Assembly (NCBI GenBank): GCA_016882305.1
Contig: VGQX01000003.1
Location: forward strand, 1 to 56,308
Origin: Cyanobacteria bacterium K_Offshore_surface_m2_239
GTDB taxonomy: Bacteria > Cyanobacteriota > Cyanobacteriia > PCC-6307 > Cyanobiaceae
Reading direction: 5' to 3'
DNA: 56,308 nt
How positions within the stretch are numbered: the stretch's first letter is position 1; every line of letters starts with the position of its first letter. The notes under the pieces were generated by a model. It searched no databases. It saw nothing but the letters and a program-made list of their open reading frames with translations, and was not told where the DNA came from. This document shows, in pieces, positions 1 to 56,308 of the stretch. A program made the translations under genes and the position numbers.

Positions 1-1
1 G

Positions 2-835
2 GTTGCCCTGGAGACGGAACGGGAGGCCTTGCTTCAGGCGCGGGCGGACTTGGAGGGCCGAACGGAGGCTTTAGAGGGCCGAAGGGAGGCCTTGGAGCGA
101 GAGAACGCGGCAGTGCTCGCCCGAGAGGCCGATCTCCAGTTCCAGCTGGCTTCTTATGAGCAGGAGGCCCGACAGGCTCGGGACGCGGAGGTTCGTTTGC
201 TCGACAGGGTTGGCCTGCTGGAGAGGGAGAACCAGCGGATGCGCGAGGACTCGGAGGCGATGGGCCTTCAGCTCGACCACCTTCGCGGTGAGCGGGACCG
301 CCGTGAGCAGGTCGAGCGGGACCACGGCATCCTCCTCCGCCAGCTGGAGGACACCATGGCCGGCCAGACCAGGCGCATCGCCGCTCTGGAGGCGGATAAG
401 GAGTCGCTCAGGGGCGAACGGGATCGGGCTCGCCAGCAGCGGGAAGAAACGCTGCGGCAGGCTCGGGTCACGGAAGCTGATCTTCAGGCCCGGGTCCAGG
501 CTTTGCAGGACACGAACGGCCAGGCCTTCGAGGAAACGCGGCGCCTGACGGATCAACTCCATCATCTGCATGAGGAGTTGGAGCAGATCTTTCTTCAAGG
601 GCAGGCTGGGGATGCTCTCATCGCCGCGCAACACCAGCAGTTGCAGCGTGCCCAATCACTGATGTCCCGCTTGCTGGTTCAGACCACACAGCCCATGATT
701 CCCGCCCAAGCCGTCTCTGTGGAGGTGTTGCCCTCGCCTCCCGCCACGGCCATCGCGGGGACGCCCCAGACGAGGGCCAATCAAGGGCGCCAAGGGCGCT
801 CGGCTCGCTTGTTGAGAAGGTTCTGGACGCCTTAA
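2..835 (+). CDS. Coiled-coil protein, 5'-truncated by the window edge
   Basis: The frame is open from the first bases of the window to the TAA at 833-835, so the true start lies upstream; a TTG at 29 is only an internal possibility. The visible 277 residues are rich in Glu, Arg, Leu and Gln and show heptad-like spacing from the start to about residue 220, which predicts a long coiled coil. The last ~60 residues are a Pro/Ala/Thr-rich tail ending in a basic cluster. No catalytic motif is visible. Such coiled coils are often one module of large cyanobacterial glycosyltransferase or methyltransferase proteins, and the gene meets a capsule operon tail to tail with 8 bp between. A cell-surface polysaccharide role is inferred from position only. 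Confidence 0.7.
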   Translation, partial: VALETEREALLQARADLEGRTEALEGRREALERENAAVLAREADLQFQLASYEQEARQARDAEVRLLDRVGLLERENQRMREDSEAMGLQLDHLRGERDRREQVERDHGILLRQLEDTMAGQTRRIAALEADKESLRGERDRARQQREETLRQARVTEADLQARVQALQDTNGQAFEETRRLTDQLHHLHEELEQIFLQGQAGDALIAAQHQQLQRAQSLMSRLLVQTTQPMIPAQAVSVEVLPSPPATAIAGTPQTRANQGRQGRSARLLRRFWTP

Positions 836-843
836 CGGTTGCC

Positions 844-1797
844 CTAACGGTTGGACCCCAGCAGACGGCCCCAGAGACTTCTGGGGCGCGGCGGCCGGAG
901 CCGAATCTGCTCCTGGCGGTCGAGCTCGCCCTCCAGACTGTCCAGATACCGACGAAATCCGTCCAGGGCCTGCCAGTGCTCCGCTTGTCGCTCCGTTGGA
1001 GCCAGGGAGACCCCCAGGGCGGAGGCGGCGAAGGCGTCCGGCTCACGCTCCCGCACCAACAAGGTGGCCTCCAGGATCTCTGGGGGTGGAAGCTGCACCG
1101 GCGAGGCCTGCGGCAACCGCAACAACCCCTCGGGGTCGAAGGTCGCCCAGACGCTCGCGCCAGCCGCTTCCGGCCACTCGGCGATCGCCAGACGGAAGCC
1201 GCAGGCCTCGACGTGGCCCTGATTGGCCATGCCCGGCCGCAACTGCTGACAGATCAATTCTCGCGGCGGCAGGTCCCGTGCCTGCAACCACACCTTGGCC
1301 GGCTCCCGCTCGCCCGCCTTGTAACACCAGCCATGAAGCGTCCCGCCATCCGGGGTGAGCCCATCAAAATGCCCGCGCAAGCCGCGTCGCTCTGGATCCA
1401 AGGCCGCCAACAGACGCCTTTGGGTGCTGGACCGCGCACCGATGTAGGACAGGGGAAAGCGTTGGCTGCCATCGGCGGAAAGGGCCAGGATTTGCGGGGC
1501 TGACTCCAGGCGTGACAGGGGAAGATCTGCGGGAATCTCCAGTTGAAAGCCGAACCGCCCTTCCCTCCGCAAATGGTCTTCAACGTCGGGTCGTGGATCC
1601 TGGATGCGTCCATGGGCCAGGAGATGGGGGCCGGACAGCAGCCGCACATCACTGAGGGCGTGATGGGGGTGATACGCCCAGCCCGCTATCAATGATGGAG
1701 TAATCAATTCGATCCCTCCCCGTAGCAACTTGGCGTCATGGTCCGACTCTTGACGAGGACCTGCCACCAATTTCTTCCAGAGATTTGGCATGATCAT
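844..1797 (-). CDS. Tandem beta-module protein of the capsule operon, unknown function
   Basis: 317 residues. I chose the ATG at 1797 because it forms an ATGA overlap with the stop of the upstream dioxygenase gene; a longer frame to 1857 would overlap it by 64 bp. Two related segments can be seen: one near residues 30-100 (AGWAYHPHHALSDVRLL, then RPDV and FGFQLEIP) and one near 150-225 (LHGWCYKAGEREPAKVWL, then CGFRLAI). Each has the order G-W-x-Y, a charged strand, then G-F-x-L/R, suggesting a repeated beta-sandwich module of the kind found attached to glycosyltransferases. There is no signal peptide, membrane segment or catalytic motif. It is the last gene of the kpsMTE operon, so a role in making or handling capsule glycan is likely but not shown. 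I do not recognise a named family. Confidence 0.75.
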   Translation of the reverse strand: MIMPNLWKKLVAGPRQESDHDAKLLRGGIELITPSLIAGWAYHPHHALSDVRLLSGPHLLAHGRIQDPRPDVEDHLRREGRFGFQLEIPADLPLSRLESAPQILALSADGSQRFPLSYIGARSSTQRRLLAALDPERRGLRGHFDGLTPDGGTLHGWCYKAGEREPAKVWLQARDLPPRELICQQLRPGMANQGHVEACGFRLAIAEWPEAAGASVWATFDPEGLLRLPQASPVQLPPPEILEATLLVREREPDAFAASALGVSLAPTERQAEHWQALDGFRRYLDSLEGELDRQEQIRLRPPRPRSLWGRLLGSNR

Positions 1798-2720
1798 GCT
1801 GATGGGGAGGACGCCAGAGGAGACCTCTGGGGAGCGCTGAGGCCGAGGTTGGCCCATTCTTGCTTGGTGTATCTCGGATGTCCAGTTTCAATATCGAACG
1901 GGTTGCGGAGGAAGGGGCCTCCGTCGGCGGCGCCAAAACTGCACAGTGGAGTCGTGTAGAGACAATCTGAGAAAAAGTAGTGAATCACTTGACTCCAGCG
2001 ACGGCAGGAGCGGGATTGAACCGGTTCGCCTCCATGGAGAAGGTTGGCATGCCAGATCAACACCTCGCCGCGTTTGGCCAGAAAGCGGGTCAGGGGAAAA
2101 CCTCCACTTTGAACGGCCGCATGCCAGTGATCTTGAAAGAAGCGCTGCGGGTGAGGCTCGGCGGCGACCTGGACCGGATCCAGGCCCAAGGACTGGGCGC
2201 TCAGATAGGGGAGTCGGTGGCTGCCGGGATAATAAATTAGTGGTCCACTTTCGTTTTCGACATCGCGAAGTGCGATCCAGACACCACACATGAACCCTAG
2301 GGGATAGCTATGGAAATGAATGGCATCGCTGTGATATGGCTGCTCGCTACCAACGGCAAAGTTGAGGGTTTGGAAAGCAAAAGGCTCCCGTCCATAGACC
2401 GTGCTCAGAAGATCCAGAACGACAGGCTCCAGCGCCAGACCGCGGATGGAGGCATGCTGCAACCAGCCATCCTGGAGCCGAGGGGGTGAGCCTTCGCCCT
2501 GCTCCCAGAGGCTGAGCGGCTCAGCGAGCAGCGGCTCCAAGGACCGAATGACGTCCTCAAGACCATCGAGAAACGAAGGGGTCGCCAGATTCAGGACGCA
2601 ATACCCGTGATCGTGAAGAGCGCTGGCTTCCTTGCTCCAACGACCGAAATGTCCTGAGGCCAGAAGTTCGGGAAAGTCAGCACGATCGATCAGCGGCTGA
2701 CCTGTGAGATTGAGAGGCAT
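1794..2720 (-). CDS. Phytanoyl-CoA dioxygenase (PhyH) family protein
   Basis: 308 residues; predicted Fe(II)/2-oxoglutarate-dependent oxygenase. The metal-binding facial triad is visible: H and D in YHSDAIHFHS near residue 132, and the distal His in LIWHANLLHGGEP near residue 225, in a double-stranded beta-helix context. The PhyH landmark SGPLIYYPGSHRLP lies between them. The ATG at 2720 shares one base with the stop of the upstream glycosyltransferase (TGATG), and its own stop overlaps the next start by ATGA, so it is translated as part of the capsule operon. Family members hydroxylate small molecules including sugars and nucleotide-linked metabolites. In this setting it may modify a capsule sugar or substituent; the substrate is unknown. 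Confidence 0.85.
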   Translation of the reverse strand: MPLNLTGQPLIDRADFPELLASGHFGRWSKEASALHDHGYCVLNLATPSFLDGLEDVIRSLEPLLAEPLSLWEQGEGSPPRLQDGWLQHASIRGLALEPVVLDLLSTVYGREPFAFQTLNFAVGSEQPYHSDAIHFHSYPLGFMCGVWIALRDVENESGPLIYYPGSHRLPYLSAQSLGLDPVQVAAEPHPQRFFQDHWHAAVQSGGFPLTRFLAKRGEVLIWHANLLHGGEPVQSRSCRRWSQVIHYFFSDCLYTTPLCSFGAADGGPFLRNPFDIETGHPRYTKQEWANLGLSAPQRSPLASSPSA

Positions 2721-4795
2721 CAAGACAAGGAGGATGGTCGCGATGTGCGGGCACCAACGGCATGGGACCGCAAAGCCAGAGAAAGGTTTTCTTCAACGAG
2801 GCTGAGGTGGGGACTGTAGTTGGGGTCTGCGGTGAGCAGATCACCCCACCGCTGGATCATCGCCTGACGTTCGCGTTGCCATTGGTTGTGGGCTGCCCGT
2901 TCTGTCGGGGCACCCCGGCTTTTGGATTCATGATGCAGTAAGACAGCATCAGGGCAATAGAGGTTGCGGTAACCAGCCTGCAGCAACCGCAAACAAAGGT
3001 CAACATCGTTGTAATTGACGGCGAAATTCTCCGCGTCAAATCCCCCTACTTCCAGGAATAGCGTGCGGCGGATCACGAGGGTTGCCGCTGTAACGGCACT
3101 CACATTATGAGCAAACTGTAATCTCATTTGGTAGCCATCGGCGTTGGAATCCAGATATTTGTGTGCATGACCCGCAATGCCACCAATGCCTAGAAGGATA
3201 CCAGCATGTTGAATGGTGCCATCGTCGAATAAAAGTTTGGCGCCGACAGCGCCAATCTCCGGACGCAGGGCATGAGCGGCCATGGTGGACAACCATCCAC
3301 CATGGACCGCTTCCACGTCATTATTCAAAAAGGCGATCAATTCGCCCTTGGCCAAGCCGACTGCTTCATTGTTCAATGCCGAAAAATTGAAGGGCCCGGG
3401 TCGACGCAAGAGCTGAAAACCCGCCTGCTTCTCCAGCTCAGCAAGATAGTCCAGGGTTTTCTGTTCACTACTGCCGTTATCGATCAGGATGATTTCCGTT
3501 GGTGGATTCCCTGCGCCATGTTCACGCAGGGACGTCAGGCAGCAGCGGAGTAGATCCCCATGATCTCGGGTGGGGATGATCACGCTGACCAGCGGAGGTG
3601 GATCGGGAAGAGGCCAGTGCACGACGTGGCCGCGATTCTGGTGAAAGGTGACCCGAAGAGGCGTGCCATGACGAGCGAAAAAGGTCTGCAGCGTCGCGGC
3701 GGTCTGGGGTGTGGATCGTTCTGCTTGAGCTTTCGGCAGATGATGATAAAGGATCTCCGGGAGGTGGAAAATCTGATCCGCTCGACAGCTCGCTGTTACT
3801 TCAAGTATGAAGGAATAAAGTGATAGATTTGCACCTGCATCACTGAGTGCCTGGCAGGCGCGAAGGCAGTGGTCACCGCGGATGGCCCAGCTGTGGGAGT
3901 ACGCGGCATCGCTGTACAAAAGGTCGGGATTCCAGGCCGGCTTGAATTGTGGCGCGTAGCGGCGCCCTGTTTCGCTGATGCGATCTTCATCCGCATAAAT
4001 GGCCGAGGCGTCGGGATGATTTTGGACGACAGCGGCGAGCTTTCTGAGCGCATGTGGTGGCAGTTGGTCCCCCACCTGCAGCAGAACAACCCATGTTGTT
4101 GTGTCGCCGGGCTCGAGTTGGTGATCCGACATCAACAGCCGATAGGGGCCTGGTGCTTGGTTGTTGAGACTGTGGACTGAAAGCTCACAATGTTGCTCAT
4201 TATCGCGATTACCCCAGATCCAAATCGTGAAGTTGACTGGATCGGGTTCGTTGGAATCAGGCAGTGCGGGGGATGAAACCTCACGTTTGTCTTCAAGAAG
4301 ATGAGGAGATTCAACACGTTCAATCCATTCGTCATAGCCAACCAAGGGAAATAACTTTCGTGAAAGAAGTCGGTTGTAATCACACCATTGCTGTCGGAAT
4401 GATTGTTGTTGCAGACTTTCTTTGCTATACGCAGGATGAAGTCGGTACAGCTTTTTTGCCACCATCTGCTTGATTCGACAGAAGGGCTGCGGCACCAGTC
4501 GCAATTCTGAAATCACAGCTTGGCCGTTGAGGCCAATGAGTTCAAATCGACAGAGTTGATGTCCTTTGCTGATCCGCACCACGCGCCGACGGCGCTTGCC
4601 ATTCACGAGCACCCGTCCCTGGGCTCCATTCAACAATCCAAAGCAGCGCAGCTGCTCCGTCTTGATCCGAATCGTCAAGGTGTACCACCCCGGCCGAACG
4701 GCTTGGCGCAGCGTCAAGGAGGGTCGCGGCTGATCAGGCAGCCAAGCCCAATCCTGCCGGGTGCGCACTCCAGACCAGCGACGGAGCCAATTCAC
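2720..4795 (-). CDS. GT2 family glycosyltransferase, two-domain
   Basis: 691 residues. The first ~110 residues look like a beta-rich module. A partial GT-A unit follows (about 210-380), with the DxD-like YADEDRI and the acceptor-side NPDLLYSDAAYSHS. A complete GT2 domain follows at about 400-660: LVSVIIPTRDHGDLL for nucleotide-sugar binding, IILIDNGS, the metal-binding LNNDVEAVHGGWL, and GAVGAKLLFDDGTIQHAG. This resembles the tandem GT2 proteins of O-antigen and capsule clusters. It starts four bases inside the end of kpsE (ATGA), unusually tying a sugar transferase to the export machinery. It probably adds one or two sugars to the capsule repeat in the cytoplasm; donor and linkage cannot be read from sequence. 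Confidence 0.9.
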   Translation of the reverse strand: MNWLRRWSGVRTRQDWAWLPDQPRPSLTLRQAVRPGWYTLTIRIKTEQLRCFGLLNGAQGRVLVNGKRRRRVVRISKGHQLCRFELIGLNGQAVISELRLVPQPFCRIKQMVAKKLYRLHPAYSKESLQQQSFRQQWCDYNRLLSRKLFPLVGYDEWIERVESPHLLEDKREVSSPALPDSNEPDPVNFTIWIWGNRDNEQHCELSVHSLNNQAPGPYRLLMSDHQLEPGDTTTWVVLLQVGDQLPPHALRKLAAVVQNHPDASAIYADEDRISETGRRYAPQFKPAWNPDLLYSDAAYSHSWAIRGDHCLRACQALSDAGANLSLYSFILEVTASCRADQIFHLPEILYHHLPKAQAERSTPQTAATLQTFFARHGTPLRVTFHQNRGHVVHWPLPDPPPLVSVIIPTRDHGDLLRCCLTSLREHGAGNPPTEIILIDNGSSEQKTLDYLAELEKQAGFQLLRRPGPFNFSALNNEAVGLAKGELIAFLNNDVEAVHGGWLSTMAAHALRPEIGAVGAKLLFDDGTIQHAGILLGIGGIAGHAHKYLDSNADGYQMRLQFAHNVSAVTAATLVIRRTLFLEVGGFDAENFAVNYNDVDLCLRLLQAGYRNLYCPDAVLLHHESKSRGAPTERAAHNQWQRERQAMIQRWGDLLTADPNYSPHLSLVEENLSLALRSHAVGARTSRPSSLS

Positions 4796-6024
4796 TGGCG
4801 ATGACTAGCCTGCATGCCGAGGACGAATTTACCGAGACTGAGACCCACGGCACAAGCGGCCACCACGGCGAAGAAACCCTTACTTCTCCAGTCATTTTGT
4901 GGGTCTTCGGGACGTTGTGGGGCCGATAGTAACGCCATGAATTTTTGTTGGCGCTTGCTCTCCACCCTTGCCTTCTCCACAGCCGTCAAGGCTAGCTTGT
5001 AAGAATCTGTGGCAAAAGCCACATCCGATTCAAGTTTCAACATATCGGCTGCTTTTCGGGTCAGATTTCTTCCCTGGCGGGAGACAGCGGACTTCCTTTC
5101 TTTTTGAATTTGTTGCTCAAGTTCACGAACCTGATCTTCGATGGCGGCCACTTCGGGCTCAGCGGGATCTTTGAATTGGCGTCTTAGCGTTGCCAACTCA
5201 ACCCGCAGATCAACCAACTTCTCTTGCAGTTTGCTGATCGTTTGACTGGCGAGTTCCGCTTCACTTTTGGGGTCGATAACAGCATTGGATTCTTGATAAA
5301 TCAGTAAGCGATTCTTGGCCTGATTCAGGATAGAGCGGGCACGTATCAACTCCTCCTCGGCAAAACCTTTCTGCTTTTGGCTGATGTCTTGGTTCAGCTG
5401 ATTCACAAAATGCTCGCTCTTGGCCAGCATGAAACGGTTGAGGTCATAGGAGGCCTTAGGGTCCAGTCCAACGGTGCGCAGCACGATGGCTCCTGATAAC
5501 TCATCCAGAGTTACAGCCACTTGTTTTTTGAAAAACTTCAGTCGCTTTTCATTGGAAAGATTTGGTTTGATCCCGGCGAAGGGATCGGATCCTTTTTGTG
5601 CATAAGCCTTGTCCAAGTCAAAGGTACGCGTTAGATCTGCAAGAACTTGAGGGGATTGCAGGTAGGTTTTCAAAAAGCGAGCATCTTCCAATGAGAGCTG
5701 ATTGCCTCGCGCGAGGAGGCCGGCCAAGCCTGTGCCTGGATCAGTAAGGCCTGCTTCTTCGGCTTTTCGGATAACAAAATCAGATCTGGTAACGTAGCGA
5801 TCACGAGCAATGCTATAGAAATAAATTCCCGAGATCGCAATGGGAACCAGCATCAGCTGAGTTACCGAGATTCTCCAAAAATGAGCGGGTTTGACCTTGG
5901 GTGGTTTAATTGGAACAACTTTTTGATCAACTTTCGTTGGATCGAGTTCCGGAGCAACCTCCTCATGCTGATCCTTCCGAAGAAGGAAGCGATTCATAGG
6001 GTTAAAGTCATCAACGCCAATCAT
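4792..6024 (-). CDS. kpsE: Capsule polysaccharide export inner-membrane protein, KpsE/CtrB/BexC family
   Basis: 410 residues. This polysaccharide co-polymerase spans the periplasm between the KpsMT ABC transporter and the outer-membrane channel. A basic, Pro-rich cytoplasmic tail (1-50) leads to a membrane segment (about 52-72). The periplasmic domain begins at YFYSIARDRYVTRSDFVIR, a family hallmark. Long coiled coils follow at about 215-355, and a second membrane segment sits near 385-405 close to the C terminus. Length and topology fit KpsE. It lies 81 bp after kpsT, and its ATGA overlap couples it to the glycosyltransferase gene. The codon use is visibly more AT-rich than in the flanking core genes. 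Confidence 0.93.
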   Translation of the reverse strand: MIGVDDFNPMNRFLLRKDQHEEVAPELDPTKVDQKVVPIKPPKVKPAHFWRISVTQLMLVPIAISGIYFYSIARDRYVTRSDFVIRKAEEAGLTDPGTGLAGLLARGNQLSLEDARFLKTYLQSPQVLADLTRTFDLDKAYAQKGSDPFAGIKPNLSNEKRLKFFKKQVAVTLDELSGAIVLRTVGLDPKASYDLNRFMLAKSEHFVNQLNQDISQKQKGFAEEELIRARSILNQAKNRLLIYQESNAVIDPKSEAELASQTISKLQEKLVDLRVELATLRRQFKDPAEPEVAAIEDQVRELEQQIQKERKSAVSRQGRNLTRKAADMLKLESDVAFATDSYKLALTAVEKARVESKRQQKFMALLSAPQRPEDPQNDWRSKGFFAVVAACAVGLSLGKFVLGMQASHRQ

Positions 6025-6105
6025 GTTGAGACAGCCTCAAGGGGAGAAGAATGGAAGAACGTTTCCCCGCAGTCGCCCGGCTCTTGAAGGATGGAGATCA
6101 TCAAA

Positions 6106-6795
6106 TTACTGCTCAGCGTGTTGATTTGCGGGGGCTGACAGCAGTCGATCGGTGTGGACAGCTACTGCCTCATCGAGGTCGGAGAATTCTTCAATCTTAC
6201 CACCATCGAGGATAAACGCACGATCACAGTGCAACTTGAGGCCCCAGAGGTTGTGGTCAACCATCAGAAAATCGGACTTGTTCTTGCGGTCTTGAAGCAC
6301 GCGTTTGCTTTTTTCTCGAAAGCGTTGGTCTCCAGCCGCTGTGACTTCATCGATGAGATAAACATCAAAATCAAAGGCCATGGATAAGCCAAAAGCGACC
6401 CGGGAACGCATCCCGCTGGAATAGGTTTTGAAGGGGCGATCAAAATAGACACCGAGTTCTGCAAATTCTTCAACATAGCGAACTTTTTCGGGCACATTTC
6501 GTTTTTCGGCGTAAATTCGACTGACAAAAGTGACATTTTCTCGCCCAGTTAAGCTGCCTTGAAATCCGCCGACCAGGCCGACGGGCCAGGAGATGGTTCG
6601 ATCTGTTTCTATGGTTCCACTGTCGGGGAGATCAATGCCCCCCAGGATTCGGAGCAAGGTGCTTTTTCCGGCTCCATTAGCACCCAAAATCGCAATTGAT
6701 TCTCCTGTATTAATGTTAAAACTTAGATCTTTGAAGATGGTGGTTTTGATCCCCTGATAGTAAAAACTCTTGGTGAGATTATTGACTTTAATCAT
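6106..6795 (-). CDS. kpsT: Capsule ABC transporter ATP-binding protein, KpsT/CtrD/BexA family
   Basis: 229 residues, the usual KpsT length. It powers export of lipid-linked capsule polymer through KpsM at the inner membrane. Visible motifs are Walker A GANGAGKST (about 37-45), the signature YSSGMRSR near 125, Walker B DVYLIDE, the D-loop region TAAGDQRF typical of polysaccharide exporters, and the switch His in MVDHN. Between Walker A and the signature is LVGGFQGSLTGREN, characteristic of the capsule/O-antigen exporter ATPases. It sits 98 bp downstream of kpsM. The upstream gap is AT-rich and could hold a secondary promoter, though none stands out. Confidence 0.95.
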   Translation of the reverse strand: MIKVNNLTKSFYYQGIKTTIFKDLSFNINTGESIAILGANGAGKSTLLRILGGIDLPDSGTIETDRTISWPVGLVGGFQGSLTGRENVTFVSRIYAEKRNVPEKVRYVEEFAELGVYFDRPFKTYSSGMRSRVAFGLSMAFDFDVYLIDEVTAAGDQRFREKSKRVLQDRKNKSDFLMVDHNLWGLKLHCDRAFILDGGKIEEFSDLDEAVAVHTDRLLSAPANQHAEQ

Positions 6796-6893
6796 GGATC
6801 AAGGGGGTGATGCGATGGCGCTTTTCTGAGGGCTGAAATGGAAAGGAATGAAGCGGATGTGGTCCATCGGAGCGAAATCGCTTAAGGTCTATC

Positions 6894-7745
6894 TTACAAG
6901 GTGAGAAGCTTTCGTTCATTATTGTAGTAGATCCAGAGGGAAAGTGTCAGAAGAATGACCGTGCTGAGTACGGCAAATTCGAGGTTGGCATCAGGGGTGA
7001 AGTAGTCCATATTCATTGACCTTCGATTAAGCTCGATAACATGCATCATCGGATTCCAGATGAAAAACACCTTGGTCCATGGTGGGAAGATCCAATAGCG
7101 AAAGGGGACGCCAGAAAGAAACCAGAGAATCCGCGGGACCCACAAGGCTGTCTGCTTGAAGCTTGGGAACAAGTGAGCCGCTGTCATGAACATCAGCCCG
7201 ACGGAGAAGCCGATCAAGGCGGCAAGTAGAAGGGTGAAGAAGAACAGGCCAATATCATGCATGTAAACTTGATCGATGGCGATCCATGTGGCGACGCAGA
7301 TCACGATCAAGCAGCAGGCGTAGAGTCCTCCCTCGCAGATTGTTCGCGCAATGATGGTGTCTATTGGCTTGACGGGTTTGTAAAATAATAGGGCTTCATT
7401 GGCTTCCATGGAATTGATGCTTCGATTGACGATCTGACTGAAGACCGTGAAGAGAACAATCCCCGAAGCAAGAAATAAAACCGGATTCAAGCTGCCACCG
7501 CGATGGGCGTTGATGGCAACGAGAAACACCATCCAGATGATGATCAATCCCAAGGGTTGCATCAGCACACCCAAAAAGCCACCTTTGACATCGCTGACTC
7601 TCGTGCGCAACTCTCGGTACACGAGAGCATCCACAACGCGCCACTGCACCTGCCAGCCGCTCAGCCGCCGCAAACCATCGCGTCGGCTGGTGGATTTACC
7701 ACCGGCTTCGCGATCCAGTCGAAGTCGGCTGGCCGGAGGTTCCAA
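6894..7745 (-). CDS. kpsM: Capsule ABC transporter permease, KpsM/CtrC/BexB family
   Basis: About 283 residues with six predicted hydrophobic segments of the ABC-2 polysaccharide exporter type. The amphipathic entry YRELRTRVSD is near residue 45, followed by LGVLMQPLGLIIIWMVFL. Later comes PFRYWIFPPWTKVFFIWNPM, the conserved loop before the last helices. With KpsT it forms the inner-membrane exporter of lipid-linked capsule. The start is uncertain: 7745 is a TTG, and an ATG at 7752 lies in another frame that stops early, so either the TTG is used or there has been a small N-terminal indel. The gene starts 30 bp after the DUF1997 gene; that gap is AT-rich. Confidence 0.92.
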   Translation of the reverse strand: MEPPASRLRLDREAGGKSTSRRDGLRRLSGWQVQWRVVDALVYRELRTRVSDVKGGFLGVLMQPLGLIIIWMVFLVAINAHRGGSLNPVLFLASGIVLFTVFSQIVNRSINSMEANEALLFYKPVKPIDTIIARTICEGGLYACCLIVICVATWIAIDQVYMHDIGLFFFTLLLAALIGFSVGLMFMTAAHLFPSFKQTALWVPRILWFLSGVPFRYWIFPPWTKVFFIWNPMMHVIELNRRSMNMDYFTPDANLEFAVLSTVILLTLSLWIYYNNERKLLTL

Positions 7746-7774
7746 AGGCCATGGTCAAAAGTTAAGAGACTATT

Positions 7775-8293
7775 TTAGCCCCCTCCCCCCTGATCGGAGC
7801 CGTCTTCACGGAGCCAGGCCGCCGCATCCCTCAGAAACCCGCGGCTCAAGCGGCGCTCCATGCGATCCAGCACGTTCTCCAAGGCCAGACCCGCCAGCCC
7901 CCTGGCTCCCGGCGCGTTCAGGAGGGGGGAGTCGAGCCCCACTTCGGCCCAGCCCGCCACGGCGTCCCGGGCCGGTTCCAAGGTGGCCTTGAGGCGGAAG
8001 CCGAGCCGGTCGCCCCAGCCCCCCAGGCCTGCCAGCCGACACCCCGTGCTGCCCACCCGCAGCCTCCCATCCTCCCAGCGGGCCGCCAGGGCCAGGGTGG
8101 GAACCACCTCCAGATGCAGCACGCGATGGGGGTTGGAGCGGTAGGTCCAGTGGCCGGGGCCTTCGGGCCGCAGGCGCTCCCGGGCCAGGAGCGCGGTGAG
8201 TGGTCGGTCCACCAGGGCCAGGTAGGCGGACAGCCGTTCCTGTGAGGCCCCTGGCACGGAGATGGGGATCAGGAGCTCACGCCGGCGCACCAC
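7775..8293 (-). CDS. DUF1997 family protein
   Basis: About 172 residues from a GTG at 8293 (GAGGAG lies roughly 12 bases upstream; a GTG at 8290 is an alternative). The frame is open further upstream, but that part overlaps the opposite kpsC start and has no conserved look. The body matches the cyanobacterial and plastid DUF1997 pattern: LLIPISVPGAS at the start, then HRVLHLEVVPTLAL, an amphipathic beta-rich middle, and a C-terminal helix VLDRMERRLSRGF. No signal peptide is seen. Function is unknown. It is the first gene ahead of kpsMTE on the same strand and is GC-rich, unlike kpsM, so it may be an old resident at the edge of the capsule cassette rather than part of it. Confidence 0.75.
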   Translation of the reverse strand: MVRRRELLIPISVPGASQERLSAYLALVDRPLTALLARERLRPEGPGHWTYRSNPHRVLHLEVVPTLALAARWEDGRLRVGSTGCRLAGLGGWGDRLGFRLKATLEPARDAVAGWAEVGLDSPLLNAPGARGLAGLALENVLDRMERRLSRGFLRDAAAWLREDGSDQGGGG

Positions 8294-8366
8294 GCCTGTC
8301 CGGTTCTCCTCGGCTCCTGGGGTGGCGCGGTTGGCCAAGCGGGCGACTCCACGGCTGTGCTCGACT

Positions 8367-10448
8367 ATGGCGGATTCGCCACCGGCCCCCGTCGTGACCC
8401 CCCTTGCCACCCGAGGAGCGGTGCTGGGCGTCCCCTCCCGGGGCATGGCTCGCATTCCCACCCTCGCCGCCCTGCTGGCGCCCGCAGTTCTGGTGACGGG
8501 ACAGGCGGCGTGTCGCCGGGCGGACCTGACGGCAGTCCTGGCCTGGGGGCGCAAACCCTCTGCCCGAACGGCCGAAGCCATCGCCCGCGCCCGAGGGCTG
8601 CCCCTCTGGCGTTGCGAGGACGGCTTTCTGCGCTCCCTGGGCCTGGGCGACACCAGCGCGCCCTGGTCCGTGGTGGTGGACGATCTGGGCATCTACTACG
8701 ACGCCACGGCTCCCAGCCGCCTGGAAGCGTTGATCGGTGACCCCCTGTCGCCGCTGGAGAGCGAGCGCGCCGCCGCCCTGTGCCAGCTCTGGAGACGGGA
8801 GCGGGTGAGCAAGTACAACGGCGTCCGGGACACGGCCCCGCCCCGCCAACCCTTTGTGCTGGTGGTCGACCAGACCCGAGGGGACCTTTCCATCGCCGGC
8901 GGCCTGGCGGACGAGGGCAGCTTCCATCGCATGCTCGCGGCCGCCCTGGACAACCATCCGTCCTGCCGCGTCGTGCTGAAGATCCATCCCGATGTGGCGG
9001 CAGGCCGCAAGCGGGGCTACCTGGAGCGCCTGGCGCCGCCCGATCCGCGTCTGGAGATCCGGGGCGACGGGGGGCACCCCGCCGCGCTGCTGGAGGCTGC
9101 GGAAGCGGTCTACGTGGTCACCTCCCAGCTGGGGTTCGAGGCTCTGCTCTGGGGACGTCCGGTCCATTGCTTCGGCATGCCGTTTTACGCGGGTTGGGGC
9201 CTCACCCACGATCAGCAGCCCCCGCCCTCGCGACGGCGTGACCACCGGCCCTCCCTGGAGCGGCTGGCGCATGCCGCGCTGATCGCCTATCCGCGCTACC
9301 TCGATCCCCACCATCCGGGCCCCTGCCCCCCGGAAACCCTCATTCGGCGGGTCGGTCTGCAGCGACGACGGCAGCGCGAGATGCCGGCCCGCATCGAGGC
9401 CTTTGGTTTCAAGCCGTGGAAACGGCCGATCCTGCGCCGCTTTTTGCGGGGATCAACCCTGCGCTTTCGCGGCCGGGAGGCCCGGCCCGGCCCGGAGGCG
9501 GAGGGGCTGGTCATCTGGGGCCGGGATCCGGGCCGGGGGGTGGAGCGCCGAAAGCGCCAGACCCCGGCGGTGTCCCTGCTGCGGGTGGAGGATGGCTTCC
9601 TGCGATCCGTGGGCCTCGGGGCCAATCTGATCGCGCCGATCTCCTGGGTGGTGGATCGCCGCGGCCTTTACTACGACGCCAGCGCCAGCAGTGATCTGGA
9701 GTTCCTTCTGGCCCACCACCCGTTCAGCGAGGCGGAGCTGCGGCGGGGCGCGGCGCTGAGGTCCCAGCTTCTGGCCGCCGCCATCACCAAGTACAACCTG
9801 CCGGCGCTCCCCTGGCACAGGCCCGAGCACGCCCGGCGCGTGGTGCTGGTTCCCGGACAGGTGGAGACCGATGCCTCCATCGTCCATGGCGCTCCGGCCC
9901 TGCGGACCAACCTGGAGCTGCTGCGGGCCGTGCGCCGGGCCGAGCCCGAGGCCTGGCTGGTCTACAAACCCCATCCCGACGTGGTGGCCGGTCTGCGCCA
10001 GGGGGGCGGCGCGGAGGCGGAGCTGCGACTCTGGTGCGATGAGATCGTCCGCACGGGGGCCATCGAGCCGCTCTATCCGCAGGTGGACGCCGTGCACGTG
10101 CTGACCTCCTTGGCGGGCTTCGAGGCCCTGTTGCGCGGCGTGGAGGTGCACACCTGGGGGTTGCCGTTCTACGCGGGCTGGGGCCTGACGCGGGATCAGC
10201 TGGTCTGTCCCCGCCGCGGTCGGCGCCTCAGCCTCGACGCGCTGGTCTTTGCCGCGCTTGTGGCCTATCCCCGTTACGTCAGTCGCCACAGCGGATACTT
10301 CATCGAGCCGGAAGAGGCGATTGCGGAACTCGCCGACTGGCGGCGGGAAGCCCCTCAGCCCCTGACGTGGTGGCGGTGGCTGTTCCGGCACTGGGGTAAG
10401 TGGAGAGAGCGTATCCTCCCTCACAGACGGCGTGAAACCAGGCGTTAA
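8367..10448 (+). CDS. kpsC: Capsular polysaccharide beta-Kdo transferase, KpsC (dual domain)
   Basis: 693 residues from the ATG at 8367; the open frame runs further upstream, but family members begin close to the GVPSRGMARIPTL segment found here near residue 20. The protein is an internal duplication: WRCEDGFLRSLGLG, IYYDAT, SKYNG, KIHPDV, VYVVTSQLGFEALL and MPFYAGWGLT in the first half recur as LRVEDGFLRSVGLG, LYYDAS, TKYNL, KPHPDV, VHVLTSLAGFEALL and LPFYAGWGLT in the second. In E. coli KpsC the two halves are retaining beta-Kdo transferases that alternate 2-4 and 2-7 linkages to build the poly-Kdo linker between capsule and lipid. It diverges from the DUF1997 gene by 73 bp and overlaps kpsS by 17 bp. 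Confidence 0.93.
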   Translation: MADSPPAPVVTPLATRGAVLGVPSRGMARIPTLAALLAPAVLVTGQAACRRADLTAVLAWGRKPSARTAEAIARARGLPLWRCEDGFLRSLGLGDTSAPWSVVVDDLGIYYDATAPSRLEALIGDPLSPLESERAAALCQLWRRERVSKYNGVRDTAPPRQPFVLVVDQTRGDLSIAGGLADEGSFHRMLAAALDNHPSCRVVLKIHPDVAAGRKRGYLERLAPPDPRLEIRGDGGHPAALLEAAEAVYVVTSQLGFEALLWGRPVHCFGMPFYAGWGLTHDQQPPPSRRRDHRPSLERLAHAALIAYPRYLDPHHPGPCPPETLIRRVGLQRRRQREMPARIEAFGFKPWKRPILRRFLRGSTLRFRGREARPGPEAEGLVIWGRDPGRGVERRKRQTPAVSLLRVEDGFLRSVGLGANLIAPISWVVDRRGLYYDASASSDLEFLLAHHPFSEAELRRGAALRSQLLAAAITKYNLPALPWHRPEHARRVVLVPGQVETDASIVHGAPALRTNLELLRAVRRAEPEAWLVYKPHPDVVAGLRQGGGAEAELRLWCDEIVRTGAIEPLYPQVDAVHVLTSLAGFEALLRGVEVHTWGLPFYAGWGLTRDQLVCPRRGRRLSLDALVFAALVAYPRYVSRHSGYFIEPEEAIAELADWRREAPQPLTWWRWLFRHWGKWRERILPHRRRETRR

Positions 10449-12462
10449 ACTCGAAAGCAAAGAACTGTCAAGGAAGAGCTTGCGGGTGAAAAGCATTCCC
10501 ATTCTTGGCCCGGTTCTCCTCCTGATGGGTCCACTCGGGGTATTCTTTTCGCGTTTTGCTCACCACCTGGAACAGCGGGGTGTGCCTGTCACCAAGGTGA
10601 GTTTCCCCCTTCATGAATTTGGCTTCACGCCCCATCAGCGCATTGCTTTCGCTGAGCCAATGCAGGAGTTTCAGCCATTTTTGTGCGCTTTGATCCTGGA
10701 GCGAGGCATCAGACATCTCTTCATGTATGGAGATTTTATTGATCCCCATCGCCTGGCGATTGAGCTGGTGAGACAAATGAATTCAGAAGGTGTGTTGCCA
10801 TTTCGAATTGAGGCCTGGGTATTTGAACTGGGTTATATTCGCCCCAATTATGTGAGCCTGGAGCTGGAGCGGGTCAACGCCCGCTCCAATCTGAACAAAC
10901 CGGTCGCGTTCTACCGGGCCCTGCCACCGGTTGAGGTCATTCCCCAGGCGCGACGGGACGCGGGACACCGCTGGCGAAAGATTTGGAAGATGCCGACGTT
11001 CATCCAGCACGCCTTCACGTCCTATCCGATCATCGCGGGGCCCCACAAGCTGCAGCCGAGGCCGTCTTATCTGGTGTCTCAGGTGTGGGGGCTGATCCGC
11101 AAGCACCTCTATCGGCTGAGCGAGCGGCGGGTGCGGCGCCTGCTGCTCGACGGCACCCCTTTCGTGCTGGTCCCCCTCCAGGTTTCGAGCGATTCCCAGG
11201 TGAGCCTGGGCTCGGATTATTCCGGCATGGTTCCCTTCATCACGGAGCTGGTCGCCTCCTTCGCCCGCCACGCGCCCCCGGGGGATCGCCTGGCGTTCAA
11301 GCACCATCCCCGTGATCGGGGCTACAACCACTACGGAGCGGTGATCCGGGACGTGGCGCGCCGTTATGGCGTTGAGGGGCGCGTTCTCTACTTCCATGAC
11401 GCTCCCCTCGGCCCGGTCCTCAAGCGGGCCAAGGCGGTGGTCACCATCAACAGCACCGTGGGCCTCCAGGCCCTTTATCACGCGGTGCCCACCAAGGTGA
11501 TGGGTCGCACCTTCTACAACCTGCCGGGGCTCACGGATCAGCAGGCGCTGGACACCTTCTGGGAGTCGCCAGAGCCCTCCGACCGCGAGCTGTTCCGCCG
11601 CTTTTACGTCCATCTGATCGACACGACCCAGATCAATGGCAATTTCGATGGCTTTTTCCCTTTCGCGCAGACCTTCAGCGTGTCTCCGGAGCTGGCGATC
11701 CATGCCATCGGGCCCCGTCCCGGGCTGGGGCGGATCCTGCTGCGGCTGTTGAGCCTGCTTCAAGGCTTCGCCACCTATTACCTGCAGTTGCTGGCGTTGG
11801 CGATCGGGGCGCGGGAGACGGCCCGCCGTCTGCTTGAGCGGGGATCGCAACAGGTGCTGCGGGGGTTGGGGGTCACGGTGCTCATGGACCGCCGGCTGGA
11901 GCCCATCGCCCGGCCGCAGGTGCACATCGCCAACCACGGCCATCCGTTGGACGTGCTCCTGGTGCAGGGCTGGTTCCGTGACTGCAGCATGACCACCGCG
12001 GCCCGCCACCTCCGCTGGCTGCTTCCCTTCTTCGCCGCCAGTGCCCAAAACTATGGCCACATCCATCTGGACCATCTCTGCGGCCAGTCCCGGGTGGAGG
12101 GGCTGCGCCGTCTGCTGCGGCTGATGGAGGAGCGCGGTCGGTTGTTTCTCTTCCCCAGCGGCTCCCTGGTCACCCCCATCACCCAGCGGGTGTCGGGAAG
12201 CTTGCATGTGCTGGGGCGCCGCGGCGGCGCCTTGATCGTTCCCTGGTTCACCACCTACCGCGGCTTCCCACGCCGCGAGGAGGAGCTCCGCTATCGCCCC
12301 TTCGCCCTGATCCTGAGCCGGCTGCTGGGGCCCCAGGCCACGATCCTCTGCCAGGAGGGGTCACCGATCGATCCCAGCGCCTTCCCGAACCAGACCGCCC
12401 TTTCCGATCACATCCGCGAGCTGTATGCCCGCCGCAAGATCTCGATCGAGATGATCATCTGA
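10432..12462 (+). CDS. kpsS: KpsS beta-Kdo transferase fused to a PlsC-type acyltransferase
   Basis: 676 residues; KpsS proteins are usually about 390-400. Residues 1 to about 420 are a full KpsS: VLLLMGPLGVFF, VLVPLQVSSDSQV, FKHHPRDRGYNHY, RAKAVVTINSTVGLQAL and VMGRTFYNLPGLT. KpsS adds the first Kdo to the lipid anchor. Residues about 440-676 look like a PlsC (glycerolipid acyltransferase) domain: N-H-x4-D as NHGHPLD at 501-507, GHIHLDH at about 542 in the place of the GxIFIDR block, LFLFPSGS at 574 in the place of FPEGT (Glu replaced by Ser), and a VP block at LIVPWFTTY. The start is a GTG at 10432 inside kpsC; a GTG at 10486 is also possible. The first ~430 bp look lower in GC than the rest. 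The join is a continuous frame, so I read it as a true fusion. Confidence 0.9.
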   Translation: MKPGVKLESKELSRKSLRVKSIPILGPVLLLMGPLGVFFSRFAHHLEQRGVPVTKVSFPLHEFGFTPHQRIAFAEPMQEFQPFLCALILERGIRHLFMYGDFIDPHRLAIELVRQMNSEGVLPFRIEAWVFELGYIRPNYVSLELERVNARSNLNKPVAFYRALPPVEVIPQARRDAGHRWRKIWKMPTFIQHAFTSYPIIAGPHKLQPRPSYLVSQVWGLIRKHLYRLSERRVRRLLLDGTPFVLVPLQVSSDSQVSLGSDYSGMVPFITELVASFARHAPPGDRLAFKHHPRDRGYNHYGAVIRDVARRYGVEGRVLYFHDAPLGPVLKRAKAVVTINSTVGLQALYHAVPTKVMGRTFYNLPGLTDQQALDTFWESPEPSDRELFRRFYVHLIDTTQINGNFDGFFPFAQTFSVSPELAIHAIGPRPGLGRILLRLLSLLQGFATYYLQLLALAIGARETARRLLERGSQQVLRGLGVTVLMDRRLEPIARPQVHIANHGHPLDVLLVQGWFRDCSMTTAARHLRWLLPFFAASAQNYGHIHLDHLCGQSRVEGLRRLLRLMEERGRLFLFPSGSLVTPITQRVSGSLHVLGRRGGALIVPWFTTYRGFPRREEELRYRPFALILSRLLGPQATILCQEGSPIDPSAFPNQTALSDHIRELYARRKISIEMII

Positions 12463-13351
12463 GGGCGTCTTCCCATACGGGCCGCAGATCGTCCACCACC
12501 AGCACCCGTCGTTGGTGGGGCAACAAGCCAGCCAGGTCGCAGTGCATCAGGATTTCGCAGATCTGATTGAAATCTCTCGCCAGAGACACCCCCACCACGC
12601 GCGCATTGCCAAACGCCATGTACTTCTTCAACAGCAGGGGCACGCGAAAGGGTTCCTGAAAGGTTTGCTCCAGCGAGCGCTCCAGCTCGCTCAGGGTCTC
12701 GGCCCGGCTGGCGCCAGCGATCACCGCCGATGGGGGGTGGTCGGGAAAGGGATGGCGGGGGGGGGGCACGGTCAGGTCGGCCCGGAACGGGGGCTGGAGG
12801 AGCTCGCCAAGGAACCGGCGGCGCAGGGGCGGGCTGTGCTGGAAGTGGTTGTAGGCCACCATGCCCAGGAGTTGAGGATGGCCGGTGGCCAGGGGGATGC
12901 TCACCATGGCGCGCAGCAGCATCAACAACACCGGGCTCGTGCGCTGGTAGGGGGAGGCCACGAAGGTGCGGCCGATCTCCGCGTAGGTTGCGCCCCGCCG
13001 CCGAAAGTCAAGATCCAATCCCGGGTAGCAGTGCTCCAGATAGGAGCGGCTCCCATCCCATGGGGGCTGATGCCACGCGGAGAGGCCCAGGCGCAACGAT
13101 CCGGCCAGGGTGCCCCGCAGATGATCCAGGATCAACAGATGCCAGTAGTGGTCATCCCGTCCATCGAGATCGATTTTGGCCGGGCCGTGGGGAGAGACCT
13201 GGCGATAGGAGCGGGCTCGCACCGCCCCCACCCAGGACGCGACGCCGCGGAAGTGGGCGGGCGAGAGAAAATAGGCTGAATAGTGCCCATGTCCGAAACA
13301 GCGTTGGCAGGAGAGATCACCGCTGAACAGGCTAGGGGTTTTTTGTTCCAT
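12455..13351 (-). CDS. OlsB-like GNAT-fold N-acyltransferase
   Basis: 298 residues from the ATG at 13351 (MEQKTPSLF); the frame is open to 13456. The pattern is that of the OlsB / hemolysin-like N-acyl amino acid synthase group, which transfers a fatty acyl chain from acyl-ACP to an amino group. Visible are an Arg-rich region around VRARSYRQV, a strand LRGTLAGSLRLG, the family block YAEIGRTFVASPYQRTSPVL, LLGMVAYNHFQHS, and a C-terminal VPLLLKKYMAFGNARVVG followed by ARDFNQICEILM, close to the LLKxYLxLGA and DxxFN pattern of OlsB relatives. It overlaps the 3' end of the kpsS-plsC fusion by 8 bp, tail to tail. Function here is inferred; the amine substrate is unknown. Confidence 0.75.
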   Translation of the reverse strand: MEQKTPSLFSGDLSCQRCFGHGHYSAYFLSPAHFRGVASWVGAVRARSYRQVSPHGPAKIDLDGRDDHYWHLLILDHLRGTLAGSLRLGLSAWHQPPWDGSRSYLEHCYPGLDLDFRRRGATYAEIGRTFVASPYQRTSPVLLMLLRAMVSIPLATGHPQLLGMVAYNHFQHSPPLRRRFLGELLQPPFRADLTVPPPRHPFPDHPPSAVIAGASRAETLSELERSLEQTFQEPFRVPLLLKKYMAFGNARVVGVSLARDFNQICEILMHCDLAGLLPHQRRVLVVDDLRPVWEDALR

Positions 13352-13412
13352 GCCAGAGCCTGAAGCGCTACCCACCGACGTTTTCAAATCTTCCCTCCAG
13401 TAGTCTCGTTTC

Positions 13413-14459
13413 GTGAGATACGGGAAGCCGCCAACCGAACTGCCCGGCCTTTCCATCAGGGAGCAGGGTCAGTGTGTTGTCGTTCTCCATCAGGGGGCCG
13501 GGTCCACCCTGGATCATTTCCTGCGGGGTCCCCTGGAGCGGCTGGGGGGGCGACTTCTGGAGTTGGATTCGGCGGTGGCGCCGGCGGAGGAGGTGCCCCG
13601 AATCCTGCGGGACGCGGGCCAGGTGGTGGTGGTGCGTTATCTGCCGCGGAGCTGGTTGCGCGTCTTGTCCGCAGCCCGTCGGGCCGGGGTGCGTCTGCTC
13701 TATCTCATGGATGATGACCTGCTCGATCCAACGCTGCTGGAGGAGTTGCCACTGGCCTACCGGCGGCGGGTGCGGGAGCGCATCACCTGGCAGCGACGCC
13801 GCGTGCCGGCCCTGTTTGACCAGATCTGGGTCACCAGCCCGGTGCTGGAGGCGCGATACGCCCCTCTCGGCGCTTTGCGGTTGCCCCTGCGTCCCCACTC
13901 CAGCCTGCTGGAGGAGAGGCCGCGGGTGCAACTGGCCTATCTGGGCACCAGTGTGCACACACGGGAGTTCGCCTGGTTGCGGGAGCTCCTGCGGCGGCTC
14001 CAGGAGCGGCAACCCCACACCCATGTCGACTTGTTCGGGGATTTGTCCATCAACCGCCAGTTCCGCGACCTGCCCCGCTTGCGCATCCTCCATCCCATGC
14101 GATGGCCCAGCTATCTGGCGGAAACGGGTCCGGGCCGGGTGGATGTGCTGCTCACCCCCCTGCTGGAGAGTCCCCTGAACGCGGCCAGGGCGCCGGTGAA
14201 ATTCATTGATGCCGCCCGCTGTGGCGCCGCCGGGCTCTATTCCGACCGTCCGCCGTATCGGGGGTTCATCCGCCACGGGGTGGATGGCTTGCTGCTCGGG
14301 GACCAGCCGCAGGACTGGCTGGAGGCGATCGAGCATCTGATCCATGACGTTCCGGCCCGTCATCGCCTGGCGGAGGCGTGTCGGCAACGGGCCTTGCGGC
14401 TGAGCCGCGGCGAGCCGGAGGAGGGGAATCCGGCGGCTGGAGAGGGGGAAGACCGCTGA
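13413..14459 (+). CDS. GT-B type glycosyltransferase (capsule locus)
   Basis: 348 residues from a GTG at 13413. The N-terminal half holds VVVVRYLPRSWLRVL and LLYLMDDDLLDPTLL; the C-terminal half has LAYLGTSVHTREFAWL, a phosphate-binding-like HVDLFGD strand, and APVKFIDAARCGAAGLYS with the later GVDGLLLG, which match the donor-nucleotide end of GT4/GT1-like enzymes. No signal peptide or membrane segment is evident. It diverges from the OlsB-like gene by 61 bp and is followed 53 bp later by the export protein gene. It probably acts in the cytoplasm on capsule or other envelope glycan; the sugar is unknown. Confidence 0.8.
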   Translation: MRYGKPPTELPGLSIREQGQCVVVLHQGAGSTLDHFLRGPLERLGGRLLELDSAVAPAEEVPRILRDAGQVVVVRYLPRSWLRVLSAARRAGVRLLYLMDDDLLDPTLLEELPLAYRRRVRERITWQRRRVPALFDQIWVTSPVLEARYAPLGALRLPLRPHSSLLEERPRVQLAYLGTSVHTREFAWLRELLRRLQERQPHTHVDLFGDLSINRQFRDLPRLRILHPMRWPSYLAETGPGRVDVLLTPLLESPLNAARAPVKFIDAARCGAAGLYSDRPPYRGFIRHGVDGLLLGDQPQDWLEAIEHLIHDVPARHRLAEACRQRALRLSRGEPEEGNPAAGEGEDR

Positions 14460-14512
14460 GAGCGACGCCGAATTCGTGGGAAACTTTGCTTTTCGCGACA
14501 GGACAGGCGCGC

Positions 14513-15694
14513 ATGCTGGGCACCATCGGCACTTCGACGCGCAAGGGCCGGTTGGGGCTGGGGTTGATCTCCGCGACGGGAGCGGCCCTGCTCGGGCTGC
14601 CGCTGGCGGGCGCCCAGGCGGGTCCAGAGCCTCAACCCTCGTACGGCGCCGCGCCTGGAATCCGCTCCGAGGTGATCACCCCGGCGACCGATCCAGCCCT
14701 GTCCGGAAACATGCGGTATCGCCTGGGTCCTGGTGATCGCCTGAAGATGTCGGTCTTCCGGATGCAGGGCTATGAGACGGTGGCGGAGGTGCTCAGCGAC
14801 GGCACCCTCAGCCTGCCCCGCTTGGGCAGCGTGCCGGTGTGGGGGCTGACGCTGGATGAGGCCCGCGCCCGCATCACGACGGGCTATGGGCGCATCCTGC
14901 GGCGGCCGATCGTCTATCTCGATCTGCTGGAGGCCCGCCCGGTGCGGGTGTCCATCTCCGGCGAGGTGCAACGGCCCGGGCTCTACAGCATCGGTCGGGG
15001 CGGCGCCAACCAGCTCAGCAGCAGCGGTGGCGCGGACACCAACAGCGGCGTGGTGATCCAGACCAGCGGTCCTCCCACCCTCCTGGAGGCAATTCAGAAA
15101 GCCGGCGGTCTCACCTCCTATGGCGACCTGAGACGCCTGACCGTGCAGCGTCGTCTGGGGGGGCCTGGCTCCCCGGTGAAAACGCTTCAGTTCGATTTCT
15201 GGAACGTGCTGTCCGGCGCCGGTCCTGTCACGAATCCGCTGCTGTACGACGGTGACAGCATCAGCATTCCGCGGGCGGACAACCTCAGTGAGCCGGAGCT
15301 GCTTGCCGTGGCCTCCTCCACCTTTGCGCCGGACACGATCACGGTGAATGTGGTGGGAGAGGTGATCCGTCCCGGCACCCAGAACGTGAAGGCCAACAGC
15401 CCCCTGTCCGGGGCCCTGCTGTCTGCGGGCGGCCTGACCCGCCGTGCGAGCGAGACCAATGTGAGGTTGTTGCGACTGCTGCCCTCCGGGGCGATCAAGC
15501 AAGCGGAGATTCGCTTCAGTCCCGCCGCCCCCCTCGGCTCCCCGCAGAACCCGCCGCTGCAGCAGGGGGATGTGGTGGTGGTCGATCGACATCGCTGGGC
15601 CAAAGCCACCGACAGCCTGTCCGACGCGGTGCAACCCATCGGCCCGATCATCAACGCCAGCTCCCTGTTGCGGATCCTGGGCCTGGGCTTCTGA
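14513..15694 (+). CDS. Polysaccharide export outer-membrane protein (Wza/KpsD-type)
   Basis: 393 residues from the ATG at 14513. It begins with a basic n-region and a hydrophobic stretch LGLISATGAALLGLPLAGAQA, a standard signal peptide; there is no lipobox Cys, unlike E. coli Wza. The Poly_export domain follows at about 65-150 (MRYRLGPGDRLKMSVFR, then LSLPRLGSVPVWGLT). SLBB-type segments follow, at about 155-190 (VRVSISGEVQRPGLYSI) and about 280-325 (ITVNVVGEVIRPGTQNV). A third part carries VVVVDRHRWAKATDSL, and the C terminus ends in a hydrophobic, F-final segment. It would form the outer-membrane exit for the polysaccharide passed by KpsMTE. Confidence 0.92.
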   Translation: MLGTIGTSTRKGRLGLGLISATGAALLGLPLAGAQAGPEPQPSYGAAPGIRSEVITPATDPALSGNMRYRLGPGDRLKMSVFRMQGYETVAEVLSDGTLSLPRLGSVPVWGLTLDEARARITTGYGRILRRPIVYLDLLEARPVRVSISGEVQRPGLYSIGRGGANQLSSSGGADTNSGVVIQTSGPPTLLEAIQKAGGLTSYGDLRRLTVQRRLGGPGSPVKTLQFDFWNVLSGAGPVTNPLLYDGDSISIPRADNLSEPELLAVASSTFAPDTITVNVVGEVIRPGTQNVKANSPLSGALLSAGGLTRRASETNVRLLRLLPSGAIKQAEIRFSPAAPLGSPQNPPLQQGDVVVVDRHRWAKATDSLSDAVQPIGPIINASSLLRILGLGF

Positions 15695-15937
15695 TCCGAT
15701 CAGGATGCCGCGCCGGCTGGCCACTTTGGCGGCGCTGCGGCGACTGGACGCGCGGGCAGAGGTCAGCGCAACAAAATCAAAAAGGCGAAATGGATGACTT
15801 TTGATTCTGATCTTCAGCGGAAGTGCGAGCAAAACGCAGCGCAGTCTCAACCAAACTTAATGACATAGGTTGCCCGGACTTGCTTAGATAGTGTTGATCA
15901 ATAATCGAGCTACTTAATGAGCTGGCTCTGGTGATGA

Positions 15938-16924
15938 ATGAATAGTTTCTACCCACCGGTCTTGAATAATGTTCCTCATTCCGAGTGTCTTGACCCAGAC
16001 GCTTTGCGAGAGGTTCTGAGACCATCCGCGTCCCTGAAATGGTGTCGCGGCCTGGAGCCTGGCGGCCATTTTCGCCATCAGATTGGCTCCATTGCCATCA
16101 ACACCATGAGGCTGGTCAGCGACGCCGGCAGCGCCATGGAGTTCCTGGTGGAAGACACCCCCAACATGCACCTTTTGGCCTGCTTTCATGGCCGGCTTCA
16201 TCTCCAGACCGCGACGGGAGAGCTGTCCCTGGTGCCCAACGGTTGCGCCCTGCTCCCCTCCGGCTTTCGACGCGGCAACGGTCATCACAGCCTGGCCTCC
16301 CTCACCGTCAGCCCCCAGGCGGTGGCGGCCGCGGCCGCGGCCATGGCCGGCCTGCCCGGTGGCCTGACCCTCCCCGTTCGCGACCGGGAGGTGTTCCCCC
16401 CGCTCGCGATCGGGCCGGAGCGCCCATCGGCGTCGGCCATCCACGGCCTGTTGCGGCACATCGACGCCTGCCTGGCTGTTGGCCCGCGGTTGGCCACGCT
16501 GCTCGGTTTGGACGACGTGGTTCATCGCACCGTGGCGGCGCTGCGGTATCCCGAGCTGCTGAGTGAGGAGCCGGCGGATCTGGAGCGCTGGCGGGAGCGG
16601 ACGGGACGCAACAGCTTTGACACGCTGTTGGATGACATCCACACCAACCTCGACCAGCCCTTGCGCCTCAGCGATCTGGAGGCCAGAAGCCACTATTCCA
16701 GGCGCGCGCTGCAATACGCCTTCCGGGAACGGTTGAACACCACCCCCAAGGCCTGGATTCGCGAGCAACGGCTCAAGCGGGCCTTGGAGCGCTTCCGGGG
16801 CGACGGGCCTCGCCCCTCCGTGACAGACGTGGCCACAGCCTGTGGCTACGTGCATGTGGGCCATTTCAGCCGGGATTTCAAAGCCTGCTTCGGGATCAAC
16901 CCCTCCCAGGCGCGTCGCGGCTGA
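15938..16924 (+). CDS. AraC family transcriptional regulator
   Basis: 328 residues. The C-terminal ~105 residues form the double helix-turn-helix of AraC/XylS proteins: LRLSDLEARSHYSRRALQYA is the first recognition unit, and VTDVATACGYVHVGHFSRDF with the closing FGINPSQARR is the second, very typical unit. The N-terminal ~200 residues are a sensing/dimerisation domain of the RipA/AraC-binding type with no recognisable ligand motif. The 243 bp ahead of it are AT-rich against a GC-rich background (for example TAGATAGTGTTGATCAATAA near 15887-15906), a plausible promoter and operator region. No obvious target operon lies adjacent; it ends next to the oppositely oriented transglutaminase gene. Confidence 0.92.
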   Translation: MNSFYPPVLNNVPHSECLDPDALREVLRPSASLKWCRGLEPGGHFRHQIGSIAINTMRLVSDAGSAMEFLVEDTPNMHLLACFHGRLHLQTATGELSLVPNGCALLPSGFRRGNGHHSLASLTVSPQAVAAAAAAMAGLPGGLTLPVRDREVFPPLAIGPERPSASAIHGLLRHIDACLAVGPRLATLLGLDDVVHRTVAALRYPELLSEEPADLERWRERTGRNSFDTLLDDIHTNLDQPLRLSDLEARSHYSRRALQYAFRERLNTTPKAWIREQRLKRALERFRGDGPRPSVTDVATACGYVHVGHFSRDFKACFGINPSQARRG

Positions 16925-18757
16925 TCAGCTCCCCCCGCGGGGGTCTGCCGTCCGGGGCAGCTCTCGCCAGCGTCGCAGCAGGCGCCGCCGACTGTGACGC
17001 AGGGCGGCCACCCCGGGCCGCGTCGCTGGTGCGCCGAAGCGCTGGGCCTCATACCGGGCCACGAAGTTCCCCAGCTCCGGGTCCAGCTCCGGCCAGCGTT
17101 GCCGCAACCGCTCCGCGAGCCGGGGGAGGGTTTCTCCGGCGCGCGGGATCCAGCCCTGGCGCGCGAAGGCCAGCAGGCAACGGTCGAGCTCCCGCCGCTG
17201 GGGATCCCCCTCCCCCCGTTGTCGCAGCCACCTCAGCAGGGCCAGGCCACCGGCCAAGGTGACAGCCACAGCCCCGAGCACAATCAACCCCAGAGCCTCG
17301 CGCTGATCCCCCAGGAGGCGTTGCAGCAACGCCTCCTGGCTGCGGGCGTCGTAGCCCAGCCACCACCGGGTCCAGGCCAGGTCCAGGCCCCACCACTGCC
17401 GCTCCAGCCACTGGAGGGGATCCCTCCCCAGGCCGACCGTCCCGGCGGCCGCGGCTGCGGGCGGGTTGGACCCCTCGCCGGCCAACCAGCCGCTGGGATC
17501 CAGCGACAACCACCCCGATCCTTCGATCCACACCTCGCTCCAAGCGTGGGCATGGCTCTGGCGCAGATCCAGGTAGCCGGGTCCGCTGAGGGGCTGCACC
17601 CAATTGCCGCCGTGATAGCCGCTCACCACCCGAGCCGGCAGGCCGGCGGCTCGCAGCAGGGCGCTCACAGCGCTGGCGTAGTGGCCGCAGAAGCCCGCCT
17701 GACGTTCGAAGAGAAAGGCGTCCAAGGGAGCCTTCTCCGGCAAGAGGCCCGGTTGGCGGGTGTAGCGGAACGGTTGACCCCGCATCCAGCCCTCCAGCCG
17801 TCGGACCCGCTCCAGGGGGGGGCCAGAGGCCCAGCTGGCCCCCAGGGCCTCCAGCCGCGGATTGGTGCCCCTCGGCAGCGTCAGCAGGTCGGAACCGGGA
17901 CGGGCCAGCCGCCAGACCAGAGGGGACGGCGCCTCCGTGATGGCGTAAGCGCGGCGCTGCCCCCGCGGGCCACGGTGGGTCAGCTCCCCGCGAGGGGTGA
18001 CGCGCAGCTGGCGGCTGCTCGGGCTGCCGAACCCATTCCAGGGAAGCCGTTCGATGGGGCTCGCTTCGCTGAGCCACACCTGCGAGAGAGGGCCTCCGCC
18101 TTCGCGCGCGTTGCGCCAGGCGAGCAGCTCGCGGGTGGGATCCTCGTCAGTCACGCTCCAGCGCTGGCCATCGAACGCCTCATGCACCAGCACCCGCCAG
18201 TAGCGGGCTTGGGGCGGCGGCGGAGCGCCGGAGGCAAACGACACCCGCGCCGCCGGCGCGGTGCTGTCGGCGAGGGAGGCGATCCGACCCGGCTCCAGGG
18301 TCTCGCTGAGCCCGGTCACCGCCGCGGCGCCCCAGCCGCCGGGGAAGACGCCGATCGGCTGCAGACGCGGCACCAGCAGGAACAACACCAGGGCCAGCGG
18401 CAACGCCGCCAGCACCACCCCCACGCTGCGGCGCAGCAGCACGCCCCACTGGGCCGTGGAGCCGAGCTCGAGGGCCAGAAGGCCCGCCAACGCCACCATC
18501 ACCGCAGCGCCTTGCACAATGCTCGCCGCCAGATCCGGCTGCATCGCGGCCTGCAGACCCGCGCTCACCAGCTGGAGCAGACAGACCAGCCGACGCTCCT
18601 GGAGCGAACGGGCCTCCCACAGCTTCAGGCCCGTCAGCAGGGTGATCACCATGGCGAGGGTGCTCAGCAGATCCACGGGCCGCAGGGCCAGGAGACCCGC
18701 CGCCAGCAGGCCGAAGGCCAGCCACTGCAGCCATGCCGCGCTTTGCGGGCGGTTCAT
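16925..18757 (-). CDS. TgpA-like membrane transglutaminase domain protein
   Basis: 610 residues. Four to five hydrophobic segments occupy residues 8-135, followed by a large extracytoplasmic part. The transglutaminase-like core is at about 320-424 with a complete catalytic triad: Cys357 in AGFCGHYASA, His404 in SHAHAWSEVW, and Asp420 in LSLDPSGW. A further membrane segment lies near residues 515-535 (VLGAVAVTLAGGLALL), then a cytoplasmic basic tail. This matches TgpA and other DUF3488-transglutaminase proteins, whose substrate is unknown. Its ATG overlaps the stop of the DUF58 gene by four bases, and a MoxR ATPase gene precedes both, the standard trio. Confidence 0.92.
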   Translation of the reverse strand: MNRPQSAAWLQWLAFGLLAAGLLALRPVDLLSTLAMVITLLTGLKLWEARSLQERRLVCLLQLVSAGLQAAMQPDLAASIVQGAAVMVALAGLLALELGSTAQWGVLLRRSVGVVLAALPLALVLFLLVPRLQPIGVFPGGWGAAAVTGLSETLEPGRIASLADSTAPAARVSFASGAPPPPQARYWRVLVHEAFDGQRWSVTDEDPTRELLAWRNAREGGGPLSQVWLSEASPIERLPWNGFGSPSSRQLRVTPRGELTHRGPRGQRRAYAITEAPSPLVWRLARPGSDLLTLPRGTNPRLEALGASWASGPPLERVRRLEGWMRGQPFRYTRQPGLLPEKAPLDAFLFERQAGFCGHYASAVSALLRAAGLPARVVSGYHGGNWVQPLSGPGYLDLRQSHAHAWSEVWIEGSGWLSLDPSGWLAGEGSNPPAAAAAGTVGLGRDPLQWLERQWWGLDLAWTRWWLGYDARSQEALLQRLLGDQREALGLIVLGAVAVTLAGGLALLRWLRQRGEGDPQRRELDRCLLAFARQGWIPRAGETLPRLAERLRQRWPELDPELGNFVARYEAQRFGAPATRPGVAALRHSRRRLLRRWRELPRTADPRGGS

Positions 18758-19692
18758 GGGGCCTCCGCCAGCAGGAGGAGGCAGCGATCCCGATGGGCCA
18801 GCCCTTCGTCCGGGCCCACCACAGCCCCTTGCCAGAGGAGGCCGTAGGGCACCCCGAGGCGGTGCAGGCGACAGAGCCGTTCGCTGAGGTGTTGCAGGGC
18901 CAGCTCCCGAGGCAGGGAGGGATCGGCAGCGATCACCAGGACCCGCGGGGCCGTGGTGGCGAATCGTTTCACCTGGTGGCCGCGACCCTGGGCCAACAGC
19001 TTCCAGGCCAGGCGGCTGGGGCTGTCCTGCGGTCGACGGGGGCGCAGATCGTGCCAGTCGTCGCCTCCGGCCTCCAGGAGTTCCGCCAGGCCACGCCCCA
19101 GCCCGGACGGCCGCTCATCTCCCAGCTCCCGCACCGGACCCGCCTTCCGGGCGGGAGCGATCCATTGGCGGGCGGGTGGATGCCAGACGCTCCAGCAGAC
19201 GAAGAGTCCCAGGGGGGCCGTGCTCGACAGGCGCAGGCGGCCGGGGTGGACCTCGCCCCGGTCGCGAGGGCGCCAGGGCAGCTCGATCTGATGATCGCCG
19301 GGCCGCAGCGACTCCACCACAAGCGGCTCTCCGCCAGCGTCGACCCAGTGCAGGTGAACCCCTTCACAGAGCCCGGAGCTGCGCAGGCGCAGCGGATAGG
19401 AAACCGTCTCCTCGGCGAAGCCCCAGGACGGGGGGGCGCAGGCCAACTCCAAACCGTGCAGGTTGAAGTGGGTGAGGTGCAGGGCCAGCAGCCAGAGGCC
19501 GAGCATCAGAAAGGCCAGCAGCAGGGGGCCATTGGTTTGGGTCTGGACGCCGACCACGAGCAGCAGCCCCACCCCGGCGAGCCAGAGCCAACCCAGCCCC
19601 GTGGGCAGGATGTAGAGCGTGCGCAGTCCCAAGCGCAGGCGGGGTTCCCGGCGGGGCGGCAGACGCGGATCGAGGCGCTTCAGCAAGTCCAT
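18754..19692 (-). CDS. DUF58 domain protein
   Basis: 312 residues. Two adjacent hydrophobic segments at about 27-70 (TGLGWLWLAGVGLLLVVGV and the following stretch) anchor a soluble domain. The family pattern is plain: RDRGEVHPGRLRLSSTAPLG, then the DUF58 core DDWHDLRPRRPQDSPSRLAW and a C-terminal von Willebrand A-like strand VLVIAADPS. It is flanked by moxR (21 bp upstream) and the transglutaminase gene (ATGA overlap). MoxR ATPases with DUF58 partners are thought to act as chaperone pairs in maturation of envelope or metal-dependent proteins; the client here is not known. Confidence 0.92.
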   Translation of the reverse strand: MDLLKRLDPRLPPRREPRLRLGLRTLYILPTGLGWLWLAGVGLLLVVGVQTQTNGPLLLAFLMLGLWLLALHLTHFNLHGLELACAPPSWGFAEETVSYPLRLRSSGLCEGVHLHWVDAGGEPLVVESLRPGDHQIELPWRPRDRGEVHPGRLRLSSTAPLGLFVCWSVWHPPARQWIAPARKAGPVRELGDERPSGLGRGLAELLEAGGDDWHDLRPRRPQDSPSRLAWKLLAQGRGHQVKRFATTAPRVLVIAADPSLPRELALQHLSERLCRLHRLGVPYGLLWQGAVVGPDEGLAHRDRCLLLLAEAP

Positions 19693-19713
19693 GGGCCAGG
19701 GCCGGGGGTCTCC

Positions 19714-20640
19714 TCAACGCAGGCCTTCCACGGAGCCGAGCAGCGCCGCGCTCAGCTCCGCGCCATCGCCCCGGGGCTGTCCGCCATCCATGCGATGTTC
19801 CGCCACCGCGGGCAGCACGGCCTGCACATCGTCGGGGATGACATGATCGCGGCCCTCCAGCAGCGACCAGGCCCGGGCCGCCGCCAGCAGCCCCAATCCC
19901 GCCCGCGGGGAGAGCGGATGGCCCCTCATGCCGCGCTGGCGGCTGCGGGCCAGCAGGTCGAGCACGTAGTCCACGAGCACCTCGCCGCAATGTTGCCGTT
20001 GGCAGGCCTGCTGGAGGGTGAGCAGATCCGCCGCCCCCAGGCGGCCGGTGATCGTCTCCGGCTGGAGGGCCTCGCCCTCCAGCAGCGCTCGTTCGGCGGT
20101 CCGGCTGGGAAAGCCGAGGCTGAGGCGCATCAGGAAGCGATCCAGCTGGGATTCGGGCAGGGGGTTGGTGCCGCCCTGGTCGAGACCGTTCTGGGTGGCG
20201 ATCACCAGGAAGGGCTCCGGGAGGGGGTGGCTCACCCCGTCCACGCTGACACGACCCGCCGCCATGCCCTCCAGCAGAGCGCTCTGGGTGCGGGGCGAGG
20301 CGCGGTTGATCTCGTCCGCCAGGAGCACTTGACAGAAGAGGGGGCCGGGTTGAAAGCGAAAACGGCTCTGGGCCGCCTCCCAGACATTGACGCCGGTGAG
20401 ATCGGCGGGGAGGAGATCGCTGGTGAAGCTCACCCGGTGGAATTCCAGGCCAAAGCAGCGGGCCAGGGCCTCCGCCAGGGTGGACTTGCCGGTGCCAGGC
20501 AGATCTTCAATCAGGAGGTGTCCGCGCGCCAGCAAGCAGGCCAGGGCCAGCTTCACCTCGCGGCTTTTGCCCAGCAGCACCTGGCTGATGGCGGCGATCA
20601 CAGGCTCCAGGCTGGGGGGGCTGACGGGGGCGGCGGTCAC
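19714..20640 (-). CDS. MoxR family AAA+ ATPase
   Basis: 308 residues, normal for MoxR. Motifs: Walker A EDLPGTGKSTLA near residue 50, the MoxR signature RVSFTSDLLPADLTGVNVW, Walker B VLLADEINRASPRTQSALLE, sensor 1 VIATQNGLDQGGTNPLPESQ, arginine region LDRFLMRLSLGFP, and sensor 2 LSPRAGLGLLAAARAW. It is a cytoplasmic ATPase predicted to remodel partner proteins with the DUF58 protein encoded 21 bp downstream. It is the first gene of this leftward trio and diverges from the cobD-like gene by 80 bp, so its promoter should lie in 20641-20720. Confidence 0.95.
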   Translation of the reverse strand: MTAAPVSPPSLEPVIAAISQVLLGKSREVKLALACLLARGHLLIEDLPGTGKSTLAEALARCFGLEFHRVSFTSDLLPADLTGVNVWEAAQSRFRFQPGPLFCQVLLADEINRASPRTQSALLEGMAAGRVSVDGVSHPLPEPFLVIATQNGLDQGGTNPLPESQLDRFLMRLSLGFPSRTAERALLEGEALQPETITGRLGAADLLTLQQACQRQHCGEVLVDYVLDLLARSRQRGMRGHPLSPRAGLGLLAAARAWSLLEGRDHVIPDDVQAVLPAVAEHRMDGGQPRGDGAELSAALLGSVEGLR

Positions 20641-20720
20641 AAGGGGACGCTCACAGGGCGCGAGGGGAAGAGCATGCTTTCACGTTGTTGTTTAGTGGAT
20701 TTTCACCCGCTCTGCCGCCG

Positions 20721-21854
20721 ATGGCTCCCGCCACCCATGGGGGCAACCGCGCGGCGATTGCCCGCCGCCTCGGCTGTCGCCCCTCCCAGCTTCTCGATCT
20801 CAGCGCCTCGCTGGCCCCCTTCGCGCCGCCCCTCCGCCTGCGGCTCCCGCTGCTCCGGGCCCTGCTGGGGGGCGAGGGCTCCCCTCTGCGCGACTATCCC
20901 GATCGCGCGTTCACGGCGCTGCGCGGGACGATCGCCCGCCTTCACGCCGTGGAGCCGGAGCAGGTGTTGCCCGGCAACGGCGCCGCGGAGCTCTTCACCT
21001 GGGCGGCCCGCGACGCCGCCGCCGTGGGCACGAGCCTGCTGCCGACGCCCGGTTTCGCCGACTACGGCCGCGCCCTGGCCTGCTGGGGGGGGCGTTGGCG
21101 CCCCTGGCCCCTGCCCCTCCGCTGGGGGGAGCGCTTCCCCGCCCCTTTTCCGCTGGAGGTGCCCAGCGGGCTGGAGCCCGTCGCCCTCTGGCTCACCAAT
21201 CCCCACAACCCCACCGGCCAGCTCTGGAGCCGCGCCTCCCTCGAACCGCTGCTGGAGCGGGCCGGGCTGCTGATCGTGGACGAGGCCTTCCTTCCCCTGT
21301 GCCCTCGGGGGGAGGAGGACTCGCTGCTGCCCCTGGTGGCCCGCCACCCGAACCTGGTGGTGATCCGCAGCCTCACCAAGCTCTACGGGCTGGCCGGCTT
21401 GCGCCTGGCCTACGCCGTGGCCCACCCTGAACGGCTCCGGCACTGGTCCCGCTGGCGCGATCCCTGGCCCCTCAACGGACTGGCCGTGGCGGCGGGGGAG
21501 GCCCTGCTGGCCGATCCGGCGGCCCATGGCCGCTGGTGCGCGCGGGTGGGAGACTGGGTGCGGCGCGAGGGGGCGGCCCTGGCCGGGGGGGTGGCGGCCG
21601 TGCCCGGTCTGGTGCCGCTGCCTTCGGCGGCGAATTTCCTGCTGGTGCGCGGTCAGACCTCGACGGGGCCCCATTCCCTGGAGCCCCTGCGGCTGGTCCT
21701 GGAACGCCGCCATCGCATCCTGGCGCGCGATTGCCGCTCCTTCCCCGGCCTGGACGGGAGCTGGCTGCGCCTGGCCCTGAGCGATCGGCGCGGTCGCCAG
21801 CGGCTCCTGCGGGCCTTGGCCCGCGAGGGCGCCTTTCCCCAGCCGCCCGATTGA
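20721..21854 (+). CDS. cobD: PLP-dependent aminotransferase-fold protein, CobD/CobC-like (threonine-phosphate decarboxylase)
   Basis: 377 residues from the ATG at 20721 (MAPATHGGN); a TTG at 20685 would add 12 unconserved residues. The N-terminal HGGN, LLDLSASLAPF and LRDYPD are typical of CobD/CobC and separate it from plain histidinol-phosphate aminotransferase. Other class I/II aminotransferase landmarks are LTNPHNPTGQLW, LLIVDEAFLPL, and the PLP-lysine segment SLTKLYGLAGLRLAYA. CobD makes the aminopropanol phosphate part of cobalamin; many cyanobacteria make pseudocobalamin. No other cobalamin genes are nearby, so the assignment rests on family pattern only, and HisC-like activity cannot be excluded. 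Confidence 0.8.
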   Translation: MAPATHGGNRAAIARRLGCRPSQLLDLSASLAPFAPPLRLRLPLLRALLGGEGSPLRDYPDRAFTALRGTIARLHAVEPEQVLPGNGAAELFTWAARDAAAVGTSLLPTPGFADYGRALACWGGRWRPWPLPLRWGERFPAPFPLEVPSGLEPVALWLTNPHNPTGQLWSRASLEPLLERAGLLIVDEAFLPLCPRGEEDSLLPLVARHPNLVVIRSLTKLYGLAGLRLAYAVAHPERLRHWSRWRDPWPLNGLAVAAGEALLADPAAHGRWCARVGDWVRREGAALAGGVAAVPGLVPLPSAANFLLVRGQTSTGPHSLEPLRLVLERRHRILARDCRSFPGLDGSWLRLALSDRRGRQRLLRALAREGAFPQPPD

Positions 21855-21918
21855 GCGGTCCGGCCCGGCGGCCGCGCCAGGGTGTAGCGCCTAAGTTCAT
21901 GACAGCTTCCCCGTTCTG

Positions 21919-23304
21919 ATGCCTCTCCCTCCGGGTCCCGCCACCTGGGGGCCACGGCAATTGATCCAGTGGATCCGCTCCCCTTACGCCGTGATGCGCG
22001 ATTGCGCGGCCACCTACGGCGATGTGTTCACCCTGAAGGTCGCCGCTGGCGCCGAGCCCGTGGTGTTCTGCAGCGATCCGGACGGGCTGCGGCTGATGCT
22101 GGGCAACGACGAGGGGCCGACGATCACCGCGCCGGGCGAGCTCAACGCGATCTTCTCCCCTTTATTGGGACCCCAATCGGTGATCGGCCTGAGCGACGAC
22201 CCCCATCGCCGCATGCGCCAGCTGCTGATGCCCCCGTTCCACGGGGAGCGGATGCGCTCCTACGGCGAGGTGATCGACGCCATCACCGCGGCGGAGGCCG
22301 ACGGCTGGCCCCTCGACGCGCCGGTGGCGGCCCGCGGCGCCATGCAGCGCATCTCGATGCGGGTGATTTTGCGGGCGGTGTTCGGCTTGCGGGAGGGGGA
22401 GCGCCTGGAACGGCTGGAGCAGGGCCTGGTGACGTTGCTCGACACCTCGTCCCAACCGCTGAGCACGCTGCTGATCTTCGTCGGCGCCCTGCAGAAGGAT
22501 CTCGGCCCCCTCAGCCCCTGGGGCCGCTTCCTGCGCAGGAGACAGGCCGTCGATGATCTGCTGTACGCGGAGATCGCCGAGCGGCGCGCCCATCCCGAGC
22601 GGCGGGGGGATGACATCCTCAGCCTTCTGCTCGACGCACGCGATGCGGAGGGCCAGGGCCTGACCGATGGCGAACTGCGGGATGAGCTGATGACCCTGCT
22701 GGTGGCCGGTCATGAAACCACCGCCACGGCCCTGAGCTGGGCGCTCCACTGGCTGGCCACCCGGCCGGAGGTGCAGCGGCGGCTGCGCGAGGAGCTGCGG
22801 GAGGCCCGCACCGCGCCGGACGCGCCCGTGGAGCTGGCGACCCTGCTGCGATTGCCGTACCTGCAGGCGGTGTGCCATGAAACCCTGCGCATCTACCCGG
22901 TGGGCATGATCACCTTCCCCCGGCGCCTGGAGACGCCTCTCACCCTGGGGGGCCATCCGCTGGAGGCGGGCACCGTGGTGATGGGGTGCATCTTCCTGGC
23001 CCACCGGCGGGAGGAGGTGTTCGCCGATCCGGAGGAGTTCCTCCCGGAACGTTTTCTCGCCAACAGCTTCAGCCCCTCCACCTTCCTGCCCTTCGGCGGC
23101 GGCAGCCGCCGCTGCATCGGCATGGCCTTCGCCCTCTTTGAGATGAAGGCGGTGCTCAGTGAGCTCCTGCGGCGCTTCACGGTGGAGATCGATCCGCGTA
23201 CGCCCCTGCCGGTGCGGCCGGAGCGGCGGGGGCTCACGTCCGGCATTTCGCCCCTGTGGCTGCGGGTGAGCCCCGTTCAGGAGGCGGCCCGTCCGGTGTC
23301 GTAG
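21919..23304 (+). CDS. Cytochrome P450 (CYP110-like)
   Basis: 461 residues with no N-terminal anchor, so soluble. Class hallmarks: the N-terminal LPPGPATWG, the I-helix oxygen-binding LLVAGHETTATAL, the K-helix ExxR as ETLRIYPV, the PERF-type segment EEFLPERF, and the heme loop FLPFGGGSRRCIGMAFA, whose Cys is the iron ligand. The overall pattern resembles cyanobacterial CYP110 enzymes, some of which act on fatty acids or terpenoids; the substrate is unknown. No redox partner is encoded beside it; ferredoxin would be expected to serve. The 3' end overlaps the opposing amidase gene by 28 bp. Confidence 0.93.
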   Translation: MPLPPGPATWGPRQLIQWIRSPYAVMRDCAATYGDVFTLKVAAGAEPVVFCSDPDGLRLMLGNDEGPTITAPGELNAIFSPLLGPQSVIGLSDDPHRRMRQLLMPPFHGERMRSYGEVIDAITAAEADGWPLDAPVAARGAMQRISMRVILRAVFGLREGERLERLEQGLVTLLDTSSQPLSTLLIFVGALQKDLGPLSPWGRFLRRRQAVDDLLYAEIAERRAHPERRGDDILSLLLDARDAEGQGLTDGELRDELMTLLVAGHETTATALSWALHWLATRPEVQRRLREELREARTAPDAPVELATLLRLPYLQAVCHETLRIYPVGMITFPRRLETPLTLGGHPLEAGTVVMGCIFLAHRREEVFADPEEFLPERFLANSFSPSTFLPFGGGSRRCIGMAFALFEMKAVLSELLRRFTVEIDPRTPLPVRPERRGLTSGISPLWLRVSPVQEAARPVS

Positions 23305-24110
23305 GCGGTGAAGCCACAGGCGCGGGCGGCGGCCTGCCAGGCCCGCTCGAAGCGATCCCAGCGGAAGGCCCGCGGGTCGCTGCGCGTGCGGCTGCGATCC
23401 ACCGCCGCGTGGGTCGTGAGGCGGTTGAGCGGGATGCCCCAGCGGGCCTGCCAGAGCACCACCTGGGCGGCGGCGGCGCGGTATTGGGCGGCGGTGTAGC
23501 CGCTGTGGGCGGGGCTGTCGCCACGGCCGTCAGGGGGGGTGACGAGGCTGAGATGGAGGGCGATGTTGTTGATCGATCCCACCGAGGTGGGCCGGATGCG
23601 CACGCTCATGTCGCCCCAGGCCGACATGCCGGCGCCATAGGCCCGGTTCTCGTCCGGCACCAGGCGCAGCCGTTCGCCCGTGGGGGAAAGGAGCATGTGG
23701 TAGGTCAGCTGATCCTCGTTCCGGGGATGGGGCGTGCGGAAGAGCTGGAGGGTGTCGGCCTCGCTGACCACCGTTTCATGCAGCACGATCAACGCCGGCT
23801 GGTGGGGCACCTGGCGGCCGAAGACGTCGCGCGGCTCTCGTTCGCCGAAGTTGGTGGGATCGGCGGGGGTGGCCACCTCCGGCCGCAGGTCGCCGCGCGC
23901 CGACAGGGTTTGGCGGCACCGGTCCACGGCCTCGACGCTCTGGCGGGGCACCGGGCTGGGCGCCAGCTCCCGCACAGGCCAGGAGGGCGCCTTGCCGCAG
24001 GCGCCCAAGGCGAGGGCCAGGGCGGCGATGGCGGCCGGGACAGTCGGCGGAGTCGGGGAGCGCGAGGGGAAGGGGGGGAGCGGGAGAGCGGGGCGCATGG
24101 TGTCATTCAA
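23277..24110 (-). CDS. N-acetylmuramoyl-L-alanine amidase, predicted lipoprotein
   Basis: 277 residues. The N terminus has a hydrophobic stretch ending in ALALALGACGK; LGAC is a lipobox, so the mature protein would be lipid-anchored (start at 24110, or at the second Met at 24098). The amidase_2 (PGRP-like) core is at about 105-270: LIVLHETVVSEADTL gives the first zinc His, SINNIALHLSLV the central strand, and LTTHAAVDRSRTRSDP the second zinc His and C-terminal ligand region. It would cleave the amide between MurNAc and L-Ala in peptidoglycan. The upstream region is a 700-bp gap on this strand, so it is probably transcribed alone. Confidence 0.88.
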   Translation of the reverse strand: MNDTMRPALPLPPFPSRSPTPPTVPAAIAALALALGACGKAPSWPVRELAPSPVPRQSVEAVDRCRQTLSARGDLRPEVATPADPTNFGEREPRDVFGRQVPHQPALIVLHETVVSEADTLQLFRTPHPRNEDQLTYHMLLSPTGERLRLVPDENRAYGAGMSAWGDMSVRIRPTSVGSINNIALHLSLVTPPDGRGDSPAHSGYTAAQYRAAAAQVVLWQARWGIPLNRLTTHAAVDRSRTRSDPRAFRWDRFERAWQAAARACGFTAYDTGRAAS

Positions 24111-24725
24111 GCCGCGTGGAAGGGGTTCCGGGCCGGGCGGGCAGGCGCCGCGGACGGGGTTCCCGGATGCGGTGCGGGCGCGGCTGGCGGCGGCCAGGCG
24201 GCAGCTCCCGCTCGAACCGGCCTGAGGGGATGGCGCCGGGACCGGTTTTTCTTCATCAAGAGAAATGTCGGCGGATCAAGACACATCACAAATGTCGAGC
24301 CGAAGATTCCGTCCCCCGGGCTGCGGATCCACGATGGCGTCATCGACCCGGAGGCGCCGGATGGACGACACGCCACCCAATCAGGTTCCAGGAGCGCACT
24401 GACGTTTGGACCCTGCTCCAACACTTCTCAAGCGATCTCTGGTTTCCCGGCTCAGCTCTCGCCCAGTCCTCGTCTGAGCTCCCGCTGACCGCTCCATGCG
24501 CCGCTTCAAGAGCCCCAGACCCCAAGTGGCTCCAGGTGCCCCGGACGCAAGGGAAACCCTGCTGGAACCCTGGCCCCAGGTGGCCAGCGTCAGCAGCTCC
24601 GCCCCACAACTGAAGATCGGCGCCCTCGAGATCTTCTCGATCGGCCCAACCACAGATCCCTTGACGATCCGACGACCGCGCAGTCACGCCCCTTGCGCAT
24701 CAAGGGCACCATGGCTGAGCAGACA
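24111..24725. other. Gap without a supported gene
   Basis: Several short open frames occur on both strands, but none has a good ribosome site or a conserved pattern. The part from about 24240 to 24310 is more AT-rich than its surroundings and could carry the promoter of the amidase gene. Position 24480-24720 is GC-rich and ends in a strong hairpin, so a small RNA is possible, but I recognise no RNA family. Confidence 0.4.
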
Positions 24726-24753
24726 AAAGCCCGAGCTTGACCGCTCGGGCTTT
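24726..24753 (-). terminator. Rho-independent terminator-like hairpin after the DUF4079 gene
   Basis: Perfect 11-bp inverted repeat AAAGCCCGAGC / GCTCGGGCTTT with a 6-base loop. Read on the minus strand it is followed by a T run (GGGCTTTTG), and it lies 55 bp past the DUF4079 stop. Because the arms end in A3 and T3 it could also act on transcripts from the plus strand. Confidence 0.8.
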
Positions 24754-24782
24754 GTTGCGTGCGGGTGTTCCGAACGGTTGGC

Positions 24783-24802
24783 CCCTGAGGGGCCCCTCAG
24801 GG
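24783..24802. repeat. Perfect 20-bp palindrome
   Basis: CCCTGAGGGGCCCCTCAGGG is an uninterrupted palindrome just beyond the DUF4079 stop codon. It has no loop and no T run, so it may be a protein site or stabilise the 3' end ahead of the terminator at 24726-24753. Confidence 0.7.
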
Positions 24803-24807
24803 CACCA

Positions 24808-25557
24808 TCAGGGGACAGGGGCCGCCGGGGCCAAGGGCACTTCCGGGGCTGATGGAGCGACAGCCGGGGGCGCGGGGCAGGTTTTCGTCTCCCAGTCGCA
24901 GGCCGCCAGGGCGGGCTTCTGCCAGTGGAGCGGGATCTCCAGCAGGTCGCGGCTGCCGCTGATCGCCTGCCCCGCGAACAACACCGCCGCCAGCACGCTC
25001 GCCCCCACATGCACCCGCCGCCAGCGGAGCTCCCGCAGGATCTCCGGCCGGGCGCCGAGCGAAAACAACATCAGCCCCACCACCGCCACGCCGCTCCAGT
25101 AGTGGGAGCTCCAGAACTCCGGGCTGAGGGGATTGTCGCCGCGGCGGAACACCTCCGGCTGGGCCCCCAGGGCGAGCACCCCCAGCCAGGTGATCAAGGC
25201 GAAGGAGAGGCGCGCCGCTTTGGTGGTGGCGTGCCAGAGGGCCACCAGGGCGGCGATGGTGCCGGCGAGGACGAGCAGGAGCTGGCCGGCACGGGGGGCG
25301 CCGCCCGCGAAGGGGGCGGGGTGGGCCTTGGTGGCGATCGTCACGGTGAGCGCCACCAGCACGATCGCCACCACCCCCAGGGCCAGCCAGCGGCCCAGGT
25401 CGCTGTGCTCCCGGCCGGTGGTGGGGGGAAGCTTGCTGCCTCCCTCCCGCCGCTTCCGGGTTTGCAGGCCCAGGCGGGCCACGAGGCCGATCAGGGGATA
25501 GATCACCCCCACCGCCAGGGCGGGGTGGAGGATCCAGAGCCAGTCTTTGCTCTCCAT
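24808..25557 (-). CDS. DUF4079 family membrane protein
   Basis: 249 residues. The family opening is clear: LWILHPALAVGVIYPLIG, then a charged stretch with REHSDLGRWLALGV. Five or so hydrophobic segments can be counted, and His residues placed in HPALAV, GREHSDLG, WHATTK, SSHYWSGV and RRVHVGAS suggest a heme-binding four-helix bundle like ferric reductase/cytochrome b561 folds. The C terminus is an unusual Ala/Pro-rich tail of about 25 residues after CDWETKTC. DUF4079 proteins are found in cyanobacteria and plastids; function is unknown. It diverges from hypA by only 20 bp, so the two share a promoter region. Confidence 0.88.
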   Translation of the reverse strand: MESKDWLWILHPALAVGVIYPLIGLVARLGLQTRKRREGGSKLPPTTGREHSDLGRWLALGVVAIVLVALTVTIATKAHPAPFAGGAPRAGQLLLVLAGTIAALVALWHATTKAARLSFALITWLGVLALGAQPEVFRRGDNPLSPEFWSSHYWSGVAVVGLMLFSLGARPEILRELRWRRVHVGASVLAAVLFAGQAISGSRDLLEIPLHWQKPALAACDWETKTCPAPPAVAPSAPEVPLAPAAPVP

Positions 25558-25577
25558 CAGAGGGGGCGCGGGACGCG

Positions 25578-25922
25578 ATGCACGAACTCAGCCTGATGCA
25601 AACCCTCGGCGAGCGGGTGCTCAGCGTGGCCGCCGCGGAAGGGGCGGAAAAGGTTGTGGCCATTCGTTTGCGCATCGGCACCCTGGCCGGCGTGGACCCC
25701 GACGCCCTGCGCTTCGCGGCGGAGGTGGTGTTGGCCGACACCCTCGCGGCGAACGCCACCCTGACGATCGAGGAGATCCCGGCCACCTGGTGGTGCGCCC
25801 CCTGCGGCGCGGACTTCACCACGCCCCCGGACGCCCGCGCCTGCCCCCGCTGCGGCGCGTTGAGCGCCCGCCTGCTGCGGGGCCAGGACTTGAGCCTGGT
25901 CTCCGTGGAGCTGGTTCCCTGA
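25578..25922 (+). CDS. hypA: Hydrogenase nickel incorporation protein HypA
   Basis: 114 residues, full length. It begins with MHELSLMQ; the MHE nickel site (His2) is intact. The zinc-finger loop has two CxxC pairs, WWCAPCGADF near residue 73 and ACPRCGA near residue 92. HypA works with HypB to deliver nickel to the large subunit of [NiFe] hydrogenases, in the cytoplasm. It is the first gene of hypA-hypB-hypF-hypC-nifJ, 61 bp before the hypB start used here. No hydrogenase structural gene is in view. Confidence 0.97.
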   Translation: MHELSLMQTLGERVLSVAAAEGAEKVVAIRLRIGTLAGVDPDALRFAAEVVLADTLAANATLTIEEIPATWWCAPCGADFTTPPDARACPRCGALSARLLRGQDLSLVSVELVP

Positions 25923-25983
25923 GCGGCCCCCGGGTCAGGGCGTTCCGTGCCACCGTGTGGATGGACTCTTTGTCCCGCGAGTC

Positions 25984-26730
25984 ATGTGCGGCCATTGCGC
26001 TTGCGGGGAACCCCCCGTTCCTGAAGCTCCCCCCGCCGCCGCGGGCCGTCCGGTGAGCCTGGAGGACAGCCTGCTGGCGCGCAACAACCACCTGGCCGCC
26101 CACAACCGGGAGCACTTCCGCGCCGCTGGCGTGCGGGTGGTGAATGTCCTCTCCTCCCCGGGATCGGGCAAGACCGCCCTGCTGGAGCGCCTCGCCGCCC
26201 TGGCGCCGCCGGGCCTGCGCCTCGCGGCCCTGGTGGGGGATCTGGCCACGGACAACGACGCCCGGCGCCTGCGGGAGGCGGGCTTGCCCGCCGTGCAGAT
26301 CACCACCGGCCAGGCCTGCCATCTGGAGGCCGCCATGGTGCACCGGGGGCTGGAGGCCCTGGCGGAGGCCGGCCATCCCTTGACGGCGGTTGATCTGTTG
26401 CTGATCGAGAACGTGGGCAATCTGGTGTGCCCCGCCGCCTTTGATCTCGGCGAAGACCTGCGGCTGGTGCTGCTGTCGGTGACGGAAGGGGAGGACAAGC
26501 CCCTCAAATACCCCGCCCTGTTCCACAGCGCCGACGTGGTGGTGATCAGCAAGAGCGATCTGGCGGAGGCGGTGGACTTCGACCGCCCCCTGGCCCATCG
26601 CAACGTGGAACAGGTGGCTCCGGCGGCCCGGCTGCTGGAGGTGTCCGCGCGGCGCGGCACGGGCGTTGACGCCCTTCTGGAGCTCCTCCTGCCCGCGAGC
26701 GCCCGCGCCGCCGCCCTGCCGGTGGGCTGA
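25984..26730 (+). CDS. hypB: Hydrogenase maturation GTPase HypB
   Basis: 248 residues from the ATG at 25984, chosen because it gives the normal N terminus MCGHCACGE, the CxxCxCG high-affinity nickel site; an ATG at 25957 would bury it. The G domain is complete: P-loop NVLSSPGSGKTALLERL, GDLATDNDARRL, a metal-binding region QITTGQACHLEA, ENVGNLVCPA, and VVISKSDLAEAVD for base recognition. There is no His-rich nickel-storage stretch. HypB uses GTP hydrolysis to drive nickel insertion with HypA. Confidence 0.97.
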   Translation: MCGHCACGEPPVPEAPPAAAGRPVSLEDSLLARNNHLAAHNREHFRAAGVRVVNVLSSPGSGKTALLERLAALAPPGLRLAALVGDLATDNDARRLREAGLPAVQITTGQACHLEAAMVHRGLEALAEAGHPLTAVDLLLIENVGNLVCPAAFDLGEDLRLVLLSVTEGEDKPLKYPALFHSADVVVISKSDLAEAVDFDRPLAHRNVEQVAPAARLLEVSARRGTGVDALLELLLPASARAAALPVG

Positions 26731-26734
26731 GCGG

Positions 26735-29479
26735 GTGAGCGGATCCAGCGGGTCAAGCGGAGCCAGCGAGCCAGAGGCCCGCCTCTGGCTCGCCTGCCAG
26801 GGGGTGGTGCAGGGGGTGGGGGCGCGACCCGCCTTGCGGCGCCGGGCGGAGGCATTGGGGTTGAGGGGCCAGCTGCGCAATCGCCTCGGCGTGCTGCAGG
26901 GCGATCTCAGCGGTTCCGGCGGCGCGCTGCAGCGGTTCCTGGCGGAGCTGCCGGGGGCCCTGCCGGCGGCGGCGCGCCTGGAGCGGCTGCAGAGCCGCTG
27001 GTTGCCGGCGCCCGTTCCCCCCTGGCCGGAGGGGGTGGTGATCGCCGCCGATCGCCCCGGGCCCCTCGGGGAGAGCCTGGTGGCGCCGGGCCTGTCGGCC
27101 GATCGAGCCCCCTGCCCCCAATGCCTGGCCGAGCTGTTCGATCCTCGCTCGCGCCGTCACCGCCATCCCTTCATCAGCTGCTGCGCCTGCGGCCCGCGCT
27201 ACAGCGTGGCCACGGCCCTGCCCTTCTGTCGCGCCCACACCACCTACGCCGCCTTCCCCCCCTGCCCGGCCTGCGCCGCGGAGTTCAGCGACCCGGCGGA
27301 TCGGCGGTTCCACGCCGAGACGCTCACCTGTCCCGCCTGCGGACCCCGCTTGCGCTGGCTGGGGCCGTCGGGGGAGCTTCGGGCCGAGGGGGAGGCGGCG
27401 CTGGAGGAGGCCTGCCGCTTGGTGCGGGAGGGGCGGATTCTGGCGTTGCAGGGGGTGGCGGGCTCCCAGCTGCTGGTGGACGCCCGCCAGGGGGAGGCCG
27501 TGGCCCGACTGCACCGCCGCAAGCGACGCCCGAGCAAGCCCTTCGCGGTGCTTGTCGCGGATCCCTGGTCGCTGGCGGGGGTGGTGGAGGTGTCTGCGGC
27601 GGAGGAGCGGGCCCTGCGCCATCCCGCCGCGCCGATCGTGCTGTTGCGCCGCCGCTTCCGCGCCGCTGCGCGTGCGGCAGCGGGGGACGCGGGAGCGGAG
27701 GCGGCCACGGAGCTGATCGCCCCGGGGAGTCCAAGCCTGGGGGTGATGCTGCCGGCCTCCGGCCTCCATCACCTGCTGGCCCGCGCGCTGGACCGCCCCC
27801 TGGTGGCCACCAGCGGCAACCGAGGCGGCGAGCCCCTTTGCCACACGCCCGAGGAGGCTGTGGAGCGGCTGGCGGGCCTTGCGGATGGCTTTCTCACCCA
27901 CACCCTGGCCATCGCGCGGCCGCTGGATGACTCGCTGCTGCAGGTTGTGGCCGGCCGGCCGGCGTTGCTGCGGCGAGCCCGGGGCTTTGTGCCGGAACCT
28001 CTCCCCTGGATCGGCCCGCTCCCGCCAACGCCGACCCGCGCCACCGACGCTCCCCCCGCTGAGCCCTCTCCCCCCGCCGAGCCGCCTTGCCCCGCCGAGG
28101 CCCCTCGCCCCGCCGAGTCGCCCCGCCTCGCCGAGGCCCCCGTCGCGGATCCCGAGGCGCCCGGCTCCCGCGTCGCCGCGTCTCGGAGCGCCGTGCTGGC
28201 CGTCGGGGGGGAGTGGAAGGCCGCGCCCGGACTGGTGGTGGGGGATCGGCTGTGGCTGGCGCCCCATCTGGGGGATCTGGCGGAGGCCGCCGTGCAACGC
28301 CGCTGGCAGGCCCTCCTCGCCGCCCACCTCACCCCCTCCGCCCTGGACGCCCTGGACGCGCCCGCCGACGCGCTCCTGGACGCGCCCCTGGAGGGTGTGC
28401 CGGAGGGTCCGCAGGGAGGCGAGCCGGGGGGCGAGCGGCCCCCGCTCCGCCTGGCCTGTGACGCCCACCCCGGCTACGGCAGCCAGCACTGGACCCGCGC
28501 CCTGGCCGAACGGCATCGCCTGCCCCTGACCACCGTCCCGCACCACCTGGCCCATGGCCTGGCGGTGCTGGCGGAACGGGGCGAGCAACCGCCCCTGCTG
28601 GTGGTGGCCTGCGATGGTCTCGGCCTGGCGGATCCCGCCACGGCGGGGGAGGGGGAGCGGCTGTGGGGCGGGGAACTGCTCTGGATCGAGGGGCTGGCGG
28701 CGGCAGGGCTGCGCTGGCAGCGGCTGGCCGCCCTGCGTCCCTTCCCCCTGCCGGGAGGGGACCGCGCCAGCCGGGAGCCCCGCCGCTGCGCCCTGGGACT
28801 CCTCACCGCCCTTGGCCCCGAGGCCCTGACCCATCCCGGCGCCGCCACCACCCTCCAGGCCTTCAGCCCCGGGGAGCGCGCGCTGCTGCGGGCGGCGATC
28901 GCCAGCGGCTGCAACGCGCCCCTCACCAGCTCCCTGGGCCGCTTCCTCGATGGCGTGACCTCCCTGCTCGGCCTGGCCCAGACCCTGAGCCACGAGGGCG
29001 AGGGGGGGCTGCGCTGGCAGGGCGCGGCCGCCCGCTGGGGGTTGGCCCGTGGCGGCGGGGCGGGGCCCAATGTGGAGGGGCGCCAAGCGCGGAGGCCCTG
29101 GCGCCTGCCCCTGCGCCCCGCGCGCCCTGGCGAGGCCGGCGCCCCGCCCTTGGGGCGGTGGGACTGGGAGCCCCTGCTGTGGGCCCTGCTCCACCATCGC
29201 GCGGCGGGTGGCAGCGCCGAGGAGGCGGCCTGGCGGGTGGAGCGGGCCCTGGTGCGGGGGATCATGCGGGGCGCGGGCGCCGCCACCCGCTGGACGGGCT
29301 GCCGGCGGGTGGCCCTGACGGGGGGGTGTTTTCAGAACCGGTCCCTGCTGGAGGCCTCCGTGGCGGGCCTGCGGCGGGGGGGCTTGGAGCCCCTCTGGGC
29401 CGAGCGGGTTCCAGCCAACGACGGCGGGCTGGCCCTGGGGCAGGCCTGGGCGGTACAGGTGAGCGAACGGGACGTATAA
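26735..29479 (+). CDS. hypF: Carbamoyltransferase HypF, enlarged
   Basis: 914 residues from the GTG at 26735 (family members are about 750-800). It makes the cyanide ligands of the NiFe site from carbamoyl phosphate. Domains in order: acylphosphatase at about 15-100, with VQGVGARPALRR keeping the catalytic Arg although the usual Phe before it is Ala; two zinc motifs at about 125-200 (CPQCLAELFDP, CCACGPRYS, CPACAAEFSDP, CPACGPRL); YrdC-like at about 220-425 (KRRPSKPFAVLV, LVATSGNRGGEPL); and the Kae1-like carbamoyltransferase at about 490-914 (DAHPGYGS, PHHLAHGLAVLAE, LTGGCFQNRSLLE). An extra Pro/Ala/Glu-rich linker encoded by an 18-bp repeat separates the last two. The first codons are a Ser/Gly repeat. 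It starts 4 bp after hypB. Confidence 0.95.
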   Translation: MSGSSGSSGASEPEARLWLACQGVVQGVGARPALRRRAEALGLRGQLRNRLGVLQGDLSGSGGALQRFLAELPGALPAAARLERLQSRWLPAPVPPWPEGVVIAADRPGPLGESLVAPGLSADRAPCPQCLAELFDPRSRRHRHPFISCCACGPRYSVATALPFCRAHTTYAAFPPCPACAAEFSDPADRRFHAETLTCPACGPRLRWLGPSGELRAEGEAALEEACRLVREGRILALQGVAGSQLLVDARQGEAVARLHRRKRRPSKPFAVLVADPWSLAGVVEVSAAEERALRHPAAPIVLLRRRFRAAARAAAGDAGAEAATELIAPGSPSLGVMLPASGLHHLLARALDRPLVATSGNRGGEPLCHTPEEAVERLAGLADGFLTHTLAIARPLDDSLLQVVAGRPALLRRARGFVPEPLPWIGPLPPTPTRATDAPPAEPSPPAEPPCPAEAPRPAESPRLAEAPVADPEAPGSRVAASRSAVLAVGGEWKAAPGLVVGDRLWLAPHLGDLAEAAVQRRWQALLAAHLTPSALDALDAPADALLDAPLEGVPEGPQGGEPGGERPPLRLACDAHPGYGSQHWTRALAERHRLPLTTVPHHLAHGLAVLAERGEQPPLLVVACDGLGLADPATAGEGERLWGGELLWIEGLAAAGLRWQRLAALRPFPLPGGDRASREPRRCALGLLTALGPEALTHPGAATTLQAFSPGERALLRAAIASGCNAPLTSSLGRFLDGVTSLLGLAQTLSHEGEGGLRWQGAAARWGLARGGGAGPNVEGRQARRPWRLPLRPARPGEAGAPPLGRWDWEPLLWALLHHRAAGGSAEEAAWRVERALVRGIMRGAGAATRWTGCRRVALTGGCFQNRSLLEASVAGLRRGGLEPLWAERVPANDGGLALGQAWAVQVSERDV
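28050..28139 (+). repeat. 18-bp tandem repeat inside hypF
   Basis: Five units of an 18-bp period can be seen, marked by GAG at 28061, 28079, 28097, 28115 and 28133, each preceded by a C-rich CCCGCC-type block. They encode a six-residue motif of the form P-A-E-x-P-x in the linker between the YrdC-like and Kae1-like domains. Whole-unit changes keep the frame. Confidence 0.85.
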
Positions 29480-29503
29480 CAACAGCAGCGCCCGCCCCTC
29501 GCC

Positions 29504-29761
29504 ATGTGCCTGGCCGTCCCCGGCCGGATCCTCTCCATCACCTGCGATCCGCCGCGGGGGGCGGGCGGAGGCGAGCTCGCCGACGAGGCGCCCGGCCCGC
29601 CCGCCGACGAGGCGTTGTGGCGGATGGCCGAGGTGGATTTCGGCGGCGTGCGCCAGCGGGTGAGCCTGGCCTGCCTGCCGGACGCCCGGGTGGGCGATCA
29701 GGTGCTGGTGCACGTGGGGTTCGCCCTGAGCCTTGTCGACGACGCCCCGGAGACCGCGTGA
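29504..29761 (+). CDS. hypC: Hydrogenase maturation chaperone HypC
   Basis: 85 residues beginning with the invariant MCLAVPGRI; Cys2 carries the Fe(CN)2CO group with HypD. AEVDFGGVRQRVSLACL and the VGDQVLVHVGFAL segment complete the OB-like fold. An acidic, Pro/Gly-rich insertion of about 20 residues (GAGGGELADEAPGPPADEA) sits in the first loop, which is short in other HypC proteins. It lies 24 bp after hypF and its TGA shares one base with the ATG of nifJ. Confidence 0.95.
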   Translation: MCLAVPGRILSITCDPPRGAGGGELADEAPGPPADEALWRMAEVDFGGVRQRVSLACLPDARVGDQVLVHVGFALSLVDDAPETA

Positions 29762-32700
29762 TGCCCACGCTGCAATGCCGGGATGGCAACGAGGCGGTGG
29801 CTCGGGTGGCCTATCGCCTCAACGAGGTGATCGCCATCTATCCGATCACGCCCGCCTCGCCGATGGGGGAGTGGGCCGACGCCTGGAGCGCGGAGGGGAA
29901 GGCCAATCTCTGGGGGAGCGTGCCCTCGGTGGTGGAGCTGCAGAGTGAGGGGGGCGCGGCGGGGACGGTGCACGGCGCGCTGCAGACCGGCGCGTTGACG
30001 ACGACCTTCACGGCGTCGCAGGGGTTGTTGCTGATGATCCCCAACCTCTACCGCTGGGTGGGGGAGCTGACGCCGGTGGTGGTGCACGTGGCGGGGCGGG
30101 CGTTGGCAGCGCAGGGGTTGTCGATCTTCGGCGATCACTCCGACGCCATGGCCTGCCGCGCCACCGGCTGCGCGATCCTCACCGCCGCCTCGGTGCAGGA
30201 GGCGGGGGATTTCGCCGCCATCGCCACGCGCGCCACCTTCACCAGCCGGGTGCCGTTTCTGCACCTGTTCGATGGCTTCCGCACCTCCCACGAGATCCAG
30301 AAGGTGGAGGACCTCAGCGACGACACGCTGCGGGCGCTGCTGCCGATGGAGGAGCTTCGCGCCCATCGGCGGCGGGCGCTGTCGCCCGAGCGTCCAGTGT
30401 TGCGCGGCACCGCCCAGAACCCGGATGTCTACTTCCAGGGCCGAGAGGCGGCCAATCCCTTCCACGACGCCGCGGGAGGGTGGGTGAAGGAGGCGATGGA
30501 GCGTTTCGCGGCGCTCACCGGTCGGGTCTATGCGCCTTATGAGTACGCGGGCCATCCGGAGGCGGAGCGGGTGGTGGTGGTGATGGGCTCGGCCTGCGAG
30601 ACCGCCGTGGCCACCGCCCGCCGGCTCCAGGAGCAGGGACAGCGCGTGGGGGTGTTGAAGGTGCGCCTGTTCCGTCCGCTGGTGGCCTCCTGGCTGGTGG
30701 CGGCCCTGCCAGCGAGCACCCGGTGGGTGGCTGTGCTCGATCGCTGCAAGGAGCCCGGCGCCGCCGGGGAGCCGCTGGTTCTCGATGTGGTGACCGCCCT
30801 CGCGGAGTGGTGGCCGGAGCGGCGGGGGGAGGCGCCGCTGCCCCGTGTGGTCGGCGGGCGCTACGGGCTGGGGTCGAAGGAGTTCACCCCGGCGATGGCC
30901 AAGGCCGTCTTCGACAACCTCTCCGCGCCAACCCCCCGCAATCACTTCACGGTCGGCATCGACGATGACCTCACCCATCACTCCCTGCCCGTCGCCAACG
31001 CCTTCCACCTCGACGCCGAGGATGAGGTGCGGGCGGTGTTCTACGGCCTGGGGAGCGATGGCACGGTGGGCGCCAACAAGAACACGATCAAGATCATCGG
31101 TGAGCACACGCCGCTGCATGCCCAGGGGTATTTCGTCTACGACTCCAAGAAATCGGGCTCGGTCACGGTGTCGCACCTGCGCTTCGGGCCGCGGCCGATC
31201 CAGGCGCCCTACCTGATCGAACGGCCCACTCTGGTGGCGGTGCACCAGTGGGATTTTCTCTCTCGCTTGCCGGTGCTCGATGGCCTGGTGGAGGGGGGAA
31301 CCCTGCTGCTCAACAGCCCGGGCGACCCGGCGTTCACCTGGCGGGAGATGCCGGAGGCGCTGCGCGGGGAGGTGCGGCGGTTGGGGGTGCAGGTGTGGCA
31401 GGTGAATGCCGCCCGGGTGGCGCGGGAGGCGGGGATGGGGGGCCGGATCAACACGGTGATGCAGGCGGCGTTCTTCGCCGTCAGTGGCGTGCTGCCGCGG
31501 GAGGAGGCCCTGGAGCGGAGTCGCGAGGCGATTCGCCACAGCTACGGGACAAAGGGGGACGCGGTGGTGCGCATGAACCTCCAGGCCCTGGACGCCAGCC
31601 TGGAGGCCCTGCACCCCGTCGACTGGCGGGCTTTGGATCAAGGGGCCGCCGCCGCGCCTGCCGCCGCCGCCGCGCCGGCCAATGCCGTCCCCGCCCAGTC
31701 ATTGGCCGCGCCGCTCGCCCGGGCGCCCGCTTTCGTGCGCGAGGTGATCGCTCCGATGCTCGCCCATCGCGGCGATGCCCTGCCGGTGAGCGCCCTTCCC
31801 TGCGATGGCACCTGGCCCACGGGCACGGCCCGCTATGAGAAGCGCAACATCGCCGCGGCGGTGCCCGTGTGGGAGAGCGACCTCTGCGTGCAGTGCGGCA
31901 AGTGCCTGCTGGTGTGCCCCCATGCGGTGATTCGGGCGAAGGTGGCGCCAGCGGAAGCCCTGGCGGGGGCGCCGGAGGGCTTCCGGGAGGCGCCGGCGCG
32001 GGATCCGGACTTCGCAGGCCAGCGCTTCACGATTCAGGTGGCGGTGGAGGATTGCACCGGCTGTCAGCTCTGCGTGGAGGTGTGCCCCGCCCGCGACCGG
32101 CAGGAGCCGAAGCGCAAGGCGTTGGCCATGGCCCCCCAGCGCCCGCTGCGGGAGGCGGGTCGCGCGAACTGGGACTTTTTCCTCGGCCTGGCCGAGGCGC
32201 CCCGCGCGGGCCTCAACCCGCGCAAGATCGGCCAGCAGCAGCTGCAGCAGCCCCTGTTCGAGTTTTCCGGCGCCTGCGCCGGGTGCGGTGAAACGCCCTT
32301 TTTGAAGTTGTTGAGCCAGTTGTTCGGCGATCGCCTGTTGATCGCCAACGCCACCGGTTGCAGCTCGATCTATGGCGGCAACCTCCCCACCACCCCCTGG
32401 ACCACCAACAGCGCCGGCCGCGGTCCCGCCTGGAGCAACTCGCTGTTTGAGGACAACGCCGAGTTCGGCTATGGCATGCGGGTGTCGCTGGATCAACAGC
32501 GACGGATGGCCCTGGAGCTGCTCGCGGCGGGTGTGGCGGCGGGGTTCGCGCCCCTGGCGCTGGTGGAGGACCTCGCGGCCGCGGCCTGGCGGCAGGAGGA
32601 CGAGGCGGCGATCCAGGCGCAGCGGGAGCGGGTGACGGAGTTGAAGCGCCTGCTGCGGGCCCAGCTGGAGCCCCTGTCCGCGGCGGAGCAGGCCGCAGCG

Positions 32701-33321
32701 CCCCAGGCCCGCCTGTTGGATCTGGCCGATGCCCTGGTGAGGACCAGCGTGTGGCTGGTGGGCGGCGATGGTTGGGCTTACGACATCGGCTTCGGCGGGC
32801 TGGATCATGTGCTCGCCTCCGGCCGCGATGTGAATGTGCTCGTGCTCGACACGGAGGTGTATTCCAACACCGGCGGCCAGGCCTCCAAGGCCACCCCTCT
32901 GGGCGCGGTGGCGAAATTCGCCAGCGGTGGCAAGGCCGCCCCGAAGAAGGATCTGGGCCTGATGGCCATCACCTACGGCACGGTGTATGTGGCGAGTGTG
33001 GCGATGGGCGCCAGGGACGAACACACCATTCGCGCCTTTCTAGAGGCCGAAAGTTATCCCGGCCCCTCCTTGATCATCGCCTATCGCCACGACCCCCGCC
33101 GCCTGGAGCGGGGACTGGAACCGCTGCAGATCGACAGCGGTCAACCGCGCCGGTCGCTGCGGGAAGCGATGGCCACGGAAAATCGCTTTCGCATGCTCGG
33201 CTACACCGACCCCGCCCGGGCGCGCCAGCTGGAGAAGGAGGCCCAGGCCCAGGTGCAACGCCGCTTGGCGCTTTACAAGGCGTTGGTGGGGGGCGGAGCG
33301 CCGGAAGGGCCGCAGGGTTGA
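29761..33321 (+). CDS. nifJ: Pyruvate:ferredoxin (flavodoxin) oxidoreductase
   Basis: 1186 residues, the full one-chain form. It converts pyruvate and CoA to acetyl-CoA and CO2, passing electrons to ferredoxin or flavodoxin. The start ATG at 29761 shares one base with the hypC stop. Domains: I (IYPITPASPMGEWAD), II, CoA-binding III, a central domain with GLGSDGTVGANKNTIKII, an Ala-rich linker at about 625-660, two 4Fe-4S motifs (CVQCGKCLLVCP at 709 and CTGCQLCVEVCP at 765), the third cluster Cys in CAGCGETPF, and the TPP site in VGGDGWAYDIGFGGLDH with DTEVYSNTGGQ. Coupling to hyp genes suggests joint expression with a hydrogenase that could accept its low-potential electrons. Confidence 0.97.
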   Translation: MPTLQCRDGNEAVARVAYRLNEVIAIYPITPASPMGEWADAWSAEGKANLWGSVPSVVELQSEGGAAGTVHGALQTGALTTTFTASQGLLLMIPNLYRWVGELTPVVVHVAGRALAAQGLSIFGDHSDAMACRATGCAILTAASVQEAGDFAAIATRATFTSRVPFLHLFDGFRTSHEIQKVEDLSDDTLRALLPMEELRAHRRRALSPERPVLRGTAQNPDVYFQGREAANPFHDAAGGWVKEAMERFAALTGRVYAPYEYAGHPEAERVVVVMGSACETAVATARRLQEQGQRVGVLKVRLFRPLVASWLVAALPASTRWVAVLDRCKEPGAAGEPLVLDVVTALAEWWPERRGEAPLPRVVGGRYGLGSKEFTPAMAKAVFDNLSAPTPRNHFTVGIDDDLTHHSLPVANAFHLDAEDEVRAVFYGLGSDGTVGANKNTIKIIGEHTPLHAQGYFVYDSKKSGSVTVSHLRFGPRPIQAPYLIERPTLVAVHQWDFLSRLPVLDGLVEGGTLLLNSPGDPAFTWREMPEALRGEVRRLGVQVWQVNAARVAREAGMGGRINTVMQAAFFAVSGVLPREEALERSREAIRHSYGTKGDAVVRMNLQALDASLEALHPVDWRALDQGAAAAPAAAAAPANAVPAQSLAAPLARAPAFVREVIAPMLAHRGDALPVSALPCDGTWPTGTARYEKRNIAAAVPVWESDLCVQCGKCLLVCPHAVIRAKVAPAEALAGAPEGFREAPARDPDFAGQRFTIQVAVEDCTGCQLCVEVCPARDRQEPKRKALAMAPQRPLREAGRANWDFFLGLAEAPRAGLNPRKIGQQQLQQPLFEFSGACAGCGETPFLKLLSQLFGDRLLIANATGCSSIYGGNLPTTPWTTNSAGRGPAWSNSLFEDNAEFGYGMRVSLDQQRRMALELLAAGVAAGFAPLALVEDLAAAAWRQEDEAAIQAQRERVTELKRLLRAQLEPLSAAEQAAAPQARLLDLADALVRTSVWLVGGDGWAYDIGFGGLDHVLASGRDVNVLVLDTEVYSNTGGQASKATPLGAVAKFASGGKAAPKKDLGLMAITYGTVYVASVAMGARDEHTIRAFLEAESYPGPSLIIAYRHDPRRLERGLEPLQIDSGQPRRSLREAMATENRFRMLGYTDPARARQLEKEAQAQVQRRLALYKALVGGGAPEGPQG

Positions 33322-33341
33322 GGTGTGGGCTTAAACGCCCG

Positions 33342-33401
33342 GATCAAGTGGATCAAGTGGATCAAGTGGATCAAGTGGATCAAGTGGATCAAGTGGATCA
33401 A
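33342..33401. repeat. 9-bp tandem repeat GATCAAGTG after nifJ
   Basis: Six exact copies of GATCAAGTG run from 33342 to 33395, followed by a degenerate seventh (GATCAAAAG). It sits 20 bp downstream of the nifJ stop and just before the left end of a decayed insertion element. A weak 4-bp hairpin GGGC/GCCC precedes it at 33327-33340. Confidence 0.95.
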
Positions 33402-33435
33402 AAGGAGCCAGCAGGCCCTGGTCTAAGATAGGTCT

Positions 33436-34515
33436 TCCTGAAAAAGCGAGCCCCGTGGAAAAAACAGCAAAACCGGATGAACCGGATAGTTTCTAAACGA
33501 TTGTCATGCTCCAGTCAGTTGATCGCCAAGGCTCTCCTCATGCACCCTCTGGAGGCCAAGAGAGGCATCGAATAACCCCCATAAGAAAATAAAAAAGATC
33601 AAAGAATCTCCAGCAGCTTCTGGAGGTTCATGACCAGGATATTCATCGCAATTGATGAACCCTGTGTCACCAGGAGCTTCTCGAGGATCAGGGCTAATCC
33701 GTAGCGGCGTTTGCCTTGGCCGATCTTGCCTTCAACGGCGTTGCGTTGTTTTTGGTCATCGATGCCCTGCTGCCTCCAGTGACAGAGATCGAGATCTACC
33801 GCGAGCGGAAGCCCTTCGGGCTAGGGCACCAAACTCAACGTTGCATCGCGCCTTGCCACGAACAATCGACCTGATATGAGCTTGGCAGAGGCCAACAATA
33901 CGGTCAGAGATACTTCGAGTTTCACTATGATAGAGAATAGTCTGCTGGCGGACCAGCTCGCTGACCACAATTGCTGATCCGTAGCAGCAGAGCGGATCAC
34001 GCTCAGCCCGTGAAGCATGATTCGCTCGTTGCAGTCATTCACGACTGATTCCGGTAGCCGTTTCCTGAAGTACACCATCATCGATGGGTCAAACGGAGCC
34101 GAGTATTGAAAGGCCTTCAGGCCGATGAAGAACTGGAGATATGGATTCTCTCTGATATGTTCAACGAGTTCTTCATCCGTGAGCCCCATGCGCGTCTTGA
34201 TGATCAAGGCGCCCAGCGCCATGCGAAAAGGCTTTGCTGGAGCACCAAACCCGTTGCAGAACTGGGCTGCATCGTCATCTTCCAGATCATCCCATGGGAT
34301 CAACTCGGCCAGCTTGATCCAGCGGTTGTCGCCAGCGAGTTTTCCTCCAAACGGCAGAAAGAAGTCTGCAAACGAGAGCTGGTCAGGATGTTCTCGTCGG
34401 TAGATGTGGAAAACTCTGAGCGGCTCTTGGGCGTATTTGGGCCCATACGTCTACATTCTACCGCCGAAAACCGCTCAGATTCATTGTGACGCAGACGGTC
34501 TGGACTTTTTCAGGA
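33436..34515. mobile_element. Decayed IS5-like insertion sequence
   Basis: The ends carry an 11-bp perfect inverted repeat, TCCTGAAAAAG at 33436-33446 and its complement CTTTTTCAGGA at 34505-34515, with further partial matching inward. Between them lies a broken IS5-family transposase gene on the minus strand. Composition is AT-richer than the surroundings. The right end is 13 bp from the mscS stop. No clear target duplication was seen. Exact boundaries may extend a base or two. Confidence 0.8.
33599..34456 (-). pseudogene. IS5-family transposase, disrupted
   Basis: The reading begins at an ATG at 34456, followed immediately by a TAG stop, then continues in frame with TYGPKYAQEPLRVFHIYRR and the N-terminal transposase pattern (PFRMALGALIIKTRMG, IRENPYLQFFIGLKAFQY, FDPSMMVYFRKRLPESVVN). 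After about HGLSVIRSAATD the homology is lost in a frame ending at 33821. The C-terminal end reappears in another frame nearer 33790-33599 (RNAVEGKIGQGKRRYGLALI, then IAMNILVMNLQKLLE). The middle with the DDE catalytic residues is largely deleted, so it cannot be active. Confidence 0.85.
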
Positions 34516-34528
34516 GGCCCGATGCAGG

Positions 34529-36343
34529 TCACTGGCTGTGGGGTGGGGCGATCCGGAAGGGCGGCGGCACGTAATCGGCAGGCAGGTACTCGCTCGGAAT
34601 CGTGCTGGCGTTGCCGTCTCTCAGGGCAGTATAATCTGGGGACAAAATCTCGATGCCATTGTCATTGCACTTGTCTTGAATATTTTGGTGTAGTTCTGAG
34701 TAGATAAATACCATAAGGTTTGGCTTGCTGGTGAACGCGTTCAACTGGTAACTGATGGCATGATCTCCCAGTTTGGTCTGCAGTACAAAAGGCTCTGGCT
34801 CTGGCAGGATGTGGCGCGTGGCGAGAGCCGCTTCGATCAGAGTCGCGTAGACCTGGCGCCAGGGCACGTCATACCCCAGGGTGATCGATGTCTGGAGAAT
34901 GAGGCTGCGGCTCATCTCGCGCGATGAGATATTAAAGTTAATCACTTCACTGGTTAAAAGTTTTGAGTTGGGTATGGTAACAACCTGATTGGCCGGCGTC
35001 ATCACCCGAATTGCCAGAAAATTCTTTTCCACAATGTCGCCGATCACATCGCCCACACGGATGTGATCGCCAAGCCGGAAAGGACGTGTATAGCTCAGAA
35101 TGACTCCACCAACCATATTGTTGATCACCGAAGTGGAGCCGAGGGACAAAAGGAGGCTCAGAAATACCGTGATTCCCTGAAATGCAGGTGAATCAAAGCC
35201 CGGCAGGAAGGGGAACCCCAGGATGGCCGCCAGTGCGATCACCAACACCACAAGTAGATTATACGTGGGCTTGGCCCAGTCGGCATAGAAGCCAGGAATC
35301 ATCAGGTTGCCCTGTTCAATGGCAACAAAAAGAGGTTTGATGATACGCAGTAAATAATAGGCGACGACGATGATGATTCCCAGCACAAAAATGTTCGGGA
35401 GATAATTTCCAAAGGCGGCCAGCACCAGCTCTGCTGCTCCGAAGAAATAATCTGCGATGCTCTCGCCGAAGGCTCGCGTCCAGGGGAAGAGGCGCAGAAT
35501 GAAGGAGGACCAGGCGAAGAGAATGACCAACAACGCCACAAGGCGTAGGATTTTCAGCCCCTGCAGCCCGAACGAGCTGATGGCAGAGGGAGAAACGATT
35601 TCGGCACTGCGAAACCGGATGCCAGGCAAGTGCGTTGTTATGAACCGGCCGATGATTGGAAAGATGCGGCCCGACCCATGGATGATCAGGGCGCTTGCCA
35701 TCAGGGCAGCGACGCTCGCGACGGCCGCATAGAAGCCACTTCGCAACAATTGTCTGGGCTCGCGATCTTGGCGATAGCGAGACAGAGCCGTCTTGATCGT
35801 CTCCAAGGCCTGCTCGGCAACCTGCCGCTTCGGCAAACGCCTGGCCTGCGCGTCGCGTTCGTTGATTGTGAGCAGCACATCCGAGCCACTGCTCAGGTAC
35901 AGAGAGTTGTCATCCGTATTTTCGCGGATCGCCAGATCCGCCAGGTCCTTCGATTGGTCTGTGGCGAGTCTTTTCAGCCGCTGCGTGATGGTCTGAGCAC
36001 GTTCTTCGGCAGTAAAGCCAGCGATACCACGCCGAATGGAGAAAATCGTCTGGCCATCCAGGACAACTGGAACGCCATCGATCTGCTTCCCTGCTCGGGC
36101 TTCGAGCTTTCCTGCTTCAGGCGGGGGCAGGTCCTGGTCCTGCCCGAGCACTGGGGCACCAACGAGCAGCAGAACGACGGCCAGCAGCAGGGTTGCGCGT
36201 CGCCAGCTCCCGCGTCGCCATCGGCCCGGCCATGCAGGCTGGGAAGGCGCCTCCTTCACCGATCCCCAGTCGCTGCCAGGTTGAGCCTGGTCAGCGGGCT
36301 GCTGTGCCACTTGTGCTCGCCTGAGGCTTGAGGGCTCAGGCAT
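34529..36343 (-). CDS. MscS family mechanosensitive ion channel
   Basis: 604 residues. It has a basic N terminus, a hydrophobic signal segment ATLLLAVVLLLVGAPVLG (about 50-67), and a periplasmic domain of about 130 residues with TIFSIRRGIAGFTAEERA. Several membrane helices follow (about 205-400). The pore-lining TM3 region is VFLSLLLSLGSTSVINNMVG with GVILSYTRPFRLGDHIRVGD, the MscS hallmark, then the beta domain with VVTIPNSKLLTSEVINF. It is an inner-membrane channel opening under tension or osmotic downshift. The long N-terminal part places it among the larger cyanobacterial MscS-like proteins. It ends 13 bp from the IS remnant, intact. Confidence 0.93.
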   Translation of the reverse strand: MPEPSSLRRAQVAQQPADQAQPGSDWGSVKEAPSQPAWPGRWRRGSWRRATLLLAVVLLLVGAPVLGQDQDLPPPEAGKLEARAGKQIDGVPVVLDGQTIFSIRRGIAGFTAEERAQTITQRLKRLATDQSKDLADLAIRENTDDNSLYLSSGSDVLLTINERDAQARRLPKRQVAEQALETIKTALSRYRQDREPRQLLRSGFYAAVASVAALMASALIIHGSGRIFPIIGRFITTHLPGIRFRSAEIVSPSAISSFGLQGLKILRLVALLVILFAWSSFILRLFPWTRAFGESIADYFFGAAELVLAAFGNYLPNIFVLGIIIVVAYYLLRIIKPLFVAIEQGNLMIPGFYADWAKPTYNLLVVLVIALAAILGFPFLPGFDSPAFQGITVFLSLLLSLGSTSVINNMVGGVILSYTRPFRLGDHIRVGDVIGDIVEKNFLAIRVMTPANQVVTIPNSKLLTSEVINFNISSREMSRSLILQTSITLGYDVPWRQVYATLIEAALATRHILPEPEPFVLQTKLGDHAISYQLNAFTSKPNLMVFIYSELHQNIQDKCNDNGIEILSPDYTALRDGNASTIPSEYLPADYVPPPFRIAPPHSQ

Positions 36344-36797
36344 TCCTGATCAAGATCACAGGCTGCAGGTTCAGCATCAGCGTCGGCGAGGTTCAGGCCT
36401 GATGGGATGAGATTTTAGCCGGCACGAAACGCCAGGCCAGCCAGACGGAATCAACGATGACCAATCACAGTGGCTATGCGGCCCATCAGTTGCCTGAAGG
36501 ACACATCCGCTGGCACGTCTCCGCCTGCGCGCGCTTGGCGTGCCGGCTCGGGTGACAGCGGACGCGACATCGGCGGGCGCCGCCACTGGCAGATTCCAGG
36601 TCCCGCATTACAGCATTCCGGTGGAATGAAGCTGGCTTCTGTCACGGTCTGGCCGCCCTGGCTATCGGACTTGGAGTGCAGAACATCCTGCGACCCGAAC
36701 GTCGCTTTGACCGCGGGGCCTTCCTGACGCATCGGGCCTTTCGCGGCGCCCTGGCTGGTGCGGGGCCGTTACCATGCGACCACTTTGGAGATCCGCA
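36344..36797. other. Gap without a supported gene
   Basis: Short frames on both strands (for example 36451-36732 minus) have no recognisable pattern. The interval should hold the divergent promoters of the mscS gene and the outer-membrane protein gene. I see nothing more specific. Confidence 0.4.
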
Positions 36798-38026
36798 GTG
36801 AACAGCGTGCGGCGTCGGGTGCCTGACCCAAGGACAGTGAGCCCCTCACCGCCCATGGCCGCCGGACTGGCCCTGAGTGGCGTCCTCTTCCTGGTCGCTG
36901 GGGCCAGTTGCGCCTTCGCCGCGGAACCGCCACCGACGGCAGGTGACCGATCGTTGTTGACCCGCGAACTTCAGCTCGACCCGGCCGAACGCTCCCGTTT
37001 CCAGCGCGTTGCCGAGGATGGCGACAATCTCGCCGCCGCCCCCGCGAATGGTGCGGCATCCACACCGGCCGTCTCCCCCTGGGCCGGCACCCTGGAGCTC
37101 TACGGCTTCCTGCCACTGAAGGTCATCAACCGCACCACGATCCAAGGCTTCACCGCCGAGACCAACCTCAGCCTCGGCCAGCTGCTGGATGCGCTGACCA
37201 GCACGTTTTCGGTGCGGGGCAGTGTGGAGCACGGCCGCCTCGGTCTGCTCACCGACCTCAGCGACGTGAACCTGCGGAACCAGGTCGCCAGCGAACGCAG
37301 TCGTGATCGCTTCCGCATCGGTGACGGCCGGCTGCGCGCCGGCCTGGACGCCTATCGCACACTCACCAGCGAGGAGGGCAGGGATGCTCGCCGCGCCCGG
37401 CTGCGCGGCCGGGCGGCCGAGCGACTGGCGACTCTTGGCAAGGTGGAGCTCCAGCGCGGTGAACTCGCCGCAAGCGCGGTGAACTCGCCGCACGGCTGGC
37501 TGCCCGTGAACGGGGATCCGGCACCGTCACCAAGAGCTTCCGCACGGAGCTGGACACGGAGCAGGGCATCTACGACGTGGCCCTGCGGTACCGCCTCGGC
37601 GCCCGTGAGAGCGCTGTCGCCGATCCGGGCACGGTGACCGTGATCCCCTATGCCGGCATCCGCCTCCTGGATGTGGGCCTCAACATCGACTCGCTGCTCA
37701 GCGGCAGTCGCGGCCGGCAGATCGCCCGATCGTCAGCGTTCGGATCGCCGGTGGTGCAGCCGTTGCTTGGCACCCAGGCCCAGGTGTTCGTGGCGCCGCG
37801 GTTGCGCCTGTTCGCCCGCGGCGATGCCGCCGGCTTCGGCATCAGCGGCGCCGACAGCTTCTCCGCCAACGCCCAGGTGGGCCTGGGCTACGCGGTGGGC
37901 AACTCCACCCAGATCGACCTCTCCTGGCGCTATCTGCCCATGGCGGCCGACAACGGCAGGCAACAGCCCAACGCCTACGTGGTGGACCAGAACGGCATCG
38001 AGCTGGGCCTGAAGGTCTTCTTCTGA
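36798..38026 (+). pseudogene. Outer-membrane beta-barrel protein, frameshifted by a 20-bp duplication
   Basis: A GTG at 36798 with GGAG seven bases upstream starts a protein with a signal peptide (MAAGLALSGVLFLVAGASC, cleavage near AFAAEPP) and a beta-rich start LELYGFLPLKVINRTTIQGF. The frame is lost after an exact 20-bp tandem duplication at 37453-37492 and stops at 37637. Deleting one copy gives one continuous frame through LAARERGSGTVTKSF and YDVALRYRLGARES to a C terminus with alternating strands ending ELGLKVFF, the terminal Phe expected of an outer-membrane barrel; the repaired product would have 402 residues. It resembles porin-like outer-membrane proteins. It could be a recent null allele, a phase-variable state or an assembly error. 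Confidence 0.88.
37453..37492. repeat. Exact 20-bp direct duplication
   Basis: AGCGCGGTGAACTCGCCGCA occurs twice with no spacer, at 37453-37472 and 37473-37492. Since 20 is not a multiple of three, it shifts the frame of the outer-membrane protein gene. Confidence 0.97.
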
Positions 38027-38149
38027 AGCACCGGCGGCAGTGCCCTGTGCGGTCGGTCTTCAGCGGCGGCCGACCGCTGCCGCTTTGATCCTTCAGAAGC
38101 TCCAACTGGCACCCTGCCGGCCAAACAGCGACAAATGAGCGATCGCGAC

Positions 38150-39172
38150 TTAGCCGCCGGTGGGGAACAGCGCTTGGATCTGCAGGCGGATGGTGACGGG
38201 GCCAAGCAACTTGTCGCCAAGCTGTTCCGGTCGCACCACGTTCCAGAAACCCTGGAAGGAGGCATTGAAAGGCTGGCTGCCGATGCGGAAGATCCGCCCG
38301 AATCCACCCCCGATCGGTATCGTCCAGCCTCTGCCCGTGCTGGTCGTCCAGTCGGCCGTGATGATCGGGGAGCTGGCGATGTACCAGCCATCGGCAAGGT
38401 TGACGTTGATGAAGGGCTGAATGAGCATGGAACTGACCTGACGTCCGCCCTCTCCCGCAAAGGACCAGATGTTGTTCGCCAGGATTCCAGCGACAAGCGC
38501 CCCTCGTGTATAGACCGCCACACCAGCTGGTCCAGCACTCCAGCGTTGCGTACTCAGTTGCACATCGGTGGCCGAGGGAATCACCAGGGTGGGGCCTACC
38601 CCGAACTGCAAGCGGCTGGAGGTGCGGGGCACCACAAACACCGTTGGGTTGATGTCACCGATGCCGATGGTGTCCGACGCGCCAGCCAGTGGTCGCTGGA
38701 TCACGGGCACGATCGTGCGGCTGATCAGGAAAAAATCGTTGTTCAATCGAAAGGGAACAACAGGCTGCACATTCCAGACATTCAGCGTGCGGTTGGCCTC
38801 AGCGCCTGGATCAACCGCCCGTGGTGCCCACTGGCTGGATGGTGTGGAGTTCCACTGGATCGGAAGGCTGATCAGATTCGCCACAGGGTTCTGGGCTTCC
38901 TTGGCGAGAGCTTCCGTATTGCCCTCCCGCGCTTGCTGTTCCAGGACAGGTTGCGAATCCGGGTTCCTGGCAGGCGGAGGCTCCACATTCTGCCCCACTG
39001 TTGCCCCGGCGGTCTTGTCGGTGTAAACCTCCGCCAGGAGGACAGGACTCCAGTCGAACCCTGCTCCGGTTGGCTTCGGCGTAGCTTTGGCGGATGCGGC
39101 GGTCTGGGGTCCCAGCAATACGCTGGCGGCATAGCTCATGATCAAGCCACGAACGTTGCTTATCGGGGCCAT
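38150..39172 (-). CDS. Outer-membrane transporter-like protein (MetA-pathway / 'neuromedin U' annotated family)
   Basis: 340 residues. The N terminus (MAPISNVRGLIMSYAASVLL, ending near TAASAKA) looks like a signal peptide; an ATG at 39139 is an alternative start. A linker rich in Pro, Ala and Glu (about 55-95) precedes a beta-barrel-like part with NPVANLISLPIQWN, QPVVPFRLNNDFFLISR, GIGDINPTVFVVP and FGVGPTLVIPS, the pattern of the Phenol_MetA_deg-like proteins often labelled neuromedin U in cyanobacterial genomes. The role is probably outer-membrane transport of an unknown compound. It ends 123 bp from the broken barrel gene, on the other strand. Confidence 0.82.
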   Translation of the reverse strand: MAPISNVRGLIMSYAASVLLGPQTAASAKATPKPTGAGFDWSPVLLAEVYTDKTAGATVGQNVEPPPARNPDSQPVLEQQAREGNTEALAKEAQNPVANLISLPIQWNSTPSSQWAPRAVDPGAEANRTLNVWNVQPVVPFRLNNDFFLISRTIVPVIQRPLAGASDTIGIGDINPTVFVVPRTSSRLQFGVGPTLVIPSATDVQLSTQRWSAGPAGVAVYTRGALVAGILANNIWSFAGEGGRQVSSMLIQPFINVNLADGWYIASSPIITADWTTSTGRGWTIPIGGGFGRIFRIGSQPFNASFQGFWNVVRPEQLGDKLLGPVTIRLQIQALFPTGG

Positions 39173-39508
39173 GTGCGCGTCTGCCGAGCTTTTGTATGGT
39201 CACACTGCCATGGCCTGGCGTTGGCCCAGGGGGGACGGTTTGCGTTCACGCTGACTGCCGCCGACGGGTGTCATCCGTTTTTGCCATCGAATCGGCGGGG
39301 CGATTGCACGCTGGCGATGCTGCTTGTGATCACCATTTCTCTGTTTGCCGGTTCAGGCGAGACTGTTGGATCGTGATCATCACAATGGCAAGGCTGGCGT
39401 GCACATCGTTATGCCCTGCGATCATGTGGTCTGCATTCTGGCCTATTAAAGTCATTGTCGCCAAAGGTCACAAGCGCCAGGTTGCTGGTCCGAATCACTC
39501 CTGCCCCC
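39173..39508. other. Gap without a supported gene
   Basis: 336 bp, partly AT-rich around 39400-39490. It should contain the promoter of the outer-membrane transporter gene. A T-loop-like TCCGAAT at 39499 has no matching tRNA arms. Nothing else is recognised. Confidence 0.4.
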
Positions 39509-40039
39509 TCAATTCTCCTCATCCTCCAACAGCAACTGCGCAAAGGCGGTGTATAAATCCTGATCCTCGTTGGCGGCAATGCGACTCGCCTTGCCGCCAC
39601 TCCGACGGATGCCTGCGGGCGAACCGTTGGCGGCCGTCTTCCGTGATGGCGTTCCGGGGGACGGGGCGAGCGCCTGGCCCGCCGCTGACGTTGGTGACGG
39701 CGCAGAGCCGGCGGCGGCAGGTCCGCGAGCGCCTTCGAGCTCCCGCAGGCGGTCGAGCAGATGGGGAGGCACGCTGCCGTCGGCGCTGGCGGTGATCAGC
39801 GCGCGGAAGAGTTTGGCCGGATCCTGCTCCCGCTCCAGGGCATGGCGCTGAGCCTCCGGCTTGGTCAGGCGCGCTCCCCCCGTTCGCGCCGCGTCCCCAC
39901 CCGGCCGACGACCATCCGCCCGGGGAGCCGCCGGTGTCGCGGCGGTCGCGGGCGTCTCGGGGACGGGGAGGGGCAATTTCTTCGGCAAGGTGCGCCCCAG
40001 GGATTCCAGCCGTTCCTTGCTGCGGGCGTCAAACGTCAT
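39509..40039 (-). CDS. Conserved-looking cyanobacterial hypothetical protein
   Basis: 176 residues. A basic, helix-like start MTFDARSKERLESLGRTLP leads to a Pro/Ala-rich low-complexity stretch. A predicted helical segment follows around residues 66-105 (ALEREQDPAKLFRALI and VPPHLLDRLRELE), then a second low-complexity linker, and an acidic C-terminal helix DLYTAFAQLLLEDEEN. There is no signal peptide or membrane segment. The ordered pieces separated by linkers and the sharp start codon argue for a real gene. I do not recognise a named family or function. Confidence 0.65.
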   Translation of the reverse strand: MTFDARSKERLESLGRTLPKKLPLPVPETPATAATPAAPRADGRRPGGDAARTGGARLTKPEAQRHALEREQDPAKLFRALITASADGSVPPHLLDRLRELEGARGPAAAGSAPSPTSAAGQALAPSPGTPSRKTAANGSPAGIRRSGGKASRIAANEDQDLYTAFAQLLLEDEEN

Positions 40040-40071
40040 GGCGGGCGGCGGTGAGGGAGCGACGGCGGTGG

Positions 40072-40560
40072 TCAGGGACAGTCGAGGGTGTCGCGGGTGA
40101 GGCGTCCGCTCTGGGGATGGCGGCCAGTGGCCGCGGCGCAGAGCGTCTTGCGCGCATCAGCCCGCAGATCCACGTTGCTGAAATCCGCACCGTCGATCCG
40201 CACATCCTCGAAGCGCGTGTTGAACGCAAAGGCATCTTCCAACCAGGCGCCGCGCAGGTCGGTGCCTTTCAACACCGCGTTGTCCAACGTGGCTTCCCGC
40301 AGGTCGGCGCCGCTCAGATTGGCATCCTGCAGCTTGGCGCCAAACAGGCTGGCCAGGCGCAGATCCGCTCCTGAGAAATCCGCCTCCCGCAGGTTGGTGA
40401 GGTTGAACGTGGCACCGCGCAGATCCACCGCATGGAAATCAGCGCCGATCAACACCTGCTTCGCATAGTCCATCGCCGCCAGCGCCGGCCGCGCTCCCAG
40501 CGTCAACATCGGCAGGGTCAACACCGCCAGCAACAGCAACACGCTCAGCCCGCTGCGCAT
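40072..40560 (-). CDS. Secreted or lumenal pentapeptide-repeat protein
   Basis: 162 residues from the ATG at 40560, which has GGAG just upstream; starts at 40617 or 40629 would lengthen the basic n-region. A signal peptide (LSVLLLLAVLTLPMLTLG, cleavage near ARPALAAMD) targets it to the periplasm or thylakoid lumen. About 15 pentapeptide units of the A(D/N)Lxx type follow: GADFHAVDLRGATFNL, READFSGADLRLASL, ANLSGADLREATL and so on, forming a right-handed beta-helix. Two Cys near the C terminus (KTLC and DTLDC) could form a disulfide, as in lumenal pentapeptide proteins of cyanobacteria and plants. Function is unknown. Confidence 0.88.
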   Translation of the reverse strand: MRSGLSVLLLLAVLTLPMLTLGARPALAAMDYAKQVLIGADFHAVDLRGATFNLTNLREADFSGADLRLASLFGAKLQDANLSGADLREATLDNAVLKGTDLRGAWLEDAFAFNTRFEDVRIDGADFSNVDLRADARKTLCAAATGRHPQSGRLTRDTLDCP

Positions 40561-40735
40561 CGGCTCCAGGCGGCAGCGTCGCGGAGTCCGGCGCGACTGG
40601 CAAAGGGGGTGGCTCATGGCTTGGCACAACAGAGGGGAGAAGCGAAACCCGCTCCACCCCTTTCTAGCCGGAGGTGATCTGGAGATGACATCCTGTCGCC
40701 CCCGCTCCCAGCGGTGAACGTCGAATCAGAGGGGA

Positions 40736-40924
40736 ATGTCCAGACCGAAACGCGAACGTCTCGAAACCATCGCGAACATCCCGAACCCCGATGCCAAGGT
40801 CCTTGACCCCGATGCGAACCTCAAGGGTGCCTTTGGGGAAAAGTCACCGCCAACGCCTGAGGTTCCATCGACATTCACTCGTCAGGCGTTCTGGGCTTGG
40901 CAATCTGAACGCCAAAAGGTGTGA
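40736..40924 (+). CDS. Small hypothetical protein, doubtful
   Basis: 62 residues. The ATG at 40736 is preceded by AGAGGGGA, a good ribosome site, which is the main support. The product is polar, with NPDAKVLDPDANL near the middle and FWAWQSERQKV at the end. No family is recognised. It ends 3 bp from the opposing frp stop. Confidence 0.3.
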   Translation: MSRPKRERLETIANIPNPDAKVLDPDANLKGAFGEKSPPTPEVPSTFTRQAFWAWQSERQKV

Positions 40925-40927
40925 ACC

Positions 40928-41257
40928 TCAAAACAGAGACATCGCCCGAATCTTGGCCAGCTTGTCTGGCTCCAACCCTTCCAGCTCCTCCACTGCCAAG
41001 AGACCATCTTTAACGAAGCTGGCAAACACAAACAAAATTCCTTCCAGCCGGAAATCAAAACGCCCTTCCATGTCGTGGCGCTGGGTGCTGAGGAAATCGT
41101 GGAGCTGCCAGAGGGCCTCCACCGATCCCAACCCGGACGCATGGCCCTTCACCTTGCTGATCAACGCGCTCACGGCACGACCCTGGGCCCGTTGAAAGGC
41201 GTCCTGTGCAACCGCCTGTTCCTGGGGTGTCCAGACGATCACAGTGGATTGGGCCAT
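40928..41257 (-). CDS. frp: Fluorescence recovery protein FRP
   Basis: 109 residues from the ATG at 41257; longer frames run into the crtW gene. It accelerates the return of photoactivated OCP to its orange form and helps detach it from the phycobilisome. The active patch is conserved: ALWQLHDFLSTQRHDMEG carries the Trp, His, Asp and Arg equivalent to W50, H53, D54 and R60 of Synechocystis FRP, followed by GILFVFASFVKDGLLAVEEL, which forms the alpha-helical dimer. It lies 56 bp downstream of crtW on the same strand; that gap has an inverted repeat that could allow separate control. Confidence 0.93.
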   Translation of the reverse strand: MAQSTVIVWTPQEQAVAQDAFQRAQGRAVSALISKVKGHASGLGSVEALWQLHDFLSTQRHDMEGRFDFRLEGILFVFASFVKDGLLAVEELEGLEPDKLAKIRAMSLF

Positions 41258-41285
41258 GGTCTGCACGGGGAGAGCGTCAACGGTT

Positions 41286-41302
41286 GATAACCGCACGTTA
41301 TC
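41286..41302. promoter_or_regulatory. Inverted repeat upstream of frp
   Basis: GATAAC-CGCAC-GTTATC is a perfect 6-bp inverted repeat with a 5-bp spacer, 29-45 bp before the frp start in the crtW-frp gap. It is too short and loop-poor for a terminator and has no T run, so a regulator binding site or part of an frp promoter is more likely. Confidence 0.45.
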
Positions 41303-41313
41303 GCCCCCATAAG

Positions 41314-42039
41314 TCAAGCGCGAACAGGGGCCGGGCGCCGGGCGGCCGGCAGCTGATGCCAGGCCAGGTGGGGATAGGCGTGGTGCTCCCAGTGGTAGCC
41401 GAAGTGGTAGCAGCTCAGCAGCGACAGCCAGCAGGGCCACGCCAGGCTGCGGGGTTCATGGCACAGGGCACCCCCCGGGCCACGATGGGGGAGGTAGGTG
41501 CCCACCACAAACAGCTGCAGGGAGCTCAGCAGGGTGGGCAGGGCTCCATAGGCCAAAACGTTCAGCACCGGGCTGGCTGACACTCGGGAGCCCAGGGCGG
41601 CCAACACCAACCAGCTCAGCACCAAAGCCGTCAGTTGCCCGGGCGAGAGATAGGCCGCCATGAAACGGCCATACCAAGGCCATAGCGCCGGCTGCCCGTC
41701 CGGATGGTGGTCGGGATCGCGGCTGGTGCCGGCGTGGCGGTGGTGCAGGTGGTGATTGCGGCGGCAGCGTCCATAGGGGAGGGCCGCGTAGAGCACCAGC
41801 GCCAGTTGGCCGATGCGGCGGTTGGCCTGCGGCCGATCGGGCCAGAGGGTGCTGTGCATGGCGTCGTGGGCCACGATGAACAGACCCGTCTGCAGCAGCG
41901 TCCGCAGCACAACGGCGCCACCCACCAAGGCGAGGGGAAGCTGGTCGAGGGTGGTGGGGAGCAGGAGGGCCCAGCTCCCCAGCCAGCCCAGGACGAGTCC
42001 GGCGGCCAGCCCAAGGCCCCGCCGGGTGGAGGACGTCAA
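41314..42039 (-). CDS. crtW: Beta-carotene ketolase CrtW
   Basis: 241 residues; membrane di-iron ketolase that makes echinenone and canthaxanthin from beta-carotene. The fatty-acid-hydroxylase-type His boxes are all present: HDAMHSTLW (near 58), NHHLHHRHAGTSRDPDHH (near 95) and YHWEHHAYPHLAWHQLP (near 216), between four hydrophobic segments. The ATGA overlap with the ocp stop couples the enzyme to the protein that needs its product. The C terminus is a short basic Pro-rich tail. Confidence 0.93.
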   Translation of the reverse strand: MTSSTRRGLGLAAGLVLGWLGSWALLLPTTLDQLPLALVGGAVVLRTLLQTGLFIVAHDAMHSTLWPDRPQANRRIGQLALVLYAALPYGRCRRNHHLHHRHAGTSRDPDHHPDGQPALWPWYGRFMAAYLSPGQLTALVLSWLVLAALGSRVSASPVLNVLAYGALPTLLSSLQLFVVGTYLPHRGPGGALCHEPRSLAWPCWLSLLSCYHFGYHWEHHAYPHLAWHQLPAARRPAPVRA

Positions 42040-42989
42040 CGGGCGAACTTCAGCAGTTCAGCGGCGGAGGCCAGCAGGTCGATGGCGACGAAGTAGATCT
42101 TGCCCTCGGGATTGAGCAGGAAGCGCCAGGCGACGTTCATGCCCACGCCCGCGCCGAACCAGGGGGTCTGCACCTTGCCGGTGACCTTCACCTGATTGAA
42201 GCCACCCTCAGCGGGCTCGGAATAGCCGCGCTCGGGCAGGAGCTTGAGGTTCTGGCAGTCTTCCTTGAAGAACTTCAGGATCGCTTCGCTGCCCACAATC
42301 GGCTTCTGGAAGGGGGGCTGCAGGGCGCCGTCGGGCAGGAAGAGCTGAATCAGGGCGTCGAAGTCGTTGGCGTTCAGCAGATCCATGTAGGCGTTGATCG
42401 TGGGATTGATCACCCCTTCGATGAACACCTTTTGCCGGCTGGCTTCCGGTGTCGGCGCCGCCACAGGCTCCATCACCCGCTGACCCTCTCCCTTCGCCGG
42501 GTCGAAGCCCATGTCGACGACGAAATTGCGCAGCAGGGTGATCTGCTGTCCCTGGTCCACGCCTTTGAGGGAGGCCAGCACGGCGGAGGCGTTGGCGGAG
42601 AGTTGATAGCCCTTGGGAATCGGGGCCACCAGACCGGCGGCCATCCATTCGCCGAGCTGATACCAGAAGCCGAGCTTGATGTTCACCGACCAGGTGGCGT
42701 AGGTGCGGCCGATGGTGTTGTCCGCGCGATTGGCCAGATCACACATCACCTGGCTCTGCTCGGCGAAACTCATCGCCTTGATCTGATTGAGCACCGGCTC
42801 CGCGAACTGCATGCGGGCGGCGCCCGGAGCGGCGATCGTGATCGTCTGGCCCATCTCCAGATAGGCGAACCAGATCAGCGCCAGCTGATCTTCGGCGCTG
42901 AGGAGGCGGAAACGAGCGGTGATCGCCGGCACCACATCTGCGCTCAGCGTTTCCGGGAAGATCTGGGTGGCTTTGGAGAGGGTGAACAT
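42036..42989 (-). CDS. ocp: Orange carotenoid protein (OCP1 type)
   Basis: 317 residues from the ATG at 42989, the same length as Synechocystis OCP; a TTG at 43004 would add five residues. It is the blue-light sensor and quencher of phycobilisome energy. The N-terminal helical domain has the carotenoid-site Tyr44 in ALIWFAYLEMG and Trp110 in GFWYQLGEW, plus the salt-bridge Arg in SRQKVFIEG. The C-terminal NTF2-like domain has Tyr201 in NAYMDLLNANDF and Trp288 in GMNVAWRFLL; both ketocarotenoid hydrogen-bond donors are therefore present. It is first in ocp-crtW-frp; its promoter should be in 42990-43222. Confidence 0.97.
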   Translation of the reverse strand: MFTLSKATQIFPETLSADVVPAITARFRLLSAEDQLALIWFAYLEMGQTITIAAPGAARMQFAEPVLNQIKAMSFAEQSQVMCDLANRADNTIGRTYATWSVNIKLGFWYQLGEWMAAGLVAPIPKGYQLSANASAVLASLKGVDQGQQITLLRNFVVDMGFDPAKGEGQRVMEPVAAPTPEASRQKVFIEGVINPTINAYMDLLNANDFDALIQLFLPDGALQPPFQKPIVGSEAILKFFKEDCQNLKLLPERGYSEPAEGGFNQVKVTGKVQTPWFGAGVGMNVAWRFLLNPEGKIYFVAIDLLASAAELLKFAR

Positions 42990-43222
42990 ACGCTCGGGTC
43001 TCAATTGTGAAGATTTCCTTCAGACCTTACTCGGTTTTGTTGCGGCTGACCAGATCCGTGATCCTGCGGTTTGCGCATCAATGGTTCGGAATTCCGCCCT
43101 GGAGGGCCTCGCTGGCCCTTGGGCTTGGCGGGTGCCTCTGTCGGGAGAGCCCCGGGCAGGTCCCCTTGTCGACAGGCGGGAATCCTTGATCCATCCATTC
43201 TCCGCCCTCGGGCCTTCCCCCC

Positions 43223-43585
43223 ATGCCCCCCGCTCCCGCCCACCTGCAGGGTCGCTGGGCGGAGCAGCGCGCCCTTCGCCTGCTGCGGGAGCGGGGCTGG
43301 GCCTTGGTTTCCCGCAACTGGCGCTGTCGCTGGGGGGAGCTGGATCTCGTGCTCCACAAGCCTGGCCGGCTGCTGCTCGTGGAGGTGAAGGCCCGGGGGC
43401 CTGGCCATCGGGATGGGGATGGCGCCGCCGCCCTCCGCCACGACAAGCGCCAACGGCTGGAGCGCGCCTGGGCCTGCTGGCAGGCCGCCCATCCCCACCT
43501 CGCCACGCACCCCGTCGAGTTGGTGGCCGCCCTGGTGCCCCTGCCCCCGCGGCGGACGCCGGTGCGCTGGGTGCGGCTGTTCTGA
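43223..43585 (+). CDS. YraN family (UPF0102) endonuclease-like protein
   Basis: 120 residues, the usual size. The nuclease-fold signature is present: GRWAEQRALRLLRERGW, then RWGELDLVLHKPGRLLLVEV with the following Lys, giving the E, D and ExK residues of the restriction-endonuclease-like core. The conserved later segment DKRQRLERAWACWQA is also present. It is a cytoplasmic protein of unsettled role, linked to recombination or DNA repair in some bacteria. It diverges from ocp, with about 233 bp between starts, and meets the next gene tail to tail. Confidence 0.9.
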   Translation: MPPAPAHLQGRWAEQRALRLLRERGWALVSRNWRCRWGELDLVLHKPGRLLLVEVKARGPGHRDGDGAAALRHDKRQRLERAWACWQAAHPHLATHPVELVAALVPLPPRRTPVRWVRLF

Positions 43586-43625
43586 GGCCGAGCTGGCCTC
43601 CGCCCTCCACGGCAGCCGCCGCGGC

Positions 43626-44024
43626 TCAGGGCTGACCGCCTCCCCCTCCCGCTCCCTTCGGCGCGCCAGAAGCGCCCGCCGCCCCCGGGGTCACCGGCGT
43701 GAACCACACCGTGCAGCGGAAGCGCGGCAGGCTTCCCATCCGCCCCACCCCCACCTCCTGGCAGCGGGTCTGGGTGATGCCCTCCCGATCCGCCAGGGGG
43801 ATTTGGCTGGTGGCCCGTTGCTGGGCGTCGCTCTGGCTCCAGATCGATTCCGCTGTGCGGCTGTCCGCCCGGACGGGGGCCGCAGAAAGGGCGACGACGG
43901 GCAGCCCCAGCAGCGCGGGCAGCGCCAGGGCCAGCAGCCGGGGCTGGAGCCCCCGTTCCGAGGGGGGGGCCGGCGGGCGGAGGGAGAAGGCCGGGACTGG
44001 GTCGTCTCTGTGAAGTCGCGTCAT
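43626..44024 (-). CDS. Secreted hypothetical protein
   Basis: 132 residues. A long basic/Pro-rich n-region and hydrophobic core LLALALPALLGLPVVALSA, with a cleavage-like APVRADS, indicate export. The mature part is short: AESIWSQSDAQQRA, IPLADREGITQTRCQEV and MGSLPRFRCTVWFTP, with two Cys that could pair, then a Gly/Ala-rich tail. It looks like a small periplasmic cyanobacterial protein. I do not recognise a family. Confidence 0.65.
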   Translation of the reverse strand: MTRLHRDDPVPAFSLRPPAPPSERGLQPRLLALALPALLGLPVVALSAAPVRADSRTAESIWSQSDAQQRATSQIPLADREGITQTRCQEVGVGRMGSLPRFRCTVWFTPVTPGAAGASGAPKGAGGGGGQP

Positions 44025-44185
44025 GGTCGAGGCCGATCACCGTCTCCACCCTTACCAGCACCCTCGGCCGCCACCCCGCCCCGCCCCCGTCCTCTCGCCC
44101 CACCCTGCGCGCCCCCCGACCTCGGTGACGCCCGACCTCGGAGACGCCGCGCGGCGGAGCACGCTGGAGGCAGCGGCCGCCCCCC

Positions 44186-45055
44186 ATGGCTTCCCCCTCC
44201 CCCTTCGGCGCCCATCGCGCCCGCCATCGCTTCGGCCAGCACTGGCTCGTGGATCCGGGGGTGCTGCGCCGCATCGTCGAAGCCGCCGCGCTCACGGCCG
44301 ACGACCAGGTGCTGGAGGTGGGGCCGGGGCGGGGGGTGCTCACGGAGGCCCTCCTCGCCTCTCCGGCGGCGGCGGTGACGGCGGTGGAGCTGGATCGCGA
44401 TCTGGTGGAGGGCCTGCGCCAGCGCTTCGGCGCGGAGCCGCGGCTCACCCTCCTCTCCGGCGACATCCTCACCCTCCCCCTGCCGCCTCCCGGGCTCGGC
44501 GGCCTCACCAAGGTGGTCGCCAACATCCCTTACAACATCACCGGCCCCTTGCTGGAGCGGCTGCTCGGCCGCCTCGATCGGCCCGTCACGCCTCCGTGGA
44601 GCCGGCTGGTGCTGCTCGTGCAACAGGAGGTGGGCGAGCGCATCCGGGCGGCGGCCGGCAGCAGCGCCTATTCCGCCCTCAGCGTGCGCCTGCAGCTGCT
44701 CGGCCACTGCCAGGCGATCTGCCCCGTGCCCGCGCGGGCGTTTCAACCGCCGCCGCGGGTGCGGTCCGAGGTGATCGCCATCGATCCCTTCCCCCCCGAG
44801 CGGCGGCTGCCGCCCGAGGAGGCCGGAGCCTTGGAGCGGCTGCTGCGCCGGGCCTTCGCCGCCCGGCGCAAGATGCTGCGCAACAGCCTCGCCGGCCTGG
44901 CCCCGGAGGACACCCTCGCCCCCCTGGCCGAGGCGGTGGGCGTCAGCCTGCGGGCGCGACCGCAGGAGCTCTCCCCTCCCCAATGGGTGGCGCTGGCCAC
45001 CAGCTTGAATCGCGCCAATCTCCTCGGGGGTCCGGCCCCCCAACGCGATGGCTGA
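44186..45055 (+). CDS. ksgA: 16S rRNA dimethyladenosine transferase KsgA/RsmA
   Basis: 289 residues. It dimethylates two adjacent adenosines in the 3' hairpin of 16S rRNA. Motifs: [17 protein letters not shown] at the N terminus, SAM-binding [16 protein letters not shown], the acidic [17 protein letters not shown], and the catalytic [23 protein letters not shown] and [18 protein letters not shown] follow, as in other KsgA proteins. The 3' end overlaps ispE by 8 bp, a ksgA-ispE order common in cyanobacteria. Confidence 0.96.
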
Positions 45056-45995
45056 TTGCCGTGTGATCGCCCCGGCCAAGATCAACCTGCATCTGGAGGT
45101 GCTCGGCCTGCGGCCCGATGGCTTCCACGAGCTGGCGATGCTGATGCAATCCCTGGATCTGGCGGACGCGCTGCGCCTCAGCCTCCGCGAGGATGGGGCC
45201 ATCCGCCTGGCCTGCGATCACGCCGCGCTGCCCCTCGGAGCCGACAACCTGATCGTGCGGGCGGCGGAGCGGCTGCGCACCCACGCCGGGCGACCCGCGC
45301 TGGGGGCGGACATCACCCTGGAGAAGCGGATCCCCATCGGCGCCGGCCTGGCGGGCGGCTCCAGCGATGCCGCTGCCACCCTGGTGGGCCTCGATGCGCT
45401 TTGGGACCTCCAGACCCCCCGGTCCACCCTGGCGGCCCTGGCGGCCGAGCTGGGCTCCGATGTGCCCTTCTGCCTGGAGGGCGGCAGCCAGCTCTGCTTC
45501 GGGCGCGGCGAACGGCTGGAGCCGTGCCCCGGCCCCACCGCCCCTCTGGGGGTGGTGCTGCTGAAGGATCCGGCGGCGTCCGTGTCCACGCCCTGGGCCT
45601 ATGGCCGCTGCCGCGACTGGCGCGGCGATTTCTACCTCAGCCAGGAGGCCGATTTTGAGCAACGGCGCCAGGCCCTGCGCCAGAGCCCGCTCCTGGCGGC
45701 CCTGCGCGGCGAGGCCCCGCCGCCGCCCCTGCGCAACGACCTGCAGGGGGTGGTGGCTCCGGAGGTGCCGTCCGTGGGGCGCGCCCTCGCGCTCCTGGCG
45801 GGGGGGGCGGCGCCCCTGGCGGTGGCCATGAGCGGCTCCGGTCCCACGGTCTTCGGCCTCTACCCCAGCCCCGCCGCCGCCGCCGCCGCCCGGGAGGCGC
45901 TCGCCCCCGCGTTGGCCGAGGCGGAGCTGGAAAGCTGGTGCTGCGGCCTGCGGAGCTCAGGTGTCAGCCTGGTGGAGGCCGGTTCCCCCCCATGA
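45048..45995 (+). CDS. ispE: 4-diphosphocytidyl-2-C-methyl-D-erythritol kinase
   Basis: 315 residues. GHMP kinase of the MEP isoprenoid pathway, which feeds carotenoid, chlorophyll and quinone synthesis. Landmarks: [20 protein letters not shown] at the substrate site, the ATP-binding loop [28 protein letters not shown], and the C-terminal GHMP motif [13 protein letters not shown]. It starts within the end of ksgA, and its TGA overlaps the start of the DUF3082 gene by ATGA, so the three are translationally linked. Confidence 0.96.
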
Positions 45996-46345
45996 GCGCT
46001 TCCCCTGATCCCCCCGCCTCCAGCCCCGCCGCCGCTCCCGGCACAAGCCCGCGCAAGGGGCCCCTCAGCTTTCTCAGCGGAGCCCTCACCAGCGGCCTCC
46101 TGGCCTGGCTGGCCCTTGGCCTCAGCGGCCGCGTGGTCGCCTACTACGCCGCGCACCCTCCCCACTACAGCGCCCGGGTGGCCCAGAGCATCGCCACCGC
46201 GGTCAAAACCCTTGTGGTTGGCATGACCTTTCTCGCCACCTTCACCTTCGCCTTCGTGGCCCTGGGCCTCTTCCTCACCTTCCTGCGCAGCCTTTGGCTC
46301 GCCGGCGGCGGTCAGCCCGCTCCGGGGAAGGGTGGCCCGTCCTGA
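45992..46345 (+). CDS. DUF3082 family membrane protein
   Basis: 117 residues from the ATG at 45992, which overlaps the ispE stop. A Pro/Ser/Ala-rich N terminus leads to two hydrophobic helices: [20 protein letters not shown] and [20 protein letters not shown], joined by [19 protein letters not shown], the DUF3082 pattern found only in cyanobacteria and plastids. Function is unknown. The position after ispE and before pdhB is conserved in related picocyanobacteria as far as I know. Confidence 0.85.
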
Positions 46346-46381
46346 GAGCCCTTCCTAGAATCCCATCACTCGGTTCAGGCC

Positions 46382-46477
46382 ATGACCCTCCACGATCTCG
46401 GCGTGCTGGTGGTGTTGCTCCTGCCCGGCATGCTTCTCTCCGTGCTCATCCTCAGCACGTTCGCCGCCGGCGGTTGA
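46382..46477 (+). CDS. Small single-helix membrane protein
   Basis: 31 residues from the ATG at 46382. The product is almost one hydrophobic helix (DLGVLVVLLLPGMLLSVLIL), with a charged/polar start and a Gly end, in the size class of the small photosystem and cytochrome b6f subunits. It does not match PsbM, PsbX, PsaM, PsaI, PetN or Ycf12 as I remember them. It sits between the DUF3082 gene and pdhB, 6 bp before the pdhB frame, in a region otherwise without waste. It may be real but could be chance. Confidence 0.5.
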   Translation: MTLHDLGVLVVLLLPGMLLSVLILSTFAAGG

Positions 46478-46483
46478 GATAGG

Positions 46484-47497
46484 TTGGCCTCACTCGTGGC
46501 AACACCCCGCGCCGTGGCCGAAACCCTGCTGTTCAACGCTCTTCGGGAAGCCATCGATGAGGAGATGGCTCGTGACCCCAAGGTCCTGGTGATCGGAGAG
46601 GACGTGGGCCACTACGGGGGCTCCTACAAGGTCACCAAGGACCTCTACAAAAAGTATGGCGAGCTGCGCGTGCTCGACACCCCGATCGCTGAGAACAGCT
46701 TCACCGGCATGGCCGTGGGTGCCGCCATGACCGGCCTGCGCCCGATCGTGGAAGGGATGAACATGGGCTTTCTGTTGTTGGCCTTCAATCAGATCTCCAA
46801 CAACATGGGCATGCTCCGTTACACCAGCGGCGGCAATTACACCATTCCCACCGTTGTGCGGGGGCCTGGCGGGGTGGGTCGGCAGTTGGGGGCGGAGCAC
46901 AGTCAACGGCTGGAGGCGTATTTCCATGCCATTCCAGGCATCAAGATCATCGCCTGCAGCACGCCAACCAATGCCAAAGGCCTGCTCAAAGCGGCCATCC
47001 GTGATGACAATCCGGTGGTGTTCTTCGAGCATGTTTTGCTCTACAACCTCTCGGAAAACATCCCGGAAGGTGAATACATCTGTGCCCTCGATCAGGCTGA
47101 TCTGGTGCGCGAAGGCAGCGATCTCACGATCCTCACCTACTCCCGCATGCGCCACCACTGCTTGAAGGCCATCGAGCAGCTGGACCAGGAGGGCATCGAC
47201 GTGGAATTGATCGATCTGATCAGCCTCAAGCCCTTCGATCTCGACACCATCTGCCGTTCGGTGCGCAAAACCCACAAGGTGTTGATCGTGGAGGAGTGCA
47301 TGAAGACCGGCGGCATCGGCGCTGAACTGATCGCCTTGCTCACCGAGAACTGTTTCGACGACCTCGATTGCCGACCGGTTCGTCTCTCCTCCCAGGACAT
47401 CCCCACGCCATACAACGGCAACCTTGAAAATCTGACCATCATTCAGCCGCACCAGATTGTCGAAACGGCGCGTCAACTCAAGGCGGGGCGGATCTGA
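46484..47497 (+). CDS. pdhB: Pyruvate dehydrogenase E1 component beta subunit
   Basis: 337 residues from the TTG at 46484; GTG codons at 46496 and 46514 give starts nearer the conserved [18 protein letters not shown] and are equally likely. E1 beta pairs with PdhA to decarboxylate pyruvate with TPP. Family blocks: [59 protein letters not shown]-like [12 protein letters not shown], and the C-terminal [18 protein letters not shown]. It is followed one base later by secD, an order common in cyanobacteria. Confidence 0.96.
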
Positions 47498-47498
47498 C

Positions 47499-48992
47499 AT
47501 GGCCAGACCACAGGGCTGGCTTGCCCTCATCCTCGCCCTCGCCATCGCCGCTGGCGCCCTGCTCCACACCTCCGGTCTGCGGCTGGGCCTCGATTTGCGC
47601 GGCGGCAGCCAGCTCACCCTGCAAGTGCTCCCCGCCGGTTCCATCACGCGGGTGGAGAAAGAGCAGCTGGAAGCGGTCAAGGACGTGCTCGAGCGCCGCA
47701 TCAATGGCCTCGGCGTGGCGGAATCCTCCCTCCAGACCGTCGGCAACGATCAGCTGGTGCTGCAGCTTCCCGGGGAGCAGGATCCCAGCCGGGCCGCCAA
47801 GGTTCTCGGCACCACCGCCCTGCTGGAGTTTCGCCCGCAAAAGCCCGGTACGGAAAAGGAGTTCAGCGCCCTGCTCCCCCTCAAGCGCCAGGTGGAGGCC
47901 GTGCTGCGCCAGCGGCGCGGCGCGGTGACCAGCGACGACGCCAACCCGGAGCCGCCCCCGACCCTCTCCCCCGAGGACCTGCGCAAGGCCTTGATCGCCC
48001 TCGGCCTGACCGTGCCGGAGGGCACCAGTGAAATCGATCAGCTGGAGCTGCTGAGGGCCGAGGTCAATCGACGCCTGTTGACCTTCTACGGACCCGCCGC
48101 GCTCACGGGCAAGGATCTCACCGGCGCCGGTCGGGCCCAGCAGGCCAGTGGCAACGCCTGGGATGTCACCCTCAACTTCAACCGCGAGGGCGGCGACAAG
48201 TTCGCCAGCCTCACCAAATCACTCGCCGGCACCAATCGCGTTCTCGGCATCGTTCTCGATGGGCGCTCCATCAGTGAGGCCACCGTTGGCGATCAATTCA
48301 AAGTGGCGGGCATCACCGGTGGCGCCGCCAGCATCACCGGCAATTTCACCGCTGAGGAGGCGCGCGATCTGGAAGTGCAACTGCGCGGCGGCTCTCTGCC
48401 CCTGCCGGTGAAGATCGTCGAGGTGCGCACGGTGGGGCCCTCCCTGGGGGCGGCCAACATCCGTCGCAGCCTTGTGGCGGGCGTGGCGGGGCTGGCCCTG
48501 GTGGGCCTCTTCATGGCGGTGGTCTATCGCCTGCCGGGCGTGGTGAGCGTGGCCGCGCTGAGCCTCTATGCCCTCTTCAACCTGGCGATCTATTCCCTCA
48601 TCCCGGTCACCCTCACGCTGCCGGGCATCGCGGGCTTCATTCTCTCGGTGGGGATGGCTGTGGATGCCAACGTGCTCATCTTTGAGCGGGTGAAGGAGGA
48701 GCTCCGAGCTGGCAACACCCTCATTCGCTCCATCGACACCGGCTTTTCTCTCGCCTTTTCCTCCATCCTTGACGGGCACGTGACCGGCCTGATCAGCTGC
48801 GCCGCCCTCTTCGCCCTGGGCACCGGCCTGGTGAAGGGTTTTGCCGTCACCCTGGCCATCGGTCTGTTGTTGAGCCTCTTCACCGCGCTCACCTGCACCC
48901 GCACCCTGCTGCGGGTGCTCATGAGCTATGCGGCCCTGCGCCGACCCACCTATTTCCTGCCGGCGAGCAAGCTGCCCGCCGCGGTCGTCTGA
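47499..48992 (+). CDS. secD: Protein translocase subunit SecD
   Basis: 497 residues from the ATG at 47499, one base after the pdhB stop. The first membrane segment (LALILALAIAAGALL) is followed by LGLDLRGGSQLTLQV and the P1 region with LERRINGLGVAESSLQ and NDQLVLQLPGEQDP. Later come GSLPLPVKIVEVRTVGPSLG and the RND-type membrane block with SVGMAVDANVLIFERVKEEL, the conserved Asp/Asn face. SecDF uses the proton gradient to pull secreted proteins across the membrane. An extra segment with PEPPPTLSPEDLRKALI around residue 150 is typical of cyanobacterial SecD. Confidence 0.96.
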   Translation: MARPQGWLALILALAIAAGALLHTSGLRLGLDLRGGSQLTLQVLPAGSITRVEKEQLEAVKDVLERRINGLGVAESSLQTVGNDQLVLQLPGEQDPSRAAKVLGTTALLEFRPQKPGTEKEFSALLPLKRQVEAVLRQRRGAVTSDDANPEPPPTLSPEDLRKALIALGLTVPEGTSEIDQLELLRAEVNRRLLTFYGPAALTGKDLTGAGRAQQASGNAWDVTLNFNREGGDKFASLTKSLAGTNRVLGIVLDGRSISEATVGDQFKVAGITGGAASITGNFTAEEARDLEVQLRGGSLPLPVKIVEVRTVGPSLGAANIRRSLVAGVAGLALVGLFMAVVYRLPGVVSVAALSLYALFNLAIYSLIPVTLTLPGIAGFILSVGMAVDANVLIFERVKEELRAGNTLIRSIDTGFSLAFSSILDGHVTGLISCAALFALGTGLVKGFAVTLAIGLLLSLFTALTCTRTLLRVLMSYAALRRPTYFLPASKLPAAVV

Positions 48993-49008
48993 CGGAGAAC
49001 GCCCCCCC

Positions 49009-49986
49009 TTGACCCAATCCGCTCCTCTCTCCCCGCCCCAGCCCGCCCCGGGCTTTCGCATCAACCGCCACCGGCGCCTCGCCTGGTGGGGCTCCCTGCT
49101 GGCCTGTGCCCTCAGCCTGCTGGGCCTGGCCCTCAGCTGGACCAATCCCGCGATCCACAGCCCCCTGAGACCCGGGCTCGACTTCACCGGTGGCACCCAG
49201 ATCCAGCTGCAGCGCGTGTGCGACACCGCCTGCCCACCCCTCACGGTGTCCGAGTTGCAACGCCAGCTGGCCGCTGTCGCCCTCCCCCCGGACCCAGGCG
49301 CGGCGGCTCCCAATCTCTCCTCGTCCACGGTGCAGGTGCTGGATGGCGGACGCTCCCTGCTCTTGCGCGTCCCCGCCCTCAGTCCCGCTCAGGGTCAGGC
49401 TCTGATCGCGGGCCTCCAACCCGCCTTGGGTCCTTTCAGCGCCCGGGGCACCTCCGTGCAAACCATCGGCCCCACCCTTGGCTCCCGCCTGCTGCAAAGC
49501 AGCCTGATCTCCCTGCTGGTCAGCTTCGCCGCCATCGCTCTCTACATCAGTTTTCGCTACAGCGGTCTGTTCGCGGCCCTGGCCCTGCTCTGTCTGGCCC
49601 ATGACGTGCTCCTCACCTGCGGCCTCTTCGCCTGGCTGGGACTCTTGCGCGGCGTTGAGGTGGATTCCCTTTTCGCCGTGGCTTTGATCACCGTGGCGGG
49701 CTACTCCGTCACCGACACGGTTGTCGTCTTTGACCGAATCCGCGAGCAGAAGACCGCCCTCGCCGCCTTGTCGCTCACCGACCAGGTGGACGTCGCGGTG
49801 GATGCCACCCTCACCCGTTCGTTGTACACCTCGCTGACCACGCTGTTGCCGCTTCTCGGTCTGATCTTTTTTGGCGGCAGCAGCCTGTTCTGGTTTGCGA
49901 TCGCCCTGGCGGTGGGCATCGCCGTCGGCAGCTGGTCGAGCATCGGTTTGGCTCCCACCCTGCTGCCGGTCTTGTCGCGTTCATGA
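49009..49986 (+). CDS. secF: Protein translocase subunit SecF
   Basis: 325 residues from the TTG at 49009, which has GGAG about 11 bases upstream; no ATG or GTG is suitably placed before the conserved part. Visible: FRINRHRRLAWWGSLL entry, LRPGLDFTGGTQIQLQ, SVQTIGPTLGSRLLQSSLIS at the start of the membrane block, and the SecF signature ALITVAGYSVTDTVVVFDRI with TLTRSLYTSLTTLLPLL. It is 16 bp after secD and overlaps the next small gene by ATGA. Confidence 0.95.
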   Translation: MTQSAPLSPPQPAPGFRINRHRRLAWWGSLLACALSLLGLALSWTNPAIHSPLRPGLDFTGGTQIQLQRVCDTACPPLTVSELQRQLAAVALPPDPGAAAPNLSSSTVQVLDGGRSLLLRVPALSPAQGQALIAGLQPALGPFSARGTSVQTIGPTLGSRLLQSSLISLLVSFAAIALYISFRYSGLFAALALLCLAHDVLLTCGLFAWLGLLRGVEVDSLFAVALITVAGYSVTDTVVVFDRIREQKTALAALSLTDQVDVAVDATLTRSLYTSLTTLLPLLGLIFFGGSSLFWFAIALAVGIAVGSWSSIGLAPTLLPVLSRS

Positions 49987-50198
49987 CAGGGCCGTCCCGC
50001 CGCGGGCTCAAGATTCCCCTGATTCCCTTGCTCCTCCTGATCCTGGCCCTGATCGATCTGCAGACCGACATTCGCCTATTGCTCGATCACTTCACCTTCG
50101 CCACCCTCTTTTCGGCCATCCAGAGCCATCTTTTGGCCACCACCACGCTTCTGCTTCTGCCCTCCCTGTGGAGGCACTACCAGCGAACAATCCCCTGA
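49983..50198 (+). CDS. Small membrane protein coupled to secF
   Basis: 71 residues. The ATG at 49983 overlaps the secF stop (ATGA). Two hydrophobic stretches (IPLIPLLLLILALIDL and LLATTTLLLLPSLW) flank a short loop DIRLLLDHFTFATLF, suggesting a two-helix membrane protein. Similar short proteins follow secF in related cyanobacteria, as far as I recall, but no function is known. It ends 18 bp from the opposing AI-2E gene. Confidence 0.75.
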   Translation: MTGPSRRGLKIPLIPLLLLILALIDLQTDIRLLLDHFTFATLFSAIQSHLLATTTLLLLPSLWRHYQRTIP

Positions 50199-50216
50199 CG
50201 TTTCGCGGGCTCGGGA

Positions 50217-51227
50217 TCAGCCGCCATCCCAGCGATCCATCACGTCGTGCACAAGCATTTCCCGGCCCAACACCTGCAGAACCACCACCAGAGGCAGCGC
50301 GAGCAGCACTCCGGGCAGGCCGAGCAACACCCCCAGGGAGAGCTGAGAGATGAGCGCCACCGTGGGCAGCAGATTCACCGTTCGGCTCAGCAGCAGGGGG
50401 GTGAGCAGAAAGGCTTCCAGGTTCTGCAGGATCAGGCGCAGGATCATCACCTCCACCATCTTGCCCGGGGAGACGAGCAGCAGGGCAACGCCCATCGGCA
50501 ACAACGTGCCGAGAGTGGGGCCGATCGTGGGGACGAAGGTCAGCAGGCCGCACACCAGGGCGGACAGCAAGGCCAAAGGAACGCGCAACAGGGCCAGACC
50601 CGCCCAGGTGGTGAGAAACACCACCAGCGCGGAACAGGTCATGCCCGCCAGCCAGCCCCCGAGCGCCTCGCGGGATTCGCGCATCAGGAGTTGAACGCGG
50701 GGCCTGTAAAAGCTGGGCGTGGAGGCGGTGAGCAGGCGCTGATGGCTGCGTGGGTCAAGGGCGAGCAACACCGCCAGCAGGGCCATCAGCAGCATCTGCA
50801 AGGTGCCATTGGCGGCGCCACCGGCAAAGCCCAGCAGTTGTTCGCCGAGGGGCTGCACCCGCTCCAGAGAGGCCTGACTCAACAACTGCTCCTCAAGGCT
50901 TTTCAGGGCCGGCACCTCGCGGATCAAACCATTGAGCTGAGCGGGCAGGGCGGGGATGATCCGCTGCAGGAGCTTGAACTGCTCGATCACTTCCGGCAGC
51001 AACAGCGCGGAGAGCAGTCCGCCCAGCCCCAGCACCACCGCCAGCACCACCCCCAAGGCCGCGGGTCGGCTCAGCGGGAGCAGCCGCCGCAACCAGGTGA
51101 TCGGCACATCGAGCGCCACGGCGAGCACCACCGCTCCGAACAAAATCAACAGCACCCAGCGCAGCTCCCACAGGAGCAGGGTGGCCACCACCAGGGTCAG
51201 ACCGCCGAGAAGAAAGCGAGCGTTCAT
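50217..51227 (-). CDS. AI-2E family (PerM-like) membrane protein, second copy
   Basis: 336 residues from the ATG at 51227, which overlaps the stop of its paralogue upstream (ATGA). Eight hydrophobic segments are arranged as in the AI-2E transporter family: two at the N terminus (FLLGGLTLVVATLLLWELR, ILFGAVVLAVALDVP), a soluble middle with IIPALPAQLNGLIREVPAL, then the C-terminal block LTFVPTIGPTLGTLLPMGVA and LPGVLLALPLVVVLQVLGRE. The PxxGPxxG motif in the first of these is the family mark. The substrate is unknown; members are linked to signal export or Na+/H+ exchange. Confidence 0.9.
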   Translation of the reverse strand: MNARFLLGGLTLVVATLLLWELRWVLLILFGAVVLAVALDVPITWLRRLLPLSRPAALGVVLAVVLGLGGLLSALLLPEVIEQFKLLQRIIPALPAQLNGLIREVPALKSLEEQLLSQASLERVQPLGEQLLGFAGGAANGTLQMLLMALLAVLLALDPRSHQRLLTASTPSFYRPRVQLLMRESREALGGWLAGMTCSALVVFLTTWAGLALLRVPLALLSALVCGLLTFVPTIGPTLGTLLPMGVALLLVSPGKMVEVMILRLILQNLEAFLLTPLLLSRTVNLLPTVALISQLSLGVLLGLPGVLLALPLVVVLQVLGREMLVHDVMDRWDGG

Positions 51228-52303
51228 GGTTGCGGGGGCGTCGGCTGCCAGTGGTCGAGCACATCGCGGATCAACACCTCCCGCAGAACCACCTGCAGAC
51301 ACACCGCCAAAGGCAGAGCAAGGATCAAGCCCAGGGGGCCGAACAGGACGGTGAAGATCAGCTGGGCGGAGAGCGTGAGCCCGGGCAGCAGTTTCAGCTG
51401 ATGGTGCATCACCGAGGGGGTGATGACATAGCTCTCGAGATTCTGAACAAGGATGTACAGCACCAACACCGCCACCGCTTTCCAAGGGGCGTCCAACAAG
51501 GCCACGGACATGGGAAAGATCGTGCTCAGGGTTGGCCCGACATTGGGGATGACGTTCAACAGGCCAGCCAGCACGGCATTAGCCGCCACCAGCTTCACGC
51601 CCAGAAGCAGAAGGCCCATGGCCGCCAGCAGACCCACGCAGAGGGAGCTGATCAGCACCCCTCCCATCCAGGCGCTCAACGATTCACCGCACAGCAGCAG
51701 CACGTCGCGGGCCCGGCGGCGATAGAACCCGGGCACCAGCAGCAGCAGCACCTCGCGGTAGGCGGTGGGCTGGGCGGTGATCATCAGCGCCACGGCGATC
51801 ACGAACACCGTTTGCAGCAGCCCCGTGCCCAGGTTCCCCGCCAATCCCAGCAAGCGCCAGGCGCCACCGCCGAGGTTGCCCGCCCAGGCCGGGGCCGCTC
51901 CACCGGGACCCCCCGGGGTGAAACTCCGCTTCAGCCAATCCAGCCCGCCGTCCCGGGGGCCGTAGAGCATCCGGGAGGCGGATTCCATCGCGTTGTTGAC
52001 CAGGGTGAGCAGCGTGTGGGCCGCGGTGGGCAGCTTCTGCAGCAACTCCGCGAATTCCGTCATGAAGGGTGGAATGATCGCTGTGGCCACGATCGCCAGC
52101 AACACCGCCACGGCCAGCAGGCTCAGCCCCAGCGCCAGGGGCCGCCCGCAGGACAGGCGCTGCCGCACGGTCCCCACCAGCGTGCAGAGGGCCATGGCGA
52201 GCACGATGGCCGCGAAGAGCAAGACCAGCGCTTCCCTGAGGCTCCAGAGCAGCAGCAGGGCCGCCAGCAGGGCAATGAGGCTGAGCCAGTTGCCGAACCT
52301 CAT
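51224..52303 (-). CDS. AI-2E family (PerM-like) membrane protein, first copy
   Basis: 359 residues. It has the same layout as the next gene: N-terminal helix pair ([20 protein letters not shown]), a longer soluble loop with [20 protein letters not shown] and a Gly/Ala-rich insert, then [20 protein letters not shown] and [20 protein letters not shown]. The PNVGPTLS motif marks the family. The two genes are tandem duplicates that have diverged well. Its ATG overlaps the psb28 stop by four bases, so psb28 and both transporters read as one operon. Confidence 0.9.
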
Positions 52304-52677
52304 GCCTCCCCGTCGCTGACCTCAGCGGCTTCGCCTTCCCCCTGGCCGGAGAAGCCGAGTCCATGGCTGTCGGCATAGCGCTGGGCAAAGCGCATGAACC
52401 GCTCGAAATCCGCTGGGCTCTTCCAGGTGTAGGTGGCTTCCAGAGCGCTGGCCTTGCCGTTCACGAACCGCGCCTTCACCTCTCGACTCACCAACTGCCC
52501 CTCCTCATCCACCAGATACATGCCGGTGATGTCCCCCATGGTTTCCGGTGCCAGGGCCTCGGGTTCCTCAAACACGAACAGGGCCTGGCCCGTGCGCCCA
52601 TCCCGGGAACGGGTGAGGCGGATGTCGGGAATGGTCGGTTCATCCACACCCTGAAAGAACTGGATCGAGGCGGGCAT
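52300..52677 (-). CDS. psb28: Photosystem II assembly protein Psb28
   Basis: 125 residues from the ATG at 52677 ([13 protein letters not shown]). Conserved blocks: [55 protein letters not shown] and [20 protein letters not shown]. Psb28 binds the cytoplasmic face of PSII assembly intermediates (RC47) and helps CP47 biogenesis. The C-terminal acidic tail ([13 protein letters not shown]) is longer than in Synechocystis Psb28. It is the first gene of an overlapping operon with two AI-2E proteins and diverges from gun4 by 104 bp. Confidence 0.95.
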
Positions 52678-52781
52678 GGATCGGAAGCGAAACCTACCGA
52701 TCCTAGGCAGTGCGTGAACAGCGGCCCCCGGGCCTGACATAGTGGGTCGAGCTGACTGCTGATCGCAGCTCATCGCCAGCC

Positions 52782-53525
52782 ATGCTCTCCGGCGCCCCGG
52801 TCTCAAGCTCGTCCCGGGCCGATCAACTTTTGGAGCACTTCCTCCAAGGTTCGGATCGTCAGGCCCGCGTCCTCGTGAACACCCTGCGCCAAAAGGCCTC
52901 CGACCTCGCTCCCCTCATCCGCGAAGGCCTCCGCGCCGCCGATCGGGATGGGGAGTCCTGGCGACACGGCTTTCTCCTGCAGCTTCTGGCGGCTTCCGCG
53001 CCCGTTGACGGACCGGGAGCCGCAGAGCTCTTCCCCGATGGCTGGTTGCGCGCCCCCAGCGCCCGGGGCCTGGATTACGGCCCCCTGCAGGGTCATCTCC
53101 TGCGCCAACACTTTGAGGAGGCGGACAGGCTCACCAGCGCTCACCTGCGCGAGCTGGCCGGACCGGAGGCGGAGCGTCGCGGTTATGTGTATTTCAGCGA
53201 GGTGCCCGCCATTCCCGGTTTGGATCTGCGCAGCCTCGATCGCCTCTGGCTGGCGTATTCCCTTGGCCGTTTCGGCTTTTCGGTTCAGGGGCGTCTGCTG
53301 CGCCTTTGCGGCAACCGCTGGGACGCCCTCTGGCCGCGCCTCGGATGGAAGCGGGAGGGGCTCTGGACCCGCTATCCCACGGCGTTCACCTGGTCCCTGG
53401 AGGCACCAGAGGGCCACATGCCTCTGGTCAATCAGCTGCGGGGCGTGCGGCTGATGGATGCGCTGCTCCGTCATCCCGCGCTGCTGGAGCGAACCGAGGG
53501 CGCTGTCCAGGCGGCCAAGGGCTAA
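52782..53525 (+). CDS. gun4: GUN4 domain protein
   Basis: 247 residues. The N-terminal ~90 residues are a helical bundle; the GUN4 core follows: [73 protein letters not shown] and [17 protein letters not shown]4 binds protoporphyrin IX and Mg-protoporphyrin and stimulates Mg-chelatase at the start of chlorophyll synthesis. Divergence from psb28 across 104 bp may allow shared control of PSII assembly and pigment supply. Confidence 0.93.
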
Positions 53526-53530
53526 GGTCG

Positions 53531-53992
53531 ATGGGTCCGCCGTCAGCGACCGCACGCGAGACGATGGCCTTGCGATGGGCTGATTTCATCACTCCCTCGA
53601 CGCTGCAACTGGCTCCTCTGCTGGATCTGTTGCTGGAGCCCCTGTGCCATCCGGGAGGGGCTCGCATGGATGTGCAACTCGGATTGCAAGAGGTGCTTGT
53701 CAACGCCGTGCGCCATGGCAACGGCTGTGATCCGTGCAAGTGCCTGCGGGTGCGACGGATCCTCAGCCCCCACTGGGTGATCTGGCAGGTGCAGGACGAG
53801 GGGCCGGGCGTGCCCAGCCATGCCCGCCAACCCCCGTTGCCCGCCAGCCCGGACGCGGTGACCGGTCGAGGGCTTTACATCATTCATCACTGCTTCGATG
53901 ACGTGCGCTGGAGTCGCCGCGGCAATCGCCTGCAGGTGGCGGTGCGCCGGGGGCGGTTCAACGGCCGTGGCTCGGACAGCCCGGATCGCTGA
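53531..53992 (+). CDS. HATPase (anti-sigma factor / RsbW-like) protein
   Basis: 153 residues from the ATG at 53531, or 142 from the ATG at 53564. The GHKL ATPase fold is seen as VQLGLQEVLVNAVRHGNGC (N box), WQVQDEGPGVP (G1 box) and TGRGLYIIHHCFDDVRW (G2 box). Lacking a phosphoacceptor domain, it resembles the serine-kinase anti-sigma factors (RsbW/SpoIIAB). No antagonist or sigma gene is beside it. It is 5 bp after gun4, so probably co-transcribed, and overlaps the next gene by 35 bp tail to tail. Confidence 0.88.
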   Translation: MGPPSATARETMALRWADFITPSTLQLAPLLDLLLEPLCHPGGARMDVQLGLQEVLVNAVRHGNGCDPCKCLRVRRILSPHWVIWQVQDEGPGVPSHARQPPLPASPDAVTGRGLYIIHHCFDDVRWSRRGNRLQVAVRRGRFNGRGSDSPDR

Positions 53993-54380
53993 TCTCGGAT
54001 CGAAGCCAGCCCAGGGCATGCTCCACCAGGGCGCATGCCTCCTCGCGAGCGCGGGTCGGAGCGGGCTGGCCGGGCTCATCCGCCGCCAACAGCTGCACCA
54101 GCGCCGCCGCCAGTTGTTCCGCCGCCCGCCGCGGGCGCTGGCTTTTCAAACGGTGCCATTGCCGGTCATCGATCGTCAGGGATCGCTGCAGGCGCTGGGC
54201 CAGGTCAAGGGCTTCCGGCGGCCACTCCCTGGCGGATCCTCCACCGCTGAGCCCTCCTTGCGGCGGATCGGACGGGACTGGAGCCGGGGAGGACGCCGCG
54301 GGGAGGGAGGAGCTGGCGGGGGAGGGAGGGGACACGGCGGCACAGGCACGTTCATCCCGCGCATCCTGGCGTGGGATCAT
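53958..54380 (-). CDS. Conserved-looking cyanobacterial hypothetical protein
   Basis: 140 residues from the ATG at 54380. The first ~50 residues are Pro/Ser/Ala-rich low complexity. The rest is a compact helical domain: EALDLAQRLQRSLTIDDRQW, HRLKSQRPRRAAEQLAAALV, and EEACALVEHALGWLRSEI, ending DPGCPSHGR. I recall similar small proteins in marine Synechococcus and Prochlorococcus, without known function. The C-terminal end overlaps the HATPase gene by 35 bp, and the start faces the next gene with 25 bp between. Confidence 0.7.
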   Translation of the reverse strand: MIPRQDARDERACAAVSPPSPASSSLPAASSPAPVPSDPPQGGLSGGGSAREWPPEALDLAQRLQRSLTIDDRQWHRLKSQRPRRAAEQLAAALVQLLAADEPGQPAPTRAREEACALVEHALGWLRSEISDPGCPSHGR

Positions 54381-54405
54381 CAAGCGGTTGCGCCCATCGC
54401 TCCGG

Positions 54406-54708
54406 ATGTCCTCCCGCACCGGCCGGGGCCGTCGCGGTTCCCGGCCCGACGCTTCGCCACGGCTTCTCCACCATCTGCAGGCTCTCCTGGCACTCGCGGC
54501 CGACCCTCCCGCCCGGGCCTCCAAAGCCCAAGGCGGTCCAGCGGGGCGCGCAGATCGTCGCCGCCGGCAGCACCTGGCCCTGAGCCAGCGTCTTCTGGAC
54601 CCGTTGCCTGAGGCTCTCAGGACCTCAGGCCCGCCAACCGCTCTTTTTTGGAGCGCGCTTCGCTGGGGGGGGTGCGGGATGGTGCTGGCCCAGTGGCTGG
54701 GGCGCTGA
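54406..54708 (+). CDS. Small hypothetical protein with C-terminal hydrophobic segment
   Basis: 100 residues from the ATG at 54406. A basic Arg-rich start is followed by helical LLHHLQALLALAADPPARAS, HLALSQRLLDPLPEALRTSG and a hydrophobic end ALFWSALRWGGCGMVLAQWL, which could be a membrane helix. The amphipathic pattern and divergent arrangement suggest a real gene. No family is recognised. Confidence 0.5.
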   Translation: MSSRTGRGRRGSRPDASPRLLHHLQALLALAADPPARASKAQGGPAGRADRRRRQHLALSQRLLDPLPEALRTSGPPTALFWSALRWGGCGMVLAQWLGR

Positions 54709-54768
54709 AGGACGCGTCAAGAAGGGGGAGCGGACCCCCGCAAGGCGAAGACGCGACGCCAGGCCTTG

Positions 54769-54788
54769 GGCCGGAGGGAGCCCCGGCC
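54769..54788 (-). terminator. Hairpin after glnA
   Basis: GGCCGG and CCGGCC arms with an 8-base loop lie 12 bp beyond the glnA stop. A second G5/C5 hairpin is at 54724-54739. Neither has a T run, so termination is only suggested. Confidence 0.35.
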
Positions 54789-54799
54789 ATGGCTGGAGA

Positions 54800-56218
54800 T
54801 CAGGCGTCGTAGTACATCGTGAACTCGTGGGGATGGGGGCGCTGGCGCAGCTGTTGCACCTCCTCGTATTTGAGGGCGATCCAGTTGTTGATGAAGTCTT
54901 CCGAGAAGACACCACCGGCCAGCAGATAATCCTTGTCCCGATCCAGGGCTTCCAGGGCGCCGTTGAGGGAGGCCGGCACTGTGGAGATCTTGGCCAGCTC
55001 CTCAGCGGAGAGTTCAAACAGATCGACATCGGTGCCATTGCCGGGATCGATCTGGTTCTTGATCCCGTCCAGACCTGCCATCAACATGGCGGCAAAGGCG
55101 ATGTAGGGATTGGCGAGGGCGTCGCCGGAACGGAACTCCAGACGCTTGGCTTTGGGGTTGGGACCCGTGAGGGGGATGCGGACAGCCGCTGAACGGTTGC
55201 CCTGGGAATACACCAGGTTGACCGGTGCTTCAAAACCGGGAACCAGCCGCTTGTAGCTGTTGGTGGTGGGGTTGGTGAAGGCCAGGAAGCTGGGGGCGTG
55301 CTTCAGCAGGCCGCCGATGTACCACCGGGCGGTCTGGGAGAGGTTGGCATAGGTTCCTTCCCCGAAAAACAGGGGTTGCCCATCCTTCCAGAGGCTCTGG
55401 TGCACATGCATGCCGCTGCCGTTGTCCGCGAAGACAGGCTTGGGCATGAACGTGGCGGTTTTGCCGTATTTCTTCGCAACGTTTCGCACCACATATTTAT
55501 AGATCATCACGTTGTCAGCGGCGCTGATCAACTCGGCGAACTTGATCCCCAACTCGTGTTGAGCTGTGGCGACCTCGTGGTGCTGCTTCTCAATCGGCAC
55601 TCCCAGAGAGCCCATGAGCAACAACATCTCCGAGCGTATATCTTGAAGGGTGTCGTTGGGAGCGACTGGGAAATATCCTTCCTTCAGGAGAACCTTGTAA
55701 CCCAGGTTGCCTCCCTCCTCCAGTCGATCGGTGTTCCAGGCCGCCTCGATGGAATCGACCTGGTAGAAGCTGCCTCCATTGCCGCTCTTGTAGCGAACGT
55801 CATCAAAGATGAAAAATTCGGGCTCCGGACCGAAATAGGCCGTGTCGGCCAGGCCGGTGGAGGAGAGGTAGTTCAGTGCCTTCTGCGCCAAGGAGCGGGG
55901 GCAGCGCGCATAGGGCTCGCCGCTGCGAGGCTCCTGAATCGAGCAGATCAGGCTCAGAGTCTTGTGGCTGTAGAAGGGATCGATCCAGGCCGTGTTCGGA
56001 TCCGGCACCATGGCCATGTCGGATTCGTTGATGGCCTTCCAGCCGCGGATGGAGGAACCATCGAAGGCCACACCCTCGCTGAAGGCGGCTTCATCGATCA
56101 GGTCCTGACAGACGGTGAGATGCTGCCATTTGCCATGGAGATCAACGAACTTGAGATCGATCAGCTCGATGCCCTCATCCTTGATCTGACGAAGAACATC
56201 CTGTGCGGTCTGAGCCAT
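54800..56218 (-). CDS. glnA: Glutamine synthetase type I
   Basis: 472 residues, standard GSI length. It makes glutamine from glutamate, ammonia and ATP, the main nitrogen entry. Active-site landmarks: FDGSSIRGW near residue 52, EPEFFIFDD near 130, the metal-binding [15 protein letters not shown] near 208, [14 protein letters not shown] near 263, the ATP-binding [17 protein letters not shown], and NRSAAVRIP. In the adenylylation loop the place of the Tyr target is Phe (VDLFELS). Cyanobacterial GSI is controlled instead by inactivating factors and NtcA; no clear GTA-N8-TAC site is present in the 90 bp available upstream, though CCTATACC may be a -10 element. Confidence 0.97.
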
Positions 56219-56308
56219 GAGGTGCGGGGGTGGGGGTATAGGGACAGCCCTGGTTGGCGCCCTGGCGACAAGCGAGGCGACGGTACGGAGCGCCCCCGCC
56301 CTGCATAT

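Follow-up and report, generated by a model that had tools for sequence, protein, structure and literature searches.

An exact 20-base tandem duplication breaks the frame of a putative outer-membrane barrel gene in a draft picocyanobacterial genome

A gene that would encode a small outer-membrane beta-barrel protein is split by an exact 20-base tandem duplication in the draft genome of Cyanobacteria bacterium K_Offshore_surface_m2_239 (G000), and we lean towards reading it as a recent loss-of-function allele on its way to becoming a pseudogene, produced by that one duplication. The window, meaning the whole stretch of 56,308 nucleotides that was analysed, is contig C3 of G000, a draft of 3.52 Mb in 343 contigs with 95.6% completeness and 3.3% contamination. 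The unit, AGCGCGGTGAACTCGCCGCA, stands twice head to tail at 37453-37492 with zero mismatches; there are exactly two copies, and the number of extra matching bases at their ends is 0. Since the unit length is not a multiple of three (20 mod 3 = 2), the frame shifts. A simulated control of 2 Mb with the fifth-order composition of the genome, searched for exact tandem units of 10-400 bases, gave just two duplications, both of 10 bases, so the 20-bp pair is not a product of chance and the doubling described in the initial annotation is confirmed. The motif RGELAA, which corresponds to the doubled stretch, occurs once in the relative G033, and RGQLAA occurs once at that place in G031. The features are collected in Table 1.

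Table 1. Positions of the barrel gene, its parts, its neighbours and related loci. Positions refer to the window unless another genome or contig is named.
Feature	Position	Strand	Basis
Perfect array of the 9-base unit GGATCAAGT, 6.8 copies	33341-33401		tandem-repeat scan
Short transposase-like frame, DUF772 domain	33821-34303		domain match
MscS-type channel gene, upstream neighbour of the barrel gene	34529-36343	minus	
GGAG, ribosome-binding-site-like, 7 bases before GTG 36798	36787-36790	+	by eye
First open frame: putative signal peptide, initial strands and the larger part of the Arg-rich loop	36798-37637	+	profile, 115.5 bits; tblastn with G033
Long Arg-rich loop between two predicted strands, holding the duplication	about 37272-37537	+	family alignment, extent by eye
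First copy of the 20-bp unit	37453-37472	+	exact repeat in sequence
Second, identical copy, frame-shifting	37473-37492	+	exact repeat; stretch single in G033 and G031
Second frame: predicted C-terminal barrel and terminal Phe	37475-38026	+	profile, 272.7 bits, model positions 147-314
Photoprotection cluster: fluorescence recovery protein, fatty-acid-desaturase-type frame, orange carotenoid protein	40928-43004	minus	
Strongly decayed barrel-family relic with stops on its flanks (L053, L089)	G000 C23:27850-28005		homology search
In-frame 24-base tandem duplication in the loop of the barrel gene	L006 (G035:C84), L009 (G030:C41)		shuffle test

The GTG at 36798, at which the initial annotation placed the start, is plausible because GGAG stands 7 bases upstream, and it appears likelier than the ATG at 36774 given in the list of open reading frames. 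The first frame is off the family frame from about 37473 and ends with a stop codon at 37635-37637. The open reading frame listed for the second piece begins at GTG 37577, and hence without a signal peptide of its own, and ends in ...KVFF at 38026. The extra copy cuts the C-terminal barrel off from the putative signal peptide and the initial strands. That both frames belong to one gene, as had been proposed, is borne out by a single protein of G033 (an open frame of 394 residues) that covers both pieces: in tblastn, its residues 15-217 match 36849-37472 and its residues 209-394 match 37466-38023, the 9-residue overlap of the two matches being due to the 20-bp duplication. The phase with the highest third-position GC changes along the gene: one phase leads at 37051-37380 and another from 37501 on, with no clear phase in the loop or near the 5' end. 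As to the joined protein of 402 residues with a signal peptide that had been suggested, its length fits the coordinates by arithmetic, whereas the signal peptide is a call made by eye only.

The sequence and a structural model support the assignment of the gene product as a probable small outer-membrane beta-barrel protein. This part of the initial annotation agrees with weak Pfam barrel matches and with barrel folds that match the low-confidence model of an intact relative. Against Pfam OMP_b-brl (PF13505), the C-terminal part of the window protein scored 16.6 bits and the intact relative 22.9 bits, both below the curated cut-off of 28.7, and the window protein was not filed as a member. The structure model of the intact relative L032 (WH 5701) is of low confidence, with a mean pLDDT of 54 and a poor N-terminal half; it shows strands, and its best structural match is OpcA (2vdf; Z 11.8, rmsd 4.4, 184 aligned), with NspA, OmpT, Pla and OmpA near OpcA among the matches. 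Such small barrels (Pfam OMP_b-brl; OpcA, OmpT/Pla, NspA, OmpA) are similar in being the best matches of this low-confidence model, but identity is about 10%, and we claim no enzymatic or adhesin function; despite the OmpT/Pla matches, no protease role is proposed. A sequence search of the PDB returned weak matches only, three of seven to OmpW and one of seven to NspA, and the NCBIfam search gave no meaningful family for the barrel protein. In the aligned rows that extend to the end of the barrel part, its last residue is Phe, followed in some rows by a short tail; the last residues of L084 are not visible in this comparison.

Matches to the 149-residue C-terminal query were found in 37 of 60 genomes: G000, 34 of the 36 other genomes of the same genus, and two more distant genomes, one of which (G059) matched weakly (E 4.3e-5). 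No match to this query was obtained in G001 (83% complete) or G034 (99% complete). The comparison uses one genome per species, the single-copy form is seen in other species only, and the genus is larger than the 36-genome draw. The main copy lies in one open frame, over the matching part of the profile, in all 34 same-genus genomes, among which the copies of G031 and G005 are cut by a contig end. The homologues of G033 and G031 are 76% and 74% identical to the query, and in both the stretch is single and the frame open. The named protein relatives, five loci with 55-56% identity in the best segment, are from Synechococcus sp. WH 5701, Cyanobium sp. Cruz CV13-4-11, Microcystis elabens FACHB-917, an Aphanothece saxicola MAG and Synechococcus sp. 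CCY 0621; this set may lack records very close to the genome of the window itself. These relatives place the host among cyanobacteria of the Cyanobium/Synechococcus type. An intact copy was not found in the 95.6% complete assembly of G000, which yielded only the two pieces and one relic.

With a profile built from six sequences, members were found in 72 of 201 genomes of the taxonomic family, one of them G000. Many of the profile rows contain one internal stop, which is taken as the normal gene end given the C-terminal tail of the profile, and the copies with one stop that were inspected (G106 and G246) are whole. Four split-looking copies were inspected, and other pieces, e.g. those of G167, G181 and G131, were left aside. 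In G140, a one-contig genome, the sole copy found is interrupted by an insertion whose frame matches IS1595 transposase and zinc-ribbon domains; by eye, the 8 bases TTGGGTTA flank this insertion on both sides (L090, G140:C1:1196000-1200500). G210 has an extra copy with a frameshift, and the extra copies of G241, G235, G046, G021 and G029 are broken into several frames. The barrel family is often kept, but its copies are repeatedly lost by ordinary routes.

Around the gene, matches to the contig stretches compared from G033 (9.4 kb) and G031 (4.2 kb) were confined to the frames of the barrel gene itself, and gene order gave no support. In several other genomes of the genus (e.g. G023, G006 and G008), a different MscS-like gene, 31-32% identical to that of the window, lies about 6 kb from the barrel gene, which may be coincidence. 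The GGATCAAGT array is 420 bases from the DUF772 frame, and the two are probably what is left of a mobile element close to the barrel gene. The fatty-acid-desaturase-type frame of the photoprotection cluster is perhaps a carotenoid ketolase, judging from its neighbours. Searches for RNA families and tRNAs found none in the window.

The break appears to be either young or not real, because conserved positions are kept and dN is not accelerated in the 3' half. Compared with G033, the 3' half of the window gene has dN 0.168 and dS 0.540 (181 codons, 78% identical), and the 5' half has dN 0.328 and dS 0.761 (201 codons, 61% identical); between G033 and G031, the corresponding pairs of dN and dS are 0.035/0.162 and 0.059/0.193. 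In the relative-rate comparison, which concerns the 3' half only, the window, G033 and G031 had dN values of 0.358, 0.361 and 0.366 to the outgroup copy L005, and since the value of the window matches those of the intact relatives, its 3' half is not accelerated. At columns conserved in at least 95% of 37 intact rows, the window differs at 2 of 61; each intact row, when it is the one left out, differs at 0-4 of 53-62. Duplicate loci (L033-L035, L075 and L076) and pieces of 100 bits or less were left out of the alignment, and L083 and L084 were additionally left out of the conserved-column test. These results uphold the earlier statements that both halves are otherwise undamaged and that the event is recent. 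Such an absence of relaxed selection would also be seen in an allele of very recent origin, in a switch or in an artefact.

The loop that holds the duplication is 95-107 residues long in 4 of 38 usable rows (G033, G031, G035 and G030) and 27-46 residues long in the others. In G035 and G030, it contains an 8-residue tandem repeat (GDRLDGRL-like) whose 24-base DNA copies are 83% and 79% identical, and which was equalled by 0 and 4 of 1000 residue shuffles, respectively. The loops of G033 and G031 have internal repeats no more than expected by chance (64 and 168 of 1000 shuffles). The repeat of G035 and G030 was counted as one event because the two are close relatives in the barrel gene. With this old in-frame 24-base doubling, tandem duplication within the loop seems to have occurred at least twice, once in frame in that lineage and once out of frame in the window. 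In barrels, short turns usually alternate with long loops; this alternation and the small-barrel structural matches of L032 suggest that the Arg-rich loop would face outwards, with the strand number and the side taken from a weak model.

A census of exact tandem units of 13-300 bases was carried out over 1,219,550 bases of G000 (35%), window included. Fourteen duplications were found in these 1.22 Mb, and the unit is divisible by three in 11 of them (genes and intergenic stretches counted alike). The other units that are not multiples of three are a 22-base one at the very start of contig C2 and a 14-base one between two long frames, overlapped just by short frames of 91 and 125 residues. The 20-bp duplication of the barrel gene is the only exact duplication of at least 13 bases seen to break a gene frame in the 1.22 Mb. 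The one-contig genome G023 had three duplications in 360,000 bases. One of them has a unit of 17 bases, which is not a multiple of three; it is located ahead of a plus-strand frame of 629 residues and inside an overlapping minus-strand frame of 668 residues. These data show no accumulation of 20-base artefacts, and no set of frame-breaking duplications from which a class of switches might be suspected. A systematic assembler artefact was rejected, as no second period-20 duplication occurs in the 1.22 Mb.

A single error of assembly or consensus, in which a true 20-base overlap of two graph pieces was written twice and the gene is intact in the cell, seems to us rather unlikely while still carrying real weight. 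Assemblers that join two k = 21 graph pieces without merging them would leave a 20-base duplicate, and the exactly two copies with no extra matching end base (20 = 21 - 1), the fragmentation, completeness and contamination of the draft, and a sequence that is otherwise that of a working gene would all suit such an origin. Single reads, however, normally extend across a stretch of 40 bases; moreover, the 1.22 Mb contain no other exact period-20 tandem duplication, none other that was seen to break the frame of a gene, and no N. The 200 bases at either end of contig C3 match nowhere else in the assembly, so that the graph k is not readable from them. It is exceedingly improbable that the gene is expressed in full by translational bypassing, with the ribosome hopping between identical codons of the copies. 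By their nature, direct repeats supply matching codons for take-off and landing, and no sign of relaxed selection is seen, but the repeat is absent in the two nearest relatives and a young mutation explains the same facts.

The initial annotation had also proposed that the duplication is a reversible on/off switch, useful against phage. We consider it unlikely that gain and loss of the 20-bp copy serve as phase variation, perhaps hiding a phage receptor. Both halves are intact, the loop is probably surface-exposed, and short exact duplications do revert in other bacteria. Duplications in the capsule genes of Streptococcus pneumoniae serotypes 3, 8 and 37 were reportedly linked with phase variation by Waite et al. 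in 2001 and 2003. Duplications in the pneumococcal capsule genes are described as spontaneous and reversible in a later article that cites these papers (PMC4243769). As there, the duplication is internal to an open reading frame and would switch off a surface structure, and an exact, frame-shifting tandem duplication of this kind, which marks pneumococcal-capsule-type phase variation, is what the window contains; phase variation was reportedly observed in the pneumococcus, whereas here there is one sequence of one genome, and of a putative cyanobacterial outer-membrane barrel. In pilD of P. aeruginosa, 45% of colonies (n = 100) gave rise to motile revertants of a phage-selected 12-bp duplication; all revertants sequenced were wild type, a recoded control gave none, and reversion was attributed to slippage (PMC13170266). 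That case resembles the present one in that a gene required for a surface structure carries a short exact tandem duplication, but the duplication is in frame there and its selection by phage was shown, whereas the duplication of the barrel gene breaks the frame and comes with no phage evidence. In oipA of Helicobacter pylori, the frame of an outer-membrane protein likewise depends on repeat number, there of a CT dinucleotide repeat, whereas the barrel gene has two 20-base copies that are absent in its nearest relatives. A simple-sequence contingency locus was rejected for the window, which has two 20-base copies only, with the stretch single in G033 and G031 and no tandem repeat in their loops. 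Because any exact duplication could revert, an evolved switch cannot be read from the structure alone. The repeat is not maintained in G033 and G031, no other such duplication was seen breaking a gene in 1.22 Mb, other lineages break their copies by transposon, frameshift and decay, and no second allele was seen in the one genome; the proposed switch is thus unsupported. The same holds for a role against phage, as nothing found links the barrel protein to phage, and a tblastn search of 50,697 phage records with the C-terminal part as query returned no match. It is very doubtful that the Arg-rich loop is a duplication-prone spot which changes length in frame in some lineages and, when duplicated out of frame, turns off the entire protein in a reversible manner, acting as a small device of surface variation in picocyanobacteria.

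For a recent loss-of-function allele, the reading we prefer, a single replication slip or template switch would most likely have doubled the 20 bases, and terminal homology would not have guided the event, because there is no extra matching base at the ends. A special hairpin was tried as the cause and rejected: the unit folds to -4.7 kcal/mol (DNA parameters), equal folding was seen in 4.6% of 20,000 random 20-mers of the window and in 78 of 1209 in the gene, and since about 5% of 20-mers here fold as well, a hairpin explains little. Ribosomes that start at 36798 would leave the family frame at the second copy and stop at 37637, giving a truncated product with a wrong tail, and the C-terminal barrel, lacking a signal peptide, would stay unexported. 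The allele would be on its way to a pseudogene because the C-terminal barrel would not be made as part of an exported protein. As expected of a pseudogene, the frame is broken relative to intact homologues and no intact copy was found in G000. We infer that the sequence is correct, that no working product is made, and that the state is not a maintained switch.

Were the locus a switch, it would exemplify phase variation of the duplication type in a picocyanobacterium. If the duplication is real, it would add another recent inactivation of a surface barrel that is evidently dispensable to this family of bacteria, and would serve as a reminder that a frame break of this sort is not necessarily a switch.
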